Virus record (IMG/VR): IMGVR_UViG_3300023181_000040
Coordinates: 1 to 49,999 of that record
Length of the DNA: 49,999 bases
Direction: 5' to 3' (one strand)
DNA from: a virus
A program made the position numbers and the translations under genes. Position 1 is the first letter of the stretch. Each line of letters opens with the position of its first letter. The notes under the pieces are model-generated. The model saw only the letters and a program-made list of their open reading frames with translations. It searched no databases and was not told the origin of the DNA. Below are positions 1-49,999 of the stretch, piece after piece.

Positions 1-62
1 GTAACGAACCTTGCAACTGCGGGAGCGGTATCAAGTACAAAAAATGCCACGGTAAGCCATGA
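1..62 (+). CDS. SEC-C zinc-motif protein, 3' end (continues from window end)
   Basis: This is the last 19 codons plus stop of the gene seen complete at 49612-49914. It starts mid-codon and reads Cys-x-Cys then Lys-Cys-His-Gly, the core of the SEC-C zinc motif, before the stop at 60-62. The next gene starts inside the stop (ATGA overlap at 59-62). It is partial only because the circular map was opened here. Confidence 0.85.
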   Translation, partial: NEPCNCGSGIKYKKCHGKP

Positions 63-147
63 CCCACCCCTTCCGATTCTACTGCCTTAAAGGCGAATTT
101 GCCGGTATTAAAGAGTTCCACGGCACCTATGATGAAGCCTACCAACT
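1..147. repeat. Left copy of terminal direct repeat
   Basis: Bases 1-147 recur at 49853-49999 with one difference: C at 127, A at 49979. The repeat covers the end of the SEC-C gene and the start of the next small gene. The difference is a synonymous third-codon-position change (Thr). The simplest reading is a circular assembly that was not trimmed, or a circularly permuted phage genome, with a unit of 49,852 bp. Confidence 0.9.
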
Positions 148-202
148 GGCCCATGAGTATTGCAACCGCATCCCTACCCTGTCCCGCTTTGAACGGGCAT
201 GA
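59..202 (+). CDS. Small hypothetical protein (47 aa)
   Basis: A 47-residue ORF that is rich in aromatic residues and His (starts MTHPFRFYCL). I do not recognise a family. Its start overlaps the stop of the SEC-C gene (ATGA), and its stop overlaps the next start (ATGA at 199-202). This pattern of translational coupling runs through the whole early operon. A partial second copy sits at 49911-49999 because of the terminal repeat. Coding status rests on the overlaps and frame. Confidence 0.6.
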   Translation: MTHPFRFYCLKGEFAGIKEFHGTYDEAYQLAHEYCNRIPTLSRFERA

Positions 203-462
203 ACGACGGGGAATTGGGCGGGAAAGATTTGTGGGAACAGTTCCGACAATGTACCTTTGCTTTATCAAACAAAACAACAATGACAAGCCCACACCAATCC
301 TACCGAATATGGGAGGACACAATGCATCAGATTGAGCGAACGGCATTGCTGGAGAACCGGAGCCGCTCTTGCGTAGTAAACCGCGTACTTTCCGCCTTCT
401 TCAACTCCACCCCCCAACAACAAACCGAAATTCTTAAACGCGTAAAAAAGGAAAAGAAATGA
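199..462 (+). CDS. Hypothetical protein (87 aa)
   Basis: An 87-residue ORF with a basic Lys/Arg-rich C-terminus. It overlaps its neighbours by ATGA at both ends (199-202 and 459-462), which supports it as a real coupled gene. An internal Met at 322 could be the true start, giving a 46-residue protein. No family recognised. Confidence 0.5.
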   Translation: MNDGELGGKDLWEQFRQCTFALSNKTTMTSPHQSYRIWEDTMHQIERTALLENRSRSCVVNRVLSAFFNSTPQQQTEILKRVKKEKK

Positions 463-809
463 CCAGAGAGCAACGACCGCTACAATTCAGGGCATACTGC
501 TACACGATGAAGCAATGGGTGCCTTTCCTGATAGACCCGAGGGGGCTTATCTACAACTTGCCTCAATCAGACTGCGATATTGTCGCAGAACAATTTACTG
601 GGATGTTTGATAAGAACAATCAGGAGATATTTGAGGGGGACATCTTGCAAGGCAATGGTAGGACTTACCGCTGCATTTACAAGGATGGTATTTTCTACGG
701 GATAAGCTATGCAAACACCTATTGGATATACCCAATACACGACCTTACAGAGTGCGAGGTTATCGGCAACATCCATGAAACCCCTGAACTGCACCATGCC
801 ACAACCTAA
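459..809 (+). CDS. YopX-family protein, copy 1
   Basis: A 116-residue protein with the YopX pattern: a block reading QFTGMFDKNNQEIFEGDILQ near the middle (about residues 46-65) and an EVIGNIHETPEL ending. YopX proteins are small, common in phages and prophages, and of unknown biochemical role. A second, diverged member lies at 2719-3108 in the same operon. It is coupled to the upstream gene by an ATGA overlap and overlaps the next gene by 14 nt. The family call is strong; the function is unknown. Confidence 0.8.
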   Translation: MTREQRPLQFRAYCYTMKQWVPFLIDPRGLIYNLPQSDCDIVAEQFTGMFDKNNQEIFEGDILQGNGRTYRCIYKDGIFYGISYANTYWIYPIHDLTECEVIGNIHETPELHHATT

Positions 810-1110
810 CACCACTACCCGCGAACGGTTCATCCCCGGTGGCTTTGAGACAATGCCGAAACCCGACCGCTTACCAGATGAACGCGATGAAATGCCGGTT
901 GAAATAGCTTGCTGCAAATGCGGCGATACTTTCTTCAGAGGCAGGCCCGGCAGCTACCAATGTGCTAAGTACAAATTGCAGGGATTCGTGGTAAAGACAA
1001 TCCTGTTCAAAGAGCAAGACAATCTGGGCTGGTGTTGGGGAGAGTGCGAAGGCAAAAAGAAACCAATAAAAACATTCACCAAAAAACAGATGCAAGATGC
1101 CCAATGGTAA
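796..1110 (+). CDS. Cys-rich hypothetical protein (104 aa)
   Basis: Residues after about 30 contain CCKCG, a further Cys about 16 residues later, and a late Cys pair around WCWGEC. The CxxC spacing suggests a small zinc-binding fold. I chose the ATG at 796, which overlaps the end of the YopX gene by 14 nt; an in-frame ATG at 775 would add seven residues. The basic C-terminus (KKKPIKTFTKKQ) could contact nucleic acid. No family assigned. Confidence 0.55.
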   Translation: MPQPNTTTRERFIPGGFETMPKPDRLPDERDEMPVEIACCKCGDTFFRGRPGSYQCAKYKLQGFVVKTILFKEQDNLGWCWGECEGKKKPIKTFTKKQMQDAQW

Positions 1111-1288
1111 AGAACGGTTCAGCGATGATGTGCAGTTGGAGCACACAACAGGCGAAAGGCTAGCCCCGCACTTGCTTGAGATGCTTCTGTATCTTGACAC
1201 GCTATCTGACAAACACATCGCCACCATCCCCGCCTGCTGCGGCAAGTGTACCGAACACCCCGATTTCCCTAACGAAGATTCAATTTAA
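1097..1288 (+). CDS. Hypothetical protein (63 aa)
   Basis: A 63-residue ORF that overlaps the upstream gene by 14 nt and ends 4 nt before the ATPase start. It contains a CCGKC cluster near the C-terminus, so a metal site is possible. No family recognised. Gene order and tight packing support translation. Confidence 0.55.
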   Translation: MPNGKERFSDDVQLEHTTGERLAPHLLEMLLYLDTLSDKHIATIPACCGKCTEHPDFPNEDSI

Positions 1289-1292
1289 AGCA

Positions 1293-2159
1293 ATGCAACT
1301 AAGAACAGCCACACGGCAAAAAGCTAAGATTCGCCTCGGACTTTCCGCAGTATCAGGCGGCGGCAAAACCTATTCCGCAATCCTTATCGCAAAAGGATTG
1401 GCAGGCGGTGACCTTTCAAAGGTTGCCATTATTGACACCGAAAATGGAAGTGCTGACCTGTACAGCCACATGGGGCCGTATAACGTCCTGCCGCTTGAAC
1501 CACCTTACACGCCAGAGCGGTATGTTGAAGCCATCAGGGCGTGCGAAGCCGCAGGAATGCAGGTTATAGTAGTTGACAGTATTACCCATGAATGGGACGG
1601 GAAAGGCGGCATACTGGAGATACACAGCAACATGACCGGCAACAGCTTCACAAACTGGCAAAGCCTCACTCCGCGACATCAAAAGTTCCTTGACGCCATC
1701 TTGCAGTCCCCTTGCCACATAATTACCACTGTTCGCCGGAAGCAGGATTATGAGCTTACAACGAATGAAAAGGGCAAGCAAACACCTACTAAGGTAGGGT
1801 TGAAGGAAATCACACGTGAAGGCTTTGAATACGAGTTGACTCTTAACCTAGAGTTGGATGTTAAGCACAACGCCACATCTTCCAAAGACCGGACGGGTCT
1901 GTTTGTTGGGCAGCCAGCCTTTACCCCATCAGAAGAAACAGGTCGGCTAATATTGGATTGGTGCAACAACGGACTCGATGTTGATGCGGAAGTTGATACA
2001 GCACTTGCCACCATGCGCACCCTTACAACCAAGCAGAATATGCGCAACCACAAGGCTACGCTGCCTGACTATGTACAGAACCACGCACGACTGAACGCAG
2101 AAGCCGTGCCACTTTATAACTCACTCCCCGAAACACTGAACAATGAACCAGCCCAATAA
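1293..2159 (+). CDS. RecA-like/AAA ATPase, probable phage recombinase (Sak4-like)
   Basis: A 288-residue P-loop ATPase. Walker A is AVSGGGKT (residues 19-26), and a hydrophobic Walker B strand ends VIVVDS (D95). The first strand after the P-loop reads VAIIDTENGSA, typical of the phage nucleotide-binding (AAA_24, RecA-like) group that includes Sak4 annealing recombinases. These usually work with a phage SSB, and an OB-fold SSB-like gene lies 4.5 kb downstream (6645). Start 1293 was preferred over an upstream in-frame Met because the conserved core begins a few residues later and the extension would overlap the previous gene. ATPase fold: strong. Sak4-type role: inferred. Confidence 0.75.
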   Translation: MQLRTATRQKAKIRLGLSAVSGGGKTYSAILIAKGLAGGDLSKVAIIDTENGSADLYSHMGPYNVLPLEPPYTPERYVEAIRACEAAGMQVIVVDSITHEWDGKGGILEIHSNMTGNSFTNWQSLTPRHQKFLDAILQSPCHIITTVRRKQDYELTTNEKGKQTPTKVGLKEITREGFEYELTLNLELDVKHNATSSKDRTGLFVGQPAFTPSEETGRLILDWCNNGLDVDAEVDTALATMRTLTTKQNMRNHKATLPDYVQNHARLNAEAVPLYNSLPETLNNEPAQ

Positions 2160-2652
2160 CCCACTATCCCTGATAAATCCGTCATTAGCCCCAACAAAGG
2201 CTAATGCGGAGTATATCGGAACCCACATCGGCAATGTAGTTGCAGAGGGCAACGCCGACCCCATAGACACCCTTGTGCGCCTTACTGCCATAAAGCTGGC
2301 TGTTGATACCGCTGTTGATGCCGTGAAGCCCTCAGCCATCGCAGAAGCCCACAAATACGGCAAAGATGGTGCGCGGTCAATGGATGCGAAGGTTGAAGTC
2401 GTGGAAGCCGGTGTTAAGTACGATTATTCCAATGACAGCGTTTGGCGTGACCTGAAAGAGAAGATTAAGGAGCGCGAAACATTCCTGAAAGGCGTTAAAG
2501 AAGCCTTTGAAATGCGTGTGGATGATGAATTGGTTACCATATACCCGCCTATCAGAACCAGCACCACTACAACAAAGGTTACACTGGCTAAGGGTACCCC
2601 CGTAATCGTAGCCGAATACGACCCGACCGTTAACGCAACTATCATCTCGTAA
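2143..2652 (+). CDS. Hypothetical protein paired with the ATPase gene (169 aa)
   Basis: A 169-residue protein that overlaps the ATPase gene by 17 nt. The central part is strongly charged and helical (WRDLKEKIKERETFLKGVKE, residues about 103-122), suggesting a coiled coil. The C-terminus is Thr-rich and beta-prone. Position directly after a recombinase-type ATPase suggests a recombination accessory role, but no motif shows this. Confidence 0.6.
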   Translation: MNQPNNPLSLINPSLAPTKANAEYIGTHIGNVVAEGNADPIDTLVRLTAIKLAVDTAVDAVKPSAIAEAHKYGKDGARSMDAKVEVVEAGVKYDYSNDSVWRDLKEKIKERETFLKGVKEAFEMRVDDELVTIYPPIRTSTTTTKVTLAKGTPVIVAEYDPTVNATIIS

Positions 2653-2704
2653 CCATAACCCCGCCGTTCACAACCTTGCGCCCTGTTAATAGCAGGCGTG
2701 GGGG

Positions 2705-2712
2705 TAAATTTG
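2705..2712 (+). promoter_or_regulatory. Candidate internal promoter -7 box (TAAATTTG)
   Basis: The sequence matches the Bacteroidota -7 consensus TAnnTTTG and lies 6 nt before the ATG of the second YopX gene. It sits in one of the few gaps of this operon (2653-2718). The -33 region is weak (GTTA-like about 17 nt upstream), so this is only a candidate. Confidence 0.35.
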
Positions 2713-2718
2713 GAAAGT

Positions 2719-3108
2719 ATGAAACAGAGAGAGATAAAGTTCCGGATATGGGACGCAGAAAGCGACGAGATGCGCTATACAGATGAAATAAGCGTGTATG
2801 ACAATGGTCTAATGTTCCACTTTGACACGCACAACGATGACAAAGAGCCTGTCATTATGCAGTACACCGGGCTGAAAGACAAAAAAGGCAAGGAAATTTA
2901 CGAGGGGGATATTCTGGAAGGGGATAACTCTGTTCAATACCTTACTATGTTCTATGACGCCTCGTTCCTCGGCAAGGTTATAGGTCTCTTTAATGGGGAC
3001 AAAACCATTGGCAACATATACCCATTGGGCCATTTTCAACTTACAAGCATATCTGTAATCGGAACCCTTTACGAAAATCCCGAACTAACCCCCGACCCCC
3101 TAACATGA
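2719..3108 (+). CDS. YopX-family protein, copy 2
   Basis: A 129-residue YopX-family protein. It begins MKQREIKFRIWD, carries QYTGLKDKKGKEIYEGDILE in the middle and ends SVIGTLYENPEL; all three blocks are the family signature. Start 2719 is preferred over an in-frame codon at 2698 because YopX proteins normally begin with this KFRxWD strand. It is diverged from copy 1 (459-809). It overlaps the next gene by 4 nt. Confidence 0.85.
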   Translation: MKQREIKFRIWDAESDEMRYTDEISVYDNGLMFHFDTHNDDKEPVIMQYTGLKDKKGKEIYEGDILEGDNSVQYLTMFYDASFLGKVIGLFNGDKTIGNIYPLGHFQLTSISVIGTLYENPELTPDPLT

Positions 3109-3788
3109 ACAACCTACCAGAAGCACTTTCACAGGAAATACTGGCAATCTTCAATGCTAAAAGACATTTTATTATAGCCGACAGTCCTACCGGTGCTATA
3201 ATGCTTAACGCCATGTATGCAGCAGCGAAACACGCCCTCACCACCAGCCAGCCGCAACAGACAGGGGCGAGTGAAAAGATAGCCCCGGTACAGGGATATT
3301 CTGCCGGCATACCGTGGAGTATGCACCTACGCGCTTATGATGCTTATTGTAAATTATACGGCAAGCAAGAAGCTCTTATCGATTTGGAAGGCCGGCACTG
3401 CCGCGGCGGGTTCGGAACAGGGGAATTAGATGGTTTTATTCCAGGTTGGCGAGAAGAACTAAGCGAAATAAATAAACTGAAAAAGGAATTGGAGGAACTA
3501 CGCGCCCTCTACGCCGGAACAGCCCCTGTCAGCCAGCCGCAGACGGATGAAGGGTTGGTGGAGCGGATGGAGATGGCATTGTCCAAAGGGAACGTCTGGA
3601 GAGATGCAGAGCGAATTGACATAGTTAAGGCCGCCACAGCCTGCGCCGACCTCGCTACCGCCCACATGCAGCCGCTGGTGGAGGCGTTGGAGAGGATAAG
3701 CCGAATCACTTGCAATGTAGCGACAACCGTGGACGCAATAGAAATAGCAGACGATGCCCTAAACTCCCATAAAGAAAACCAGAAATGA
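3105..3788 (+). CDS. Mosaic phage protein with coiled coil (227 aa)
   Basis: The protein looks modular. The middle (about residues 72-118, YDAYCKLYGKQEALIDLEGR followed by CRGGFG) resembles a short segment that recurs in many phage hypothetical proteins. It is followed by a Lys/Glu coiled coil (INKLKKELEELRALY) and a helical tail. ATGA overlaps join it to both neighbours. Function unknown. Confidence 0.6.
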   Translation: MNNLPEALSQEILAIFNAKRHFIIADSPTGAIMLNAMYAAAKHALTTSQPQQTGASEKIAPVQGYSAGIPWSMHLRAYDAYCKLYGKQEALIDLEGRHCRGGFGTGELDGFIPGWREELSEINKLKKELEELRALYAGTAPVSQPQTDEGLVERMEMALSKGNVWRDAERIDIVKAATACADLATAHMQPLVEALERISRITCNVATTVDAIEIADDALNSHKENQK

Positions 3789-4309
3789 CAGCAATACAAC
3801 AAGCCGCGCATGATGCGGTAGACAAAGAGCGAGCAGAGTGTGCAAAGAACGGAACCATTATGACAGACGGGGAGATGATGGCATACACTGCTGGATACTT
3901 AGCGCATGCGTCAACAAGCAACATCCAGCACCGATGCAAGGTGGTGCATTCCGAAAGCAAGAACGCATGGAATATAGTAGGCACAGAATTGGGCGGTAAA
4001 TTTAAAATCGCTCAATGCCCTTACCCACATTCTGACAATGATGAGGCAGCGCAATCCGCAAAGGATGAAGCGAAAGAACACGCCAACTTTATAGCAAGGT
4101 GTTTCAACGGGGATGCCGCACAGCCGCAGTGGTTGCCGATTGAGCAGGCACCAAAGGATAAGCCTATTGTTGCGATGAGGAACGATGAAGGCCCAATGGT
4201 GCTTTACTGGATTGAATCACACCAACACTGGGCCGCTTCGGGATGGCGTTATACCGCTATTGATGAGTGCCCGACTCACTTTCTATCTTCTCTCCCTGCC
4301 CTCCCATGA
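3785..4309 (+). CDS. Hypothetical protein with DUF551-like C-terminus (174 aa)
   Basis: The N-terminal ~100 residues are not recognised. The last ~60 residues have the DUF551-like layout: a WLPIEQAPKDKPIVA opening, a central Trp-containing strand, then a CPTHFLSSLPALP ending. Related tails occur in the proteins at 43317-43715, 44492-44800 and 47847-48215. DUF551 has no known activity. ATGA overlaps on both sides show coupling. Confidence 0.6.
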   Translation: MTAIQQAAHDAVDKERAECAKNGTIMTDGEMMAYTAGYLAHASTSNIQHRCKVVHSESKNAWNIVGTELGGKFKIAQCPYPHSDNDEAAQSAKDEAKEHANFIARCFNGDAAQPQWLPIEQAPKDKPIVAMRNDEGPMVLYWIESHQHWAASGWRYTAIDECPTHFLSSLPALP

Positions 4310-4494
4310 CCCACACCACCCCAACAGAAGCCGCAGCGCAACGGGATACGCTGCTTATACAGGTGCAAGACCCACGGCTTAAGTTTCACGAGCAGATTGC
4401 AGCCATGATAGACGCAACCCGCATTAACAACAACCTTCGTGCATGGGGCTTTGGTGCCATCGACATGCCGGACATTCAATCCTATTTTCAATGA
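4306..4494 (+). CDS. Hypothetical protein (62 aa)
   Basis: A 62-residue ORF starting at the ATG that overlaps the previous stop (ATGA, 4306-4309). Its own stop overlaps the next start (4491-4494). The middle is helical (FHEQIAAMIDATRINNNLRA). No family recognised. Confidence 0.55.
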   Translation: MTHTTPTEAAAQRDTLLIQVQDPRLKFHEQIAAMIDATRINNNLRAWGFGAIDMPDIQSYFQ

Positions 4495-4829
4495 GCAAAC
4501 TAAATGCCGTTTACAACTTCGGCAAAGCACTGCACCACGCATCAGCAGCTAAGTTCTACATGGAACTGGCATCACAGGACATCAAACCGGTCGGGTCGGC
4601 CAAGCAGCTTCTGAAAGACCTTATCAACCGGCAACGGCTCATCGTTACCATCCTGATGGACAAGCTATCACCGGAAGGGCAACAGGTAATGAAAGACGAA
4701 CTATCCGACCCTCTGGCAATGGACGTGATTGCCGACCTCTGGTTAGGCTTAGACGATGAAGGCCGCGCCAAAGCAGAACAGTATTTAGACACACTTTATC
4801 AACAACAGAAACAAATACAAGCAGCATGA
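4491..4829 (+). CDS. Hypothetical helical protein (112 aa)
   Basis: A 112-residue, mostly helical protein rich in Leu, Lys and Asp. The start at 4491 is fixed by the ATGA overlap with the preceding gene, and it overlaps the MazG gene by 4 nt. No motif recognised. Confidence 0.6.
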   Translation: MSKLNAVYNFGKALHHASAAKFYMELASQDIKPVGSAKQLLKDLINRQRLIVTILMDKLSPEGQQVMKDELSDPLAMDVIADLWLGLDDEGRAKAEQYLDTLYQQQKQIQAA

Positions 4830-5182
4830 CAATCACAGAACTCGTAACCGCAGCTTACACCGCTTCAAAAGAAGCAGGCTGGCACATCGACCGGACAACC
4901 GGCGAACCACTACAGCGAAACAAGGCAGAGATGATATGCCTGATGCACTCCGAACTTTCCGAGGCAATGGAAGGAGAACGAAAGAACCTGAAGGACGACC
5001 ACCTGCCGCACCGTCGCATGGCTGAGGTTGAATTGGCGGATGTTCTTATACGCATTGGTGACTACTGCGGTCTGCATGGGTACGACTTGGAAGGTGCCGT
5101 TATCGAGAAGATGGCGTACAACCATACCCGTGCTGACCACCAATTATCTAATCGCGCCAAAGAAGGCGGCAAAGCGTTCTAA
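4826..5182 (+). CDS. mazG: MazG-like nucleotide pyrophosphohydrolase
   Basis: A 118-residue all-alpha NTP pyrophosphatase of the phage MazG type. The metal-binding pattern ExxE...ExxD is visible as E43/E46 and E69/D72, followed by a helix around IRIGDYCGLHGYDL. Such enzymes hydrolyse (d)NTPs to monophosphates, and phage MazG proteins have been linked to nucleotide supply and (p)ppGpp levels. With the HD protein at 43954 it may adjust the host stringent response; that is inference. Confidence 0.8.
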   Translation: MTITELVTAAYTASKEAGWHIDRTTGEPLQRNKAEMICLMHSELSEAMEGERKNLKDDHLPHRRMAEVELADVLIRIGDYCGLHGYDLEGAVIEKMAYNHTRADHQLSNRAKEGGKAF

Positions 5183-5183
5183 T

Positions 5184-5486
5184 ATGAAAAAGATATTCAA
5201 TTTTCTATTTGGGTACACAAAAATTCACCCTCTCGTTGGAAAGACGGTTGTCTATTCAGAGTCTGAGGGATGTCAGGCGATGAACGTCATTAAATGGGTT
5301 GGCATTATCAGTCGCGTCTCAAACGCAGAAGATCGCAGAGAGATTGCCCATGTTGACATTAAAATATTCAACAGGTCTTACGGAGACTCCAGAGATAAGT
5401 GTAGCCGGCAAGAGTGGACCCATAAAATATCGGTGAAAGATTCGTCTTTCCAGAACGTAGAAGGCATACAAGTCATGTTCTATTGA
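5184..5486 (+). CDS. Hypothetical protein (100 aa)
   Basis: A 100-residue, beta-rich protein starting MKKIFNFLFGYTK; the hydrophobic N-terminus is too short for a clear signal peptide. It starts 1 nt after the MazG stop. No family recognised. Confidence 0.55.
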   Translation: MKKIFNFLFGYTKIHPLVGKTVVYSESEGCQAMNVIKWVGIISRVSNAEDRREIAHVDIKIFNRSYGDSRDKCSRQEWTHKISVKDSSFQNVEGIQVMFY

Positions 5487-5508
5487 AAAAACACCAACAC
5501 TTAACAAC

Positions 5509-5784
5509 ATGACACACCGTAGAACACCACCAGCCATCCTGCATGGAAACGACCCTGTATTCACAATCCAAGACCTGCGCGACGGCAAATGCGCCGTGGT
5601 GAATGATGGGACGAGAAGGCAACTTAACAGAGTTCTTAAGGCAGCATGGCCAGAAGACCCTTTGCGGGCTACCGCTACCTTCAAATATTATTATTTGCTT
5701 ACAGGAGGGAAACCACGATGGTACTTTTCCTCTGGGACTAACCTCCCAACCCAATCCGTTCACAAATTTTTAAAACAACTGTAA
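5509..5784 (+). CDS. Hypothetical protein (91 aa)
   Basis: A 91-residue basic protein with no recognised domain. It lies 22 nt after the previous stop and is followed directly (1 nt gap) by the small ORF at 5786. Confidence 0.5.
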   Translation: MTHRRTPPAILHGNDPVFTIQDLRDGKCAVVNDGTRRQLNRVLKAAWPEDPLRATATFKYYYLLTGGKPRWYFSSGTNLPTQSVHKFLKQL

Positions 5785-5785
5785 A

Positions 5786-5926
5786 ATGGAAGAATTATTT
5801 GAAGAAATCAAACAAAACATCATTGACAAATCATCCGACCTAGGGGAGGAAGAGTACGCCGACTTGCTTGGCGAAACCTACGACTGGGTTAAGGCCGAAC
5901 TTCAATCACTGCAAAGCAACTTCTAA
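5786..5926 (+). CDS. Small acidic protein (46 aa)
   Basis: A 46-residue strongly acidic helical ORF (starts MEELFEEIKQNIIDKSSDL). The start follows the previous stop by 1 nt and the next ATG follows its stop by 1 nt. Small acidic phage proteins are often inhibitors or DNA mimics, but nothing here proves that. Confidence 0.5.
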   Translation: MEELFEEIKQNIIDKSSDLGEEEYADLLGETYDWVKAELQSLQSNF

Positions 5927-5927
5927 C

Positions 5928-6098
5928 ATGCTCCACAACCACACCCTAATCCTGAACCATCGACCTTACCCGCTACCTTTGTCCACCCGACTGCACTTTA
6001 GCCGACTTGGCTATCTTCACGGCGACACCATCTGCCCCACCGATTACCGGTTTGATAAGGGAGTGGTGGTGCCAGCTTTCCCACGTTTTAACCCCTAA
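5928..6098 (+). CDS. Hypothetical protein (56 aa)
   Basis: A 56-residue ORF rich in His, Pro, Tyr and Leu. The start at 5928 follows the previous stop by 1 nt; a longer in-frame version from 5868 would overlap the acidic gene. No family recognised. Confidence 0.45.
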   Translation: MLHNHTLILNHRPYPLPLSTRLHFSRLGYLHGDTICPTDYRFDKGVVVPAFPRFNP

Positions 6099-6125
6099 CC
6101 GCCGCAAGGCAATAATTTACAGAAT

Positions 6126-6368
6126 ATGACAAACAAAGACCTGCAAGCACTGCTTGCCACATTCCCAGACAGCCTTGAGGTGCGACTTTGCGTCGACCCA
6201 ACGGAAGACCAGACCATTCTGCCTTTCGATGAAGACCGTGTTTTACTCACTTCGGACACGTCCTACCTCGATACATCCGCGCCGGAAGATGAATGGGACA
6301 ACCCTGATGGCAAAGTAATGCTTGGCGACGGCCCAAAATATCTCCTCATTAATCCCCCAATTCATTAA
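6126..6368 (+). CDS. Hypothetical acidic protein (80 aa)
   Basis: An 80-residue acidic protein. It opens with a pattern common in small phage proteins (MTNKDLQALLATFPDSLEVR), in which a short helix is followed by a beta strand. No function can be assigned. The 27-nt gap upstream holds no clear signal. Confidence 0.55.
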   Translation: MTNKDLQALLATFPDSLEVRLCVDPTEDQTILPFDEDRVLLTSDTSYLDTSAPEDEWDNPDGKVMLGDGPKYLLINPPIH

Positions 6369-6372
6369 TATC

Positions 6373-6642
6373 ATGACAATCGAAGGGACAAGCCTGACAG
6401 CGCAAGAACTTTCGCCCGATGACCAGTTCTACTGCTATAATGCGTTGCTGGAGGTTTCAGGAGAAGAGGCTATTGCGCTACTAAAAGACATGGTGATAAG
6501 GTGCGGTGCTGAACAAGCTATGGGATTCATAGCGATATCGCTTAACGCTCACTATGGAAGTTGGGATATCCCGCAAGATGTCATAGACACGCATTGGAAC
6601 ACTATTCTCTACATCAACAAACAATTAATAAACCAGAATTAA
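6373..6642 (+). CDS. Hypothetical protein (89 aa)
   Basis: An 89-residue acidic helical protein. I chose ATG 6373, just after the upstream stop, rather than an in-frame 6322 start that would overlap the previous gene. It precedes the SSB-like gene by 2 nt. No family recognised. Confidence 0.55.
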   Translation: MTIEGTSLTAQELSPDDQFYCYNALLEVSGEEAIALLKDMVIRCGAEQAMGFIAISLNAHYGSWDIPQDVIDTHWNTILYINKQLINQN

Positions 6643-6644
6643 CC

Positions 6645-7076
6645 ATGTCAGACCTCAAAGTAACGGGCAAACTGCTCGAAAAGAACGACACCCAAAACGT
6701 CAACGACCGATTTAAGAAGCGCGAGTTCGTACTGGAATTGTCAGAAGAAATCAACGGCAATGTGTACACCAACTTTGCCAAGTTCCAACTGGTTCAATCC
6801 AAGTGCGATATCCTCGACCGTTACAAAGTGGGCGATGAAATCACCGTCAACTTCAACATCAAAGGCAATCGCTGGGAACGCGATGGCAAGGTGAACTACA
6901 TTACCAATCTTGACGCGTGGCGTATTGAAGGGGCTCAGCAGCAGGGTAACCAACCCGCCCAACAGGGACAGAACCAAAGCAGCTATAACGCGCAAAACAA
7001 TGGCAGCAGCTCTGGATATCCGCAGCAACAAAATAATTCAAAAAATAACAGCGGGGAAGACCAGATGCCATTTTAA
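6645..7076 (+). CDS. OB-fold single-stranded-DNA-binding-like protein (DUF3127)
   Basis: A 143-residue protein. Residues 1-100 form an OB-like beta domain in which a KKREFVLELSEE strand, a KFQLVQSKCDILDRYKVGDE turn and a TNLDAWRIE strand match the DUF3127 pattern of Bacteroidota. A flexible Gln/Asn/Ser-rich linker follows, then the acidic tip EDQMPF, like the DDDIPF tip that SSB proteins use to recruit partners. It probably coats ssDNA for the Sak4-like ATPase and the primase-helicase. SSB role: inferred from fold and tail. Confidence 0.75.
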   Translation: MSDLKVTGKLLEKNDTQNVNDRFKKREFVLELSEEINGNVYTNFAKFQLVQSKCDILDRYKVGDEITVNFNIKGNRWERDGKVNYITNLDAWRIEGAQQQGNQPAQQGQNQSSYNAQNNGSSSGYPQQQNNSKNNSGEDQMPF

Positions 7077-7081
7077 TTTTG

Positions 7082-7089
7082 TATATTTG
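7082..7089 (+). promoter_or_regulatory. Candidate promoter -7 box (TATATTTG)
   Basis: A perfect TAnnTTTG match just after the SSB-like gene stop. A transcript starting near 7094 would have a ~105-nt leader before the HNH gene at 7200, containing the hairpins at 7115-7193. No clear TTTG -33 element is visible at the expected distance. Confidence 0.45.
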
Positions 7090-7114
7090 CAGCATAGCGA
7101 AAGGATCGCGTGAC

Positions 7115-7193
7115 GTTGTGGACAGACAACATCATTAACTAATTTTCAATCCCTGATCGGGGGAGGCCTGTCCGCCAAACCTGATCAGGGATT
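7115..7193 (+). ncRNA. Structured leader: two hairpins with complementary loops
   Basis: Hairpin 1 pairs 7115-7119 (GTTGT) with 7126-7130 (ACAAC) and leaves a six-base loop GGACAG. Hairpin 2 pairs 7148-7158 perfectly with 7183-7193 and extends to about 14 bp (one G-U pair), leaving a ~18-nt loop that contains CTGTCC (7168-7173). The loops are exact reverse complements, so a 6-bp kissing interaction is possible. Hairpin 2 ends 6 nt before the HNH start codon and lacks a U-tract, so a translation-control leader is likelier than a plain terminator. Confidence 0.55.
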
Positions 7194-7199
7194 TCCTAT

Positions 7200-7619
7200 A
7201 TGGATAAGGCTACATACCAAGAAAAGCTATTATTCCCTGAATGGATAGCTAAGAAGCGGCAAATACTAAAAAGAGATAAGTACACCTGCCAATGGTGCCA
7301 AGCAAAGGGAGTGCCGCTTCACGTTCATCACCTAGACTACAAAGACGGCAGGATGCCGTGGGAATACGAAGATTCATGGCTTATCTCAATATGTGGAGAA
7401 TGCCACGAAACAGAGCATATGAAGCGTCCATCAATGGAGAAGCTGCTTATTAGTTACGTGCGGCTTGCTGGTGAGAATTATACTTCTGTTCTTACAATTG
7501 CTTATTTCCTGAAAGTGCTTAATCATACTGGCCAGCTTTCGACTTTCCTTATCGATGCCAAGTACGACCAAATGAATCAGTATTCTGATATTTTCTTCGA
7601 AAACGACTGGGACAAATGA
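7200..7619 (+). CDS. HNH endonuclease
   Basis: A 139-residue HNH nuclease. The fold is framed by two zinc-binding knuckles, C30-x2-C33 and C65-x2-C68, around the catalytic HVHH segment (H41-H44) and a final C68-H69/H73 region. Such phage HNH proteins nick or cut DNA for packaging, recombination or homing. This one sits at the head of the replication block rather than next to terminase, so a replication or recombination role is possible. It overlaps the next gene by 4 nt. Expression may be governed by the hairpins upstream. Confidence 0.8.
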   Translation: MDKATYQEKLLFPEWIAKKRQILKRDKYTCQWCQAKGVPLHVHHLDYKDGRMPWEYEDSWLISICGECHETEHMKRPSMEKLLISYVRLAGENYTSVLTIAYFLKVLNHTGQLSTFLIDAKYDQMNQYSDIFFENDWDK

Positions 7620-8347
7620 ACGGATACGAATTAACCCGCGCATGGTTTGATTTCTCTTTTACACACTCTGAAGCGAAAGTGCATCATACTGCACTTTTCC
7701 TTTGGATAGTGGAACTCAATAACCGTTTAGGATGGAAGAAGGAGTTTGGATTGCCTTCTGGTGTAACTATGGAAGGTCTTTCAATAGGCAATAAGAACAC
7801 CTACCTATCCACCCTGAACGACCTTGCAAAATGGAAATTCATTGAGATTATAAAAGAATCCAAAAACCAATATCAGGCTTCCATAGTCAAAATATGCCGT
7901 GTCAAAAGTGCTACGGCGTTGCATACGGCACTGGATACAGCACTGGTACAGCGTTGTAACAACATTGATACCGGCACTGACCCTATAGATAAACCATTAA
8001 ACAATGAAACAAATAAACAAAGAAACATAGAGTTTGACACCTTCTGGGATGCCTATGATAAAAAGAAAGGCAAGAAGGACACCCTTAAAAAGAGATGGGA
8101 TGGCATGACCAATGAAATCCGCGCGGCGATCATGGAATACGTACCCCGCTACGTTCGGTCAACACCAGACAAGAAGTTCCGAAAAGACCCGCAGACGTTT
8201 TTCAACAACACAAGCTGGCACGATGAAATCATAGGGGAGCAAAAACCGGTACAGCATGAACTTAGGGAGCCTAAGATTGACGACTTCTGGAATCAGACGG
8301 ATTACGAGGCAGCATTAACAAAATTTAAAAAAGGCGAACAATGGTAA
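7616..8347 (+). CDS. Replication accessory protein (winged-helix plus DnaD-like tail)
   Basis: A 243-residue protein. The N-terminal ~100 residues resemble the winged-helix module of phage replisome organisers (ALFLWIVELNNRLGWKKEFG, then a helix-turn-helix). A charged linker follows, then a C-terminal segment (FDTFWDAYDKKKGKKDTLKK through QTFFNNTSW) like those seen in helicase-loader or DnaD-type phage proteins. It directly precedes, and overlaps by 7 nt, the primase-helicase gene, which supports a loading role. Function is inferred. Confidence 0.6.
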   Translation: MNGYELTRAWFDFSFTHSEAKVHHTALFLWIVELNNRLGWKKEFGLPSGVTMEGLSIGNKNTYLSTLNDLAKWKFIEIIKESKNQYQASIVKICRVKSATALHTALDTALVQRCNNIDTGTDPIDKPLNNETNKQRNIEFDTFWDAYDKKKGKKDTLKKRWDGMTNEIRAAIMEYVPRYVRSTPDKKFRKDPQTFFNNTSWHDEIIGEQKPVQHELREPKIDDFWNQTDYEAALTKFKKGEQW

Positions 8348-10206
8348 GCATATTCAAAAACCTGTACGATAAGACTGCCTACAATATCCCGATTGAAGAA
8401 GCACTCGATAGAATCCAAATCGGCAAACAGAAGGAGAAGGTAGAGGAGATACGTAACTCACTCGATAAGGCAAAGTCAGATGCGCTAAAGCAACAATTGC
8501 CTGCCGTGACCTTTGCGGGGACTTTTCTAAAGCGTGGCGACGGCAATCTTATTCAACACTCTGGGTTCATTGTTCTGGACTTTGATAAACTGGATGATGT
8601 TGGAGAAAAGATGGCCCAAATGGCAGAGTTCCCCCACACGTTCGCAGCATGGGTTAGCCCTTCTGGTAACGGCGTGAAGGCACTTATTAAAATAGCTGAT
8701 GGGGCAAAGCATTATGAGCATTTCGATGCGCTGTGCGAACATTTCCCAGAACTGGACAAATCGGGTCGTAATCTGGAGCGGCTTTGCTTTGAATCCTATG
8801 ACCCGCATATGTTCCGGAATCCATCTGCCACCCCTTTTGCAAAGTACGTAACGGTTAAGGAGTACACAGAAACGATCGATGCGACTAATGGCGACGTTGA
8901 TGTTAAGTTCAAAAACCTCCTGCGATGGATGGCCCAAACAGACCGCAGCTTTACGGATGGCAACCGCAATAGGTTCATCTACATTTTGGCAGGGGCGTGT
9001 TGCCGTTACGGGATACCAGCCGATGTAACAGCAAAACTGATAACCCGTGAATTTCCCCCTACAAACGATTTTACAGCAAAGGAGATTGCCAATTCTGTAA
9101 AGTCTGCCCATAAGAGGAACAAGCAGCTTTTTAATACGGTTGCCTTTGAGAAGGAAGTTTTGATTGAAGTGAAGTCGAACAGGACAATGACTATCGATGA
9201 CATTCCCGACTTTGACCCAGATGCGCCATCAAAGGATGTTGTATATGCTTCCGAGGTAAAGACGCAGGCAATCGAAATATACAATTCTGGTTATGGCTTC
9301 GTTCATGGTATTCAGACAAAGCCTATAGATGACCTGTGGAAACCAAAGCGTGGAGAATTAACCTGCCTCACTGGTATAGGCAACTACGGCAAATCGCAGT
9401 TCATCAAATGGTACTTTCTCATGCGCGTACTGATGTATGGCGAAAAGTTTGCCTCATTCAGCCCAGAAGATAACCCACCACAGGAATACTACCACGACTT
9501 TGTTGAAATGCTTTTAGGGTGTGACTGCACCCCATCAAACCCAAATAAGCCCCCAATCGAAGAATACATAAAGGCTTACGACTGGATAGGGCAACACATT
9601 TTCTACCTGTATCCACAGGATGAAGCACCAACACCGGAATATATAAAGGCTCGTTTTCTGGAATTGATTGTGAAGGAAAAAATTGACGGTTGTTGCATTG
9701 ACCCCTTCAATCAACTTTCCCACAGCTACGGAGCACGTTCGGATAAGTACTTAGAATCACTGTTTGGGGACTTTGCAAGGTTTGCCCAAAAGAATCAGGT
9801 TTACTTTGTAATAGTTGCGCACCCAAAGATGTTGGGCAAGCAGTCTAACGGGAACTACCCCTGCCCAGATGTATTCGATTTGAATGACGGCGCAATGTGG
9901 AACAACAAGATGGATAACATTTTGGTCTATCACCGGCCAATGGGACAGACTGAACCAAACGACCCAACGTGCGAGTTCCACAGTAAGAAAATTAAACGGC
10001 AAAAGGTTGTAGGAAAAAAAGGATTTTCAGACTTCACCTACACGCGGCATTCAAGACGTTTCCAGTTTGGCCTAAATGAACCAATGGCACAGCAAATAGC
10101 AATGCGCGGTCTGAATTTTAAAGGGTCGACAACTCCACCACCGATAAATCCAACAACAATTATTCCAATTATTCAAAATATACCTGATGACTTCTGGAAC
10201 GAATAA
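8341..10206 (+). CDS. Primase-helicase fusion (VirE_N/BT4734-like plus DnaB-like)
   Basis: A 621-residue replication protein. Residues about 1-165 match the BT4734/VirE N-terminal primase-like domain, with FIVLDFDKLDD and a WVSPSGNGVKALIKI strand. A helical middle (about 190-260) resembles a primase C-terminal region. The C-terminal ATPase has a Walker A variant GIGNYGKS (345-352) and a Walker B strand ending DGCCID (449-454), as in DnaB/RecA-type helicases. No phage DNA polymerase is present, so the host polymerase probably extends its primers. This architecture is typical of Bacteroidota phages. Confidence 0.8.
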   Translation: MVSIFKNLYDKTAYNIPIEEALDRIQIGKQKEKVEEIRNSLDKAKSDALKQQLPAVTFAGTFLKRGDGNLIQHSGFIVLDFDKLDDVGEKMAQMAEFPHTFAAWVSPSGNGVKALIKIADGAKHYEHFDALCEHFPELDKSGRNLERLCFESYDPHMFRNPSATPFAKYVTVKEYTETIDATNGDVDVKFKNLLRWMAQTDRSFTDGNRNRFIYILAGACCRYGIPADVTAKLITREFPPTNDFTAKEIANSVKSAHKRNKQLFNTVAFEKEVLIEVKSNRTMTIDDIPDFDPDAPSKDVVYASEVKTQAIEIYNSGYGFVHGIQTKPIDDLWKPKRGELTCLTGIGNYGKSQFIKWYFLMRVLMYGEKFASFSPEDNPPQEYYHDFVEMLLGCDCTPSNPNKPPIEEYIKAYDWIGQHIFYLYPQDEAPTPEYIKARFLELIVKEKIDGCCIDPFNQLSHSYGARSDKYLESLFGDFARFAQKNQVYFVIVAHPKMLGKQSNGNYPCPDVFDLNDGAMWNNKMDNILVYHRPMGQTEPNDPTCEFHSKKIKRQKVVGKKGFSDFTYTRHSRRFQFGLNEPMAQQIAMRGLNFKGSTTPPPINPTTIIPIIQNIPDDFWNE

Positions 10207-10387
10207 ACCCGAATACACAAGGGAGCAAAAGCTGCAATGGCTCTTTGGCTTCCAAAAGAAAGCCGCCGATGACTTCTTTGAAGCTGCCAAGCGCATCAAC
10301 GATAAGCTGACGCGTGAAGGGATAAGCAAAGACGAATTTGTGCAATATTGCCAACAACAGGAATCAGCAACTAAAGCCCCTAGATAA
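10187..10387 (+). CDS. Small helical protein (66 aa)
   Basis: A 66-residue helical protein overlapping the helicase gene by 20 nt and the nuclease gene by 1 nt. It has charged amphipathic helices (WLFGFQKKAADDFFEAAKRI) and no recognised family. Confidence 0.55.
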   Translation: MTSGTNKPEYTREQKLQWLFGFQKKAADDFFEAAKRINDKLTREGISKDEFVQYCQQQESATKAPR

Positions 10388-10728
10388 TGACCAAATCCAC
10401 CACCACCCGCCAGAAGATTGAACTGACCGTGCTAATCCACAACGCCACGAAGCAGGCAGGGCTGACGCTACTACCAGAACACAAGTTCCACCCTACCCGA
10501 CGATGGCGGGCAGACTTCGCCATTCCGGAACTGCGCATCCTGATAGAGTACGAAGGAATCAACAGCGCGAAGTCAGGCCACACCACCATCACAGGCTACA
10601 CCAGCAACTGCGAGAAGTACAACCAAGCAGCCATACTAGGCTGGCGCGTCCTGCGGTACACGTTTAAGAACTACTCCCAGTTCATCGCGGACTGGGCATC
10701 CCTCACCACCCCCGCCGCGAAGGATTAA
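10387..10728 (+). CDS. PD-(D/E)XK-type phage nuclease (DUF559/VSR-like)
   Basis: A 113-residue protein resembling small phage nucleases. HPTRRWRADFAIPELRILIEYEG supplies the acidic core (D in RADF, E in IEYEG), and NCEKYNQAAILGWRVLRYT is the conserved second half. These are related to Holliday-junction resolvase or VSR-like enzymes and usually lie in replication or recombination modules, as here. Exact substrate unknown. Confidence 0.75.
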   Translation: MTKSTTTRQKIELTVLIHNATKQAGLTLLPEHKFHPTRRWRADFAIPELRILIEYEGINSAKSGHTTITGYTSNCEKYNQAAILGWRVLRYTFKNYSQFIADWASLTTPAAKD

Positions 10729-10780
10729 CTGAATTTACAAATGTTAACTGCGATAGTCGCAAAAAACCCAATTTTTACAA

Positions 10781-11014
10781 ATGAAAGACAACAAGAAGCG
10801 CCGCGAGACTCCAATATTGCTCCGCATTGCAAAGATTGCAGAGCTTAAAAAGACCAGCAAATGGCAGCAAGCTCTTTCTTGCTACTGCGTTTGCCATAAA
10901 ATCGGCAACACCCCGCATCATGGTCTTTGTTGCGCTATGCCGAACGTCCTGCACAGTGAGGCGGTGTTCAGGGATGCACTAGGCGAGGATATTAAGCCCA
11001 ACACGCCCCAATAA
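10781..11014 (+). CDS. Cys-rich hypothetical protein (77 aa)
   Basis: A 77-residue protein with a basic N-terminus and a CYCVCH...HHGLCC cluster that could bind zinc. The preceding 52-nt gap holds the small hairpin GCGA-tag-TCGC (10750-10760) followed by A-rich sequence. No family recognised. Confidence 0.5.
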   Translation: MKDNKKRRETPILLRIAKIAELKKTSKWQQALSCYCVCHKIGNTPHHGLCCAMPNVLHSEAVFRDALGEDIKPNTPQ

Positions 11015-11074
11015 CCACCCAACCCATACATCACCCTACCCCGACCGATTTGAGGGGCTAAAAACAGTTTTAAA

Positions 11075-11725
11075 ATGGCAAGAGCATACAACATGGATTG
11101 CCTCGAAGCGATGAGGCAGATGAAGGATAATCAGTTTGACTTGGCGATTGTTGACCCGCCTTATGGGATAAACATGGATAATCAACCAGTAAGGCTCAAG
11201 CCAAGTAGACCGAACAACTATCTTCGGGCAGGAGAACTGCAATACAAAGTATCAAAATGGGATAATGCATTTCCTCAAAGAGAATACTTTGATGAACTCT
11301 ACAGAGTTTCTAGAAATCAAATTATCTGGGGTGCAAATTATTTCTGTGAACACATAAAAAGCGGGAAAGGATGGATTTATTGGGATAAGCAAATGGGAGA
11401 AAATAATAACTTTAGCACAGGGGAGTTTGCTTATCAATCTATTCAGGTCCGCAGCAATTACATTTCGATACCGTCTATGCGCGTAGCCAACACACGCATT
11501 CATCCTTGCGAAAAGCCCGTCGCACTCTACCGCTGGCTCCTTGACAAATACGCCAATCCCGGCGATACCATCCTCGACACCCACCTCGGTTCCGGCAGTT
11601 CCCGAATAGCTGCACACCAGATGGGATTTGACTTTACCGGATACGAACTTGACCCTGACTATTTCGCCGCACAAGAGAAACGCTTCGCCCTTGCGATACA
11701 GCAGCAATCCCTGTTCTTGCCGTAA
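11075..11725 (+). CDS. DNA adenine/cytosine-N4 methyltransferase
   Basis: A 216-residue amino-methyltransferase. The catalytic DPPY motif (D27-P-P-Y30) comes first and the AdoMet-binding DTHLGSGSS motif near the C-terminus, so it has the beta-class order. An HPCEKPVALYRWLL segment is typical of this group. It lacks a separate large recognition domain. With no restriction partner nearby it is most likely an orphan enzyme that protects phage DNA from host restriction or marks it. The recognition site cannot be read from sequence. Confidence 0.85.
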   Translation: MARAYNMDCLEAMRQMKDNQFDLAIVDPPYGINMDNQPVRLKPSRPNNYLRAGELQYKVSKWDNAFPQREYFDELYRVSRNQIIWGANYFCEHIKSGKGWIYWDKQMGENNNFSTGEFAYQSIQVRSNYISIPSMRVANTRIHPCEKPVALYRWLLDKYANPGDTILDTHLGSGSSRIAAHQMGFDFTGYELDPDYFAAQEKRFALAIQQQSLFLP

Positions 11726-11746
11726 CCGAAAGATGATGTATCTTTG
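11717..11746 (+). promoter_or_regulatory. Candidate promoter, TTG (-33) and TATCTTTG (-7)
   Basis: TTG at 11717-11719, 19 nt, then TATCTTTG at 11739-11746. This is a good Bacteroidota-type promoter match located in the only gap before the packaging genes. Only 5 nt separate the -7 box from the ATG at 11752, so the message would be leaderless or nearly so. It may drive the late/packaging operon. Confidence 0.55.
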
Positions 11747-11751
11747 GGGGG

Positions 11752-12036
11752 ATGGCCACACCACTTAGCGGATTACGCGTCCACCACCTGAAAGAGGCAG
11801 TCGTGAAGTACGGCGACACCACCACTTTGGCTGATGCACTTGCTGCTGAAACGACTGAACGTGATGCAGCCTTTGTTTATCCATGCCCTAAGTGTGGCGG
11901 ACAAGGGCAATATTCTGGCGTTAAAGACGGGTTGCCTTATGATGAGATGGTCACCTGCGACATTTGCGATGGGCAAGGCAAGACGGCTATCCAGAAGGTG
12001 GCGAGGGTGTGTGGGTATGATGATCTGGTTAGTTAA
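11752..12036 (+). CDS. Small protein with DnaJ-type CxxCxGxG zinc pair (94 aa)
   Basis: A 94-residue protein. The second half holds two zinc knuckles of the DnaJ type, CPKCGGQGQ and CDICDGQGK, about 25 residues apart. It immediately precedes the small terminase gene. Small phage zinc proteins in this position might bind DNA or packaging proteins, but the role is unknown. The start lies 5 nt after a strong -7 promoter box. Confidence 0.6.
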   Translation: MATPLSGLRVHHLKEAVVKYGDTTTLADALAAETTERDAAFVYPCPKCGGQGQYSGVKDGLPYDEMVTCDICDGQGKTAIQKVARVCGYDDLVS

Positions 12037-12047
12037 AAAATAAATAG

Positions 12048-12452
12048 ATGGCAGCACACGCGGGTAATAAATACGCTTTGGGCAACAATGGTGGAAGACC
12101 TGCCCTCTACGAAACGCCTGATGCTTTGGCAGAGGCCGTTTTATCTTATTTCGATTGGTGTGAGGAGAGTACGGTTAAGGCAACGGTCACCGGACTGGCC
12201 TTACACCTTGGCTTTGCAAGTCGCTCCAGCTTCGACCAGTACGAAGAAAGAAATGATGAGTTTATGTACATCATAAAACGAGCTAAGTTAGCAGTGGAAA
12301 ACTCTTATGAGCTGTCAGGTGGCACGTTTGACATCTTCGCCCTAAAAAACATGGGATGGAAGGACAAGACAGAGGTTGACAGTAACCATACTTTGAAAAA
12401 CTTTAGCATTAAAGACGCGGTGAAGTTCGCTGATGGTAGTACTCAATCCTAA
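12048..12452 (+). CDS. terS: Terminase small subunit
   Basis: A 134-residue DNA-packaging protein. An N-terminal GNKYALGNNGGRP tract is followed by a helix-turn-helix (LALHLGFASRSSFDQYEER) and the family segment FMYIIKRAKLAVENSYE. It would recognise the packaging site and present DNA to the large subunit. It overlaps the large-subunit gene by 20 nt, as is common. Confidence 0.85.
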   Translation: MAAHAGNKYALGNNGGRPALYETPDALAEAVLSYFDWCEESTVKATVTGLALHLGFASRSSFDQYEERNDEFMYIIKRAKLAVENSYELSGGTFDIFALKNMGWKDKTEVDSNHTLKNFSIKDAVKFADGSTQS

Positions 12453-13698
12453 ATATAAACCACTGTTCGCCGGTGAAACAAGGTTTTACATTATCATAGG
12501 CGGCAGAGGTTCGGGCAAGTCATTTGGGGCAGGTACATTCACCTGCCTTTTGTCATTTGAGGAAGGGCAACGAATATTGTACACGCGGCAAACAATGAGT
12601 TCAGCCCATTTGTCTATCATCCCAGAGTTCAAAGAGAAGATTGAGCTGATGGATGCTGATGGTAAGTTCGCGGTGAACAAGACCGAGATAGCAAACCTTG
12701 ATTCCGGCAGCGATATTATATTCAAGGGTATCCAATCCAGTTCAGGGAGCAATACCGCACAGTTGAAGTCGCTTACCGGCATATCGTGCTGGTTGGTGGA
12801 TGAAGCGGAGGAGCTTGTGCAGGAAGATGTATTTGATAAGGTCAACCTATCTGTTAGGCAAAAAGGAGTGCAGAACAGGGTTATTATCATGCTGAACCCT
12901 GCTAAAAAGAAGCATTGGATTTACAAGCGATTCTTTGAGCCCTTCAATATACCCAACCGGTTTAACGGGGTAGTAGGCAACGTTACCTACATTCATACCA
13001 CCTACCTTGACAACCTAGATAACCTAGACCCGTCCTTCATTGAGGAGATGGAGCAATTGAAGTTGACCAACCTGCGCAAGTACAATCACCTCGGCATGGG
13101 GGATTGGGTGGATAACGATGAAGAGCAGGCATTGTGGAAGGACGCACTTATTGTTGCCACGCGCAGCATCACCGCTCCACCATTGCGCCGAATTGTCGTT
13201 GCTATTGACCCTGCCGTTACCAGCAAGGATACCAGCGACGAAACAGGCATTGTCGTGGCGGGGTTGGGGGTAGACAACCGGCTGTATGTATTGGAAGACC
13301 TGACAGGTCGCTACACCCCTGCGCAGTGGTCAACTGCTGCCGTGGCGGCTTTTAATAAGTGGAAGGCTGATCGCATCATCGGGGAAGTCAACAACGGTGG
13401 CGACCTCATAGAAGCGACCTTGCGAACGGTTGACCGCAACATCCCTTACCGTGGCGTACATGCCACCCGCGATAAGTTCACCCGTGCCGAACCTGTTGCA
13501 TCGTTGTGGGAAACAGGGCAGGCTTCAATAGTCGGTCGACTGGTGGAGCTGGAGTATGAAATGACAACATGGGAGGCTAAGAAGGGCCAGAAATCCCCCA
13601 ACCGCATAGATGCATTGGTTTGGGCCGCTGCCGAACTGATGCCAGACCTTACTAAGCCGAAAAGGAATACCGCAGCCGTGCGTTCAATGTTTGGCTAA
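12433..13698 (+). CDS. terL: Terminase large subunit
   Basis: A 421-residue packaging motor. The ATPase half has Walker A GGRGSGKS (23-30) and Walker B LVDEAE (D123/E124). The RNase H-like nuclease half has VVAIDPA (D259), GEVNNGG (E318) and RIDALVW (D393), the expected acidic triad. It belongs to the PBSX/terminase_3 type. It translocates DNA into procapsids and cuts it at the portal. Length is normal. Confidence 0.95.
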   Translation: MVVLNPKYKPLFAGETRFYIIIGGRGSGKSFGAGTFTCLLSFEEGQRILYTRQTMSSAHLSIIPEFKEKIELMDADGKFAVNKTEIANLDSGSDIIFKGIQSSSGSNTAQLKSLTGISCWLVDEAEELVQEDVFDKVNLSVRQKGVQNRVIIMLNPAKKKHWIYKRFFEPFNIPNRFNGVVGNVTYIHTTYLDNLDNLDPSFIEEMEQLKLTNLRKYNHLGMGDWVDNDEEQALWKDALIVATRSITAPPLRRIVVAIDPAVTSKDTSDETGIVVAGLGVDNRLYVLEDLTGRYTPAQWSTAAVAAFNKWKADRIIGEVNNGGDLIEATLRTVDRNIPYRGVHATRDKFTRAEPVASLWETGQASIVGRLVELEYEMTTWEAKKGQKSPNRIDALVWAAAELMPDLTKPKRNTAAVRSMFG

Positions 13699-13703
13699 CC
13701 CTT

Positions 13704-13711
13704 TATCTTTA
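13704..13711 (+). promoter_or_regulatory. -7-like box (TATCTTTA) 4 nt before the portal start
   Basis: TATCTTTA ends 4 nt before the portal ATG at 13716. It differs from TAnnTTTG only in the last base, and no well-spaced TTTG lies upstream. It is listed because the same spacing recurs at several other genes. Confidence 0.3.
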
Positions 13712-13715
13712 CAAT

Positions 13716-15083
13716 ATGGATGTTAATTTCTTTGCCACAAACTTCTCCAATCCCGCTACGCTGATACCCGCTATTCTTAAAGAATGGAGGCCAAAGTTTG
13801 AACTCGACGCTTTCAAGCAGTACGAGCCGGAGTTGCACAAGATTAACAGCCCTGTTTATCGCCCTGACCGGCTTGTGGCAGAGCAAAAGGATGACCAAGG
13901 GCAAACCATATCGCCCGCACGGATAGAGTATGCTACACGGATATCGTTAGCCCTGCAAAAGATAATCGTGACCCGCGCTGTTGCGTTTCTGACCGGGGGC
14001 GGCATGAGCATAGATGGCAAACCTGTCAACGATGCGCAAGAAAAGTTGTTGCAGAAAGTGAAAGACTGGTGCAAGCTCAATAAGATGCGGTTTAAAGCAG
14101 GCCCACTTGCCGAGGCGGTGATGAGTCAGCTCGAGGCAGCAGAGATTTGGTACAGCGAGGTAAGCCCCGTTACTAAGACCGTAGTGATGCGGTGCAAATA
14201 CTACTTCCCATCCAAAGGGTATGACCTTATCCCGACCTTCGACAACCACGGCGACCTGATAGCCTTCAGCATCCAGTACGAGGACACAACAGCGCGTAAG
14301 CGTTATCTGGATATGTACACCGACAAAGTGTTGCGTCGATACGTTCAGGATGGGCGCGGGTGGCAATTGATTGATGAGGTTGAATTGCCATACGGCAAAA
14401 TACCCGTCATCTACTTCAGCAAGCCTAAATCAGAGTGGGCAGATGTCCAGACCATGATCGACCGGCTCGAGCTTCTGATGAGCCAATGGGGGGATACCAA
14501 CCAATACCACAGCAGCCCGATGCTGGTACTTAAAGGGCTGGTAAATTCATTGGGTGAAAAGGGGCAATCTAACCGAGCCGTTGAGGTTGAGCCGGAAGGC
14601 GATGTTAAGTACGTCACATGGGATGTGGAGCCGTCCGGCCTCATTGCGGAGAAGGATGCGCTGCAAGAAAACATTTTTGGGCTTACTCAGACCCCTGACC
14701 TTTCATTTGAGTCCATGTCAGGGCTTGGCGATATTTCAGGCGTTGCATTCGACCGGATGTTGATAGACCCACACCTTAAAGCAATCAGAGCGCAAGAGGG
14801 ATGGTATGGAGAAGGGGTGCAGCGCAGGCTGAACTTCCTTAAGGCGGCAGCTATAGCGGCTAACCCATCGCTCAATGCAGGGCAAGAACTAGAGATTGAA
14901 CCATCTTTTAGCCTTTACCGCATTAACGATGAGGCCGAACTGATAAAGGTTGCCATGAGCGCCAACGGAAACAAGCCAGTGATGACGCAGAAGGATTCAG
15001 TGCAGTACGTTGGGTTGTCTGATGACCCTGCGCAAACTGTTGCGGATATACTTGCGCAACCTACCGATAACACTCAACAATAG
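13716..15083 (+). CDS. Portal protein (SPP1 gp6-like)
   Basis: A 455-residue portal protein of the SPP1 Gp6 type. Its core contains ISLALQKIIVTRAVAFLTGG, a Trp/Tyr-rich clip region, and the conserved FGLTQTPDLSFESMSGLGDISGVA block with a following long helix. It forms the dodecameric ring through which DNA enters and leaves the head. Its 3' end overlaps, tail to tail, the last gene of the leftward cassette by 23 nt. Confidence 0.9.
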   Translation: MDVNFFATNFSNPATLIPAILKEWRPKFELDAFKQYEPELHKINSPVYRPDRLVAEQKDDQGQTISPARIEYATRISLALQKIIVTRAVAFLTGGGMSIDGKPVNDAQEKLLQKVKDWCKLNKMRFKAGPLAEAVMSQLEAAEIWYSEVSPVTKTVVMRCKYYFPSKGYDLIPTFDNHGDLIAFSIQYEDTTARKRYLDMYTDKVLRRYVQDGRGWQLIDEVELPYGKIPVIYFSKPKSEWADVQTMIDRLELLMSQWGDTNQYHSSPMLVLKGLVNSLGEKGQSNRAVEVEPEGDVKYVTWDVEPSGLIAEKDALQENIFGLTQTPDLSFESMSGLGDISGVAFDRMLIDPHLKAIRAQEGWYGEGVQRRLNFLKAAAIAANPSLNAGQELEIEPSFSLYRINDEAELIKVAMSANGNKPVMTQKDSVQYVGLSDDPAQTVADILAQPTDNTQQ

Positions 15084-15450
15084 GCACAGTAACGACAAGC
15101 ACAGTGCCGACCGTATCGGTGCGATCCCTTGAGTGTGCCGCCTTCCATTGCTCAATAGTTTTATCCGTTTCGCCGCAGACTTCCTGCTGCACGTTGTCGA
15201 CAAAGCATTGGTAGCAATGTTTTGGCTGGCAGGATGTGAGGAGCAGCACTGCGAGCAGTCCGATGTATCGCCCGACTTGCGAGCGCGGGTTATACCGAGG
15301 CACCGCAGATTCGATTGCCTTGAGCCTGCCCACTACAATATCAATCTCCGTCATCAGTTCAGCACAGGATTCTCCCGCGTTGATTCGCCTGTTGCGTTCG
15401 GCGCAGAGGTTCTTAAATGTTTCCTTCAGGGATTCGTAGGTAGTGGGCAT
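15061..15450 (-). CDS. Hypothetical protein with internal lipobox-like membrane segment (129 aa)
   Basis: The last gene of the leftward cassette, 129 residues. A charged helical N-terminus (about 1-75) is followed by a hydrophobic stretch ending LLLTSC (C about 84), which looks like a lipoprotein signal but is too far inside. Five Cys follow. It could be a fusion, or the real protein could start later at a non-ATG codon. It overlaps the portal gene end by 23 nt. An o-spanin-like lipoprotein is conceivable, not shown. Confidence 0.45.
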   Translation of the reverse strand: MPTTYESLKETFKNLCAERNRRINAGESCAELMTEIDIVVGRLKAIESAVPRYNPRSQVGRYIGLLAVLLLTSCQPKHCYQCFVDNVQQEVCGETDKTIEQWKAAHSRDRTDTVGTVLVVTVPIVECYR

Positions 15451-15587
15451 ATATCGTAATTGAGCCGCATAAAGCCGCGTTTGATACAATGAGCAAGGTG
15501 TAGTGCTTCGGCCTTTTCCCTGCCGTATTTCTTGACAAGATAGGGCGAAACACGTTTTGTAGGCGTGTAGTCGGGTGGGCGTTTCAT
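15426..15587 (-). CDS. Small basic protein, paralogue B (53 aa)
   Basis: A 53-residue basic protein. Its core PYLVKKYGREKAEALHLAHC resembles RYMVKKYGRAEAGKRSFDRA in the adjacent gene, so the two look like a diverged tandem duplication. The start overlaps the upstream stop (ATGA at 15584-15587). Function unknown; a small nucleic-acid-binding role would fit the charge. Confidence 0.5.
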   Translation of the reverse strand: MKRPPDYTPTKRVSPYLVKKYGREKAEALHLAHCIKRGFMRLNYDICPLPTNP

Positions 15588-15748
15588 AGACGGGTGTAGT
15601 TGCCTGATTTGATTGCGCGATCAAAAGACCTCTTGCCAGCTTCAGCCCGACCGTATTTCTTTACCATGTACCTTGACGGTATCGATACTATTAATACCGA
15701 CACTACCTTGTCAGTTAATGCGCATGCAGGCGTTGTACTATGATTCAT
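15584..15748 (-). CDS. Small basic protein, paralogue A (54 aa)
   Basis: A 54-residue ORF sharing the VKKYGR core with its downstream neighbour. The ATG at 15748 overlaps the end of the previous gene by 11 nt; a longer frame to 15838 would overlap that gene heavily. It reads DKVVSVLIVSIPSRYMVKKYGR. No family recognised. Confidence 0.5.
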   Translation of the reverse strand: MNHSTTPACALTDKVVSVLIVSIPSRYMVKKYGRAEAGKRSFDRAIKSGNYTRL

Positions 15749-15959
15749 TCTCCATCGTTTTAATAAACTTAGCAATATCCGCAGCCACTTCATCAAAAGT
15801 GTTGCCGGTGAAAGATTGTGAACCGAAGGTATTGCCACGGCTAAAGTCTACCCTGCCGTATGCTACCCATCCCGCGAACAGGCGAGATACCGTAACCGAT
15901 ATGCCTTGGATGTGGTCGCGGGCAAACGGGTTGAGTAGTGGGGTGTGTGGATTAAGCAT
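15738..15959 (-). CDS. Hypothetical protein (73 aa)
   Basis: A 73-residue protein with a mixed beta/helical pattern and a C-terminal helix (FDEVAADIAKFIKTMENES). It overlaps the upstream gene by 8 nt. Supported by its position in the leftward cassette. No family recognised. Confidence 0.5.
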   Translation of the reverse strand: MLNPHTPLLNPFARDHIQGISVTVSRLFAGWVAYGRVDFSRGNTFGSQSFTGNTFDEVAADIAKFIKTMENES

Positions 15960-16608
15960 TGGGATTTAGCTTGCGTACTACTCGACGGATAAGCGTAATC
16001 AACCCCTTGTCCAAAGTTAGATCGTGCCCACTTTCAACAAACTCATTTAGGTGATTTGCCAGTTTGATCGGCCTGTTCTCCTCAACAATGCCAATGTGAG
16101 TGCCCACGATTGCGCCCAATGATTCAGGCCAGAGATTGGGGATATTCTGACTGGATAACGCCTCAACCTGCTGTTTTGATAATTCACGCCCCTTAGCCCT
16201 GAAATATTTCCCAAGCGCAGATTCAGCATCGGAGAATAGTTTATCCTGCCGGTTTAATATCGCATTGACTGCCGCGCTCGTTCCGCTATCCCCATACACA
16301 TAGTCATGCAGAGCGTTGCCATTAAACTTTTCGCCTAGTTCTGCTGAAACCTCTTTTACGCCCCAAGATATTTGCCAATGGTCTTCTTTAGCTAGAGGCC
16401 CAAATGTAGGGTGTAGAATAGTTGTCGTTTCAAATCCAGCATCGTTTAGCTTATCTAGTTCGTGCTGTGAGAGAAAGAAAGTGCTTTCAAGGTCGATTGA
16501 ATATTTCCCATCGCTGGCCTTGCTCTCAATCATTTTGATAAGCCTGTTCCACTTATCTTCTCGTTTAGCCTTATCGGCCCTTGCCTTCATTTGTTGTGCT
16601 GTTATCAT
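15952..16608 (-). CDS. Hypothetical protein (218 aa), largest gene of the leftward cassette
   Basis: A 218-residue protein. It has a basic helical N-terminus (MKARADKAKREDKWNRLIKM), a beta-rich middle with ETTTILHPTFGPLAK, and a helical C-terminus. I recognise no domain. It is flanked by a 13-nt gap upstream and an 8-nt overlap downstream. Confidence 0.6.
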   Translation of the reverse strand: MITAQQMKARADKAKREDKWNRLIKMIESKASDGKYSIDLESTFFLSQHELDKLNDAGFETTTILHPTFGPLAKEDHWQISWGVKEVSAELGEKFNGNALHDYVYGDSGTSAAVNAILNRQDKLFSDAESALGKYFRAKGRELSKQQVEALSSQNIPNLWPESLGAIVGTHIGIVEENRPIKLANHLNEFVESGHDLTLDKGLITLIRRVVRKLNPNA

Positions 16609-16621
16609 GTCGTCGGGTTAT

Positions 16622-16912
16622 TTAATGATTGCGAATTGAATTTATCCAGCAAAGTATCTCCTGCTTATTCAAGATTGGCATCTTGCTCCCGTATCGTGTG
16701 CGGTAGGGTAAAGCCTGCTCCGTCCACAGGTAAAAACGTTTGGGCAGAGTCGGGTAGCCGATGTTCATGCAATGAATGGGCCTTACGCCCCTGTTCACCT
16801 GAAAGCGCAGGTCTGTTTTGGTCATGGTATCATCGCATACATACGGCACCCCGTTACGGTTGCCGAACTCTACCAGTACACGAGGTGATTGCGGGGAGGT
16901 GTGCTTAGTCAT
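16622..16912 (-). CDS. Hypothetical protein (96 aa)
   Basis: A 96-residue protein, probably beta-rich, with many aromatics (RFYLWTEQALPYRTRYGSK). The start overlaps the upstream small membrane gene by 8 nt. No family recognised. Confidence 0.5.
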   Translation of the reverse strand: MTKHTSPQSPRVLVEFGNRNGVPYVCDDTMTKTDLRFQVNRGVRPIHCMNIGYPTLPKRFYLWTEQALPYRTRYGSKMPILNKQEILCWINSIRNH

Positions 16913-17051
16913 TGTCGAGATACAGCAGGATAAAGAAAGCGGGCAGCCAACTTATCAGCATAAGCCATCCATTATTGAAGTACACACAGGGGCCGAGGAA
17001 TGCGAGTCCTGAAATGGTTAGTTTGACTATTGATTTAAGTAGATTCATCAT
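16905..17051 (-). CDS. Small membrane protein (48-49 aa)
   Basis: A ~48-residue protein made almost entirely of two hydrophobic segments (LTISGLAFLGPCVYF and WLMLISWLPAFFILLYL). Tandem ATGs at 17051 and 17048; the first overlaps the preceding stop (ATGA). A superinfection-exclusion or regulatory membrane peptide is possible, but nothing specific shows it. Confidence 0.5.
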   Translation of the reverse strand: MMNLLKSIVKLTISGLAFLGPCVYFNNGWLMLISWLPAFFILLYLDND

Positions 17052-17332
17052 TGGTTGTGTATGTCTTTAGGCCAGTTCCTATCCAAAAACGGTTTGCCGC
17101 CCATGCAACCAGAGCGCGACAATGCATCCAATTTGCTCATCATGTCTGATACATAGGGCCGATGAGTATAGCGCACCCGCCAGCAGGGTATTGGCACGAA
17201 TAGGGAAAGCAGGAACAGGAAGTGATATTTGAAGCCCCTTATTTCTTTTTCTGGTTCTTCTGATCTGGATATAGGCAGAGGAGGGACATCCATCTTGCTA
17301 ATCTCTATCTTACCTACTCGCTTCTCGTCCAT
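17048..17332 (-). CDS. Hypothetical protein with one membrane segment (94 aa)
   Basis: A 94-residue protein. A charged N-terminal ~34 residues precede a membrane-spanning stretch (HFLFLLSLFVPIPCW), and a polar C-terminus follows. It overlaps the regulator-like gene by 19 nt and the next gene by 4 nt. No family recognised. Confidence 0.5.
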   Translation of the reverse strand: MDEKRVGKIEISKMDVPPLPISRSEEPEKEIRGFKYHFLFLLSLFVPIPCWRVRYTHRPYVSDMMSKLDALSRSGCMGGKPFLDRNWPKDIHNQ

Positions 17333-17532
17333 GTTATTTCGTTTTTAGTGTAACCATTTGCCATCAAAATAGCCTCAATCAGCGGCGATTGTAGCTTCCC
17401 CGACCGGAACCGGCGTTTAATCTTGTGGGCAGCCTGCGGTGTAATGCGCCCGTCCTTGCTATGGGCAGACTTTACGCCGATGTACCACTTTGGCCTGCCG
17501 AAAACATAGGTCAATGCCTCCTGTGTAGTCAT
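17314..17532 (-). CDS. Small putative DNA-binding regulator (72 aa)
   Basis: First gene of the leftward cassette. The 72-residue protein starts MTTQEALTYVFGRPKWYIGV and has a basic central helix (AAHKIKRRFRSGKL) and a GYTKNEITW ending. This layout is common in tiny Bacteroidota-phage proteins that look like truncated helix-turn-helix regulators. The ATG at 17532 is preferred to a GTG at 17550 because a promoter box (TACCTTTG) lies between them. It may regulate the divergent promoters beside it. Confidence 0.5.
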   Translation of the reverse strand: MTTQEALTYVFGRPKWYIGVKSAHSKDGRITPQAAHKIKRRFRSGKLQSPLIEAILMANGYTKNEITWTRSE

Positions 17533-17539
17533 ATAGCCC

Positions 17540-17590
17540 CAAAGGTACACCGATAGTTAACACGGATATTTAGTTTCGTGCCTATTTTTG
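17540..17590. promoter_or_regulatory. Divergent promoter region of the leftward cassette and head genes
   Basis: Leftward: TACCTTTG on the minus strand (17547 to 17540), only 7 nt before the cassette's first ATG. Rightward: TATTTTTG at 17583-17590, 28 nt before the scaffold gene. Between them lies the palindrome GTTAAC (17556-17561). The -33 elements are weak. The layout suggests the cassette and the head genes are driven separately from the same 85-bp gap. Confidence 0.5.
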
Positions 17591-17618
17591 GGCTATACAA
17601 AACCAAACTTACCAATTT

Positions 17619-18248
17619 ATGCCAGTTGCAAAGGATAAGGTGCTGCCAATACTTGAGAGCATTCTCAAGGGCAAGTCAGCATCCAAGACTTTTAAGGACG
17701 GGATAGCCACGAAGTGGGCTGAAAAGATTGAAAAGGAAGAGGACATTGAATCTTATATCAATGACCGCTCTGACTTACTTCTCGAGGCCGTTTCCGAAGC
17801 AGACCGTCGCGCCACAGACGCTACAAAGAAGGCAAAAGAGGATGCCGCCAAATTGCTCAACCCCGAGCAGGACAAAGAGCCAACGCCTACTGACGATCCA
17901 TCGATGCCTGCATGGGCAAAGACGCTGATTGATCAGAACAAGACGCTGACCGACCGCCTTGCAGGGATAGAAAGCAAATCACAGCAGCAGACTATTGCCG
18001 AAAGATTCAAGAAGGAAGTTGGAGAAGGCGTACCGGAAAAGCTACTCAACCGGTTTATGCCTACTTCTGACCAAGACTTCGAGACAAGCGTATCTGACTT
18101 GAAATCGCTGTTACCAGAATTGAAAGTTTCTGGCTTCGGCAATGATAAGCCAGCGGGCTACGCAGGCGGCGAAAATACCGGTAAGGTTAAAGAGGCATCC
18201 AAAGAGGAGCTGGACGCTTTAATGACACATATCCCTAAACAACATTAA
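17619..18248 (+). CDS. Capsid scaffolding/assembly protein
   Basis: A 209-residue highly charged, helical protein (many Lys, Glu, Asp). A helical N-terminus is followed by an acidic/Pro linker and a coiled coil (TLIDQNKTLTDRLAGIESKS). Composition and position between portal and capsid genes fit a scaffold. No protease gene is seen in the window, so the scaffold probably leaves intact or is cut by a host enzyme. Confidence 0.65.
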   Translation: MPVAKDKVLPILESILKGKSASKTFKDGIATKWAEKIEKEEDIESYINDRSDLLLEAVSEADRRATDATKKAKEDAAKLLNPEQDKEPTPTDDPSMPAWAKTLIDQNKTLTDRLAGIESKSQQQTIAERFKKEVGEGVPEKLLNRFMPTSDQDFETSVSDLKSLLPELKVSGFGNDKPAGYAGGENTGKVKEASKEELDALMTHIPKQH

Positions 18249-18260
18249 TCCCCATCAAAA

Positions 18261-18935
18261 ATGGCAATCGGAAACCTTTCCAACACATCTGCCACCTACG
18301 ATGATGGACTTGACAGTATCGCGATCGTCGATAACTTACAGTCTATCCGTGGTGGTCGCACGCTGGATGTAACGGGATTCACCCCTGCGGTAATTCGCTC
18401 GGGCCACGTTATTATTCAAGCTACTGCCACAGGGCAGTACAAACCAATGCCGGTTACGGGTGTTAATAGCATCGGCGGACTCGGTATTGTAACTCCAGGC
18501 ACGGGCTACACTCCTGCCAGCAACACGGCCCCTGTAACCTATTCGGCTGTAGCGCTGACTGGCGGCACGGGCTCGGGTGCCACGGCTAACATTACGGTAT
18601 CTGGCGGCGGTGTTACTGCTGTTGTTATCGTAAATAAAGGCACAGGCTATGCCGCTGGCGATACGCTGTCTGCACTGGTTGCGAACATCGGCACAACCGG
18701 CACAGGATTCACCGTAACAGTCGCCTCAGTAAATGAAGCTGGCGTATACGGTACACTTCCTGCAAGCCATACCTACCAAGGTATCCTCATTAACTCTGTA
18801 CTTACAGCAAAGCCATTCGCGGGCATCATGGTTCGCGGGAACTTCAACCCTGTTGCAGCTCCTTATGACTTTGAAACGATTCGTGCAGCATTCACAACCG
18901 CGACCAATGGCCGCATAACCGCCCTTGCTGACTAA
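18261..18935 (+). CDS. Head decoration-like protein with inserted beta-repeat domain
   Basis: A 224-residue protein directly before the capsid gene. The ends resemble small head-stabilising proteins (TYQGILINSVLTAKPFAG near the C-terminus). In the middle (about residues 74-152) lies a Gly/Thr-rich block with two GTGY turns and repeated VTAVVIVNKGTGYAAGDTL-type strands, as found in adhesin-like phage structural proteins. It probably sits on the capsid surface; the insert may be exposed. Role inferred. Confidence 0.6.
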   Translation: MAIGNLSNTSATYDDGLDSIAIVDNLQSIRGGRTLDVTGFTPAVIRSGHVIIQATATGQYKPMPVTGVNSIGGLGIVTPGTGYTPASNTAPVTYSAVALTGGTGSGATANITVSGGGVTAVVIVNKGTGYAAGDTLSALVANIGTTGTGFTVTVASVNEAGVYGTLPASHTYQGILINSVLTAKPFAGIMVRGNFNPVAAPYDFETIRAAFTTATNGRITALAD

Positions 18936-18937
18936 TC

Positions 18938-20044
18938 ATGAATCCTACATTATTTCTCCAATGGGTACAGCAGTATTTCCCCGGTCTCGTTACGCGTGTA
19001 GTTCAACGCTACAATGACCAAAATACTCCCGAGGCTGCGCAGAGCTATATGTTCCGCGAGTTTCTTCAAAAGCGCATGTCTTTGGATGGCAAGTGGGAAA
19101 CCCTTACTGTCAACAACAGCCTGATTGCTGCTGATGTTATCGCAATGGATAGCAGCATTCCTGTGAAGAAGCGTCCGACCTTGGGCCGCGCATCCGGCGA
19201 TATCCCTAAACTGGGTATGGAGCTTGTAAAGCGTGAAAAGCAACTCACAGACCTGATGTCACTCGTTGCCCGCCTTCGTGGCACCGGTGCAAATGCAGAT
19301 GCTCTGATTGCTGCACAAATCCTTGATGACGTGCCGATGGTAATCAACGGGCAGTACGAACGCCTCGAGGCTATGTTCCTTGAAGGTCTTTCATCTGGTG
19401 CCGTGGTTATCGACGACAGCGAAACGGTGGGTACAGGCATCCGTATTGACTACGGATATCAGCCGCAAAACCAGTTCACATCTACCCTGCCTTGGAGCAA
19501 CGTTGCTGCAACTCCGTTCAGTGACCTGCAAAAGCTGATTGACTTCGCATCATTTGAAGGCGACACGGTAATGATGCTGATGATGGATCGCACCACCTTC
19601 AACAACATGGCCAAAACCAACGAAGGCAAGGCTATCTACGCTGCTTATGCTGGCTTCCCCGGCACTACACAGCCAATCCCAACGCTGAACCAGCTTAACC
19701 CTGCCCTGCAAGACCGTTTCGGCTTCCAGATTCGCATTGTTGACCGTTCTGTACGCATCGAGCGCAACGGCGTTCGCACAAGCCAGCGTCCTTGGAAGGC
19801 AGGCGCAGTTGTTGCCCTTACCACAATGGATGTTGGTTCTTATGTTTGGGCTCGCCTCGCTGAGCAGGATATCCCTGTAGGTGGTGTGAACTACCAGACT
19901 GCCGACGACTTCATCCTTGTATCTAAGTACAGCCTGAATCGCCCATCGCTGATGGAGGTTACCAATAGCCAGTCGCGCGTTGTGCCTGTTATTGACAACC
20001 CGTACCACATCTACACTCTTGACTCCACAATAACCGCTGCTTAA
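18938..20044 (+). CDS. Major capsid protein (gpE-like)
   Basis: A 368-residue protein of the lambda gpE/DUF major-capsid type: an N-terminal extended region, IPVKKRPTLGRASGDIP, a spine helix (MSLVARLRGTGANADALIAA), and a C-terminal MDVGSYVWARLAEQDIPVG block. It builds the icosahedral shell (HK97 fold by family). No cleavage domain is visible. It follows the decoration gene by 2 nt. Confidence 0.85.
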   Translation: MNPTLFLQWVQQYFPGLVTRVVQRYNDQNTPEAAQSYMFREFLQKRMSLDGKWETLTVNNSLIAADVIAMDSSIPVKKRPTLGRASGDIPKLGMELVKREKQLTDLMSLVARLRGTGANADALIAAQILDDVPMVINGQYERLEAMFLEGLSSGAVVIDDSETVGTGIRIDYGYQPQNQFTSTLPWSNVAATPFSDLQKLIDFASFEGDTVMMLMMDRTTFNNMAKTNEGKAIYAAYAGFPGTTQPIPTLNQLNPALQDRFGFQIRIVDRSVRIERNGVRTSQRPWKAGAVVALTTMDVGSYVWARLAEQDIPVGGVNYQTADDFILVSKYSLNRPSLMEVTNSQSRVVPVIDNPYHIYTLDSTITAA

Positions 20045-20046
20045 TC

Positions 20047-20238
20047 ATGGCAAAGAAGAAGCAAACATCCTACATCGTAGCGGCTCCGTTTCAGGATGCC
20101 CGCGAATATGCCACCACTGCTGTACCTAATCAGTACGCAGTAGGCGATGATGTAAGCCACATGGAGCCTGCCCGCCTCGCCACCTTGGTTGAGCGCGGTC
20201 TGGTAACTGCCCCTGAAACGACCGAAGAAGCTGAATAA
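20047..20238 (+). CDS. Small structural-region protein (63 aa)
   Basis: A 63-residue protein starting MAKKKQTSYIVAAPFQD. In this position, small proteins with a helix-extension-helix C-terminus (HMEPARLATLVERGLVT) are common. It sits between capsid and connector genes and may be a head-completion or capsid-associated protein. Confidence 0.55.
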   Translation: MAKKKQTSYIVAAPFQDAREYATTAVPNQYAVGDDVSHMEPARLATLVERGLVTAPETTEEAE

Positions 20239-20876
20239 TGTACTACTCCGCAACTACCATCACCAACCTGCAAAACCGTATCGGATGGGCACCGCCTGTA
20301 CCGCCAGTGGACTTCGCTGTTACGGCTTCGAACCTGCAAAGCGATTCGGGCCGTCTGTTCAGCGATTATTGCAAGCTGTCAACGGTGGAAGTGGTTAGTA
20401 AATTACAGCCCAAGTCAATCAAGAACGGTGCGACACCCGTTACTGACCCTAACCCGCAACTGGCAAGCCTGAAAAGGTCTGCTGTGTTGCGGGCACTGGG
20501 TAAAGTATTCGATAACAACCCGCGTGCCAATCAGTACAAGGCTGCCTTCGACCAAGCCGTTGATATTTCAGCCAACGAATACGACAACATCATTGCTGCC
20601 CGCCCTTATCTTCTGGATGAGGTGATAGGTTATGCGATGGCCGTAGAGGTGATTGAAATGGCAATAGCATCGAACCGTAGCAACTTTGAACAACGATTGA
20701 TGCAGGAGGCTATGGCTGATATGCGCCTCGACTTGGACGGCTATACCGACACCACAGGACAATTCGTTAGCCCCGGCGTTCGCGGGCAGCTTCGCAAGGC
20801 TGTGGAGAACCTGACAAACATCCTGTGGCCTGAACGTGCCCGACCTATTATCCGCAACGCTTCGCACAAATGGTAA
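20238..20876 (+). CDS. Head-tail connector-like protein (212 aa)
   Basis: A 212-residue, mostly helical protein that starts in the last base of the previous stop. A helical bundle with SANEYDNIIAARPYLLDEVI and a C-terminal basic tail fits an adaptor or neck protein. The call is by position in the head-tail block; no specific family motif. Confidence 0.5.
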   Translation: MYYSATTITNLQNRIGWAPPVPPVDFAVTASNLQSDSGRLFSDYCKLSTVEVVSKLQPKSIKNGATPVTDPNPQLASLKRSAVLRALGKVFDNNPRANQYKAAFDQAVDISANEYDNIIAARPYLLDEVIGYAMAVEVIEMAIASNRSNFEQRLMQEAMADMRLDLDGYTDTTGQFVSPGVRGQLRKAVENLTNILWPERARPIIRNASHKW

Positions 20877-21433
20877 TCACTAAACTTCATCCCGTAGGCA
20901 TAGACCGGCCTATTCAGGAGCTTCAATTGGGGCTTTTTGAGTACATCATGCCCGAGCTTGGGATTGAGAACGAAGATTACCAAAGTTACGGACGGGCTTA
21001 CAAGAACGTAAGGGCAGGCGAAGAAGGCTTAGTTGCCGAGGTGTACAGCGGCAAAGGAGAATACAGAGATGCTTACTTAGATGACCAGAATAAGATAGCG
21101 TCCTTCTTTGTAGTGCCGGACACCATATCTGTTGACACCGACCAAGGGCAAAACACCGCACAGGTAGGGATTATATTCATGATGAACCTTTCGCGATTTG
21201 CTGGCTACGTTCCAACGCAGCGCAATGATGAAGAGATAAGGAATACCATCATGAAGTATTTTACCACACCGGTCAACGGGGCAAGCCTTACCGGCGTTGT
21301 CACAGGTCAACAACAGGTATTTGCAGAGTTCACCGCATGGCGCAATAAGTCAGAGCTTAAGTTTCAGAACATACACCCCTGGCATTGCTTCCGATTAAAC
21401 ATTCAACTCATTTACTCAAATTCTAACTGCTAA
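20870..21433 (+). CDS. Tail-completion/neck-like protein (187 aa)
   Basis: A 187-residue alpha/beta protein overlapping the previous gene by 7 nt and preceding the tail tube. The strand-rich middle (ISVDTDQGQNTAQVGIIFMM) resembles tail-terminator or tail-completion folds. Role assigned from order (connector, completion, tube). Confidence 0.5.
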   Translation: MVITKLHPVGIDRPIQELQLGLFEYIMPELGIENEDYQSYGRAYKNVRAGEEGLVAEVYSGKGEYRDAYLDDQNKIASFFVVPDTISVDTDQGQNTAQVGIIFMMNLSRFAGYVPTQRNDEEIRNTIMKYFTTPVNGASLTGVVTGQQQVFAEFTAWRNKSELKFQNIHPWHCFRLNIQLIYSNSNC

Positions 21434-21436
21434 ACA

Positions 21437-22426
21437 ATGGCAACACTAAACCTTTTGACGTGCGACACCGCATCCGGCAACACCGGCATCGGCAAGTGCG
21501 TTCGTATGCTTCAGGCTGCGGTAGGTGGCTTCTTTATCCCTAAAGGGACTGGTATATCTGCCGCTGACGCAGTCAACCTGAAAACCTTTATTGCGGGTAA
21601 GGTACACGCCGCCGTATATGCCGAACGCTGGCACCCAGTAGGCAACTGGAATACCATCACCGCACAAGACCAGGAAGAGGTAACACAGACCTTTGAGGAC
21701 GGCAGCAGCTATACTAACCGCGATGGTTACTATTCCGCTATGTACCGCCACCTGAACGGTCAATGCTTTCACCAATCGCTGCGCCGTTTTGAAGGACGGC
21801 AGGAGCAGTACGACTATCTGGAAGTTGACAAGGATGGCCGTCTTGTAGGCGTGGCTGGATACAATGCCGCAGGTCTTGAGATGCTGTACGGCTTCGACCT
21901 TTCCCGCATACACATCCCTAACCTGACCCGTGCAACGCAAGCCGAGGCGGTAGGCTACTGGTTGACGCTGGATTTGGCTGATGCTACCGAAATGAACGAC
22001 CGCGTCATGATGATGGATGCTAAGGATGTTCAGGGCATCAAGTTCAACCCGCTTGCCTATGCAAAGAGCCAGTCTGTAAAGGATGTGTTCCTTTCCAACC
22101 TGACACCATCCGGCGCAGCGTCTGGCGTGTTCACCATCTTCGTTGCAGAAGGCTGCAATGATGTGAGCATTGGCAAGACCTATGGCGCGGCCCTTACTGC
22201 TGCCAATGTAGTTGCCAAGAACAAGACCACCGGCGCACCCATCACCGTGACCTCCTTCGTGGTTCAGGCTACCGACGCGGCCCCTTACATCCTTACACTG
22301 GATACGACCGACCCCGACTACCCTGCTACCGGCTACATCGAGCTGACGCTGACCGGCGTTACGTCGCTGTTCACCGCACTGGGCAACTACTACGAGGCCA
22401 ACACCATCACATTCCTTCGCTCTTAA
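21437..22426 (+). CDS. Major tail (tube) protein
   Basis: A 329-residue beta-rich protein. The N-terminal two-thirds holds the tube-like region (EEVTQTFEDGSSYTNRDGYY, EVDKDGRLVGVAGYNAAGLE). The last ~100 residues form a Thr/Ala-rich Ig-like domain (VTSFVVQATDAAPYILTLDT). It directly precedes the chaperone/tape-measure region apart from the inserted tRNA island. No tail sheath gene is present, which supports a non-contractile tail. Confidence 0.7.
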   Translation: MATLNLLTCDTASGNTGIGKCVRMLQAAVGGFFIPKGTGISAADAVNLKTFIAGKVHAAVYAERWHPVGNWNTITAQDQEEVTQTFEDGSSYTNRDGYYSAMYRHLNGQCFHQSLRRFEGRQEQYDYLEVDKDGRLVGVAGYNAAGLEMLYGFDLSRIHIPNLTRATQAEAVGYWLTLDLADATEMNDRVMMMDAKDVQGIKFNPLAYAKSQSVKDVFLSNLTPSGAASGVFTIFVAEGCNDVSIGKTYGAALTAANVVAKNKTTGAPITVTSFVVQATDAAPYILTLDTTDPDYPATGYIELTLTGVTSLFTALGNYYEANTITFLRS

Positions 22427-22436
22427 TACCTGAACC

Positions 22437-22688
22437 ATGCAAGCACAAGCAAACGACTTCATCACCCTGAAATACGAGGGTCAAGAACTGGGTTCTTTCA
22501 ACGGCAAGCACATCGCGGGTATGTCACAGGCTGACTTTCTAAAGTCACCTATGGCACAAGCTGCGTTCCCTGCCCCGGCATTCAGTGACGAGGCCCGTAA
22601 TCTTCGCCTGACTGCCCTTTACCAGACTGCTGTTGACAAGTTCGGCAGCAAAGCGGCAGACAAGCCCGCAGAGAAGCCAAAGCCATAA
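22437..22688 (+). CDS. Small tail-region protein (83 aa)
   Basis: An 83-residue protein with a short beta N-terminus and a Lys/Pro/Ala-rich C-terminus. It is the last gene before a strong terminator and may be a tail accessory protein. No family recognised. Confidence 0.5.
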   Translation: MQAQANDFITLKYEGQELGSFNGKHIAGMSQADFLKSPMAQAAFPAPAFSDEARNLRLTALYQTAVDKFGSKAADKPAEKPKP

Positions 22689-22710
22689 GCTACCCTGACC
22701 AACCAGAATG

Positions 22711-22735
22711 GCCCGCGTAATTCGCGGGCTTTTTT
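22711..22735 (+). terminator. Rho-independent terminator after the tail tube block
   Basis: The perfect 7-bp stem GCCCGCG / CGCGGGC (22711-22717 with 22723-22729) has a 5-nt loop and is followed by six T (22730-22735). It separates the head/tube genes from the accessory island. Confidence 0.9.
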
Positions 22736-22779
22736 GTGCTGTTTGGGGGCAGTTTAAGGCTTTTTCGACAGGCTTGTTG

Positions 22780-22787
22780 TAGGTTTG
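22780..22787 (+). promoter_or_regulatory. Candidate promoter -7 box (TAGGTTTG)
   Basis: A perfect TAnnTTTG match ending 4 nt before the ATG at 22792 and lying 45 nt after the terminator. The -33 element is unclear. If used, the transcript would be leaderless or nearly so. Confidence 0.4.
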
Positions 22788-22791
22788 GGGC

Positions 22792-22959
22792 ATGGAAAAT
22801 AAGCTAAAAGAATACGAGGGGAAAACTATAGAACAAGTTGTAGACGACGGGATACTTTACAATATAATATACATTTACTTTACAGACGGCACCAAGATAA
22901 AAATACAGGGTTCGTGCTATGGGGGCGAAGTAGGCGTTCACATTTACGACGGAGACTAG
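22792..22959 (+). CDS. Small hypothetical protein (55 aa)
   Basis: A 55-residue acidic protein in the island between tail tube and tape measure. It has beta-rich segments (IIYIYFTDGTKIKIQGSC). Own promoter-like box and flanking terminator suggest a moron gene, expressed apart from the late genes. No family recognised. Confidence 0.5.
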   Translation: MENKLKEYEGKTIEQVVDDGILYNIIYIYFTDGTKIKIQGSCYGGEVGVHIYDGD

Positions 22960-22966
22960 AAATATA

Positions 22967-23149
22967 ATGGAATACTTTACACTATTGAGGTTGGTGTTTA
23001 TAATGGTCGCATCAGTTGTCATGGCAAACCTGTCCTTATTATTATGCCTATGGGATGCTAGATTGATATGGATACCGGCGTCTTTCTTTATAATTTGCAT
23101 CATTTCTGTCATTGCAGTCATTTTGCGTTGCATTACTATTTTGATTTAG
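22967..23149 (+). CDS. Small membrane protein (60 aa)
   Basis: A 60-residue protein of two hydrophobic segments (LVFIMVASVVMANLSLLLCL and IPASFFIICIISVIAVILRC). It starts 7 nt after the previous stop and likely shares its transcript. It might alter the host envelope, for example superinfection exclusion; no direct evidence. Confidence 0.5.
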   Translation: MEYFTLLRLVFIMVASVVMANLSLLLCLWDARLIWIPASFFIICIISVIAVILRCITILI

Positions 23150-23190
23150 ACAAAGTTTATCTACATTTGCATCGAATAGGTGCCCTATTC
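23140..23190 (+). promoter_or_regulatory. Strong promoter with start-site palindrome upstream of the tRNAs
   Basis: TTTG (23140-23143), 18 nt, then TACATTTG (23162-23169): a near-perfect Bacteroidota promoter. The predicted start, about 5 nt later, coincides with the palindrome GAATAGG-tgc-CCTATTC (23174-23190). That palindrome could be a repressor operator at +1 or a 5'-stabilising RNA hairpin. Confidence 0.7.
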
Positions 23191-23201
23191 ATATTATCGA
23201 A

Positions 23202-23261
23202 ATGAAAGCAACATTTACTTATCAGCAACCCATGCCGTGCCTTATTGGCGGGAATGGATAG
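23202..23261 (+). CDS. Possible 19-residue leader peptide
   Basis: A 19-codon ORF (MKATFTYQQPMPCLIGGNG) downstream of the strong promoter, followed by a terminator hairpin and then tRNA genes. The layout resembles an attenuator leader. No codon run clearly matching the downstream tRNAs (Pro, Gln, Tyr) is dominant, although Tyr-Gln-Gln-Pro occurs in the middle. Translation is unproven. Confidence 0.3.
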   Translation: MKATFTYQQPMPCLIGGNG

Positions 23262-23287
23262 CTGTGTTGTAATTCAACAATACTAAA

Positions 23288-23315
23288 GCCCCTTCCCGAA
23301 AAGAAGGGGCTTTTT
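23288..23315 (+). terminator. Terminator immediately upstream of the tRNA cluster
   Basis: The perfect 8-bp stem GCCCCTTC / GAAGGGGC (23288-23295 with 23303-23310) has a 7-nt loop and is followed by five T. It ends only 4 nt before the first tRNA, so tRNA expression would need read-through, attenuation relief, or a promoter I do not see. Confidence 0.85.
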
Positions 23316-23319
23316 GCAT

Positions 23320-23403
23320 ACAGGCGTAATCGGTAAATGGAAGCCGCCCTGATTTGGGATCAGGAGTAGAAATACGCTGCAAGTTCGAGTCTTGTCGCCT
23401 GTA
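23320..23403 (+). tRNA. tRNA-Pro-like (anticodon TGG) with long variable arm
   Basis: Acceptor stem ACAGGCG/CGCCTGT; anticodon stem CCTGA/TCAGG around loop TTTGGGA (anticodon TGG, Pro); T arm GCAAG-TTCGAGT-CTTGT. The region between anticodon and T stems is 14 nt with a possible GTA/TAC mini-stem, which is class-II-like and unusual for Pro. The D stem is only CGG/CCG. It is 84 nt without encoded CCA. Confidence 0.65.
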
Positions 23404-23406
23404 CTT

Positions 23407-23477
23407 AGAGTGATGATGTAACGGAAGCATATCAGACTTTGATTCTGATTGTACAGGTTCGATGCCTGTTCGCTCTT
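23407..23477 (+). tRNA. tRNA-Gln (anticodon TTG)
   Basis: Acceptor AGAGTGA/TCGCTCT (one T-G pair), D arm ATG/CAT, anticodon stem TCAGA/TCTGA with loop CTTTGAT (anticodon TTG), T arm ACAGG-TTCGATG-CCTGT. Standard size (71 nt), no encoded CCA. It starts 3 nt after the tRNA-Pro-like gene. Confidence 0.85.
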
Positions 23478-23480
23478 CTT

Positions 23481-23547
23481 TCAACAACGGTCTGTTGAAT
23501 CACATTCGGAGTTGAGAATTCAACCGGTAAGGCGCACCCGTTCCGAA
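23481..23547 (+). ncRNA. Structured spacer between tRNA-Gln and tRNA-Tyr
   Basis: First a hairpin TCAACA/TGTTGA (23481-23486 with 23493-23498). Then a compact three-way junction: outer stem TTCGGA/TCCGAA (23505-23510 with 23542-23547) encloses GTTGA-gaat-TCAAC (23511-23524) and CGG/CCG (23525-23527 with 23538-23540), with a single unpaired T in the junction. It does not fold as a tRNA by eye. It may be a processing element or a new small RNA. Confidence 0.45.
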
Positions 23548-23557
23548 AGCGCTATTG

Positions 23558-23639
23558 GGGAGTAATGTCGCAATGGTGCGCGCTTGACTGTAAATCAGGT
23601 AACCGGCATAGGTAGTAGGTTCGATTCCTGCTGCTCCCA
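23558..23639 (+). tRNA. tRNA-Tyr (anticodon GTA)
   Basis: Acceptor GGGAGTA/TGCTCCC, anticodon stem CTTGA/TCAGG with loop CTGTAAA (anticodon GTA), a long variable arm as normal for bacterial tRNA-Tyr, and T arm GTAGG-TTCGATT-CCTGC. 82 nt, discriminator A, no encoded CCA. Confidence 0.88.
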
Positions 23640-23645
23640 CTACAA

Positions 23646-23674
23646 GCCCCGACCTAACCAGTCGGGCTTTTTTG
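23646..23674 (+). terminator. Terminator after the tRNA cluster
   Basis: A GCCCCGAC / GTCGGGC stem with one bulged C and a 7-nt loop, followed by TTTTTT and G. It closes the tRNA transcript 15 nt before the next protein gene. Confidence 0.8.
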
Positions 23675-23676
23675 TA

Positions 23677-23684
23677 TAACTTCG
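23677..23684 (+). promoter_or_regulatory. -7-like box (TAACTTCG) 4 nt before a start codon
   Basis: TAACTTCG (one mismatch to TAnnTTTG) ends 4 nt before the ATG at 23689, immediately after the tRNA terminator. It would restart transcription of the tail genes. The -33 element is not visible at the usual distance. Confidence 0.35.
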
Positions 23685-23688
23685 TGTC

Positions 23689-24159
23689 ATGGGTTTTGGC
23701 GCAATGTTGGAGGCACTGAAAGGGGTTAACCTAACCCTGCTGACCGCTGATGCCATCACGGCAAACCCCGTGGCTGTACTCGATGCCAACAAGGCGCAGT
23801 TGATGGAAGGGTTAGGAGTTGACGATCGCCCGTTGGGGCCAAAGTTCAGTGCAGACCCTTACTTTAAATCCCCTGCCTCTGCGAAATCATACGCCGACTT
23901 CAAGGCGCGCGTTACCCCACAGACCCCATACGATACCCCAAACTACTTTATTAAGGGCGATACCCACAATGCAATGTATCTTACGGTCAACGGCACAACA
24001 TTCAGCGTCCGCACCGGCGTATCATGGGGCAACAAGATTGACCCCAAGACAGGCGGGCAGGCGTTCGGCTTGAGTGTCGACGATTCCCGCACCCTGTACA
24101 ATACGACTTACAGCCCCGTTGTCATGGCGGGTATTAAATCACAATACGGTTTTAAATAA
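23689..24159 (+). CDS. Tail-region structural protein (156 aa)
   Basis: A 156-residue protein with a helical N-terminus and a C-terminal beta-rich half (YLTVNGTTFSVRTGVSWG). It opens the tail-assembly gene set after the tRNA island. It overlaps the next gene by 1 nt. Minor tail role by position only. Confidence 0.5.
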   Translation: MGFGAMLEALKGVNLTLLTADAITANPVAVLDANKAQLMEGLGVDDRPLGPKFSADPYFKSPASAKSYADFKARVTPQTPYDTPNYFIKGDTHNAMYLTVNGTTFSVRTGVSWGNKIDPKTGGQAFGLSVDDSRTLYNTTYSPVVMAGIKSQYGFK

Positions 24160-24383
24160 TGGCCTGCAACGACTGTGGAAGCAACCTATCAGACAAACAA
24201 CTACTCCAAGCCAAACTTAACAAGGTGGCAGCGGCTGAAGAACGCGCTAAAGATTGGGCGGCACGAACCGGATTCAGCGGACGCGCCGTCGTCATCTTTG
24301 AAACAATCAATGGCGGATTCGGATTCCATCACCCTGACGAAGAGCCACGCGGGGTTGAATACTCCCGTTTATATATCAATTGA
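24159..24383 (+). CDS. Small CxxC protein (74 aa)
   Basis: A 74-residue protein starting MACNDCG and ending in a Tyr-rich tail. It overlaps the previous stop by 1 nt and the next gene by 74 nt in another frame. Similar short CxxC proteins occur in tail modules of Bacteroidota phages. Function unknown. Confidence 0.45.
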   Translation: MACNDCGSNLSDKQLLQAKLNKVAAAEERAKDWAARTGFSGRAVVIFETINGGFGFHHPDEEPRGVEYSRLYIN

Positions 24384-24942
24384 CGCATTGCCGTTCAGCG
24401 AATACGTTGATATGGCTGTAACGGGTCAATACGGGGCAATCGGATATGAAGGCTGGCAGATTATCCAAGCGGAGTTCAACGAGGCCATAGGCGGCGAAAG
24501 AATGGGCCGGATTGCTGAATTGAGCGGGGAGATAGCGCAGCAGGATATGTTGATTGAGGTTACCCAGTCACTGATTGATTTTATTACCAAGTGCGGGCCT
24601 AAGCAGGATTGGTGTGATCAGCTTAGGGAGATGGGATTTGAGGCCGATTATACCGAAGAAAGCTACCGAACGGATTTGGAACGGGTGGCACTACGGGCAA
24701 AGGCGTTTGTCATGAACCGAGAGGTGAAAATGGCTGAACTTCGAGAGTTGCTGCCGACCGAAACGAAGGAAGAGAAGCCCACCAAAACCCGTTATGTGAC
24801 CGCATTGGTCAGGATGTCCCAACACTTTAAATTTCAGTTGGATTATCACAAGCTAACAACGCTTGAATTTTGCACCTATTACAAAGATTATCACGCTTAT
24901 GTGGAAAGACAGAATGCTGCGCCTAAAAATGTGGCTGAGTAG
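24310..24942 (+). CDS. Putative tail assembly chaperone (first ORF)
   Basis: A 210-residue acidic helical protein directly upstream of the tape measure, the usual place of tail assembly chaperones. The start at 24310 is a choice; the frame stays open to 24175, which would overlap the CxxC gene more. The 3' end overlaps the next small ORF by 44 nt in the +1 frame, as in gpG/gpGT pairs. Role inferred from position. Confidence 0.5.
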   Translation: MADSDSITLTKSHAGLNTPVYISIDALPFSEYVDMAVTGQYGAIGYEGWQIIQAEFNEAIGGERMGRIAELSGEIAQQDMLIEVTQSLIDFITKCGPKQDWCDQLREMGFEADYTEESYRTDLERVALRAKAFVMNREVKMAELRELLPTETKEEKPTKTRYVTALVRMSQHFKFQLDYHKLTTLEFCTYYKDYHAYVERQNAAPKNVAE

Positions 24943-25132
24943 GGTACAATTGGCTGCCGCTACCCGCATTTTACGCACTGGCATAGCCCGTGCTGAGAAG
25001 CTGGCGTTGCGCGCCTTGGTAAGGCTGGATGTATTACTTCTTCAGCAGGCCGAAAAGAACGCGATATTTGCAGAACAATCCGCTGATAAGGCGGAACAAT
25101 ATTTGAAAGAATGGCAGCAAGTCAGGACATAA
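24899..25132 (+). CDS. Small basic helical protein overlapping chaperone and tape measure (77 aa)
   Basis: A 77-residue helical protein (LRALVRLDVLLLQQAEKNAI) overlapping the chaperone by 44 nt and the tape measure by 22 nt. It could be translated separately or as a frameshift extension of the chaperone. No obvious slippery heptamer is in phase, so separate translation is also plausible. Confidence 0.45.
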   Translation: MWKDRMLRLKMWLSRVQLAAATRILRTGIARAEKLALRALVRLDVLLLQQAEKNAIFAEQSADKAEQYLKEWQQVRT

Positions 25133-28100
25133 GCCAGTTTGTAACGCCGGAAGCCGAGGCGGGGCTAAAGCGTAACGTAGACATGATGGAAAAGGGGGTG
25201 GGCATTGCCGCCGAACTAACCAAAAATCTAAAGGCTGCATCGGATGCGTTGGGTAGTGCCAAGACGTTGACCGACCTTGCGAAAGCGCAGACCGAGGCGG
25301 CTAAGGCGCAGGCGGCGTTGGCACAGGCTAATATCCGACTGACTCAGTCTGAAACGGCTATTATCAAGCAGCTGGAGGCCGAAGAACGCGCCCGCAAGGC
25401 CGAGATTCAGACCCTGACTGCACAAACCAATCTTACCATCGCTCAAACACGGGCGAACCAGCAGGCAGCAAAGGCTATTTCAGATGCCGCTAAAGCGCAA
25501 GCAACAGCTACTGCGGCAGCAGAACGCCAAGCCGCCGCCGATGCCAAGCTGAATAATGGTTATGAGCAGCTGAAGAAAGAATATACAGCGGCAGCCAATG
25601 CCGCGAAGCAATACTATGCCGAACTAGGCAAAAGCAATCCAACAACAGTTGCGGCGGTAAAGAATGCGAAAGCGTTGCATGACAGGCTCGCCGAGATTGA
25701 GTCAAGCGTAGGGCAGAACCAGCGTAACGTAGGTAACTATGCAGGTAGCCTTGCCGATGTTAACCGCAACGTTGCTATGCTAGCATCGGAGTTACCATCG
25801 TTGTCTAACGGATTCCGCACCTTTGCGTCCGCTATTGGGAACAACCTTGCGCCTGCTATTGAGGCATTCAGAACCCTTGCAGCAAACCAAAAAGCAGCAC
25901 AGCAAGCTGCCGTAGAACAAGCAGAAGCAGAAGCAGCACAGGCAACTGCTACCGCTATTGCGGGCGGGGCAAGCGAAGAGGCCGCAGCACAGGTCGGAGA
26001 GCTTGCGAAAGAGCAGGCATTAGCAGCGGCTGAGGCAACCAAAGGGCCGGGCGTTCTCAAAGCCCTTGCAAGTTCCATCTTTAGCGTAGGTACGCTGATC
26101 ACCGTTGCAATTACGCTATTCACAGTTTATGCAGGTGCGATAGCGAACTGGGTCACCGAATTGGTGAACGGGAAGGATGAAAGCAAAGAGTTCAACGAAG
26201 CCATGAAGGAAGTCGGTAAGAATATGGCAAGTGACATCGCCGAGATGTATAAAAACATTGCTGTTACCCGCGACCTTAATGCAACCAAGCGTGAACAGAT
26301 AGAAGCCTACAAGTCGCTTAAAGAGGCGTTCCCGCAGTTCTTAGGGCAACTTACGCTGGAGGAGATACAGACCGAAAAGGTCAATGATGCAATCAAGAAT
26401 CAGATAGAGCTTCTTACCCGAAAACAAAGGATAGAAGCGGGGGAAAAGGTGCTTACAAAAGCATTAGAGGAGCAACTTGAGGCGCAACAGAACCTCGACA
26501 AGTTCCTTAATGGGGGCAACCGCTCGTGGTTTGCCACTGATGCTGCTGATGCAAAGGAGTACGCCAATTCGCTTACAGAGGCCAATAAGAAAGTAGAAGA
26601 TGCGACCAAGCAGCTTAATGGAGAAGTGGCGACAAATATTGAGCAAAATAACAAGCGAATCGCCGAAATAGACAAGTGGATTGCCAAAGAAACATTCATG
26701 GCAAAGGCACTTAACAAGTCCGGGAGCGAATACCGTGACGCAGTGGGTGCGCTTGAGCTATATCGAGCGGAATTGGTACGCGTAAATGAAGCGGCAAAGA
26801 ATCGCAGCCAGACCTATGATGTGGATACTGACATTAAAAGGGATACCGAACTTTCTCAAATAAGGCTGAACAATGCGAAGAAGGGCACCAAGGAAGAATT
26901 AAAGGCCCGTCAGGACGTATTGAGGAATGAAGGTCGCCAGCGGATAGCAGACTTGATAAAGGAATTCAATCAGGAGCGGGCAATAAAGGAGGAAAGCGTT
27001 TATATGAACGAAGACTTCCAGCGAAAGGTTGACCTCATCACATCGGATACGCGGCGCAAGATTCAAGATGCCGAAGACACAGCGGCGAAGAAGAATGTAA
27101 AGCGCGTTCAGGACACCACAAATGAAGTAATAAACATCGAGGAAAGGCTGAACAAAGCCAGCGCAGAACTGCGGCAACAACGCTTACAGGGTAACAAAGA
27201 AGATTTGCAGGCCATTTTTGAGAATGAACAGGAAGGTCTGGCAACCCGGATTTCTGCCCGCGAGGAGTTCTATCAGAAAGAACTGCAACAGCAAAAGGTG
27301 GCTGCAAAGGCAGAACTTGACAACATTGATGTCAACCTGAAGAAGATTGCACAGCTAGAGGGTAAAGGCGGCAAGCTGAGCAATGAGCAAAAGAATCTTG
27401 TTATCCAGAAGAAGGCGTTTGAAACAGAACGGCTGGTTATTACTGACAAGTATGCAGCATTGAAGTCTAAGTCTGAAAGGGAGAAAGATAAATTTACTCA
27501 AGACGCTATAACTAAAGATTTAGAGAAGCAGATTTCCACCCGCAGAAAACTTTTGGACAACAACATTGCCGACATGAAGCTGGCATTGTCTGAGCAAGAA
27601 TATGCGGAACGGGATGCCATAAATAAGAAATATGCCAGCGGGAATCTAAACGAAACCGAATACCGCAAACAAATTGCCAATATTAATAAGAAGTATGATT
27701 TAAAGGAACTTGAATCAAGCCGCGACCTTATTGAGCAAAATATAAAAGACCTGAAGGCTCTTGGCGCAGACACTGAGGCCGAGGATAAGAAACTGGCTGA
27801 TGCGCGTATTGCCATCAATGCTGAGCGGCATCGGCAAGAGGAGGAAGATGATATCCGTTCAGCCGAGCGCAGAAAGGCGATCATGCAAGGCCTCAAAGCA
27901 TTGGCGGAGGAGATTGCTAATTCCCTTGTGTCAATAACAAGGAGCCGCGCAGATGCTGAAATTGAACGGTTGCAAAAGCAGCAGGAAGAAATAGACAAGC
28001 TGCGTGACAAAGAGGTTGCAGCCATTGAGGCGGTTACCTTCACAGAAGCTGAAAGGCAAGAGCTGCTGAAAAAGTATGGCATGGAGAATGCCTCGGCGGT

Positions 28101-28749
28101 AGAAAAGCAGGCATTGTATGAAGAGGAAAAGCAAAGGAAGATAATTCTGGCCGAGGCACGGGCGCAGGCTCAAAGGGAGCAGCTTCAGGAAAAGCAAAGA
28201 GCAATACAGAAGCGACAGGCCCAGTTTGAGAGAGGGATTACCATAGCGCAGATTATCGCGAAGACGGCGGAAGCAGTGGTTGCAAACCTTGTAAAAGGCG
28301 GGCCAGTATTGGCAGGTATAGCTGCCGCTATTGGTGCAATTCAAATAGCCACCGTCCTAGCAACCCCATTGCCTGAATACGCATTGGGTGCAGGCATCCC
28401 CGGCAGGCCAAAGCACAAGGGAGGACTTGCCCGTGTTGGTGAATCAGGCGCAGAGCTTATAATTGAGCCGGGGCGCAGGCCGTACATGGTCGATTCAGAC
28501 CAAGTGAGGGATTTGCCGCGAAATACCATCGTTGCGCCACAAGACCGGATTAACGCACTCGGTTACGGGATGCTAAATGCCGTAGTTTCGCAACGCCAAC
28601 AGGGCATGACGCGGCAGGACAACAGCGATATCGTCGGGGCAGTGGGGATATCCGGCAGCCGTATTGAGCGCGCCATCCGCAGCACCGCGCCAAAGGGCAG
28701 CACAGGCGTTGAGAAATGGTACGAATGGCAGAAATACAATAGAAGATAA
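25111..28749 (+). CDS. Tape measure protein
   Basis: The largest gene, 1212 residues. Long Ala/Gln/Lys-rich coiled coils alternate with a hydrophobic segment near residues 310-345 (SIFSVGTLITVAITLFTVYA). The C-terminal region ends with the KHKGGLARVGESGAELIIEP block seen in Bacteroidota tape measures. Length sets tail length; about 1200 residues would give a tail near 180 nm by the usual ~1.5 Angstrom per residue rule. Confident by size, composition and order. Confidence 0.9.
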   Translation: MAASQDISQFVTPEAEAGLKRNVDMMEKGVGIAAELTKNLKAASDALGSAKTLTDLAKAQTEAAKAQAALAQANIRLTQSETAIIKQLEAEERARKAEIQTLTAQTNLTIAQTRANQQAAKAISDAAKAQATATAAAERQAAADAKLNNGYEQLKKEYTAAANAAKQYYAELGKSNPTTVAAVKNAKALHDRLAEIESSVGQNQRNVGNYAGSLADVNRNVAMLASELPSLSNGFRTFASAIGNNLAPAIEAFRTLAANQKAAQQAAVEQAEAEAAQATATAIAGGASEEAAAQVGELAKEQALAAAEATKGPGVLKALASSIFSVGTLITVAITLFTVYAGAIANWVTELVNGKDESKEFNEAMKEVGKNMASDIAEMYKNIAVTRDLNATKREQIEAYKSLKEAFPQFLGQLTLEEIQTEKVNDAIKNQIELLTRKQRIEAGEKVLTKALEEQLEAQQNLDKFLNGGNRSWFATDAADAKEYANSLTEANKKVEDATKQLNGEVATNIEQNNKRIAEIDKWIAKETFMAKALNKSGSEYRDAVGALELYRAELVRVNEAAKNRSQTYDVDTDIKRDTELSQIRLNNAKKGTKEELKARQDVLRNEGRQRIADLIKEFNQERAIKEESVYMNEDFQRKVDLITSDTRRKIQDAEDTAAKKNVKRVQDTTNEVINIEERLNKASAELRQQRLQGNKEDLQAIFENEQEGLATRISAREEFYQKELQQQKVAAKAELDNIDVNLKKIAQLEGKGGKLSNEQKNLVIQKKAFETERLVITDKYAALKSKSEREKDKFTQDAITKDLEKQISTRRKLLDNNIADMKLALSEQEYAERDAINKKYASGNLNETEYRKQIANINKKYDLKELESSRDLIEQNIKDLKALGADTEAEDKKLADARIAINAERHRQEEEDDIRSAERRKAIMQGLKALAEEIANSLVSITRSRADAEIERLQKQQEEIDKLRDKEVAAIEAVTFTEAERQELLKKYGMENASAVEKQALYEEEKQRKIILAEARAQAQREQLQEKQRAIQKRQAQFERGITIAQIIAKTAEAVVANLVKGGPVLAGIAAAIGAIQIATVLATPLPEYALGAGIPGRPKHKGGLARVGESGAELIIEPGRRPYMVDSDQVRDLPRNTIVAPQDRINALGYGMLNAVVSQRQQGMTRQDNSDIVGAVGISGSRIERAIRSTAPKGSTGVEKWYEWQKYNRR

Positions 28750-30896
28750 TGGGGCCAACATTCCAATTTGAGATTAAGAAGGACGATAATACATGGTATG
28801 CCCTACATCCTGACGGCACCGTGTATGAGCGTCCTGAACCCTACTATCTAAAGTTCGCCCTCAAAGGATGGGAAGAAACAACAATAAGCTGGATTCGCGA
28901 CCCTGAACTCCACGGCATCGGCAGCTTTGCGACCACGCCTTACGAGGCGGTGCATGATGCTAAAGCTATCCTGCGTTATGTAAAATATACCTATGGACGA
29001 CGTGGGAAGGCAAGGCTCATTACCAATCTGCGCGAAGAATTCGACTTAGGCACCGTCTGGCAATACAAGCCGTGGTACGCGGCCGATATTGACATTGCAA
29101 AGGCGGTTGATACCCGTGATGGCGTTGCCGCCACATTGCTAGGCACTGGTATTTCCGAGGTGCTAAAGGCAAAACAGCGTACGCCGGTTGAGATACCTCT
29201 CCTTAATGCTGATGCTATCAGGGTTCTATTCAACGGCGTTATCCTGAAGAACAGTGCCAGCTTCTTTATGACTGGCAACCCCTCCGGCGACAACGAGAAC
29301 ACGGCCCACACGCCGCAGCTTATCGTAAGTACACTGGACACCTACGGCAACAATACGCAAGGAGTGCAGTACACCGAGGGGACAGGCCCGCCAGATGATC
29401 CGCGTTGGTTCCTTAAAGCCACCGTTGCAACATCGGTGGTCATAGACTATGATTTCACGCTCACTACCAATTCGCTGCCGGGGATAAACTACGGGCTTGC
29501 ACTCCTGCGTTCAGGCTTCGTTGTCATTGACGCAGGCAATACTACATCCACATCCTACAATCTTATTTCTGAAAACAACTCTGTCATCTACCTTGGCACA
29601 ACCTATCACCCGATAGGCCAGATAACCATTGCGCTGAACCCCGGCGATAAGTTGTACTATACAACCCGCTTTGCCGGTAGCCCATCCGGCCCCGCGTCGT
29701 TCATCTACGGCACCATTACACCAACATCCCCTCCATCCCTGAAGATTGCGTATGATTCGCGGCAGGCACAGCGGCAAGTCCCATCATACCGTTACTTCCA
29801 GCTATTCCAAAAGGTAGTATCAGAAGCTATCAGCCCTGCTGCTGTGGGCAACTCCCCAATACTGACTAACCCATTCCTAGATCGGAATAGTAACTGGGAT
29901 ATGCGCTTCTTTAACATCGCTGCCACCTGTGGCGATGCCTTACGCGGGTTGGGGGATGGTTCCGCGCCAGCCACAGCGGCAAAGATTAAAACCACCATTG
30001 CCGACTGCGCAAAACACATCTGCAATGCGGGGATGCTTGCCATGACACAGCTAAACAACCAACTTAGCATAGTGCCACTTGCGGCGGTATATCAGGACGT
30101 GGAGATTGCTTCATTGGGGGAAGTATCAGGTCTTGAAATATCAGAGTACGAACCGGCCTTTTTCAACAACCTGAAGAACGGTGGGCAAGCGCAGGACTAC
30201 GATAGCCTGAACGGGCGCGATGAGTACAACCAAGGGCAGACCCGCAACAGTGGGGACGGCATGTTGTCCGAGGACAGGGATTGGACTTCACCCTACCGGT
30301 ATGACCCGCTTGGTATAGACTTCCACATGGCGAACCTTGCCGGTAAGACAACGACCGACAGCGGGCAGGATAACGAAACCTTCTTAGCCGACATTGGAGA
30401 CTTCCTGATAGACGGCTTCTATCCATTGTATCGACCTGCATCGCAGAACGCCGCAACGGGTGTGTTTTCGCCATCCAGTAAGTTCAATTTTAGCATGACC
30501 CCCGGGCGGGATGCGCGTCGTAACGGCCCGCGCATTGCCCCTGCGTTTCACCTTGTCCCCGGCGGCGTGCTTACATTCCAAACGGCGGATAAGAATGCTG
30601 CACTGTCGGTGAATTTAGGTGCCGGAACGGTTACTGAGAATGCTGATATACCTGCTGCCGAACTTGGCCCGATGCTTTATAAGCCCATCCTGTTTAAATT
30701 CACGGCTAAAACGCCAATAAACCTGCTTGAATTAATGGCGGTCAATCCACACGGGTACTTTACCTTTACAAGCGAAGAAATGACGTTTAAGGGATTCCCA
30801 ATGGATATAGGCACAAGGCCCGCCACGCATGAAACATACGAGTGTATATTGCTTGCCCACCCAACGACGGACACAAACCAACTGATTAACCGCTAA
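28749..30896 (+). CDS. Tail tip/distal tail protein (715 aa)
   Basis: A 715-residue beta-rich protein immediately after the tape measure (1-nt overlap). The N-terminus (residues 1-110) has YYLKFALKGWEETTISWIRD, which resembles distal-tail-type modules. The remainder is probably a baseplate hub or tail-associated lysin scaffold without a visible catalytic motif. Call by position and length. Confidence 0.6.
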   Translation: MGPTFQFEIKKDDNTWYALHPDGTVYERPEPYYLKFALKGWEETTISWIRDPELHGIGSFATTPYEAVHDAKAILRYVKYTYGRRGKARLITNLREEFDLGTVWQYKPWYAADIDIAKAVDTRDGVAATLLGTGISEVLKAKQRTPVEIPLLNADAIRVLFNGVILKNSASFFMTGNPSGDNENTAHTPQLIVSTLDTYGNNTQGVQYTEGTGPPDDPRWFLKATVATSVVIDYDFTLTTNSLPGINYGLALLRSGFVVIDAGNTTSTSYNLISENNSVIYLGTTYHPIGQITIALNPGDKLYYTTRFAGSPSGPASFIYGTITPTSPPSLKIAYDSRQAQRQVPSYRYFQLFQKVVSEAISPAAVGNSPILTNPFLDRNSNWDMRFFNIAATCGDALRGLGDGSAPATAAKIKTTIADCAKHICNAGMLAMTQLNNQLSIVPLAAVYQDVEIASLGEVSGLEISEYEPAFFNNLKNGGQAQDYDSLNGRDEYNQGQTRNSGDGMLSEDRDWTSPYRYDPLGIDFHMANLAGKTTTDSGQDNETFLADIGDFLIDGFYPLYRPASQNAATGVFSPSSKFNFSMTPGRDARRNGPRIAPAFHLVPGGVLTFQTADKNAALSVNLGAGTVTENADIPAAELGPMLYKPILFKFTAKTPINLLELMAVNPHGYFTFTSEEMTFKGFPMDIGTRPATHETYECILLAHPTTDTNQLINR

Positions 30897-32650
30897 TGGC
30901 TATTATCTTTCGCCCTGCCGATGCCTGCCCCGTTCCTTTCGTGGAGCTAAACGCGGCTGTAAATCCGCTTTATCACGGGCAGCAGTTCAGGGCAGATTGG
31001 TTTGAATTGTCGCAACTATGGTGGCAGCGAAAGGTTAAGTACAATCAGAAATGGGAGCTTACCGACAACATAACCATCCAGTTTCTCGTGCCAAACAGCA
31101 ATGTGACCTCGGTAAAACTGGAGGTGATAGATTGCAATGCGAAGGTTGTCGCGGATATTGCCCTCGACACCTCGCAAGGGGTGCTGCCAGATAGCGCAAT
31201 GTACCAGTATAAACTGCGGCTGACCGACTATGATTTAGGGGAGGGGAAATACTGCTTCCTTGTCACGGTTGATTACAGCGTGCCCAATGTGGACAAGCTG
31301 TATATATCTGAGCCGTTCTTTGCCCGTGAAGTATGGAATTATACCAAGCTCATTGAGTACAACCACGACCGCAACGAATACAACGCCTTGTTCGGACTTT
31401 CACCCAATTTCTCCATCAGAGTAGAGGCTGAATTTGAATACGCAGGCGTTGAATACACGGACAACACCTATGTTGACCAGCAGAACCGAACCGACCTGCT
31501 CCATGCCGAACTAGTACGGGTATTTGAGTTGCGGGTAGGGGCGAAAACAAAATACAGCAGTGAGCCGGGGGTGCCGATGTGGCTGATGGATATTCTGGCC
31601 CATATCTTCCTGTTGCGGTTCACCTCAGTTAACGGAAAGCAGGTTGTCAGGCCCAATGGAGAGGCATTCGATATCACTACCCGCACCCCTACACCGCTAT
31701 CAACCGCCGTGCTGCGGGTATATGAATCCAACCCCGCCGAAACGACAGAGGCTGGAACTGCCGACCTGTTTATTGCGTCTACCGCAACGTACCCTTACGC
31801 ATTGTCGCCCTTACGCATGACCGATGGAGTGACCACTGTAGAGCTAACGGGGATGCAACCTGTGGAGATACTATCAGGGGCAGATGAAACGGCGCTGCTT
31901 GCGTCGCTGAATGCCGTAATGGGCATCACTGGCACCTTCAGTATTCAGGCAGGGGATATTATTTACGCGAACGGGCCAACAGAAGCATTTAACTCCGCAT
32001 CCGGCATAACCTTTGCCTCGCATTCTGAAGTTACCATCACCACTGGCACGTCAGTAACCACCTACCAATACGCGTTCCTAGACGCTTCACACGTCCTTTC
32101 ATACGGCAGCACTGTTGAGTATGTGCAAGGCCCGCCAATGGTGCTTACGAGCAAGACCATCACCGGACTTGCAGCCAGTACGGCAACAGATGTACGCTTC
32201 TACCACAACAACAACTTCAATACGCTCCGTTTCGGCACACAGGCTGTACTTAGCCGCCTGACTTCGGTAACATCACTGCCTAGCAATCTCGTATCGCTGC
32301 GCATACAAGATCAGGATATACCCGCATTCAATCTTGAAGTGCTGAACGGCTCGGGCAACACCCTTAGCCAGTTCATTCTGAGGAGCAGCAATGTTGAGTC
32401 CTTCACCGGTACCGCGTGGGCAACACCATTGCCACAATTCGCCAACCTTACCTTGCTGGACATATCCGACAACCTTCTCGATGATGGGGCGCTCGAGATA
32501 ATCACTGTGGGATACACCGACAATGCGTCTTACGCACACGCTGGCACATGGGTTATGGAGAACCAAACCCCGCCTGCACCGCCTAATGTGCCTACAGCGG
32601 CATCTGTTGGATACTTAATCTCCGCAGGATGGGCGGTATATACTGACTAA
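30896..32650 (+). CDS. Tail tip protein with leucine-rich-repeat-like C-terminus (584 aa)
   Basis: A 584-residue structural protein. The N-terminal ~270 residues look like a tail attachment region. The C-terminal ~180 residues show LRR-like spacing (LPSNLVSLRIQDQDIPAFNL ... LTLLDISDNLLDDGALEII), a fold used for protein or glycan contact. Probable receptor contact at the tail tip; inferred. Confidence 0.55.
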   Translation: MAIIFRPADACPVPFVELNAAVNPLYHGQQFRADWFELSQLWWQRKVKYNQKWELTDNITIQFLVPNSNVTSVKLEVIDCNAKVVADIALDTSQGVLPDSAMYQYKLRLTDYDLGEGKYCFLVTVDYSVPNVDKLYISEPFFAREVWNYTKLIEYNHDRNEYNALFGLSPNFSIRVEAEFEYAGVEYTDNTYVDQQNRTDLLHAELVRVFELRVGAKTKYSSEPGVPMWLMDILAHIFLLRFTSVNGKQVVRPNGEAFDITTRTPTPLSTAVLRVYESNPAETTEAGTADLFIASTATYPYALSPLRMTDGVTTVELTGMQPVEILSGADETALLASLNAVMGITGTFSIQAGDIIYANGPTEAFNSASGITFASHSEVTITTGTSVTTYQYAFLDASHVLSYGSTVEYVQGPPMVLTSKTITGLAASTATDVRFYHNNNFNTLRFGTQAVLSRLTSVTSLPSNLVSLRIQDQDIPAFNLEVLNGSGNTLSQFILRSSNVESFTGTAWATPLPQFANLTLLDISDNLLDDGALEIITVGYTDNASYAHAGTWVMENQTPPAPPNVPTAASVGYLISAGWAVYTD

Positions 32651-33030
32651 TGGAGCCGCAATTTGCCATATCATGCGGGGGGTGTGCCACGATAGTAGGT
32701 GCAGGGCCGCAATACCTGCTTATCATAGGTGGGGAAGACCTGATTGGCAGCTTCTTTGTCGTATCGTTGATATTCGACGGGATAACCTACAATGTAGGGC
32801 AGCAGTTCGATAATGTAGCCGGATTAATAACGTACCTAAATACTATCTTTGTTAGCGAATGGGGTTTTTCTGGTCAATTTTCGTTCGTTGATGGACAATT
32901 GCTGTATCTGAATGCAGACGGGAGAGAAACCGGGGAGATATTAATAAAGGAGCCGATTATAGCGGTATTGGGTACGCAGGATGACTATTACATTGCAACA
33001 GAGAAGAACCAACTAATCAAAGTATCATAA
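32650..33030 (+). CDS. Small tail protein (126 aa)
   Basis: A 126-residue beta-rich protein with SCGGC near the N-terminus. It overlaps its neighbours by 1 nt on both sides. Probably a tail-tip accessory protein. No family recognised. Confidence 0.5.
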   Translation: MEPQFAISCGGCATIVGAGPQYLLIIGGEDLIGSFFVVSLIFDGITYNVGQQFDNVAGLITYLNTIFVSEWGFSGQFSFVDGQLLYLNADGRETGEILIKEPIIAVLGTQDDYYIATEKNQLIKVS

Positions 33031-33773
33031 TGCCAGATTACGATATAATCGAAATACAGCAGCTCCCACCGGTAATCAATCTGGTTAACGATATGCGGCT
33101 GCCGGTTCAGTCGGCAAACGGCATTACTTCCTCAATTACGCTCACTCAGCTTATCGCGTTGATTGGCGGCGGTGGAGGCCTCAAAGAGCTTGTCATAGCG
33201 GTTGGAGATGCGCCCACACTGCTTGACGGACGAACCCCAGACTATACCTTCCCAGACGGCACCACAGAATTTACCATACCAGAGCTGATAGGCTACATTG
33301 CAACAGGCGTGCGGGTTGGCAACCTGCCATACTCCCCTGAAGATATGGGCTACTCGCTGGATAGCGTACTGGGCAAAATGACCTTTGCAGATCCGCTTAA
33401 CGCCTGCAACATCTATTTGCACAGGGAGGCTTTTGGGGTGCCGCCTCCCGCTGACGGATACGCCTATTGGGGCATTAAGAGTGACAGCACCCCGCTAACA
33501 GAATCAGAGATATTAGCCACCACACCCCATCCGCATGTAGCTGGACAGGATATCCAGCCGTCTTTCGCTGCTACAGATGACCCGGGATATTATTGGGGAG
33601 CTTGGCGAGCCACAGAGGATATAACAGACTTTAAGATTGGCGATGGCGACATTGAACCAATGGGTGATGACACAACATTTGCAGCGCCTATTATGCTGAC
33701 AACGCTTAAGTATACCCAAGTTAATTATGCAACCAATACAGGCGGCGAACAAGTAACATTTATACAATCATGA
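33030..33773 (+). CDS. Tail protein with Gly-rich hinge (247 aa)
   Basis: A 247-residue protein. Its N-terminus (DIIEIQQLPPVINLVNDMRL) and a GGGGG hinge at about 49 are typical of fibre-adaptor proteins in Bacteroidota phages. The beta-rich remainder could carry binding sites. Start of the next gene overlaps its stop by 4 nt. Confidence 0.5.
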   Translation: MPDYDIIEIQQLPPVINLVNDMRLPVQSANGITSSITLTQLIALIGGGGGLKELVIAVGDAPTLLDGRTPDYTFPDGTTEFTIPELIGYIATGVRVGNLPYSPEDMGYSLDSVLGKMTFADPLNACNIYLHREAFGVPPPADGYAYWGIKSDSTPLTESEILATTPHPHVAGQDIQPSFAATDDPGYYWGAWRATEDITDFKIGDGDIEPMGDDTTFAAPIMLTTLKYTQVNYATNTGGEQVTFIQS

Positions 33774-36700
33774 AGAAAATCCTACTCTTTTTAATCATTC
33801 TGCCTCTTTTCGCCCAAGCACAAAGGACGCAAACCAACAACTTCATTATCAATGCCCCGAAACATATTGACGATCGGACGGGCAAGTTCGTTTCTGGGGT
33901 TTGGCAGCCATATTCTAGCGTTTCCGATGCCAATGCATCTATAAATGTTGCATACCGGTATAAGGGGCTAACCGTACTGATTAATGATGCGGGCACCCCT
34001 ACTGAATATTGGTACCAATCTGGCACATCCAACGGGGATCTGGTTATAAAGAATCCGCAGTCTGGCGGCGGTGGTAGTTCAATAATAGCGCCCACACGGG
34101 CTGCACTCGCTGCGGTCACAGGCATGGCTCCGAATGAAACTGCGTACTTGTCTGAAGCCGGTAAACAAGGTACATTTCGCTGGATACCATCCGGCATGTC
34201 TGCACAGCTTGCCGCAGATACTTTACAGGGGCTGTATATCAAGTCAAACAGCAGCGCTATTGGTGCGTGGGAAAGACAAGTAACAGACCGCACATATCTG
34301 TGCTCATGGTGGGGGCTTGTAGGTAATGGGATACACAAAGGCGACGATACATTGCGGACTGTAATCGGTATGGTGCCGGACAATTCGACGATTAAGCTGC
34401 CAGATGCGCCAATAACCTTTAGCAATCAGGTATTCATTCTAAAGAGCATTCATCTTACCGGTTTTGGGCAAGGGCGAAGCATTATAAGATACGACACTAC
34501 GCAAGACACTTATCCCATTGCTACTGGATACTGGCAAAAGAGGACAATGATTGTTTTTTCGCGCAGCTACTCTGGGGCAAGTCACTTTACGATAAAGCCA
34601 CCACGACACAATTCCCAGAGCGGCGGTACCTTCGCAATAGGCTTCAGTTCAGAATTGAATATTGGAACTCCGCAAGCAGGGCCTGTAGTTGGCTTCGACG
34701 TAGAAGATGTCGAAATAAGAGGTGGAAGCGAAGGGATTGTTTGCTTTACCGCTACCAACAACAATGTACTGTATCCAGCTAAGGATATAACGATAACCAA
34801 CTGCTTTTTTAACGGCCAGAATTATCAAGCGATGTCAATGTTTGCAGCCGAACAATACCGACTATCGAACAACTATATCGTTATGGATGCGGCAACACCC
34901 CCGCAATGGCGTACTCCTTTCCGTATTTTGGGCGGGAAAGATGGGAAGGTTATCAATAACAGCGTAACCGCTTCAATATCTGGTAAGAGTTTCAACGACG
35001 AGGCGGGATGGGCCGTAGCTTTGCTTGCCTCTACTATTGGCGTCGATTCACTTGGGCTTCCTGTATCTCCAAACAATACGAACATTATTGTTGAAGGGAA
35101 TACATTTAAAGGATTCAACACAGCTTTGTATGCTGAAGAGTGCATCGATTGCAAAGTAATCAATAACATCTTCGCCAATCCTGACGGCGACACGGTGAAT
35201 AGTATTGCACTTAACCTCAACGCACTTAACATAGACCCTCCGGGGAAGAATGCTATAGTGCGGGGGCTTGAAATAGCAAACAATAAGTTTATCAACTACT
35301 TTCAAGGTTTTTCTTTAGCGACCAACGTTTTTAGCATAAAAATTAGAAACAATGAGTGGGTGCAGAATGCCAGGAAGCAACCGGCAGGGTCAATCGGGTT
35401 TGCAATCGGTAGCATCCGGGGAGCGGGGTTGGTTGAAATATACGGCAACACGTTGTCGGGTAATGATTCGTTTTTCGACCAAGGCATTCAACTTGTCAAT
35501 AATAATTTGCCCGCAACGCTTCGTATCTATGACAACATTTTTCCAAGGGGCAACGGTAGCCTTTCGCGAAACACCAGACCGCTTATTTACAACTACAATT
35601 CTGCCGGGCCTTATATCGAAACAAATCCGCTCGGGACGGGTGTAATGGCATATCAGACCATTCCCGAAGGAACCAATAGGCGCTACGCCCCGGATAGCGT
35701 TATTAAGAGACCGCCATCAATACTCCCTTCACAATTAATGCAGGGCGGCGCGACTACAGGGCAAGGCTTGGTATGGAACGGGACAGAGTATGCGGCTGGC
35801 ACACCTGCCGCACCCAATACAATTAAATCGGGCGGCGTTGATATTACCCTAACCAACGTGCCTGCATTAGGGAATGTGCTAACAGGAGCTTCAAGTACGA
35901 CTGCTGTATGGCAGCGGCCAACAGTTGTTTTCTCAGCCAGTAGGCCAAGCGGCAATACCGTTGCGATGTACGTTGATACCACGCAGGTGCCTACCAAGGT
36001 TTGGACGTATGGTGCGGGCGGGAAGTGGTATTTGCAACCTCCGCCTGTAGATAGCTTTGTCCCTTCAGGAGGTTTAACCCCAGCGCAGACGGCCGCATAT
36101 GCCTACTTCGCACGTCTGGTAACAGCAGGGTACTCCCCGACAACAACGGAGCAGGATGCAGTATTGCAAATGGTGGATAGCTTGGATAACGCCGGACGGT
36201 ACACAAGTGCCTACGCTATCTATCCATTCCTTGGTACAAGCGCAGCCCACCACGCGATGGACTTGAAGAATGCTTATAACGGCTCCTTCGTCGGCACGGT
36301 GACCTACAACAATAACGGGCCGAAGTTTGGCACAGGAACTACCGGTCAGGGTTCGTTTAACACAAACTGGTATGTGACGGCAAACCTTTCAATCACCGTG
36401 CTTACCGACGCTGCGCCGGGGGATGCTGCCACAAAATCTGTCGCGGGAGCGTATGACGCTGGTAGCTCATACATCCAGTGGTATCAAGAGAATAATAACT
36501 CTGAAGTAAGAGCGTTCAACAGCGGCTCGTTTATATCCCCAGCGGGTACGGATGCTGCGGGAGTACACACATTGACAATATCGGGCACAACAGGCATAAC
36601 CTATCGTAACGGCTCTCAGATTGGGATTGGTGCGGGAACGATCGGCGGTGGCACGCCTCCTACTAGTTATCCGTTGTGGATAGCGGGAACAAGCTCATCA

Positions 36701-36832
36701 GGAGGACTTGGAGTAGCATACCCCAACACATGGCGGTCAGGGTTTGTGCTACTGGCACCTTCAGTAGATGCGGGGATGGCTGCGCGTCTTGCTAGCTGGG
36801 TTAACACTTACAAAACTGCTCTGGGGCGCTAA
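33770..36832 (+). CDS. Tail fibre/spike with signal peptide, beta-helix and LamG-like end
   Basis: A 1020-residue protein. It opens with an apparent Sec signal peptide (MKKILLFLIILPLFAQAQ, cleavage after AQA). Residues about 30-110 form a fibre N-domain. Residues about 190-600 look like a right-handed parallel beta-helix with repeated NN-turns (SIHLTGFGQGRS, ITITNCFFNGQN, NIIVEGNTFKGF, GLEIANNKFI), as in pectate-lyase-like spikes. About 790-1015 resembles a concanavalin/LamG domain. Likely binds or degrades surface glycan. A signal peptide on a virion protein is unusual. Confidence 0.7.
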   Translation: MKKILLFLIILPLFAQAQRTQTNNFIINAPKHIDDRTGKFVSGVWQPYSSVSDANASINVAYRYKGLTVLINDAGTPTEYWYQSGTSNGDLVIKNPQSGGGGSSIIAPTRAALAAVTGMAPNETAYLSEAGKQGTFRWIPSGMSAQLAADTLQGLYIKSNSSAIGAWERQVTDRTYLCSWWGLVGNGIHKGDDTLRTVIGMVPDNSTIKLPDAPITFSNQVFILKSIHLTGFGQGRSIIRYDTTQDTYPIATGYWQKRTMIVFSRSYSGASHFTIKPPRHNSQSGGTFAIGFSSELNIGTPQAGPVVGFDVEDVEIRGGSEGIVCFTATNNNVLYPAKDITITNCFFNGQNYQAMSMFAAEQYRLSNNYIVMDAATPPQWRTPFRILGGKDGKVINNSVTASISGKSFNDEAGWAVALLASTIGVDSLGLPVSPNNTNIIVEGNTFKGFNTALYAEECIDCKVINNIFANPDGDTVNSIALNLNALNIDPPGKNAIVRGLEIANNKFINYFQGFSLATNVFSIKIRNNEWVQNARKQPAGSIGFAIGSIRGAGLVEIYGNTLSGNDSFFDQGIQLVNNNLPATLRIYDNIFPRGNGSLSRNTRPLIYNYNSAGPYIETNPLGTGVMAYQTIPEGTNRRYAPDSVIKRPPSILPSQLMQGGATTGQGLVWNGTEYAAGTPAAPNTIKSGGVDITLTNVPALGNVLTGASSTTAVWQRPTVVFSASRPSGNTVAMYVDTTQVPTKVWTYGAGGKWYLQPPPVDSFVPSGGLTPAQTAAYAYFARLVTAGYSPTTTEQDAVLQMVDSLDNAGRYTSAYAIYPFLGTSAAHHAMDLKNAYNGSFVGTVTYNNNGPKFGTGTTGQGSFNTNWYVTANLSITVLTDAAPGDAATKSVAGAYDAGSSYIQWYQENNNSEVRAFNSGSFISPAGTDAAGVHTLTISGTTGITYRNGSQIGIGAGTIGGGTPPTSYPLWIAGTSSSGGLGVAYPNTWRSGFVLLAPSVDAGMAARLASWVNTYKTALGR

Positions 36833-36849
36833 AAAAATAGTAATAATTA

Positions 36850-38328
36850 ATGAAACACCTCCTCCTCGCCCTGCTGCTGATACCAACCATTGCAGCAGGG
36901 CAGAATTTACCAGTAGGCACAGCAGCGAATGCCGTTCGCAAGGATTTGGGCGGTTCATGGACAGGCAGGCTGTTCTGGCTACCTGCTACGGATACCACAA
37001 CGGCTAACAACCTGATGGTATCAACGTACCCATCACTTAACCGCGCCGGTAGTGCAATAGTGCAGTCCGGTATAGTCTATATCCACAACGGGACTAAGTG
37101 GAACCAACAGGTCAACAGCGACCTGTTGGCGGCATGGACAGCGGCAATAACAGGAAACCACTATACAAAGGCACAGGCTGATGCACGGTTTCAATTGCAA
37201 AGCAATATGGGTCTGTACGCAAAGAGCGTACACCTTGACAGCGTAATGATTCAGTTTGCCGAGTTCGCAGGGCAGACCTTCGCGACCAAGGAAGAACTGC
37301 CAAAGGTTGAAGCAGGACGCGGCGTTGTGATAGTCCCTGTTGAGGACACATCATGGGTAATGGCCGATACAGCCGTTATGATGACTGCATGGCGGGCACA
37401 ACAGACGATAGCACGCATAGACAGCACTGATATCGCCCAACAGGGGGCTATTTCAGCGCGGTTGACCTTCGATGAGGCAGAGGCGTTGTATCAGCCTAAG
37501 GGGCCGTATCTGACCTATGAACAGGACGGCAGCGTAACGAATGAGTTGCAGACGCTAATGGTGTCGGGCAACACGCTGGCTATTTCTGCCGGTAATACTG
37601 TTACGTTGCCGACAAATACAGGTCCGCAGGGACCCAAGGGTGACACCGGGGCAACAGGCAGTCAAGGTCCGCAGGGGATTGCTGGCCCCACTGGAGCAAC
37701 AGGAGCGCAAGGGTTGAAAGGAGACACAGGATTAACCGGGGCACAAGGACCGCAAGGCATTCAGGGTGCAACTGGAGCCACGGGCGCGAAAGGCGACACG
37801 GGATTGCAAGGGGTTCAGGGTATCGCAGGACCACAAGGCGCAACGGGTGCCGTAGGACCACAAGGCCCGATTGGCCTAACCGGACCGCAAGGCCCGACAG
37901 GTGCCAAAGGCGATTCTGGCAATACCGGTGCGCAAGGCATACAAGGGCCAGTAGGCGCAACGGGCCCATCTGGCATAGTCACACTGACCACCACAGGCAC
38001 ATCAGGCGTTGCAACCTACTCCGCAGGCACGCTGAACATCCCGAACTATACCGCTACCGGCCTCTCCGTAGTAGCGCTGCCAAATGTAACAGTAGGCGAA
38101 ACAGCACTGATAACACTTACAGCCGGATTCCGCACGGTTACCGTGACCTGTGCTGGGGTACTGACAGGCGACCGGATTCAAATCAACCCAACAAACAGCG
38201 TTGCCGGATTCAGCATCGGGCAAGCCGTTGCATCTGCGAACAATACGTTGCAGGTGCAGGTTTACGCACCCTTGTTGGGTATTGGGACAAATTATAGCTT
38301 CACATGCAAGGTTGCGGCCCTGCGGTAA
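36850..38328 (+). CDS. Collagen-like tail fibre with signal peptide (492 aa)
   Basis: A 492-residue fibre. It begins with another signal-peptide-like stretch ([18 protein letters not shown]). An N-terminal globular part is followed by a coiled coil and 39 continuous Gly-X-Y triplets (residues about 258-375). The C-terminal ~115-residue beta domain could trimerise or bind the receptor. Collagen-like repeats are frequent in phage fibres; the signal peptide is not. Confidence 0.75.
37621..37974 (+). repeat. Collagen-like Gly-X-Y coding repeat
   Basis: 39 in-frame Gly-X-Y triplets (118 residues with the final Gly) rich in GPQ, GAT, GDT and GIQ. The DNA repeats imperfectly every 9 or 18 nt, which makes length changes by recombination or slippage likely. 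Confidence 0.9.
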
Positions 38329-38339
38329 ATACTTATATT

Positions 38340-38576
38340 ATGACCGAAAAAGTAGTAAAGGTTGGGTTTGGACAACTGAATAACCCAACGCCAATGGCTT
38401 TTAAATATGCCTTCCGTACGCTGACCTTCTTTGCAGGGCTGTGGGCATTGGTGGCACCGTCTTTAACGCATATGACTGAGGATACGATGGCAGAAGTCAA
38501 TAAATGGCTTTTGGTGGGTGTTGCAGCCATGCACTATGCGATTAAATTCTTTGGTTGGGATTACAAAACGGACTAA
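38340..38576 (+). CDS. Membrane protein, holin-like (78 aa)
   Basis: A 78-residue protein with two hydrophobic segments (AFRTLTFFAGLWALVAPSL and KWLLVGVAAMHYAIKFFGW). It lies in a lysis-like block after the fibre genes. ATG 38340 is preferred over an upstream in-frame codon that would overlap the fibre gene. Holin candidate by size, topology and place. Confidence 0.5.
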   Translation: MTEKVVKVGFGQLNNPTPMAFKYAFRTLTFFAGLWALVAPSLTHMTEDTMAEVNKWLLVGVAAMHYAIKFFGWDYKTD

Positions 38577-38609
38577 GATGCCTCGTGCAATAAACAAAGC
38601 CCTTACGGC

Positions 38610-38954
38610 ATGGGATTCTTTGAAGGATGGATTAATGAACAGGCTATTAAGGATGGGTACCCCTTCCCAATTGTGGGAATTTTGGGTGCTATTCTTAACG
38701 CGATGAAGCAAAAGTTGAAGTGGAAAGGGTATGTGAAAGGCATTATTGCCGGTACGCTCATATCCTCTGTGCTTACTTTCATCATTGGCCCCAGCAACGT
38801 CCCTACCTTCTTTCTCGGCATTGTCTGCTTTGCCTCTGGTGTAGCATGGCCCAAATTTGTTGATATGCTGGCTAAGTCAGGCACGACAAAGACCGACAAA
38901 CTACTAAACCCGAAGGAAGATGGACGCGATGATGATAGCCACGAAAATAGTTAG
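38610..38954 (+). CDS. Membrane protein, holin-like (114 aa)
   Basis: A 114-residue protein with two or three hydrophobic segments (PIVGILGAILNAM, GIIAGTLISSVLTFIIG, TFFLGIVCFASGVAW) and a charged C-terminal tail. This layout fits phage holins of the LydA type. It overlaps the next membrane gene by 35 nt. Holin identity is inferred. Confidence 0.55.
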   Translation: MGFFEGWINEQAIKDGYPFPIVGILGAILNAMKQKLKWKGYVKGIIAGTLISSVLTFIIGPSNVPTFFLGIVCFASGVAWPKFVDMLAKSGTTKTDKLLNPKEDGRDDDSHENS

Positions 38955-39210
38955 CTTGATGCTGGTTGGCTTCTCTTGCTATATCCTCGGCATTGTCCAC
39001 ATTTATATGCGCGACAATGAGCAATGGCTGAACAAATACGGCAAGCTAAGTATCCGGTTCTTTTTCGGTGGGATATTGATAGCAGCAATCAACCAGACGG
39101 CCAATGTTCTCTTTGAGCCATTCGTTGCCAATATCCTTACAAAATCAGGGCATCTTGCAATATTGTTGGGCATGATGTTCTATGTGATGGCCCTGCGTCG
39201 CTATGAATAG
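38920..39210 (+). CDS. Three-helix membrane protein (96 aa)
   Basis: A 96-residue protein with three predicted membrane segments (IVSLMLVGFSCYILGIVHIY, IRFFFGGILIAAI, LAILLGMMFYVMAL). It follows the holin-like genes and could be a holin partner or antiholin. No family recognised. Confidence 0.5.
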   Translation: MDAMMIATKIVSLMLVGFSCYILGIVHIYMRDNEQWLNKYGKLSIRFFFGGILIAAINQTANVLFEPFVANILTKSGHLAILLGMMFYVMALRRYE

Positions 39211-39230
39211 GTTAATGGGGGTAGTGCATA

Positions 39231-39276
39231 ACCGTTTTTAAACGGTGTTGCGTACCTTCATTTATTCATATCTTCG
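39231..39276 (+). promoter_or_regulatory. Palindrome plus promoter before the spanin-like gene
   Basis: ACCGTTT-tt-AAACGGT (39231-39246) is a 7-bp inverted repeat without a T-tract. It abuts GTTG (39247-39250), then 18 nt, then TATCTTCG (39269-39276), a plausible Bacteroidota promoter 17 nt before the ATG at 39294. The palindrome overlaps the upstream edge of the promoter and could be an operator. Confidence 0.5.
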
Positions 39277-39293
39277 TATGCACGCCAACTGTA

Positions 39294-39605
39294 ATGCCAG
39301 ACCAACCAACGCCTGCCACAGCAAAAAGCTGGGGTGCCTTATTCCGAAAAGACCCGATGCTATATGTGGCATTGTTCTTGTTGGTTATAATCTTTGTTCA
39401 GCGTAACGACAACACGAAGAAGGATGAGCGGATTATCAAGTTGGAAGAAGAGCGTTACACGACCGAAAGGCAGCGGACGCAGGAAGCAAATGTCAGAACG
39501 GGCAAGGTTTTCGATGCGTTACGCGCTCCGGGCAATGCTATCCCTGACTATGGCAACAATTGGGATAGCACTCGCGATTCCGCAAACAGAAACGGCCCCA
39601 ATTAA
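39294..39605 (+). CDS. Inner-membrane spanin-like protein (103 aa)
   Basis: A 103-residue protein. One membrane segment near the N-terminus (MLYVALFLLVIIFVQ) is followed by a charged coiled coil (KKDERIIKLEEERYTTERQR). This is the layout of i-spanins (Rz-like), which link inner to outer membrane during lysis. It is preceded by its own promoter and contains a second ORF in another frame. Confidence 0.55.
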   Translation: MPDQPTPATAKSWGALFRKDPMLYVALFLLVIIFVQRNDNTKKDERIIKLEEERYTTERQRTQEANVRTGKVFDALRAPGNAIPDYGNNWDSTRDSANRNGPN

Positions 39606-39750
39606 GGAGCCGTTGTCTAATGTTCGGTTGATTGTTAGGCAGTCGCAGTGGCACGCTCGGCACCAGCGAGCTGAAGCTTTAGGAGAATATATTCAGCAAG
39701 AGATGTCACAAAATTGGTCTTCCAAATCCTGTCAAGATAGGCTACAATAA
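39514..39750 (+). CDS. Nested secreted small protein, possible spanin partner (78 aa)
   Basis: A 78-residue ORF that begins inside the spanin-like gene in another frame. The N-terminus looks like a signal peptide (MRYALRAMLSLTMATIGIALA, then IPQTETA). Nested Rz1-type genes have this arrangement, but no lipobox Cys is visible, so it would be a soluble periplasmic product. The 3' part runs over the end of the leftward gene 39635-40408, which lowers confidence. Confidence 0.35.
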   Translation: MRYALRAMLSLTMATIGIALAIPQTETAPIKEPLSNVRLIVRQSQWHARHQRAEALGEYIQQEMSQNWSSKSCQDRLQ

Positions 39751-40408
39751 GCGGAGCCTGTGCAATATCGTCGTTCCACTCTTGCGCTTTGTCCTCAATG
39801 TCTTGCAAGTTGTCCGCTGTGAAACGTGCAGCTTCAAAGTAGCCATCTGGCATTACAAAATTATCTTCGTGGGTGTAGCCCTCTGGGTCTGTTATCTGTG
39901 CCATGTTGGTTTGTGTTTTGGCAAATTTAGGGGTTAATTGGGATAGCTGCCTACTGTAAGTCGCATACTCCGTTAAATAATCTTGAAGCTGGCAAAGGCT
40001 GCAGGACATTGGTTGACCCACACAGTCCCCATCGTGGCGAGCGTTGTCTATCGCACCTTTTAACCATTGGGCTGATTCCTCGACAGTTTCTTTCTCCTTT
40101 TGGGAAACAAATTCTGTCAGCGTCAGAATCTTTGGAGTAATCAATATGTCTCCACCTTTGCAGTGTATAGACAACTCCACCGCCTCTTCTGGTGCAATGT
40201 ATCCTTCGCCAAGTGCCTGCTGCAAGTTTTCAGAGTACAACAGCAGCGTTACGAAATTGGAATAATCTTCTTTCAACAGTAGATTTTCTCCGCACTTAGG
40301 GCAAGGCTTGTCAATGAAGCCAAAACCCTGAGAAACCGTTATAGTAAGGTCTGCCCAATCGCACTTCGGGTTATCGCATTGGACACCCATTGTTTCATTT
40401 CCTGTCAT
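39635..40408 (-). CDS. Zn-ribbon protein, paralogue 1 (257 aa)
   Basis: A 257-residue protein, last gene of the leftward operon. The N-terminal ~65 residues carry a two-CxxC-type ribbon (VQCDNPKCDWADL ... DKPCPKCGENLLLKEDY). The same module makes up most of the next gene upstream (40449-40754). A CSLCQLQDYLTEY segment and a long acidic helical C-terminus follow. Start 40408 gives the ribbon at the N-terminus. Function unknown. Confidence 0.6.
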   Translation of the reverse strand: MTGNETMGVQCDNPKCDWADLTITVSQGFGFIDKPCPKCGENLLLKEDYSNFVTLLLYSENLQQALGEGYIAPEEAVELSIHCKGGDILITPKILTLTEFVSQKEKETVEESAQWLKGAIDNARHDGDCVGQPMSCSLCQLQDYLTEYATYSRQLSQLTPKFAKTQTNMAQITDPEGYTHEDNFVMPDGYFEAARFTADNLQDIEDKAQEWNDDIAQAPLIVAYLDRIWKTNFVTSLAEYILLKLQLAGAERATATA

Positions 40409-40448
40409 AATCCTTCTGCGCTCTTTACCCGTGCGCGGCGGGTGGGGG

Positions 40449-40754
40449 TTATTCAGATATTTTGATGCCGTTGTGGACCTTGACTGATACGGTGCCGTTG
40501 GAGTAGTCAACCCGTTTTGGCCCGAGCCATCCGAACCATTTGTTTACCCAGTTGACGCGGCTCATAAACTTCATGTACTGGTAATAATCCTTTTCTGTAA
40601 GGAGATTGCCCCCACATTTCGGGCATGGCGCATTTATAAGGTAGTACGTGTCGGTGTTGGGGTCTTTGGTTTCATTCGGTTCGCTGTAGTCACAGCTGGG
40701 AGTATCGCACTCCACTAGGAAATTCTGTTCAATGTGAATTAATTTACGCTTCAT
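40449..40754 (-). CDS. Zn-ribbon protein, paralogue 2 (101 aa)
   Basis: A 101-residue protein sharing the ribbon CDTPSCDYSEP ... NAPCPKCGGNLLTEKDY with the downstream gene. A beta-rich tail follows. Such small ribbons recur in Bacteroidota phages. ATGA-type overlap with the upstream gene (40751-40754). Confidence 0.6.
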   Translation of the reverse strand: MKRKLIHIEQNFLVECDTPSCDYSEPNETKDPNTDTYYLINAPCPKCGGNLLTEKDYYQYMKFMSRVNWVNKWFGWLGPKRVDYSNGTVSVKVHNGIKISE

Positions 40755-41377
40755 TGTTCCGGTGCGGGGGTTGGGACGGACGTTCTGTATTTGCCCTGAG
40801 ACCAACTTATAGGCTTATGGGCCGCTATAATTTCGTTGAGTTCATCAAGCTTGTTGATGAACTCTTTAGAAACCACATCGGATAGCTCGCTATCTTCAGG
40901 CAATATGTCATCCCAAATGCTTGAGTCTATCTGTTGCATTATATTTGGCTCACAAATGCAAAGGCTTAGTGATGCAGGATCTACTTCATTTATTTCGGCG
41001 TATTCGTACACCTCTCCATAATCGTTGAAGTATTGGTCGTCGTTGAATATGCACAACATCCCTTCCCCATTCCATTCTTTTTCTGGCATGTTGTTGTATC
41101 GCTCTTGAGATTTTTTATATGCGCACGGTTTGCAATAGCTTGATTTTGGCTTTATTGTGCCACACTCCTTGCATTTATTATGCGTTGCCCCATGCTCTCG
41201 CGCCTTTTGTTCATGGGAAAAGAGTGTGCCTTGTCGGCTACACCAAGCGGTGACCTGAATGTAGTAGGCCGACCGTGGGTCGTCTGACAATACAGTTTCA
41301 TCATCTTGTCTTTGATTCCTTTTTGGATTAAGCAAATCGTGCAATCCATCTACGCTTACATTTAGGGGTTGTTTCAT
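40751..41377 (-). CDS. Hypothetical protein with central Cys cluster (208 aa)
   Basis: A 208-residue protein. The middle has CKECGTIKPKSSYCKPCAYK, a two-CxxC zinc ribbon, followed by an acidic region. No family recognised. It lies 4 nt from the next upstream gene. Confidence 0.55.
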   Translation of the reverse strand: MKQPLNVSVDGLHDLLNPKRNQRQDDETVLSDDPRSAYYIQVTAWCSRQGTLFSHEQKAREHGATHNKCKECGTIKPKSSYCKPCAYKKSQERYNNMPEKEWNGEGMLCIFNDDQYFNDYGEVYEYAEINEVDPASLSLCICEPNIMQQIDSSIWDDILPEDSELSDVVSKEFINKLDELNEIIAAHKPISWSQGKYRTSVPTPAPEQ

Positions 41378-41381
41378 CCTT

Positions 41382-41588
41382 TCAATTTTTCGGGTTAATA
41401 ATGGTTTGGGCTTCTTTGAGGGCGGCGGATTGCTTATAGTTGTCGGTTATCTTTTCATGCTCATCAGCGCAGGATATTGCACAGATTCGGAGATCCGATA
41501 GCGGACAATCGTAAATCAGCTTTCCTTTTACATGCAACACATAGTCGCGGCGGCATAGCAGCCACCACAGGGCGCGTAGTTTGGTCAT
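41382..41588 (-). CDS. Hypothetical protein (68 aa)
   Basis: A 68-residue protein with several Cys. The start at 41588 is fixed by the ATGA overlap with the upstream stop. No family recognised. Confidence 0.5.
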   Translation of the reverse strand: MTKLRALWWLLCRRDYVLHVKGKLIYDCPLSDLRICAISCADEHEKITDNYKQSAALKEAQTIINPKN

Positions 41589-41815
41589 GATTTTAGGTCG
41601 TTTAATCCGGTTCCAATAAAACAATCCCCGCCAGTATAGATAAACGGCACCTTCCGGTATTGAAGCAACGCCTCAATATCAACAGGGCAAAGGCATTCGG
41701 ACGGGTTCAGTTTTCTGCCTTCGCTTTCAATATTGCCCAAGCTGAAATAGCGGCATAGGTCACCTACACTTTCTATCTCAATCTCGCCTCGGTTGACTAT
41801 TATTTTTTGGCACAT
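41585..41815 (-). CDS. Hypothetical protein (76 aa)
   Basis: A 76-residue acidic protein with four Cys, coupled to the next gene by an ATGA overlap. No family recognised. Confidence 0.5.
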   Translation of the reverse strand: MCQKIIVNRGEIEIESVGDLCRYFSLGNIESEGRKLNPSECLCPVDIEALLQYRKVPFIYTGGDCFIGTGLNDLKS

Positions 41816-41818
41816 GGC

Positions 41819-42103
41819 TTAAGGTTGAGTGATTATGTTTTCTTTGAGGGAATCGAGATATTGCTGGTCTATGCCGTTGTAGTCACAGTAGCCTTTGCAC
41901 AGCCTACTACCACGCCATCCACACGGGAAAAGGAATCGAGTAGCTATCTCATGTTTGGTGCAATTAGCTTTGATGTCTGCCGCTTCTGGGTCTTGCCCTT
42001 TGGTAGATGGACAGTGCTGGCAGGCTACCTTGTGTATGGTGCTGTGCCTGTCAGGATAAATCCTGTCCATCTCATCGTGCTTGTTGGATAGTATCGGTAT
42101 CAT
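41819..42103 (-). CDS. Cys-rich protein (94 aa), possible metal cluster
   Basis: A 94-residue protein with Cys at CQHCPS, NC, PCGW, LCKGYC and several His. The pattern could hold zinc or an Fe-S cluster. The start overlaps the end of the homing-endonuclease gene by 32 nt. No family recognised. Confidence 0.5.
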   Translation of the reverse strand: MIPILSNKHDEMDRIYPDRHSTIHKVACQHCPSTKGQDPEAADIKANCTKHEIATRFLFPCGWRGSRLCKGYCDYNGIDQQYLDSLKENIITQP

Positions 42104-42674
42104 GGGTCAGTTCGGTTTTTGTGCTAATGTGCTTCCATGTTGCTCCATTTTCAATCAGGGTAATTGTAGTTCTAGACACTTCAAATAGGGCAGAAACTTT
42201 GTCATGTGTCCAGCCTTCTAATAATAATTTCTTGATTGCAATCACACATCTTTCATTCAGCTTTGCGCTTGCCACTCGACTACCTTTTGCCAATAACCCC
42301 TCTCGTTGTGCGTGCTCATGATTATAGGCATCCGTACACCATTCAAGATTATCAAAACGATTGTTTTTCTTATTCCCGTCAATGTGGTTAACTACATTGA
42401 AATTGTGTGGGTTTTCTACAAACTCAATAGCTACAAGCCTGTGGATAGTTTTGTTCTTTGAGCCATTATCGTTGTATGGTTGAACGAAGTAATAGCCGAA
42501 TTTTGTCAGCTGCTGTTTTAGCAATTTTGACTCATAAAGCCTGAAATGCTCTTCTCGTGTAACGGAGTGCAAATACCTAATCTTTCTTTCTAAAGAGCGT
42601 ACTCTGCCGCAGTTTGAAATTTCGTAATTAGGATAACCAGTAATTGGCTTCCAGACTTCCTCTATATATTCCAT
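42072..42674 (-). CDS. NUMOD4-HNH homing endonuclease (free-standing)
   Basis: A 200-residue homing endonuclease. A NUMOD4 N-terminus (EEVWKPITGYPNYEISNCGR) is followed by HNH (H78, the NHIDGNKKNN block around H97, then DNLEWCT). A C-terminal helix-turn-helix (LLLEGWTHDKVSALFEVSRT) gives DNA specificity. No intron or inteffn-like host gene surrounds it, so it is free-standing. It lies directly downstream of the interleaved inverted repeats at 42686-42797. The first Met (42698) lies inside those repeats; the ATG at 42674 fits NUMOD4. Confidence 0.85.
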   Translation of the reverse strand: MEYIEEVWKPITGYPNYEISNCGRVRSLERKIRYLHSVTREEHFRLYESKLLKQQLTKFGYYFVQPYNDNGSKNKTIHRLVAIEFVENPHNFNVVNHIDGNKKNNRFDNLEWCTDAYNHEHAQREGLLAKGSRVASAKLNERCVIAIKKLLLEGWTHDKVSALFEVSRTTITLIENGATWKHISTKTELTHDTDTIQQAR

Positions 42675-42685
42675 AAAATGAAAAT

Positions 42686-42797
42686 GCCCTGCATGCAAGA
42701 GGCTTACCAGACATCATCCTAAAAGGAAGTTTCTGCTCTTGCACGCCAGGGCGTATTCTAAATATTGTAATAGGGAACATGGATGATGTAGGTAAGC
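42686..42797 (-). ncRNA. Two interleaved long inverted repeats (possible pseudoknot) before the homing endonuclease
   Basis: Arm A (42686-42701) pairs with A' (42736-42752): ~15 bp with one bulge and one mismatch. Arm B (42702-42719) pairs with B' (42781-42797): 9 bp plus 7 bp around a 2x1 internal loop. The order is A-B-A'-B', so both pairings together make a pseudoknot, or they form a switch. It lies between the stop of the upstream gene (42816) and the endonuclease start (42674), within its leader. It could control translation as hairpins do for T4 endonuclease genes. Confidence 0.6.
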
Positions 42798-42815
42798 ACT
42801 GCGAAGGTATAAATT

Positions 42816-43223
42816 CTATGGGTTATATTCAAGTTCTTTGCCGGATAAACTGAAAAAGAGGTTTTGCAACTGGTGCAGACATTCTATTATTTTGCTTGCG
42901 CGGTGGTACTCATCATCCGATGCTGAAAAATATAGCCGTGCACCTTTCCCATCGGCAAAGAATGCCCATCTTTCATGAATCAGCTCTACGCCATAAGATG
43001 TTTTCTCAAACCCACACTTCTCCAGCACGTCCGGCGTGAGGGGGATGGGATGGATTTTATCTATCCACTTGCCCACTGTGTTGCCTTCTAAGATGTCGTC
43101 GGGTATATCAATTGCGCCGCGGTGTCGCTCGCTGGTTCGGTGCGGGTCTATGCCTTGTACTTGCACTGGTTTGCCATCGCACAGCACCCAATTCTTTATG
43201 CGGAGTTCGTTAGTTGGTATCAT
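42816..43223 (-). CDS. Conserved Bacteroidota phage protein (135 aa)
   Basis: A 135-residue protein. The N-terminus NELRIKNWVLCDGKPVQVQG and the C-terminal HQLQNLFFSLSGKELEY are a pattern I recognise from a widespread Bacteroidota (phage/prophage) hypothetical family. In between lies PIPLTPDVLEKCGFEKT. Function unknown. Overlaps the small membrane gene upstream by 14 nt. Confidence 0.7.
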   Translation of the reverse strand: MIPTNELRIKNWVLCDGKPVQVQGIDPHRTSERHRGAIDIPDDILEGNTVGKWIDKIHPIPLTPDVLEKCGFEKTSYGVELIHERWAFFADGKGARLYFSASDDEYHRASKIIECLHQLQNLFFSLSGKELEYNP

Positions 43224-43320
43224 GGTCGTTTAGTTTATGAAATGGGAACAGCCAGCGCCCTTCCAAGTAGGTGAGCATGCAATATCCTATTAAGAATAGT
43301 GTCAGCATTATTTTTATCAT
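43210..43320 (-). CDS. Tiny membrane peptide (36 aa)
   Basis: A 36-residue ORF (MIKIMLTLFLIGYCMLTYLE then a polar tail) with one membrane segment. Start coupled (ATGA) to the upstream stop and its end overlaps the next start. Confidence 0.45.
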   Translation of the reverse strand: MIKIMLTLFLIGYCMLTYLEGRWLFPFHKLNDHDTN

Positions 43321-43715
43321 GGGACGGGTGGTTTGGGGAGGTGCATGAAATGTGTTGGTTTCTCAGAGCCTTCAAGCCTCCCGCCACCAGTATAATGTGA
43401 ATAAAACCAATCTTTCTGTTCTGCGTCATCTTCTGTAATCTCCATTTCTTTTATTTTTTGCTCAGAAAACAGTTCAGTGATAGAAGTGTAGGATATGAGC
43501 ATTATCCCAGCATCTTCTCTGTAACCTAACACCTCCGTCCCATCTTTCGGCGCATCCGCTATCGGCAACCAATCCTTCCCGTAATGCGCTGCGGCAAGGG
43601 TGGCGCAGGAAAGGGCAGCCTGTGAGAGAGCAGCGTAAGGTATTAGGTTGCCGGTTGGGGTTGCGCCCTCAACATACTGCTCTATCGCAGCCTGCATTTG
43701 TTCTTTCAGTTTCAT
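43317..43715 (-). CDS. DUF551-like protein (132 aa)
   Basis: A 132-residue protein. The helical N-terminus is followed by a DUF551-like domain (WLPIADAPKDGTEVLGYRED ... THFMHLPKPP). Related tails occur at 3785-4309, 44492-44800 and 47847-48215, so the module is shared across both strands. Function unknown. Confidence 0.65.
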   Translation of the reverse strand: MKLKEQMQAAIEQYVEGATPTGNLIPYAALSQAALSCATLAAAHYGKDWLPIADAPKDGTEVLGYREDAGIMLISYTSITELFSEQKIKEMEITEDDAEQKDWFYSHYTGGGRLEGSEKPTHFMHLPKPPVP

Positions 43716-43966
43716 TAGTCCTTATTTGAAATGGTGAAGGGGATGTCGATTGTGAGGGGGATAAAGTCGTTCTTGTCCCACTGGTGAGAGTAAAATCCAG
43801 TTGGGAAAGTGGGGCAAGGCATACAGGTGCCGCTGAAATTACAAGGGGTTTGGTCTGCGGTGGTTAGCACAACCGTGTCCGGCCTCTCTGTATGTTGCAC
43901 CCATTGCGGCTTGCCCCAATCAATCGGTTCTTCTGCCGCCTGCTGCGGGATGGTTAGTTTGAGCAT
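43715..43966 (-). CDS. Hypothetical protein (83 aa)
   Basis: An 83-residue protein with a CNFSGTCMPCP cluster and Trp-rich strands. Joined to both neighbours by short overlaps (1 nt and 13 nt). No family recognised. Confidence 0.5.
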   Translation of the reverse strand: MLKLTIPQQAAEEPIDWGKPQWVQHTERPDTVVLTTADQTPCNFSGTCMPCPTFPTGFYSHQWDKNDFIPLTIDIPFTISNKD

Positions 43967-44487
43967 GGTTGTGCGTTTGCGAGGGTTTGAATAAGGTAGG
44001 CAGCCATAGGGTGCGAATCAGGAAGGCCGACAGATGCAAGGAAATGCTCATTCTCTGATGCGTACATTGCAGCCATCCTGCTTTTATTCTTTACTGAAAA
44101 TTCAGCATTTGCAATACGGTCGCACACCTTTACAAATACAGCGCAAGCGTTGGCGCGTATGCCTTCATAATATTTTGCGTTAGCACGCTCTTCGCGGTTG
44201 CGTCCTTTCTCGTTTGTGAGAGCATAGACCACCTCTGCAACCTCTTTCCCAAAAATATGCTTTATGTCGTTGTAGGTCTTACGTGCATCTTCAATCGCAT
44301 CGTGCAACCATGCTGCACAGATTGCCTTTTCGCGGAGTTCAGCAGGCAGTAGGGCAATGAATTTAATCGCGGTGTCAGCTACCATTTGCAGGTGTACGCT
44401 GTACGGATAGCTACCCGAATATTTCTGATTGGCGTATATGTCGTGCCAGTTTATGGCGAACGATCTTGCCTTCTGTGTAGGTTTCAT
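43954..44487 (-). CDS. HD-domain (p)ppGpp hydrolase-like protein (MESH1-type)
   Basis: A 177-residue HD phosphohydrolase. Metal and catalytic residues appear in order as H32 (YPYSVH), H62-D63 (AAWLHDAIED, with D67) and D123 (VKVCDRIAN). This resembles the hydrolase half of SpoT and small MESH1 enzymes. It would remove the alarmone (p)ppGpp and damp the stringent response during infection. Substrate is inferred from motif resemblance; other nucleotides are possible. Confidence 0.75.
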   Translation of the reverse strand: MKPTQKARSFAINWHDIYANQKYSGSYPYSVHLQMVADTAIKFIALLPAELREKAICAAWLHDAIEDARKTYNDIKHIFGKEVAEVVYALTNEKGRNREERANAKYYEGIRANACAVFVKVCDRIANAEFSVKNKSRMAAMYASENEHFLASVGLPDSHPMAAYLIQTLANAQPCSN

Positions 44488-44491
44488 ACTT

Positions 44492-44800
44492 TCATTTTCT
44501 TTTTAACCGCTTCTGCAAGGGCTGTGGCGGCGATGGATTGGGATAGGATGTTATGGGCGTTGCCATATTGGGATTGCTGTCGTATGGTGACCAATGTGTT
44601 GGATTGATTGGGGTATTCACTATTGAAGGAAATTCTCCTGCCAAACGATGTGGATCACACGTTATGTACCATGTCATAATGTTGCCACAAAAACCGAATT
44701 TCCCAAGCACAGGCCTGTCAAGCGTCGGGTCTTTCAGCCAAATCACCTTTCCTTTTCGTGGGGCGATAGACATTTCTCTCCAATATTGCTCCCTACTCAT
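44492..44800 (-). CDS. DUF551-like small protein (102 aa)
   Basis: A 102-residue protein with WREMSIAPRKGKVIWLKDPT near the start and a PTHWSPYD ending of the domain, then a Pro/Lys-rich tail. It matches the DUF551-like layout of the other copies. Function unknown. Overlaps the upstream gene by 8 nt. Confidence 0.55.
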   Translation of the reverse strand: MSREQYWREMSIAPRKGKVIWLKDPTLDRPVLGKFGFCGNIMTWYITCDPHRLAGEFPSIVNTPINPTHWSPYDSNPNMATPITSYPNPSPPQPLQKRLKRK

Positions 44801-44981
44801 AGCGTCCTGAAATGGTATTGTGAAGGCAGCCCATCACGTAATTTGATTGTAACATTGCATCGTATGGGTCTTGGGCATCCAGCTTATCAATGACCTTTTC
44901 AAGCATCCTTCTCAGTGTATCACGCCTGCTATCCCAGTTTTGTTTTTGAGCAGAGGCGTAGTCCTCATTTTCTTGTTCCAT
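44793..44981 (-). CDS. Hypothetical helical protein (62 aa)
   Basis: A 62-residue acidic helical protein (RDTLRRMLEKVIDKLDAQDP). The ATG at 44981 lies 11 nt after the regulator stop; a longer frame from 45038 would overlap it. No family recognised. Confidence 0.5.
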   Translation of the reverse strand: MEQENEDYASAQKQNWDSRRDTLRRMLEKVIDKLDAQDPYDAMLQSNYVMGCLHNTISGRYE

Positions 44982-44992
44982 GATGTGTATAT

Positions 44993-45193
44993 TTATTTGG
45001 TGAAAAATACTGCGGCTGCCTTCCCTATCCATGCGCACAAAATGCAGAAAGTGTCCATATCAACTTTCCCGCCCCGCTCTACGCGGCTATGTGTGGCTGC
45101 GGACACCCCCGTGATGGATGCGGTCACCCTTAGCGGCGTATCACACCTTTGCCGCCTTACAGCCTTTGCGAATAATTCTCGGTTAAACTTCAT
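44993..45193 (-). CDS. Small XRE-family helix-turn-helix regulator (66 aa)
   Basis: A 66-residue Cro/CI-type regulator; the helix-turn-helix is about residues 20-40 (LRVTASITGVSAATHSRVER) followed by MDTFCILCAWIG. It has no protease or dimerisation domain. It heads the leftward operon and is divergent from the gene at 45262. The intervening region has a perfect palindrome and repeated half-sites, which suggests self-regulation. No integrase is present, so classical lysogeny is unproven. Confidence 0.75.
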   Translation of the reverse strand: MKFNRELFAKAVRRQRCDTPLRVTASITGVSAATHSRVERGGKVDMDTFCILCAWIGKAAAVFFTK

Positions 45194-45210
45194 GGTGCAA
45201 TATTAAATCA

Positions 45211-45257
45211 GTTGCGCAACATAAACAACCTAAATGGGCACAAACAACGTAATTTTG
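45211..45257. promoter_or_regulatory. Operator-like region between XRE regulator and rightward gene
   Basis: Perfect palindrome GTTGCGCAAC (45211-45220), then two direct repeats ATAAACAAC and ACAAACAAC (45221-45229 and 45240-45248). Rightward -7 box TAATTTTG (45250-45257) ends 4 nt before the ATG at 45262. A leftward box TAATATTG (about 45203-45196) lies on the other side of the palindrome. A related sequence (GCACAAACA) precedes the endolysin promoter at 46024. Confidence 0.6.
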
Positions 45258-45261
45258 GCTA

Positions 45262-45531
45262 ATGAACTACACCGACCTCACAGCAGCAGCCCAACAGGAC
45301 GGGCGGGTGATGCACCTTACTACCGAACTAGTCAACGCGGGCGTATTGGTGCCGCGCATACAGGAGCTGATATTGCAGGCCATTCCCGACACGGGCAACC
45401 ACTATGCAGATGATGCCATTGAATGGGCTGTGGGGCGGATTCTAAAGGCGTTGCAGGCCGAATTGAAGCGGGCGTTACGGAAGGAGCCTACATGGTGGGG
45501 GGCGCGGTTGCTGCGGTACCTGTTTGGGTAA
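45262..45531 (+). CDS. Hypothetical protein divergent from the regulator (89 aa)
   Basis: An 89-residue helical protein with a basic C-terminus. It is expressed opposite to the XRE gene and would share its operator region. Cro-like genes occupy this position in lambdoid phages, but no helix-turn-helix is clear. It is followed by the non-coding locus at 45532-46055. Confidence 0.55.
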   Translation: MNYTDLTAAAQQDGRVMHLTTELVNAGVLVPRIQELILQAIPDTGNHYADDAIEWAVGRILKALQAELKRALRKEPTWWGARLLRYLFG

Positions 45532-45537
45532 TAAGAA

Positions 45538-45558
45538 AGCCCACTGGTTAGGTGGGCT
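45538..45558. terminator. Terminator T3 (leftward)
   Basis: Perfect 7-bp stem AGCCCAC / GTGGGCT (45538-45544 with 45552-45558), 7-nt loop. Leftward it is followed by TTTCTTATT; rightward there is no T-tract. It would end leftward RNA from the promoters at 45.8-46.0 kb, and may also shape the 3' end of the rightward gene. Confidence 0.6.
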
Positions 45559-45563
45559 TAGGC

Positions 45564-45698
45564 GTGTGGCATGGGTTCAACTAAGATTAGTATGAACCGC
45601 TGGCTTGGCAGGCGGATTCTCCACACCTTAGAGAGGTTCAATAAATCCCATAAATGGGCGTTCCTTTGGCGAACTGCACCTGTTTACCCTCTCACCAC
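45564..45698 (-). ncRNA. Highly structured non-coding segment
   Basis: Outer stem GTGTGG/CCACAC (45564-45569 with 45621-45626) encloses a long hairpin GGTTCA..TGAACC (45574-45579 with 45593-45598, extended by ACTA/TAGT) and a second GC-rich hairpin near 45599-45613. Next come GAGAG/CTCTC-type outer pairing (45631-45692) around CCCA-taaa-TGGG (45648-45659). There is no ORF of note. The segment lies downstream of leftward promoter P2, so it may be the body of a small RNA. Confidence 0.45.
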
Positions 45699-45702
45699 AA
45701 AA

Positions 45703-45719
45703 CCCCGCAAGAAGCGGGG
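45703..45719 (-). terminator. Terminator T2 (leftward)
   Basis: CCCCGC / GCGGGG (45703-45708 with 45714-45719), 5-nt loop. On the leftward strand it is followed by TTTTG. Terminates RNA from P2 after about 70 nt, unless read through to T3. Confidence 0.7.
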
Positions 45720-45776
45720 CAGTGTGTTACGCGGGACGGCGTAGCTGATGAAAGGGGGGACTTTGTGTTGCAATTG

Positions 45777-45806
45777 CAAAGATACCAACTCCCGCCACAC
45801 CACAAA
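45777..45806 (-). promoter_or_regulatory. Leftward promoter P2 (TTTG-N18-TATCTTTG)
   Basis: On the minus strand TTTG (45806-45803), 18 nt, TATCTTTG (45784-45777). The 12 bases TTTTGTGGTGTG at its upstream end are identical to those of P1 at 46016-46005, with the same 18-nt spacing. Downstream there is no start codon with a meaningful frame before T2, so a non-coding RNA is likely. Confidence 0.7.
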
Positions 45807-45835
45807 ACAGATTGGTCATGAACTACACGAAAAAA

Positions 45836-45856
45836 GCCACTACATTTCGCAGTGGC
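45836..45856 (-). terminator. Terminator T1 (leftward, possibly bidirectional)
   Basis: GCCACT / AGTGGC (45836-45841 with 45851-45856), 9-nt loop, leftward T6. Rightward it is followed by CTTTT, so some bidirectional function is possible. Ends the P1 transcript after about 150 nt. Confidence 0.8.
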
Positions 45857-45878
45857 CTTTTAAAGTAAAATTTCTTCC

Positions 45879-46007
45879 TTATTCTATTTTTGCCTTTTCG
45901 GCTTCCTTTACGCGTTTACTCTGGATTACGTTACATGATTGACAGTCCGGTTTAGTGCACGATGCGTTACGGTATCTTAGAACACCAAAGGTACGCACCC
46001 ATTTCAC
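45879..46007 (-). CDS. Possible small Cys-motif peptide under P1
   Basis: An open frame ending at 45879 that contains CTKPDCQSC and a basic-acidic helical tail, and stops 23 nt before terminator T1. The only in-frame start candidates (GTG at 46007 or 45998) lie upstream of the expected P1 start site (about 45980), so either the promoter or the coding call is wrong. Listed with low confidence because it is the only coding candidate here. Confidence 0.2.
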   Translation of the reverse strand: MKWVRTFGVLRYRNASCTKPDCQSCNVIQSKRVKEAEKAKIE

Positions 46008-46015
46008 ACCACAAA
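45986..46015 (-). promoter_or_regulatory. Leftward promoter P1 (TTTG-N18-TACCTTTG)
   Basis: On the minus strand TTTG (46015-46012), 18 nt, TACCTTTG (45993-45986). It is the upstream member of a homologous promoter pair with P2 (45777-45806). The transcript would run to T1. Confidence 0.7.
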
Positions 46016-46043
46016 ATCCAATGGCACAAACAGCGTGTTTTTG

Positions 46044-46051
46044 TACCTTTA
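46044..46051 (+). promoter_or_regulatory. -7-like box (TACCTTTA) before the endolysin gene
   Basis: Lies 4 nt before the ATG at 46056. Upstream (46020-46043) is a sequence like that near the XRE operator (AATGGCACAAACA...GTTTTTG), so both genes may answer to the same regulator. Confidence 0.4.
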
Positions 46052-46055
46052 TCAC

Positions 46056-46685
46056 ATGACCCGCTCCGAAATCCAGCAGATACAGACAGCCCTTAACGCA
46101 GCATTGCCCGACCTGCCGCGATTGGCTCCGGACGGATTAATCGGTGCCAAGAGCAAGGCCGCACTCATGGCATGGGAAACGCGGCGCGGACTGGCACCGG
46201 TTGCGGACTTTGAACGGGCTTATGGGGTGATGTTCCCGGCGCAAGAGAAGCCTTTCCCGCGCAACATAAAGTATCTTGTCCTGCATTGCGCCGCTACACA
46301 GCCGGATGCGACGATTGAGAGCATACAGCGATATTGGCGGGTTAACTTAGGGTGGAAGGCTCCCGGTTATCACTGGCTGATTTCTGCCGATGGCGTTGCC
46401 CACGCATTGCAGCCAATAGAGAAGTCATCCAACGGCGTTGCAGGCTACAACAGCACGTCTATACACATCAGCTACATCGGGGGCATAGACCGTAACGGGA
46501 AGCCCAAAGACACACGCACCGAGGCGCAAAAAGTAACGCAGCTACGGTTACTCCGCGAACTACGGGTTAAGTTCCCAAAGGCTCGTATATTGGGTCATCG
46601 GGACTTCCCCAGCGTTTCAAAGGCCTGCCCTTCCTTTGACGTGAAATCATGGGTTGAGGCGAATGGGATAAAGGCGAATCCGTAA
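46056..46685 (+). CDS. Endolysin: N-acetylmuramoyl-L-alanine amidase with PG-binding domain
   Basis: A 209-residue lysin. Residues 1-55 are a peptidoglycan-binding-type helical domain (ALNAALPDLPRLAPDGLIGA). Residues ~70-200 are an amidase_2/T7-lysozyme-like domain with zinc ligands H77 (YLVLHCA), H181 (LGHRDFP) and C191 (ACPSFD). It cuts the amide bond between MurNAc and L-Ala. No signal peptide, so it needs a holin. It lies away from the holin-like genes, with its own start-proximal -7 box and terminator. Confidence 0.9.
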   Translation: MTRSEIQQIQTALNAALPDLPRLAPDGLIGAKSKAALMAWETRRGLAPVADFERAYGVMFPAQEKPFPRNIKYLVLHCAATQPDATIESIQRYWRVNLGWKAPGYHWLISADGVAHALQPIEKSSNGVAGYNSTSIHISYIGGIDRNGKPKDTRTEAQKVTQLRLLRELRVKFPKARILGHRDFPSVSKACPSFDVKSWVEANGIKANP

Positions 46686-46714
46686 TACCACTATTCAGAT
46701 AGCATCTGTTGACC

Positions 46715-46742
46715 CCCGCCACACATCATGGCGGGTCTTTTT
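46715..46742 (+). terminator. Terminator after the endolysin gene
   Basis: CCCGCCA / TGGCGGG (46715-46721 with 46729-46735), 7-nt loop, then TCTTTTTA. It isolates the endolysin transcript from the early operon that starts at 46.9 kb. Confidence 0.85.
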
Positions 46743-46868
46743 ATGCCTGAATAGACGCGTTAGACCATGCCTATTCGTGCGGAATCTTGCAGGATAGGCA
46801 ATATTGTCGGTTTGAACAGGTCTATTTATGCCGTTCGTGCCCGTTTTTGGGTTGTTTGGGGCAATGTG

Positions 46869-46899
46869 CTTGCTGGGTTGAAATAGTGTATTACCTTTG
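46869..46899 (+). promoter_or_regulatory. Early rightward promoter
   Basis: CTTG (46869-46872), 19 nt, TACCTTTG (46892-46899), followed by an A-rich leader to the ATG at 46923. This is the best candidate for the main early promoter; the tightly overlapping genes downstream run on past the map join. The ~170 nt from the terminator to here hold repeats of GAATAG/CTATTC but no ORF. Confidence 0.65.
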
Positions 46900-46922
46900 C
46901 ATAACAGAAAAAGAAACGAACA

Positions 46923-47111
46923 ATGGAATTCAAAGAGCCAATCATCCCGTACCGACCCCGAAAGCGATACGCCAATGCTATTCGGGAAGCATTAGACAAG
47001 CATCAAAAGCAGTTCCGGTTGCAGTCCCGCTCTGAAACCATCGAAAGCATCTTTGTTGAATACTTCAAACTTAAACCATGCACCCCATCAGCCCCGAACA
47101 AATCAAACTAG
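46923..47111 (+). CDS. First early gene; possible ribbon-helix-helix protein (62 aa)
   Basis: A 62-residue basic protein. Helices around NAIREALDKHQKQFRLQSRS and ETIESIFVEYFKL resemble a ribbon-helix-helix or ParG-like arrangement, so DNA binding is plausible. Being first after the early promoter, it could be a host takeover or regulatory protein. Overlaps the next gene by 34 nt. Confidence 0.5.
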   Translation: MEFKEPIIPYRPRKRYANAIREALDKHQKQFRLQSRSETIESIFVEYFKLKPCTPSAPNKSN

Positions 47112-47263
47112 GCCTAGCCACACTGGCGGCAATCCTGTTCATGTTGCTCTGGCATCTGTCCAGCCTGAATAAGATGCAACGCGAAATGAACGAAGACGAC
47201 AGCCGGACCGCGGCAGGGCGGGTGAACAATCCTTACTACTTTAAACAAGTTGACCATGAATAA
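47078..47263 (+). CDS. Small single-pass membrane protein (61 aa)
   Basis: A 61-residue protein with one membrane segment (LGLATLAAILFMLLWHLSSL) and a polar tail. Overlaps both neighbours. Function unknown. Confidence 0.55.
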   Translation: MHPISPEQIKLGLATLAAILFMLLWHLSSLNKMQREMNEDDSRTAAGRVNNPYYFKQVDHE

Positions 47264-47432
47264 GAACGTCACGCTATTTGCCGCCTTGTCCATGTTGGCA
47301 GCAGGCGAAGACCCCGGCTATTTCAGCGCTGGTAAGAGGATTCCTGCGCCGGAAAAGCATCCTTCGCCCATGTTCACGCAACCCATCAAACTCTCAAAAA
47401 AGGCAAAGGCCAAACTAAAACGCAAGCAATGA
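47256..47432 (+). CDS. Hypothetical basic-tailed protein (58 aa)
   Basis: A 58-residue protein with a short hydrophobic N-terminus and a strongly basic C-terminus (KLSKKAKAKLKRKQ). ATG 47256 chosen; a TTG at 47250 would add two residues. ATGA overlap with the next gene. Confidence 0.5.
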   Translation: MNKNVTLFAALSMLAAGEDPGYFSAGKRIPAPEKHPSPMFTQPIKLSKKAKAKLKRKQ

Positions 47433-47854
47433 ATAAGAAATTACAAGACCTGACCGTATCAGAAGGAGTTCTATGCAATACGTTGGAGCAGGCGGAAAGA
47501 TTACATGCTGTTGATTCTCGTTTTAACAAAGGGCAGTGGGAGCAAGCGTACCCTGTGTTATTCAAAGATGGCATGTGCTTTGCCCCAAGTCGCTGGGTTA
47601 AATACTACCCCTTCTCCGACTTCTTCCCTGAACCCACGGATGATGCCCCACCCGCTCCCCTGATGGCACAAGACGCAACGCTGCGGGATAGATTTGCCGA
47701 GGTTGCACTGGCAGCCGTGATAAGGAACAATGCCATCAGCGTATTGGAAGGCGGCAGGTATTCCACCATCGATAAGCTGGCAGAGGACGCATATCGCTAC
47801 GCAGACCACATGCTTGCCGCACGTTTACAGGATAAAACCACCACCAATGACTAA
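47429..47854 (+). CDS. Hypothetical protein (141 aa)
   Basis: A 141-residue protein. The C-terminal helical module (EVALAAVIRNNAISVLEGG ... AEDAYRYADHMLAARL) is of a type repeated in phage mosaic proteins. Function unknown. Overlaps the next gene by 8 nt. Confidence 0.55.
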   Translation: MNKKLQDLTVSEGVLCNTLEQAERLHAVDSRFNKGQWEQAYPVLFKDGMCFAPSRWVKYYPFSDFFPEPTDDAPPAPLMAQDATLRDRFAEVALAAVIRNNAISVLEGGRYSTIDKLAEDAYRYADHMLAARLQDKTTTND

Positions 47855-48215
47855 CCCACAATATTTCGTAGAGGTGCCTGTTGAGCAGGAGTTGCCGAAG
47901 GAAGAGGGGGCTTACCTCACTAATGCATCAAACGTATGGGTTAGCTTCCACTTTGCGCCACCAAAACAACCATTCCCGATACACGTCACCCACTGGCTCC
48001 GTCCAGCACCCGAAGTAGCTGCGATGCAGGCGCAGATGGAGAGGATGCGTAACGCGCTGGAGGATGTGAAAACAAGCATACGAGCCGCAGCGCACACCGA
48101 AATGGGCTCCGCTGGCAGATACCCTACTGGGGCAGAAGTGGCGACCCGCCTTGCTCACAGTAAGCTATACCAAACCGTCACCGCCGCACTTGAGGCGGGT
48201 AAAATTGAGAAATAA
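47847..48215 (+). CDS. Hypothetical protein with DUF551-like N-terminus and coiled coil (122 aa)
   Basis: A 122-residue protein. The first half (VPVEQELPKEEGAYLTN ... IHVTHWLRPAP) has the DUF551-like layout; the second half is a coiled coil (AAMQAQMERMRNALEDVKTS). Start 47847 overlaps the previous gene by 8 nt. Function unknown. Confidence 0.55.
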   Translation: MTNPQYFVEVPVEQELPKEEGAYLTNASNVWVSFHFAPPKQPFPIHVTHWLRPAPEVAAMQAQMERMRNALEDVKTSIRAAAHTEMGSAGRYPTGAEVATRLAHSKLYQTVTAALEAGKIEK

Positions 48216-48466
48216 TGGAAGCAAAATACAGCATTGAAGACACAGACTATGCGCATCGTTTCATGATTCGGTGCCACATGAAAGACGGATCTGAACGGGT
48301 GGTGACAATCTATTCAGATGAAAACGGGACTGCTCCCGACCTGCAAAAAAGGATACTGGAGAAAAACAGCCAGATATGCAGCACCGAACTGGAACACCAC
48401 GCCACGAAAGAGCAAGATGCAGCATCAGCAAGATTGTTTGACGATATAATATCCGGACGCATATGA
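48215..48466 (+). CDS. Hypothetical protein (83 aa)
   Basis: An 83-residue acidic protein with a beta-rich N-terminus and helical C-terminus. Overlaps neighbours by 1 and 4 nt. No family recognised. Confidence 0.5.
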   Translation: MEAKYSIEDTDYAHRFMIRCHMKDGSERVVTIYSDENGTAPDLQKRILEKNSQICSTELEHHATKEQDAASARLFDDIISGRI

Positions 48467-48825
48467 CCCACTCACCAATCGAATCATGGCTGACAGACGG
48501 CCACACCATCCTGTGCATCTGCGAGGACTTATCCGAACACACCGTAAGGTTTGCCGAACTGCTCCGGTCGCGCCTATCAGATGGCGACAAGCTGTACATG
48601 GTTGTGCAGGACAACCGGGCGCGCACGGATGAAATCGGCTACCGCTACACCGAACCGCACGACATTGAGGTATGGCGTACCGTACCGGAATGGCTGGAGC
48701 AGGAAGACCACGACACCGTTTCATCAGCACTGGCGTTGTGCGTGTTCGGCCCACAAGACCTGCGAGGCGGCGATCTGACCGCACTCGATGGGGTGAAGGA
48801 GATTTTAATTTATAATCAGCATTAA
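48463..48825 (+). CDS. Hypothetical acidic protein (120 aa)
   Basis: A 120-residue acidic alpha/beta protein (HTILCICEDLSEHTVRFAEL) with no recognised family. ATGA overlap with the previous gene. Nine-nt gap to the next. Confidence 0.5.
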   Translation: MTHSPIESWLTDGHTILCICEDLSEHTVRFAELLRSRLSDGDKLYMVVQDNRARTDEIGYRYTEPHDIEVWRTVPEWLEQEDHDTVSSALALCVFGPQDLRGGDLTALDGVKEILIYNQH

Positions 48826-48834
48826 AAAATAACC

Positions 48835-49491
48835 ATGAAAGAACTATTAATGGCTTTTGCCAGTACGGACAATACGAGGTCAGATTTCTTGCACGCACCA
48901 TTTAACATAGGGGAGCATACATTTTCTACAAATGGATATACGCTCATCTGCGTTGAAAAACAGGGCGAATACAACGAGGTGCCTATCGAAAAATTAAAAG
49001 GAGTTTGGCCAGTCGAACCCAATTGCAACAAATCATATTCGGTAGAAGCAATCCGCCAAGCAGTCAATGCCTGCCCATTGATAAACGAAACCGAATGCGA
49101 CGAATGTTATGAGTGTGACGGCGCGGGGGAAGTCGAATGGGATTATGATGGCAAGAAAGGCAAACAATATCATCAGGAATTTGAATGCCCTTGTTGCGAC
49201 GGAACAGGGGAGATAAACACACGCCTTACAGGCCGAAGGATTTTTAAAAAGTACGATGATGCGTTCCATATCGTACTTAATGACTCAGTTTTTGGTGCCG
49301 AATACTTAAATCATATCGTCCTCGCTGCTGACTTTTTCGCCACCACAGAGGTGACCCTTCTTGCAGAGGGCAAAGCTGCAAGAAATTGCTTTAAAATAGG
49401 CAACGCAGAGGTTATCATAATGCCGGTGCTGCACCAAGATGACGAAACAAAGGCTGCTATGACTGTAGTCCCCGAACTAACCCATGCCTAA
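48835..49491 (+). CDS. Putative sliding-clamp-like protein with inserted zinc domain (218 aa)
   Basis: A 218-residue protein. The N-terminus (LMAFASTDNTRSDFLHAPFN ... FSTNGYTLICV) has the layout of clamp-like phage proteins (FAS..DTR, TDG..L). A DnaJ-type zinc pair follows, with Cys at 88, 91, 94 and 118-121 and CDGAGEVE and CDGTGEI. The end (GNAEVIIMPV) recalls the beta-clamp terminus. If real, it could tether host polymerase, since no phage polymerase is present. Fold is inferred from pattern only. Confidence 0.5.
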   Translation: MKELLMAFASTDNTRSDFLHAPFNIGEHTFSTNGYTLICVEKQGEYNEVPIEKLKGVWPVEPNCNKSYSVEAIRQAVNACPLINETECDECYECDGAGEVEWDYDGKKGKQYHQEFECPCCDGTGEINTRLTGRRIFKKYDDAFHIVLNDSVFGAEYLNHIVLAADFFATTEVTLLAEGKAARNCFKIGNAEVIIMPVLHQDDETKAAMTVVPELTHA

Positions 49492-49615
49492 CCACCTCTA
49501 CACCCACCCAAGCCAGCCCCGCGAAAAGACGGATTGGGGCAATATCGCTGTATGGGCGTTTGTTGTCGCCCTGCTCATTGTTGTACCGCTAACCATTTAT
49601 ACACTACTACCATGA
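49484..49615 (+). CDS. Small membrane protein (43 aa)
   Basis: A 43-residue protein with a polar N-terminus and one membrane segment (WAFVVALLIVVPLTIYTLL). Start overlaps the clamp-like gene and its stop overlaps the next start (ATGA). Function unknown. Confidence 0.5.
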   Translation: MPNHLYTHPSQPREKTDWGNIAVWAFVVALLIVVPLTIYTLLP

Positions 49616-49914
49616 GAAATGACACTTTAATTAGGCTTCTACTCATGGAAGTTGAAAAGGAGCGGGAAGAAGCAGAGCGTTACTTTAAAATATCTGAAAT
49701 GCCTGCCTTAGAGCCAATGATTGACGTTTCGCCAAGCACCATGCCTCCGCCGCAAAACAACAAAGAGGCGCGCCTCCAAAGCAGGCAGAATAGGAAGAAG
49801 CAGCGCGGCACTATACAGCGGCCTGCAAGCATGAACCAAAACACACAACCTCGTAACGAACCTTGCAACTGCGGGAGCGGTATCAAGTACAAAAAATGCC
49901 ACGGTAAGCCATGA
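49612..49914 (+). CDS. SEC-C zinc-motif protein (100 aa)
   Basis: A 100-residue protein. A charged helical N-terminus, a Gln/Asn/Arg-rich linker, and a C-terminal SEC-C motif (C85-x-C87 ... K-C96-H97-G). SEC-C binds zinc and occurs at the end of SecA and of many unrelated proteins as a protein or RNA contact. The start at 49612 is set by the ATGA overlap. The 3' end is repeated at the window start. Confidence 0.8.
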   Translation: MRNDTLIRLLLMEVEKEREEAERYFKISEMPALEPMIDVSPSTMPPPQNNKEARLQSRQNRKKQRGTIQRPASMNQNTQPRNEPCNCGSGIKYKKCHGKP

Positions 49915-49999
49915 CCCACCCCTTCCGATTCTACTGCCTTAAAGGCGAATTTGCCGGTATTAAAGAGTTCCACGGCACATATGATGAAGCCTACCAACT
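49853..49999. repeat. Right copy of terminal direct repeat
   Basis: Same 147 bases as 1-147 apart from A at 49979 (C at 127). Joining the ends gives a continuous reading frame for both flanking genes, which supports a circular map of 49,852 bp. Confidence 0.9.
49911..49999 (+). CDS. Small hypothetical protein, 5' part (complete copy at 59-202)
   Basis: The first 29 codons of the same small gene that is complete at 59-202, cut by the window end. The only difference is the silent change at 49979. Confidence 0.6.
   Translation, partial: MTHPFRFYCLKGEFAGIKEFHGTYDEAYQ

Follow-up and report, generated by a model that had tools for sequence, protein, structure and literature searches.

Partly conserved leftward promoter and terminator signals around unconserved sequence in a 524-bp gap beside the endolysin gene of an uncultured phage

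The window analyzed here is the whole 49,999-nt stretch of IMG/VR record IMGVR_UViG_3300023181_000040. Its ends are identical (bases 1–147 equal bases 49853–49999), and the contig closes circularly at about 49,852 bp, though it is classed as linear. Its genes include those for a terminase, a portal, a major head protein and a single-strand binding protein. Because its promoters are of the Bacteroidetes type, the sequence suggests that this uncultured phage infects a member of that group. The sole close relative found was IMGVR_UViG_3300022924_000006 (G001; 48,251 bp), in which the terminase is near-identical and the structural genes share long stretches at 84–92% identity, whereas the accessory half mostly shares short islands at 90–100% identity between unrelated sequence. 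At 23320–23640 the window has three tRNA genes (Pro, Gln and Tyr), where G001 has other sequence and no tRNA.

The region of interest is a 524-bp gap (45532–46055) between two rightward genes, which the first-pass annotation had placed between a regulator and the endolysin. The gene on the right, starting at 46056, is indeed an Amidase_2 endolysin (PF01510, E 8e-13), whereas the immediate left neighbor (45262–45531, 89 aa) had no Pfam or PHROG match that would make it a regulator. One gene further left, 44993–45193 matched HTH_31 weakly (E 0.041) and is a possible XRE-type regulator. The endolysin gene itself (46056–46682; L084 4001–4699 for G001) has its N-terminal part in common with G001 and its catalytic part replaced, a domain swap.

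Two leftward sigma-A-type promoters were found on the minus strand of the gap, P1 at 45986–46016 (TTTTGTGGTGTGAAATGGGTGCGTACCTTTG) and P2 at 45777–45807 (TTTTGTGGTGTGGCGGGAGTTGGTATCTTTG). Both follow the design TTTG-N18/19-TAnnTTTG (N19 in P1) with exact matches in both boxes, and both contain TTTTGTGGTGTG, so that the same-design promoter pair and the common 12-base stretch described earlier were confirmed. Published sigma-A promoters of Bacteroides and Flavobacterium have TAnnTTTG at −7 and TTTG near −33, the −7 box occupying −12 to −5 (PMC7366714; PMC9723704). P1 and P2 carry both elements, and from the published box position their starts are predicted near 45981 and 45772, respectively. 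When the gap was dinucleotide-shuffled 2000 times, at least two TTTG-N17-20-TAnnTTTG sites occurred in only 1 shuffle and a repeated 12-mer in 17. The sequence TTTTGTGGTG occurs three times in the window, always within the gap, with the third copy at the U-tail of terminator T2, as had been noted. A pattern search with the promoter design returned one match group, in unrelated low-GC phages. On the plus strand, 45648–45670 (AAATGGGCGTTCCTTTGG) resembles the P1 core (AAATGGGTGCGTACCTTTGG) and is possibly a decayed inverted copy.

The flanking genes carry signals of their own. A TAnnTTTG-like −7 box stands a few bases before the ATG of both the 89-aa gene and the amidase gene, and AATGG(G)CACAAACA(A/G)C lies directly upstream of both boxes (45234–45262 and 46020–46056, plus strand). 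A close form of the latter is found at both genes in G001, and we regard it as a candidate operator. The rightward amidase promoter region (46020–46056, plus strand), back to back with P1, consists of a AATGGCACAAACAGC element followed by a −7-like box, TACCTTTA, 4 nt before the ATG; the G001 amidase has TATCTTTG 3 nt before its ATG. Because such a box and the candidate operator precede the ATG, the amidase appears to have its own promoter and is probably leaderless.

Three leftward intrinsic terminators, each a G+C-rich hairpin followed by a T run, confirm the hairpins that had been proposed: T1 at about 45834–45862, T2 at 45702–45720, its U-tail entering the third TTTTGTGGTG copy, and T3 at 45537–45559, immediately beyond the stop codon of the oppositely oriented 89-aa gene. 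None of 500 dinucleotide-shuffled versions of the gap contained two strict leftward terminators. The gap makes up 1% of the genome and has three of its nine leftward terminators. E. coli phages, PhAPEC5 among them, carry the identical T3 hairpin, annotated as 'terminator'. The T2 pattern was found in IMG/VR in G001 only, its matches elsewhere, in Synechococcus genomes and one MAG, being terminators unrelated to it. The loop CCTAACCAG is common to T3 and the terminator after the tRNA-Tyr gene (in 23320–23640).

Motif scans alone never prove activity, and a scan for E. coli-type promoters found none in the gap, though that class is not expected here. All of the signals might thus be chance matches, with no leftward RNA made. 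Given the promoter and terminator shuffle counts (1 of 2000 and 0 of 500) and the clustering of leftward terminators, chance is a poor explanation; the conservation in G001 described below also speaks against it, and we consider it highly improbable. The gap holds real leftward promoter-terminator signals, beyond chance.

The lengths of the predicted RNAs follow from the coordinates, as calculated in the first-pass annotation: about 150 nt for P1-T1, about 70 nt for P2-T2 (45702–45776, minus strand, with the T2 hairpin at its end) and about 240 nt for P2-T3. The branched structure proposed for 45564–45698 is weaker than described: the fold of the body (45537–45690, minus strand) had a z-score of −1.43, with 15 of 200 shuffles folding equally well, and that of the plus strand −1.21. 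The whole 299-nt stretch reached −3.63, a value to which the T2 and T3 hairpins and base pairs between units contribute, and the P2-T2 RNA folded better than shuffles at −2.98, T2 hairpin included. In agreement with the earlier statement that the locus matches no known RNA, an Rfam search of the gap gave nothing above the gathering threshold; the Bacteroides families BTnc049 and BTnc231 matched far below it. No tRNA or tmRNA was detected in the gap at normal settings, and matches at relaxed settings look like background. DNA relatives of the gap were absent from plasmids and, apart from T3 and a short amidase match, from phages, and a 22-nt stretch of the T2-T3 body was not found in IMG/VR.

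The P1-T1 filling (45882–45985, minus strand) contains an open frame with a C-X4-C-X2-C pattern and a lysine-rich end, and its profile matches are marginal (Pfam AZUL, E 0.067; phrog_14757, E 0.052). These features would fit a decayed coding cassette: P1-T1 would be what remains of a small zinc-finger-like gene, and the promoters and terminators would be left over in the mosaic debris that makes up the rest. However, the frame has no ATG, GTG or TTG downstream of the expected P1 start and no homologue except for the promoter part in G001, and such decay would leave the conserved P1, T2 and T3 unexplained. We therefore rate the decayed cassette as rather unlikely.

Comparison with G001, the one relative on which all conservation statements about the gap rest, showed that P1, T2 and T3 are kept and that P2, T1 and the bodies of the window are missing. 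Homology is confined to three islands. The first covers the 89-aa gene and T3 and ends at the foot of the hairpin, the second covers T2 and its tail TTTTGTGGTGAGAGG, and the third runs continuously from the endolysin start through P1 and ends about 3 nt past the −7 box, at about the P1 start site. The T2-T3 body (45562–45698, minus strand) is unrelated to its G001 counterpart, 766 of 1000 shuffles aligning equally well, so that there is neither a conserved structure nor any covariation to count. As far as the two sequences tell, the signals persist between the phages and the bodies do not. Conserved borders flanking unrelated filling are also present elsewhere in both genomes, and the pattern is therefore not special to this gap. 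The amidase relatives L082, L083 and L085–L087 have no alignable gap, and nothing resembling P1 or T2 was seen upstream of their amidase match. In the T2-T3 slot of G001 (L084 3715–3847, minus strand; G001 30519–30651) we observed a degenerate, tRNA-like cloverleaf in which a large insert takes the place of the anticodon loop; this is suggestive only, as it was seen post hoc and a loose scan gives about four background matches per 300 kb of strand.

Between the promoter and T2, the window is faintly similar to the G001 P1-T2 stretch (55 of 2000 shuffles were equally good). Together with the strong termination, the short length and the P2-T2 fold, this similarity would suit fast-evolving, trans-acting small RNAs, where a promoter-to-T2 RNA of about 70–85 nt targets messages of the host or the phage and changes in sequence along with its target. 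The first-pass annotation had also proposed looking for complementarity to phage messages, and among 82 phage gene starts no target exceeded chance: with the RNA's own antisense set aside, the best matches fell within the range of shuffled queries (40 mononucleotide shuffles per RNA, phage targets only). With the T2-T3 body unrelated and Rfam silent as well, trans-acting small RNAs are a possible but doubtful account.

The same results bear on the original proposal of a structured small-RNA pair controlling lysis or the neighboring gene. The locus adjoins the endolysin gene, and an antisense RNA to an endolysin gene is known in phage PAK_P4 (PMC12197685). However, the predicted RNAs run away from the endolysin without overlapping it, stop before the left gene and have no phage target beyond chance, which leaves control of lysis without support, and the body is neither conserved nor structured beyond shuffles. 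What survives of the pair is a set of leftward, terminated, apparently non-coding units, borne out by the shuffle statistics and by P1, T2 and T3 in G001; a conserved or structured RNA is not borne out by the fold, the unrelated T2-T3 bodies or Rfam. We consider a structured pair controlling lysis or the neighboring gene very unlikely. Direct antisense control of the endolysin or the 89-aa gene is likewise unlikely, because the predicted transcripts begin upstream of the former, head away from it and stop short of the latter.

The reading that we favor, at about even odds, is a mosaic slot that separates two rightward genes and is occupied by an array of short units, transcribed leftward and self-terminating, with transcription inferred from the signals. 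P1 and P2 would be recognized by host sigma-A, and the RNAs begun there would end mostly at T1 and T2, T3 serving as the final stop before the opposing 89-aa gene. The endolysin-side promoter and the two left terminators are kept between the two phages while the transcribed filling is exchanged, so leftward transcription with clean termination would matter more than the RNA sequence. If rightward transcription continued past the 89-aa gene to the amidase gene, the predicted RNAs would be complementary to the resulting message. Because G001 retains the promoter and terminators but not the filling, the likelier role is an OOP-like effect in cis of transcription, acting on such read-through, or simple insulation, and a sequence-specific or structured RNA acting in trans is the less likely one.

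In favor of the array are signals beyond chance that agree with a published promoter consensus and with terminators annotated in other phages (T3), the retention of P1, T2 and T3 with homology ending at the P1 start and the T3 foot, and bodies that are unconserved and unstructured. Against it, P2 and T1 are not conserved, the relative is a single one, and borders around filling may be general mosaicism that serves no particular function. Moreover, the faint promoter-to-T2 similarity leaves room for a conserved short RNA, and an amidase with its own promoter makes the rightward read-through message itself unproved. The signals are real and their kind is ordinary. A more far-reaching version, in which the promoter and terminators are fixed and the RNA between them is regularly replaced (possibly by a tRNA-like one in G001), would make the locus a site devoted to exchanging short non-coding RNAs, perhaps against changing host targets or defenses; we regard this as a long shot. 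If fixed signals and changing bodies recurred in further relatives, the locus would be one at which phages exchange short RNAs. To our knowledge, small RNAs of Bacteroidetes-infecting phages are little described, and the locus supplies exact predicted start and stop positions for such RNAs.

Among known systems, morons are units with their own promoter and terminator inserted between genes. The gap resembles them in having its own promoter and terminator, and in that G001 lacks P2, T1 and the bodies or has other sequence in their place. It differs in holding no recognizable gene, the only candidate being the ATG-less P1-T1 frame with its marginal profile matches. Its short conserved borders around unrelated filling also recall mosaic phages, in which short conserved sequences border unrelated filling (PMC3029335). 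PAK_P4as15 of Pseudomonas phage PAK_P4, about 550 nt long and antisense to the endolysin (PMC12197685), is likewise an RNA adjoining an endolysin gene, but the RNAs predicted here are shorter and run away from that gene. High-confidence intergenic small RNA candidates of Bacteroides thetaiotaomicron were defined by a promoter and an intrinsic terminator (PMC7366714). The gap has the same promoter class with intrinsic terminators, although its start sites are predicted rather than mapped and BTnc049 and BTnc231 match far below threshold. In lambda, the 77-nt OOP RNA (pO-tO) runs leftward through a rightward part of the genome and ends at its own terminator (PMC12197685). It overlaps the cII message and base-pairs with it, whereas P1-T1, P2-T2 and P2-T3 all fall within 45537–45981 and overlap no recognized gene, the 89-aa gene ending at 45531 and the amidase starting at 46056. 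Any likeness to OOP would lie in arrangement rather than sequence, the signals here predicting short leftward self-terminated units in a rightward region.
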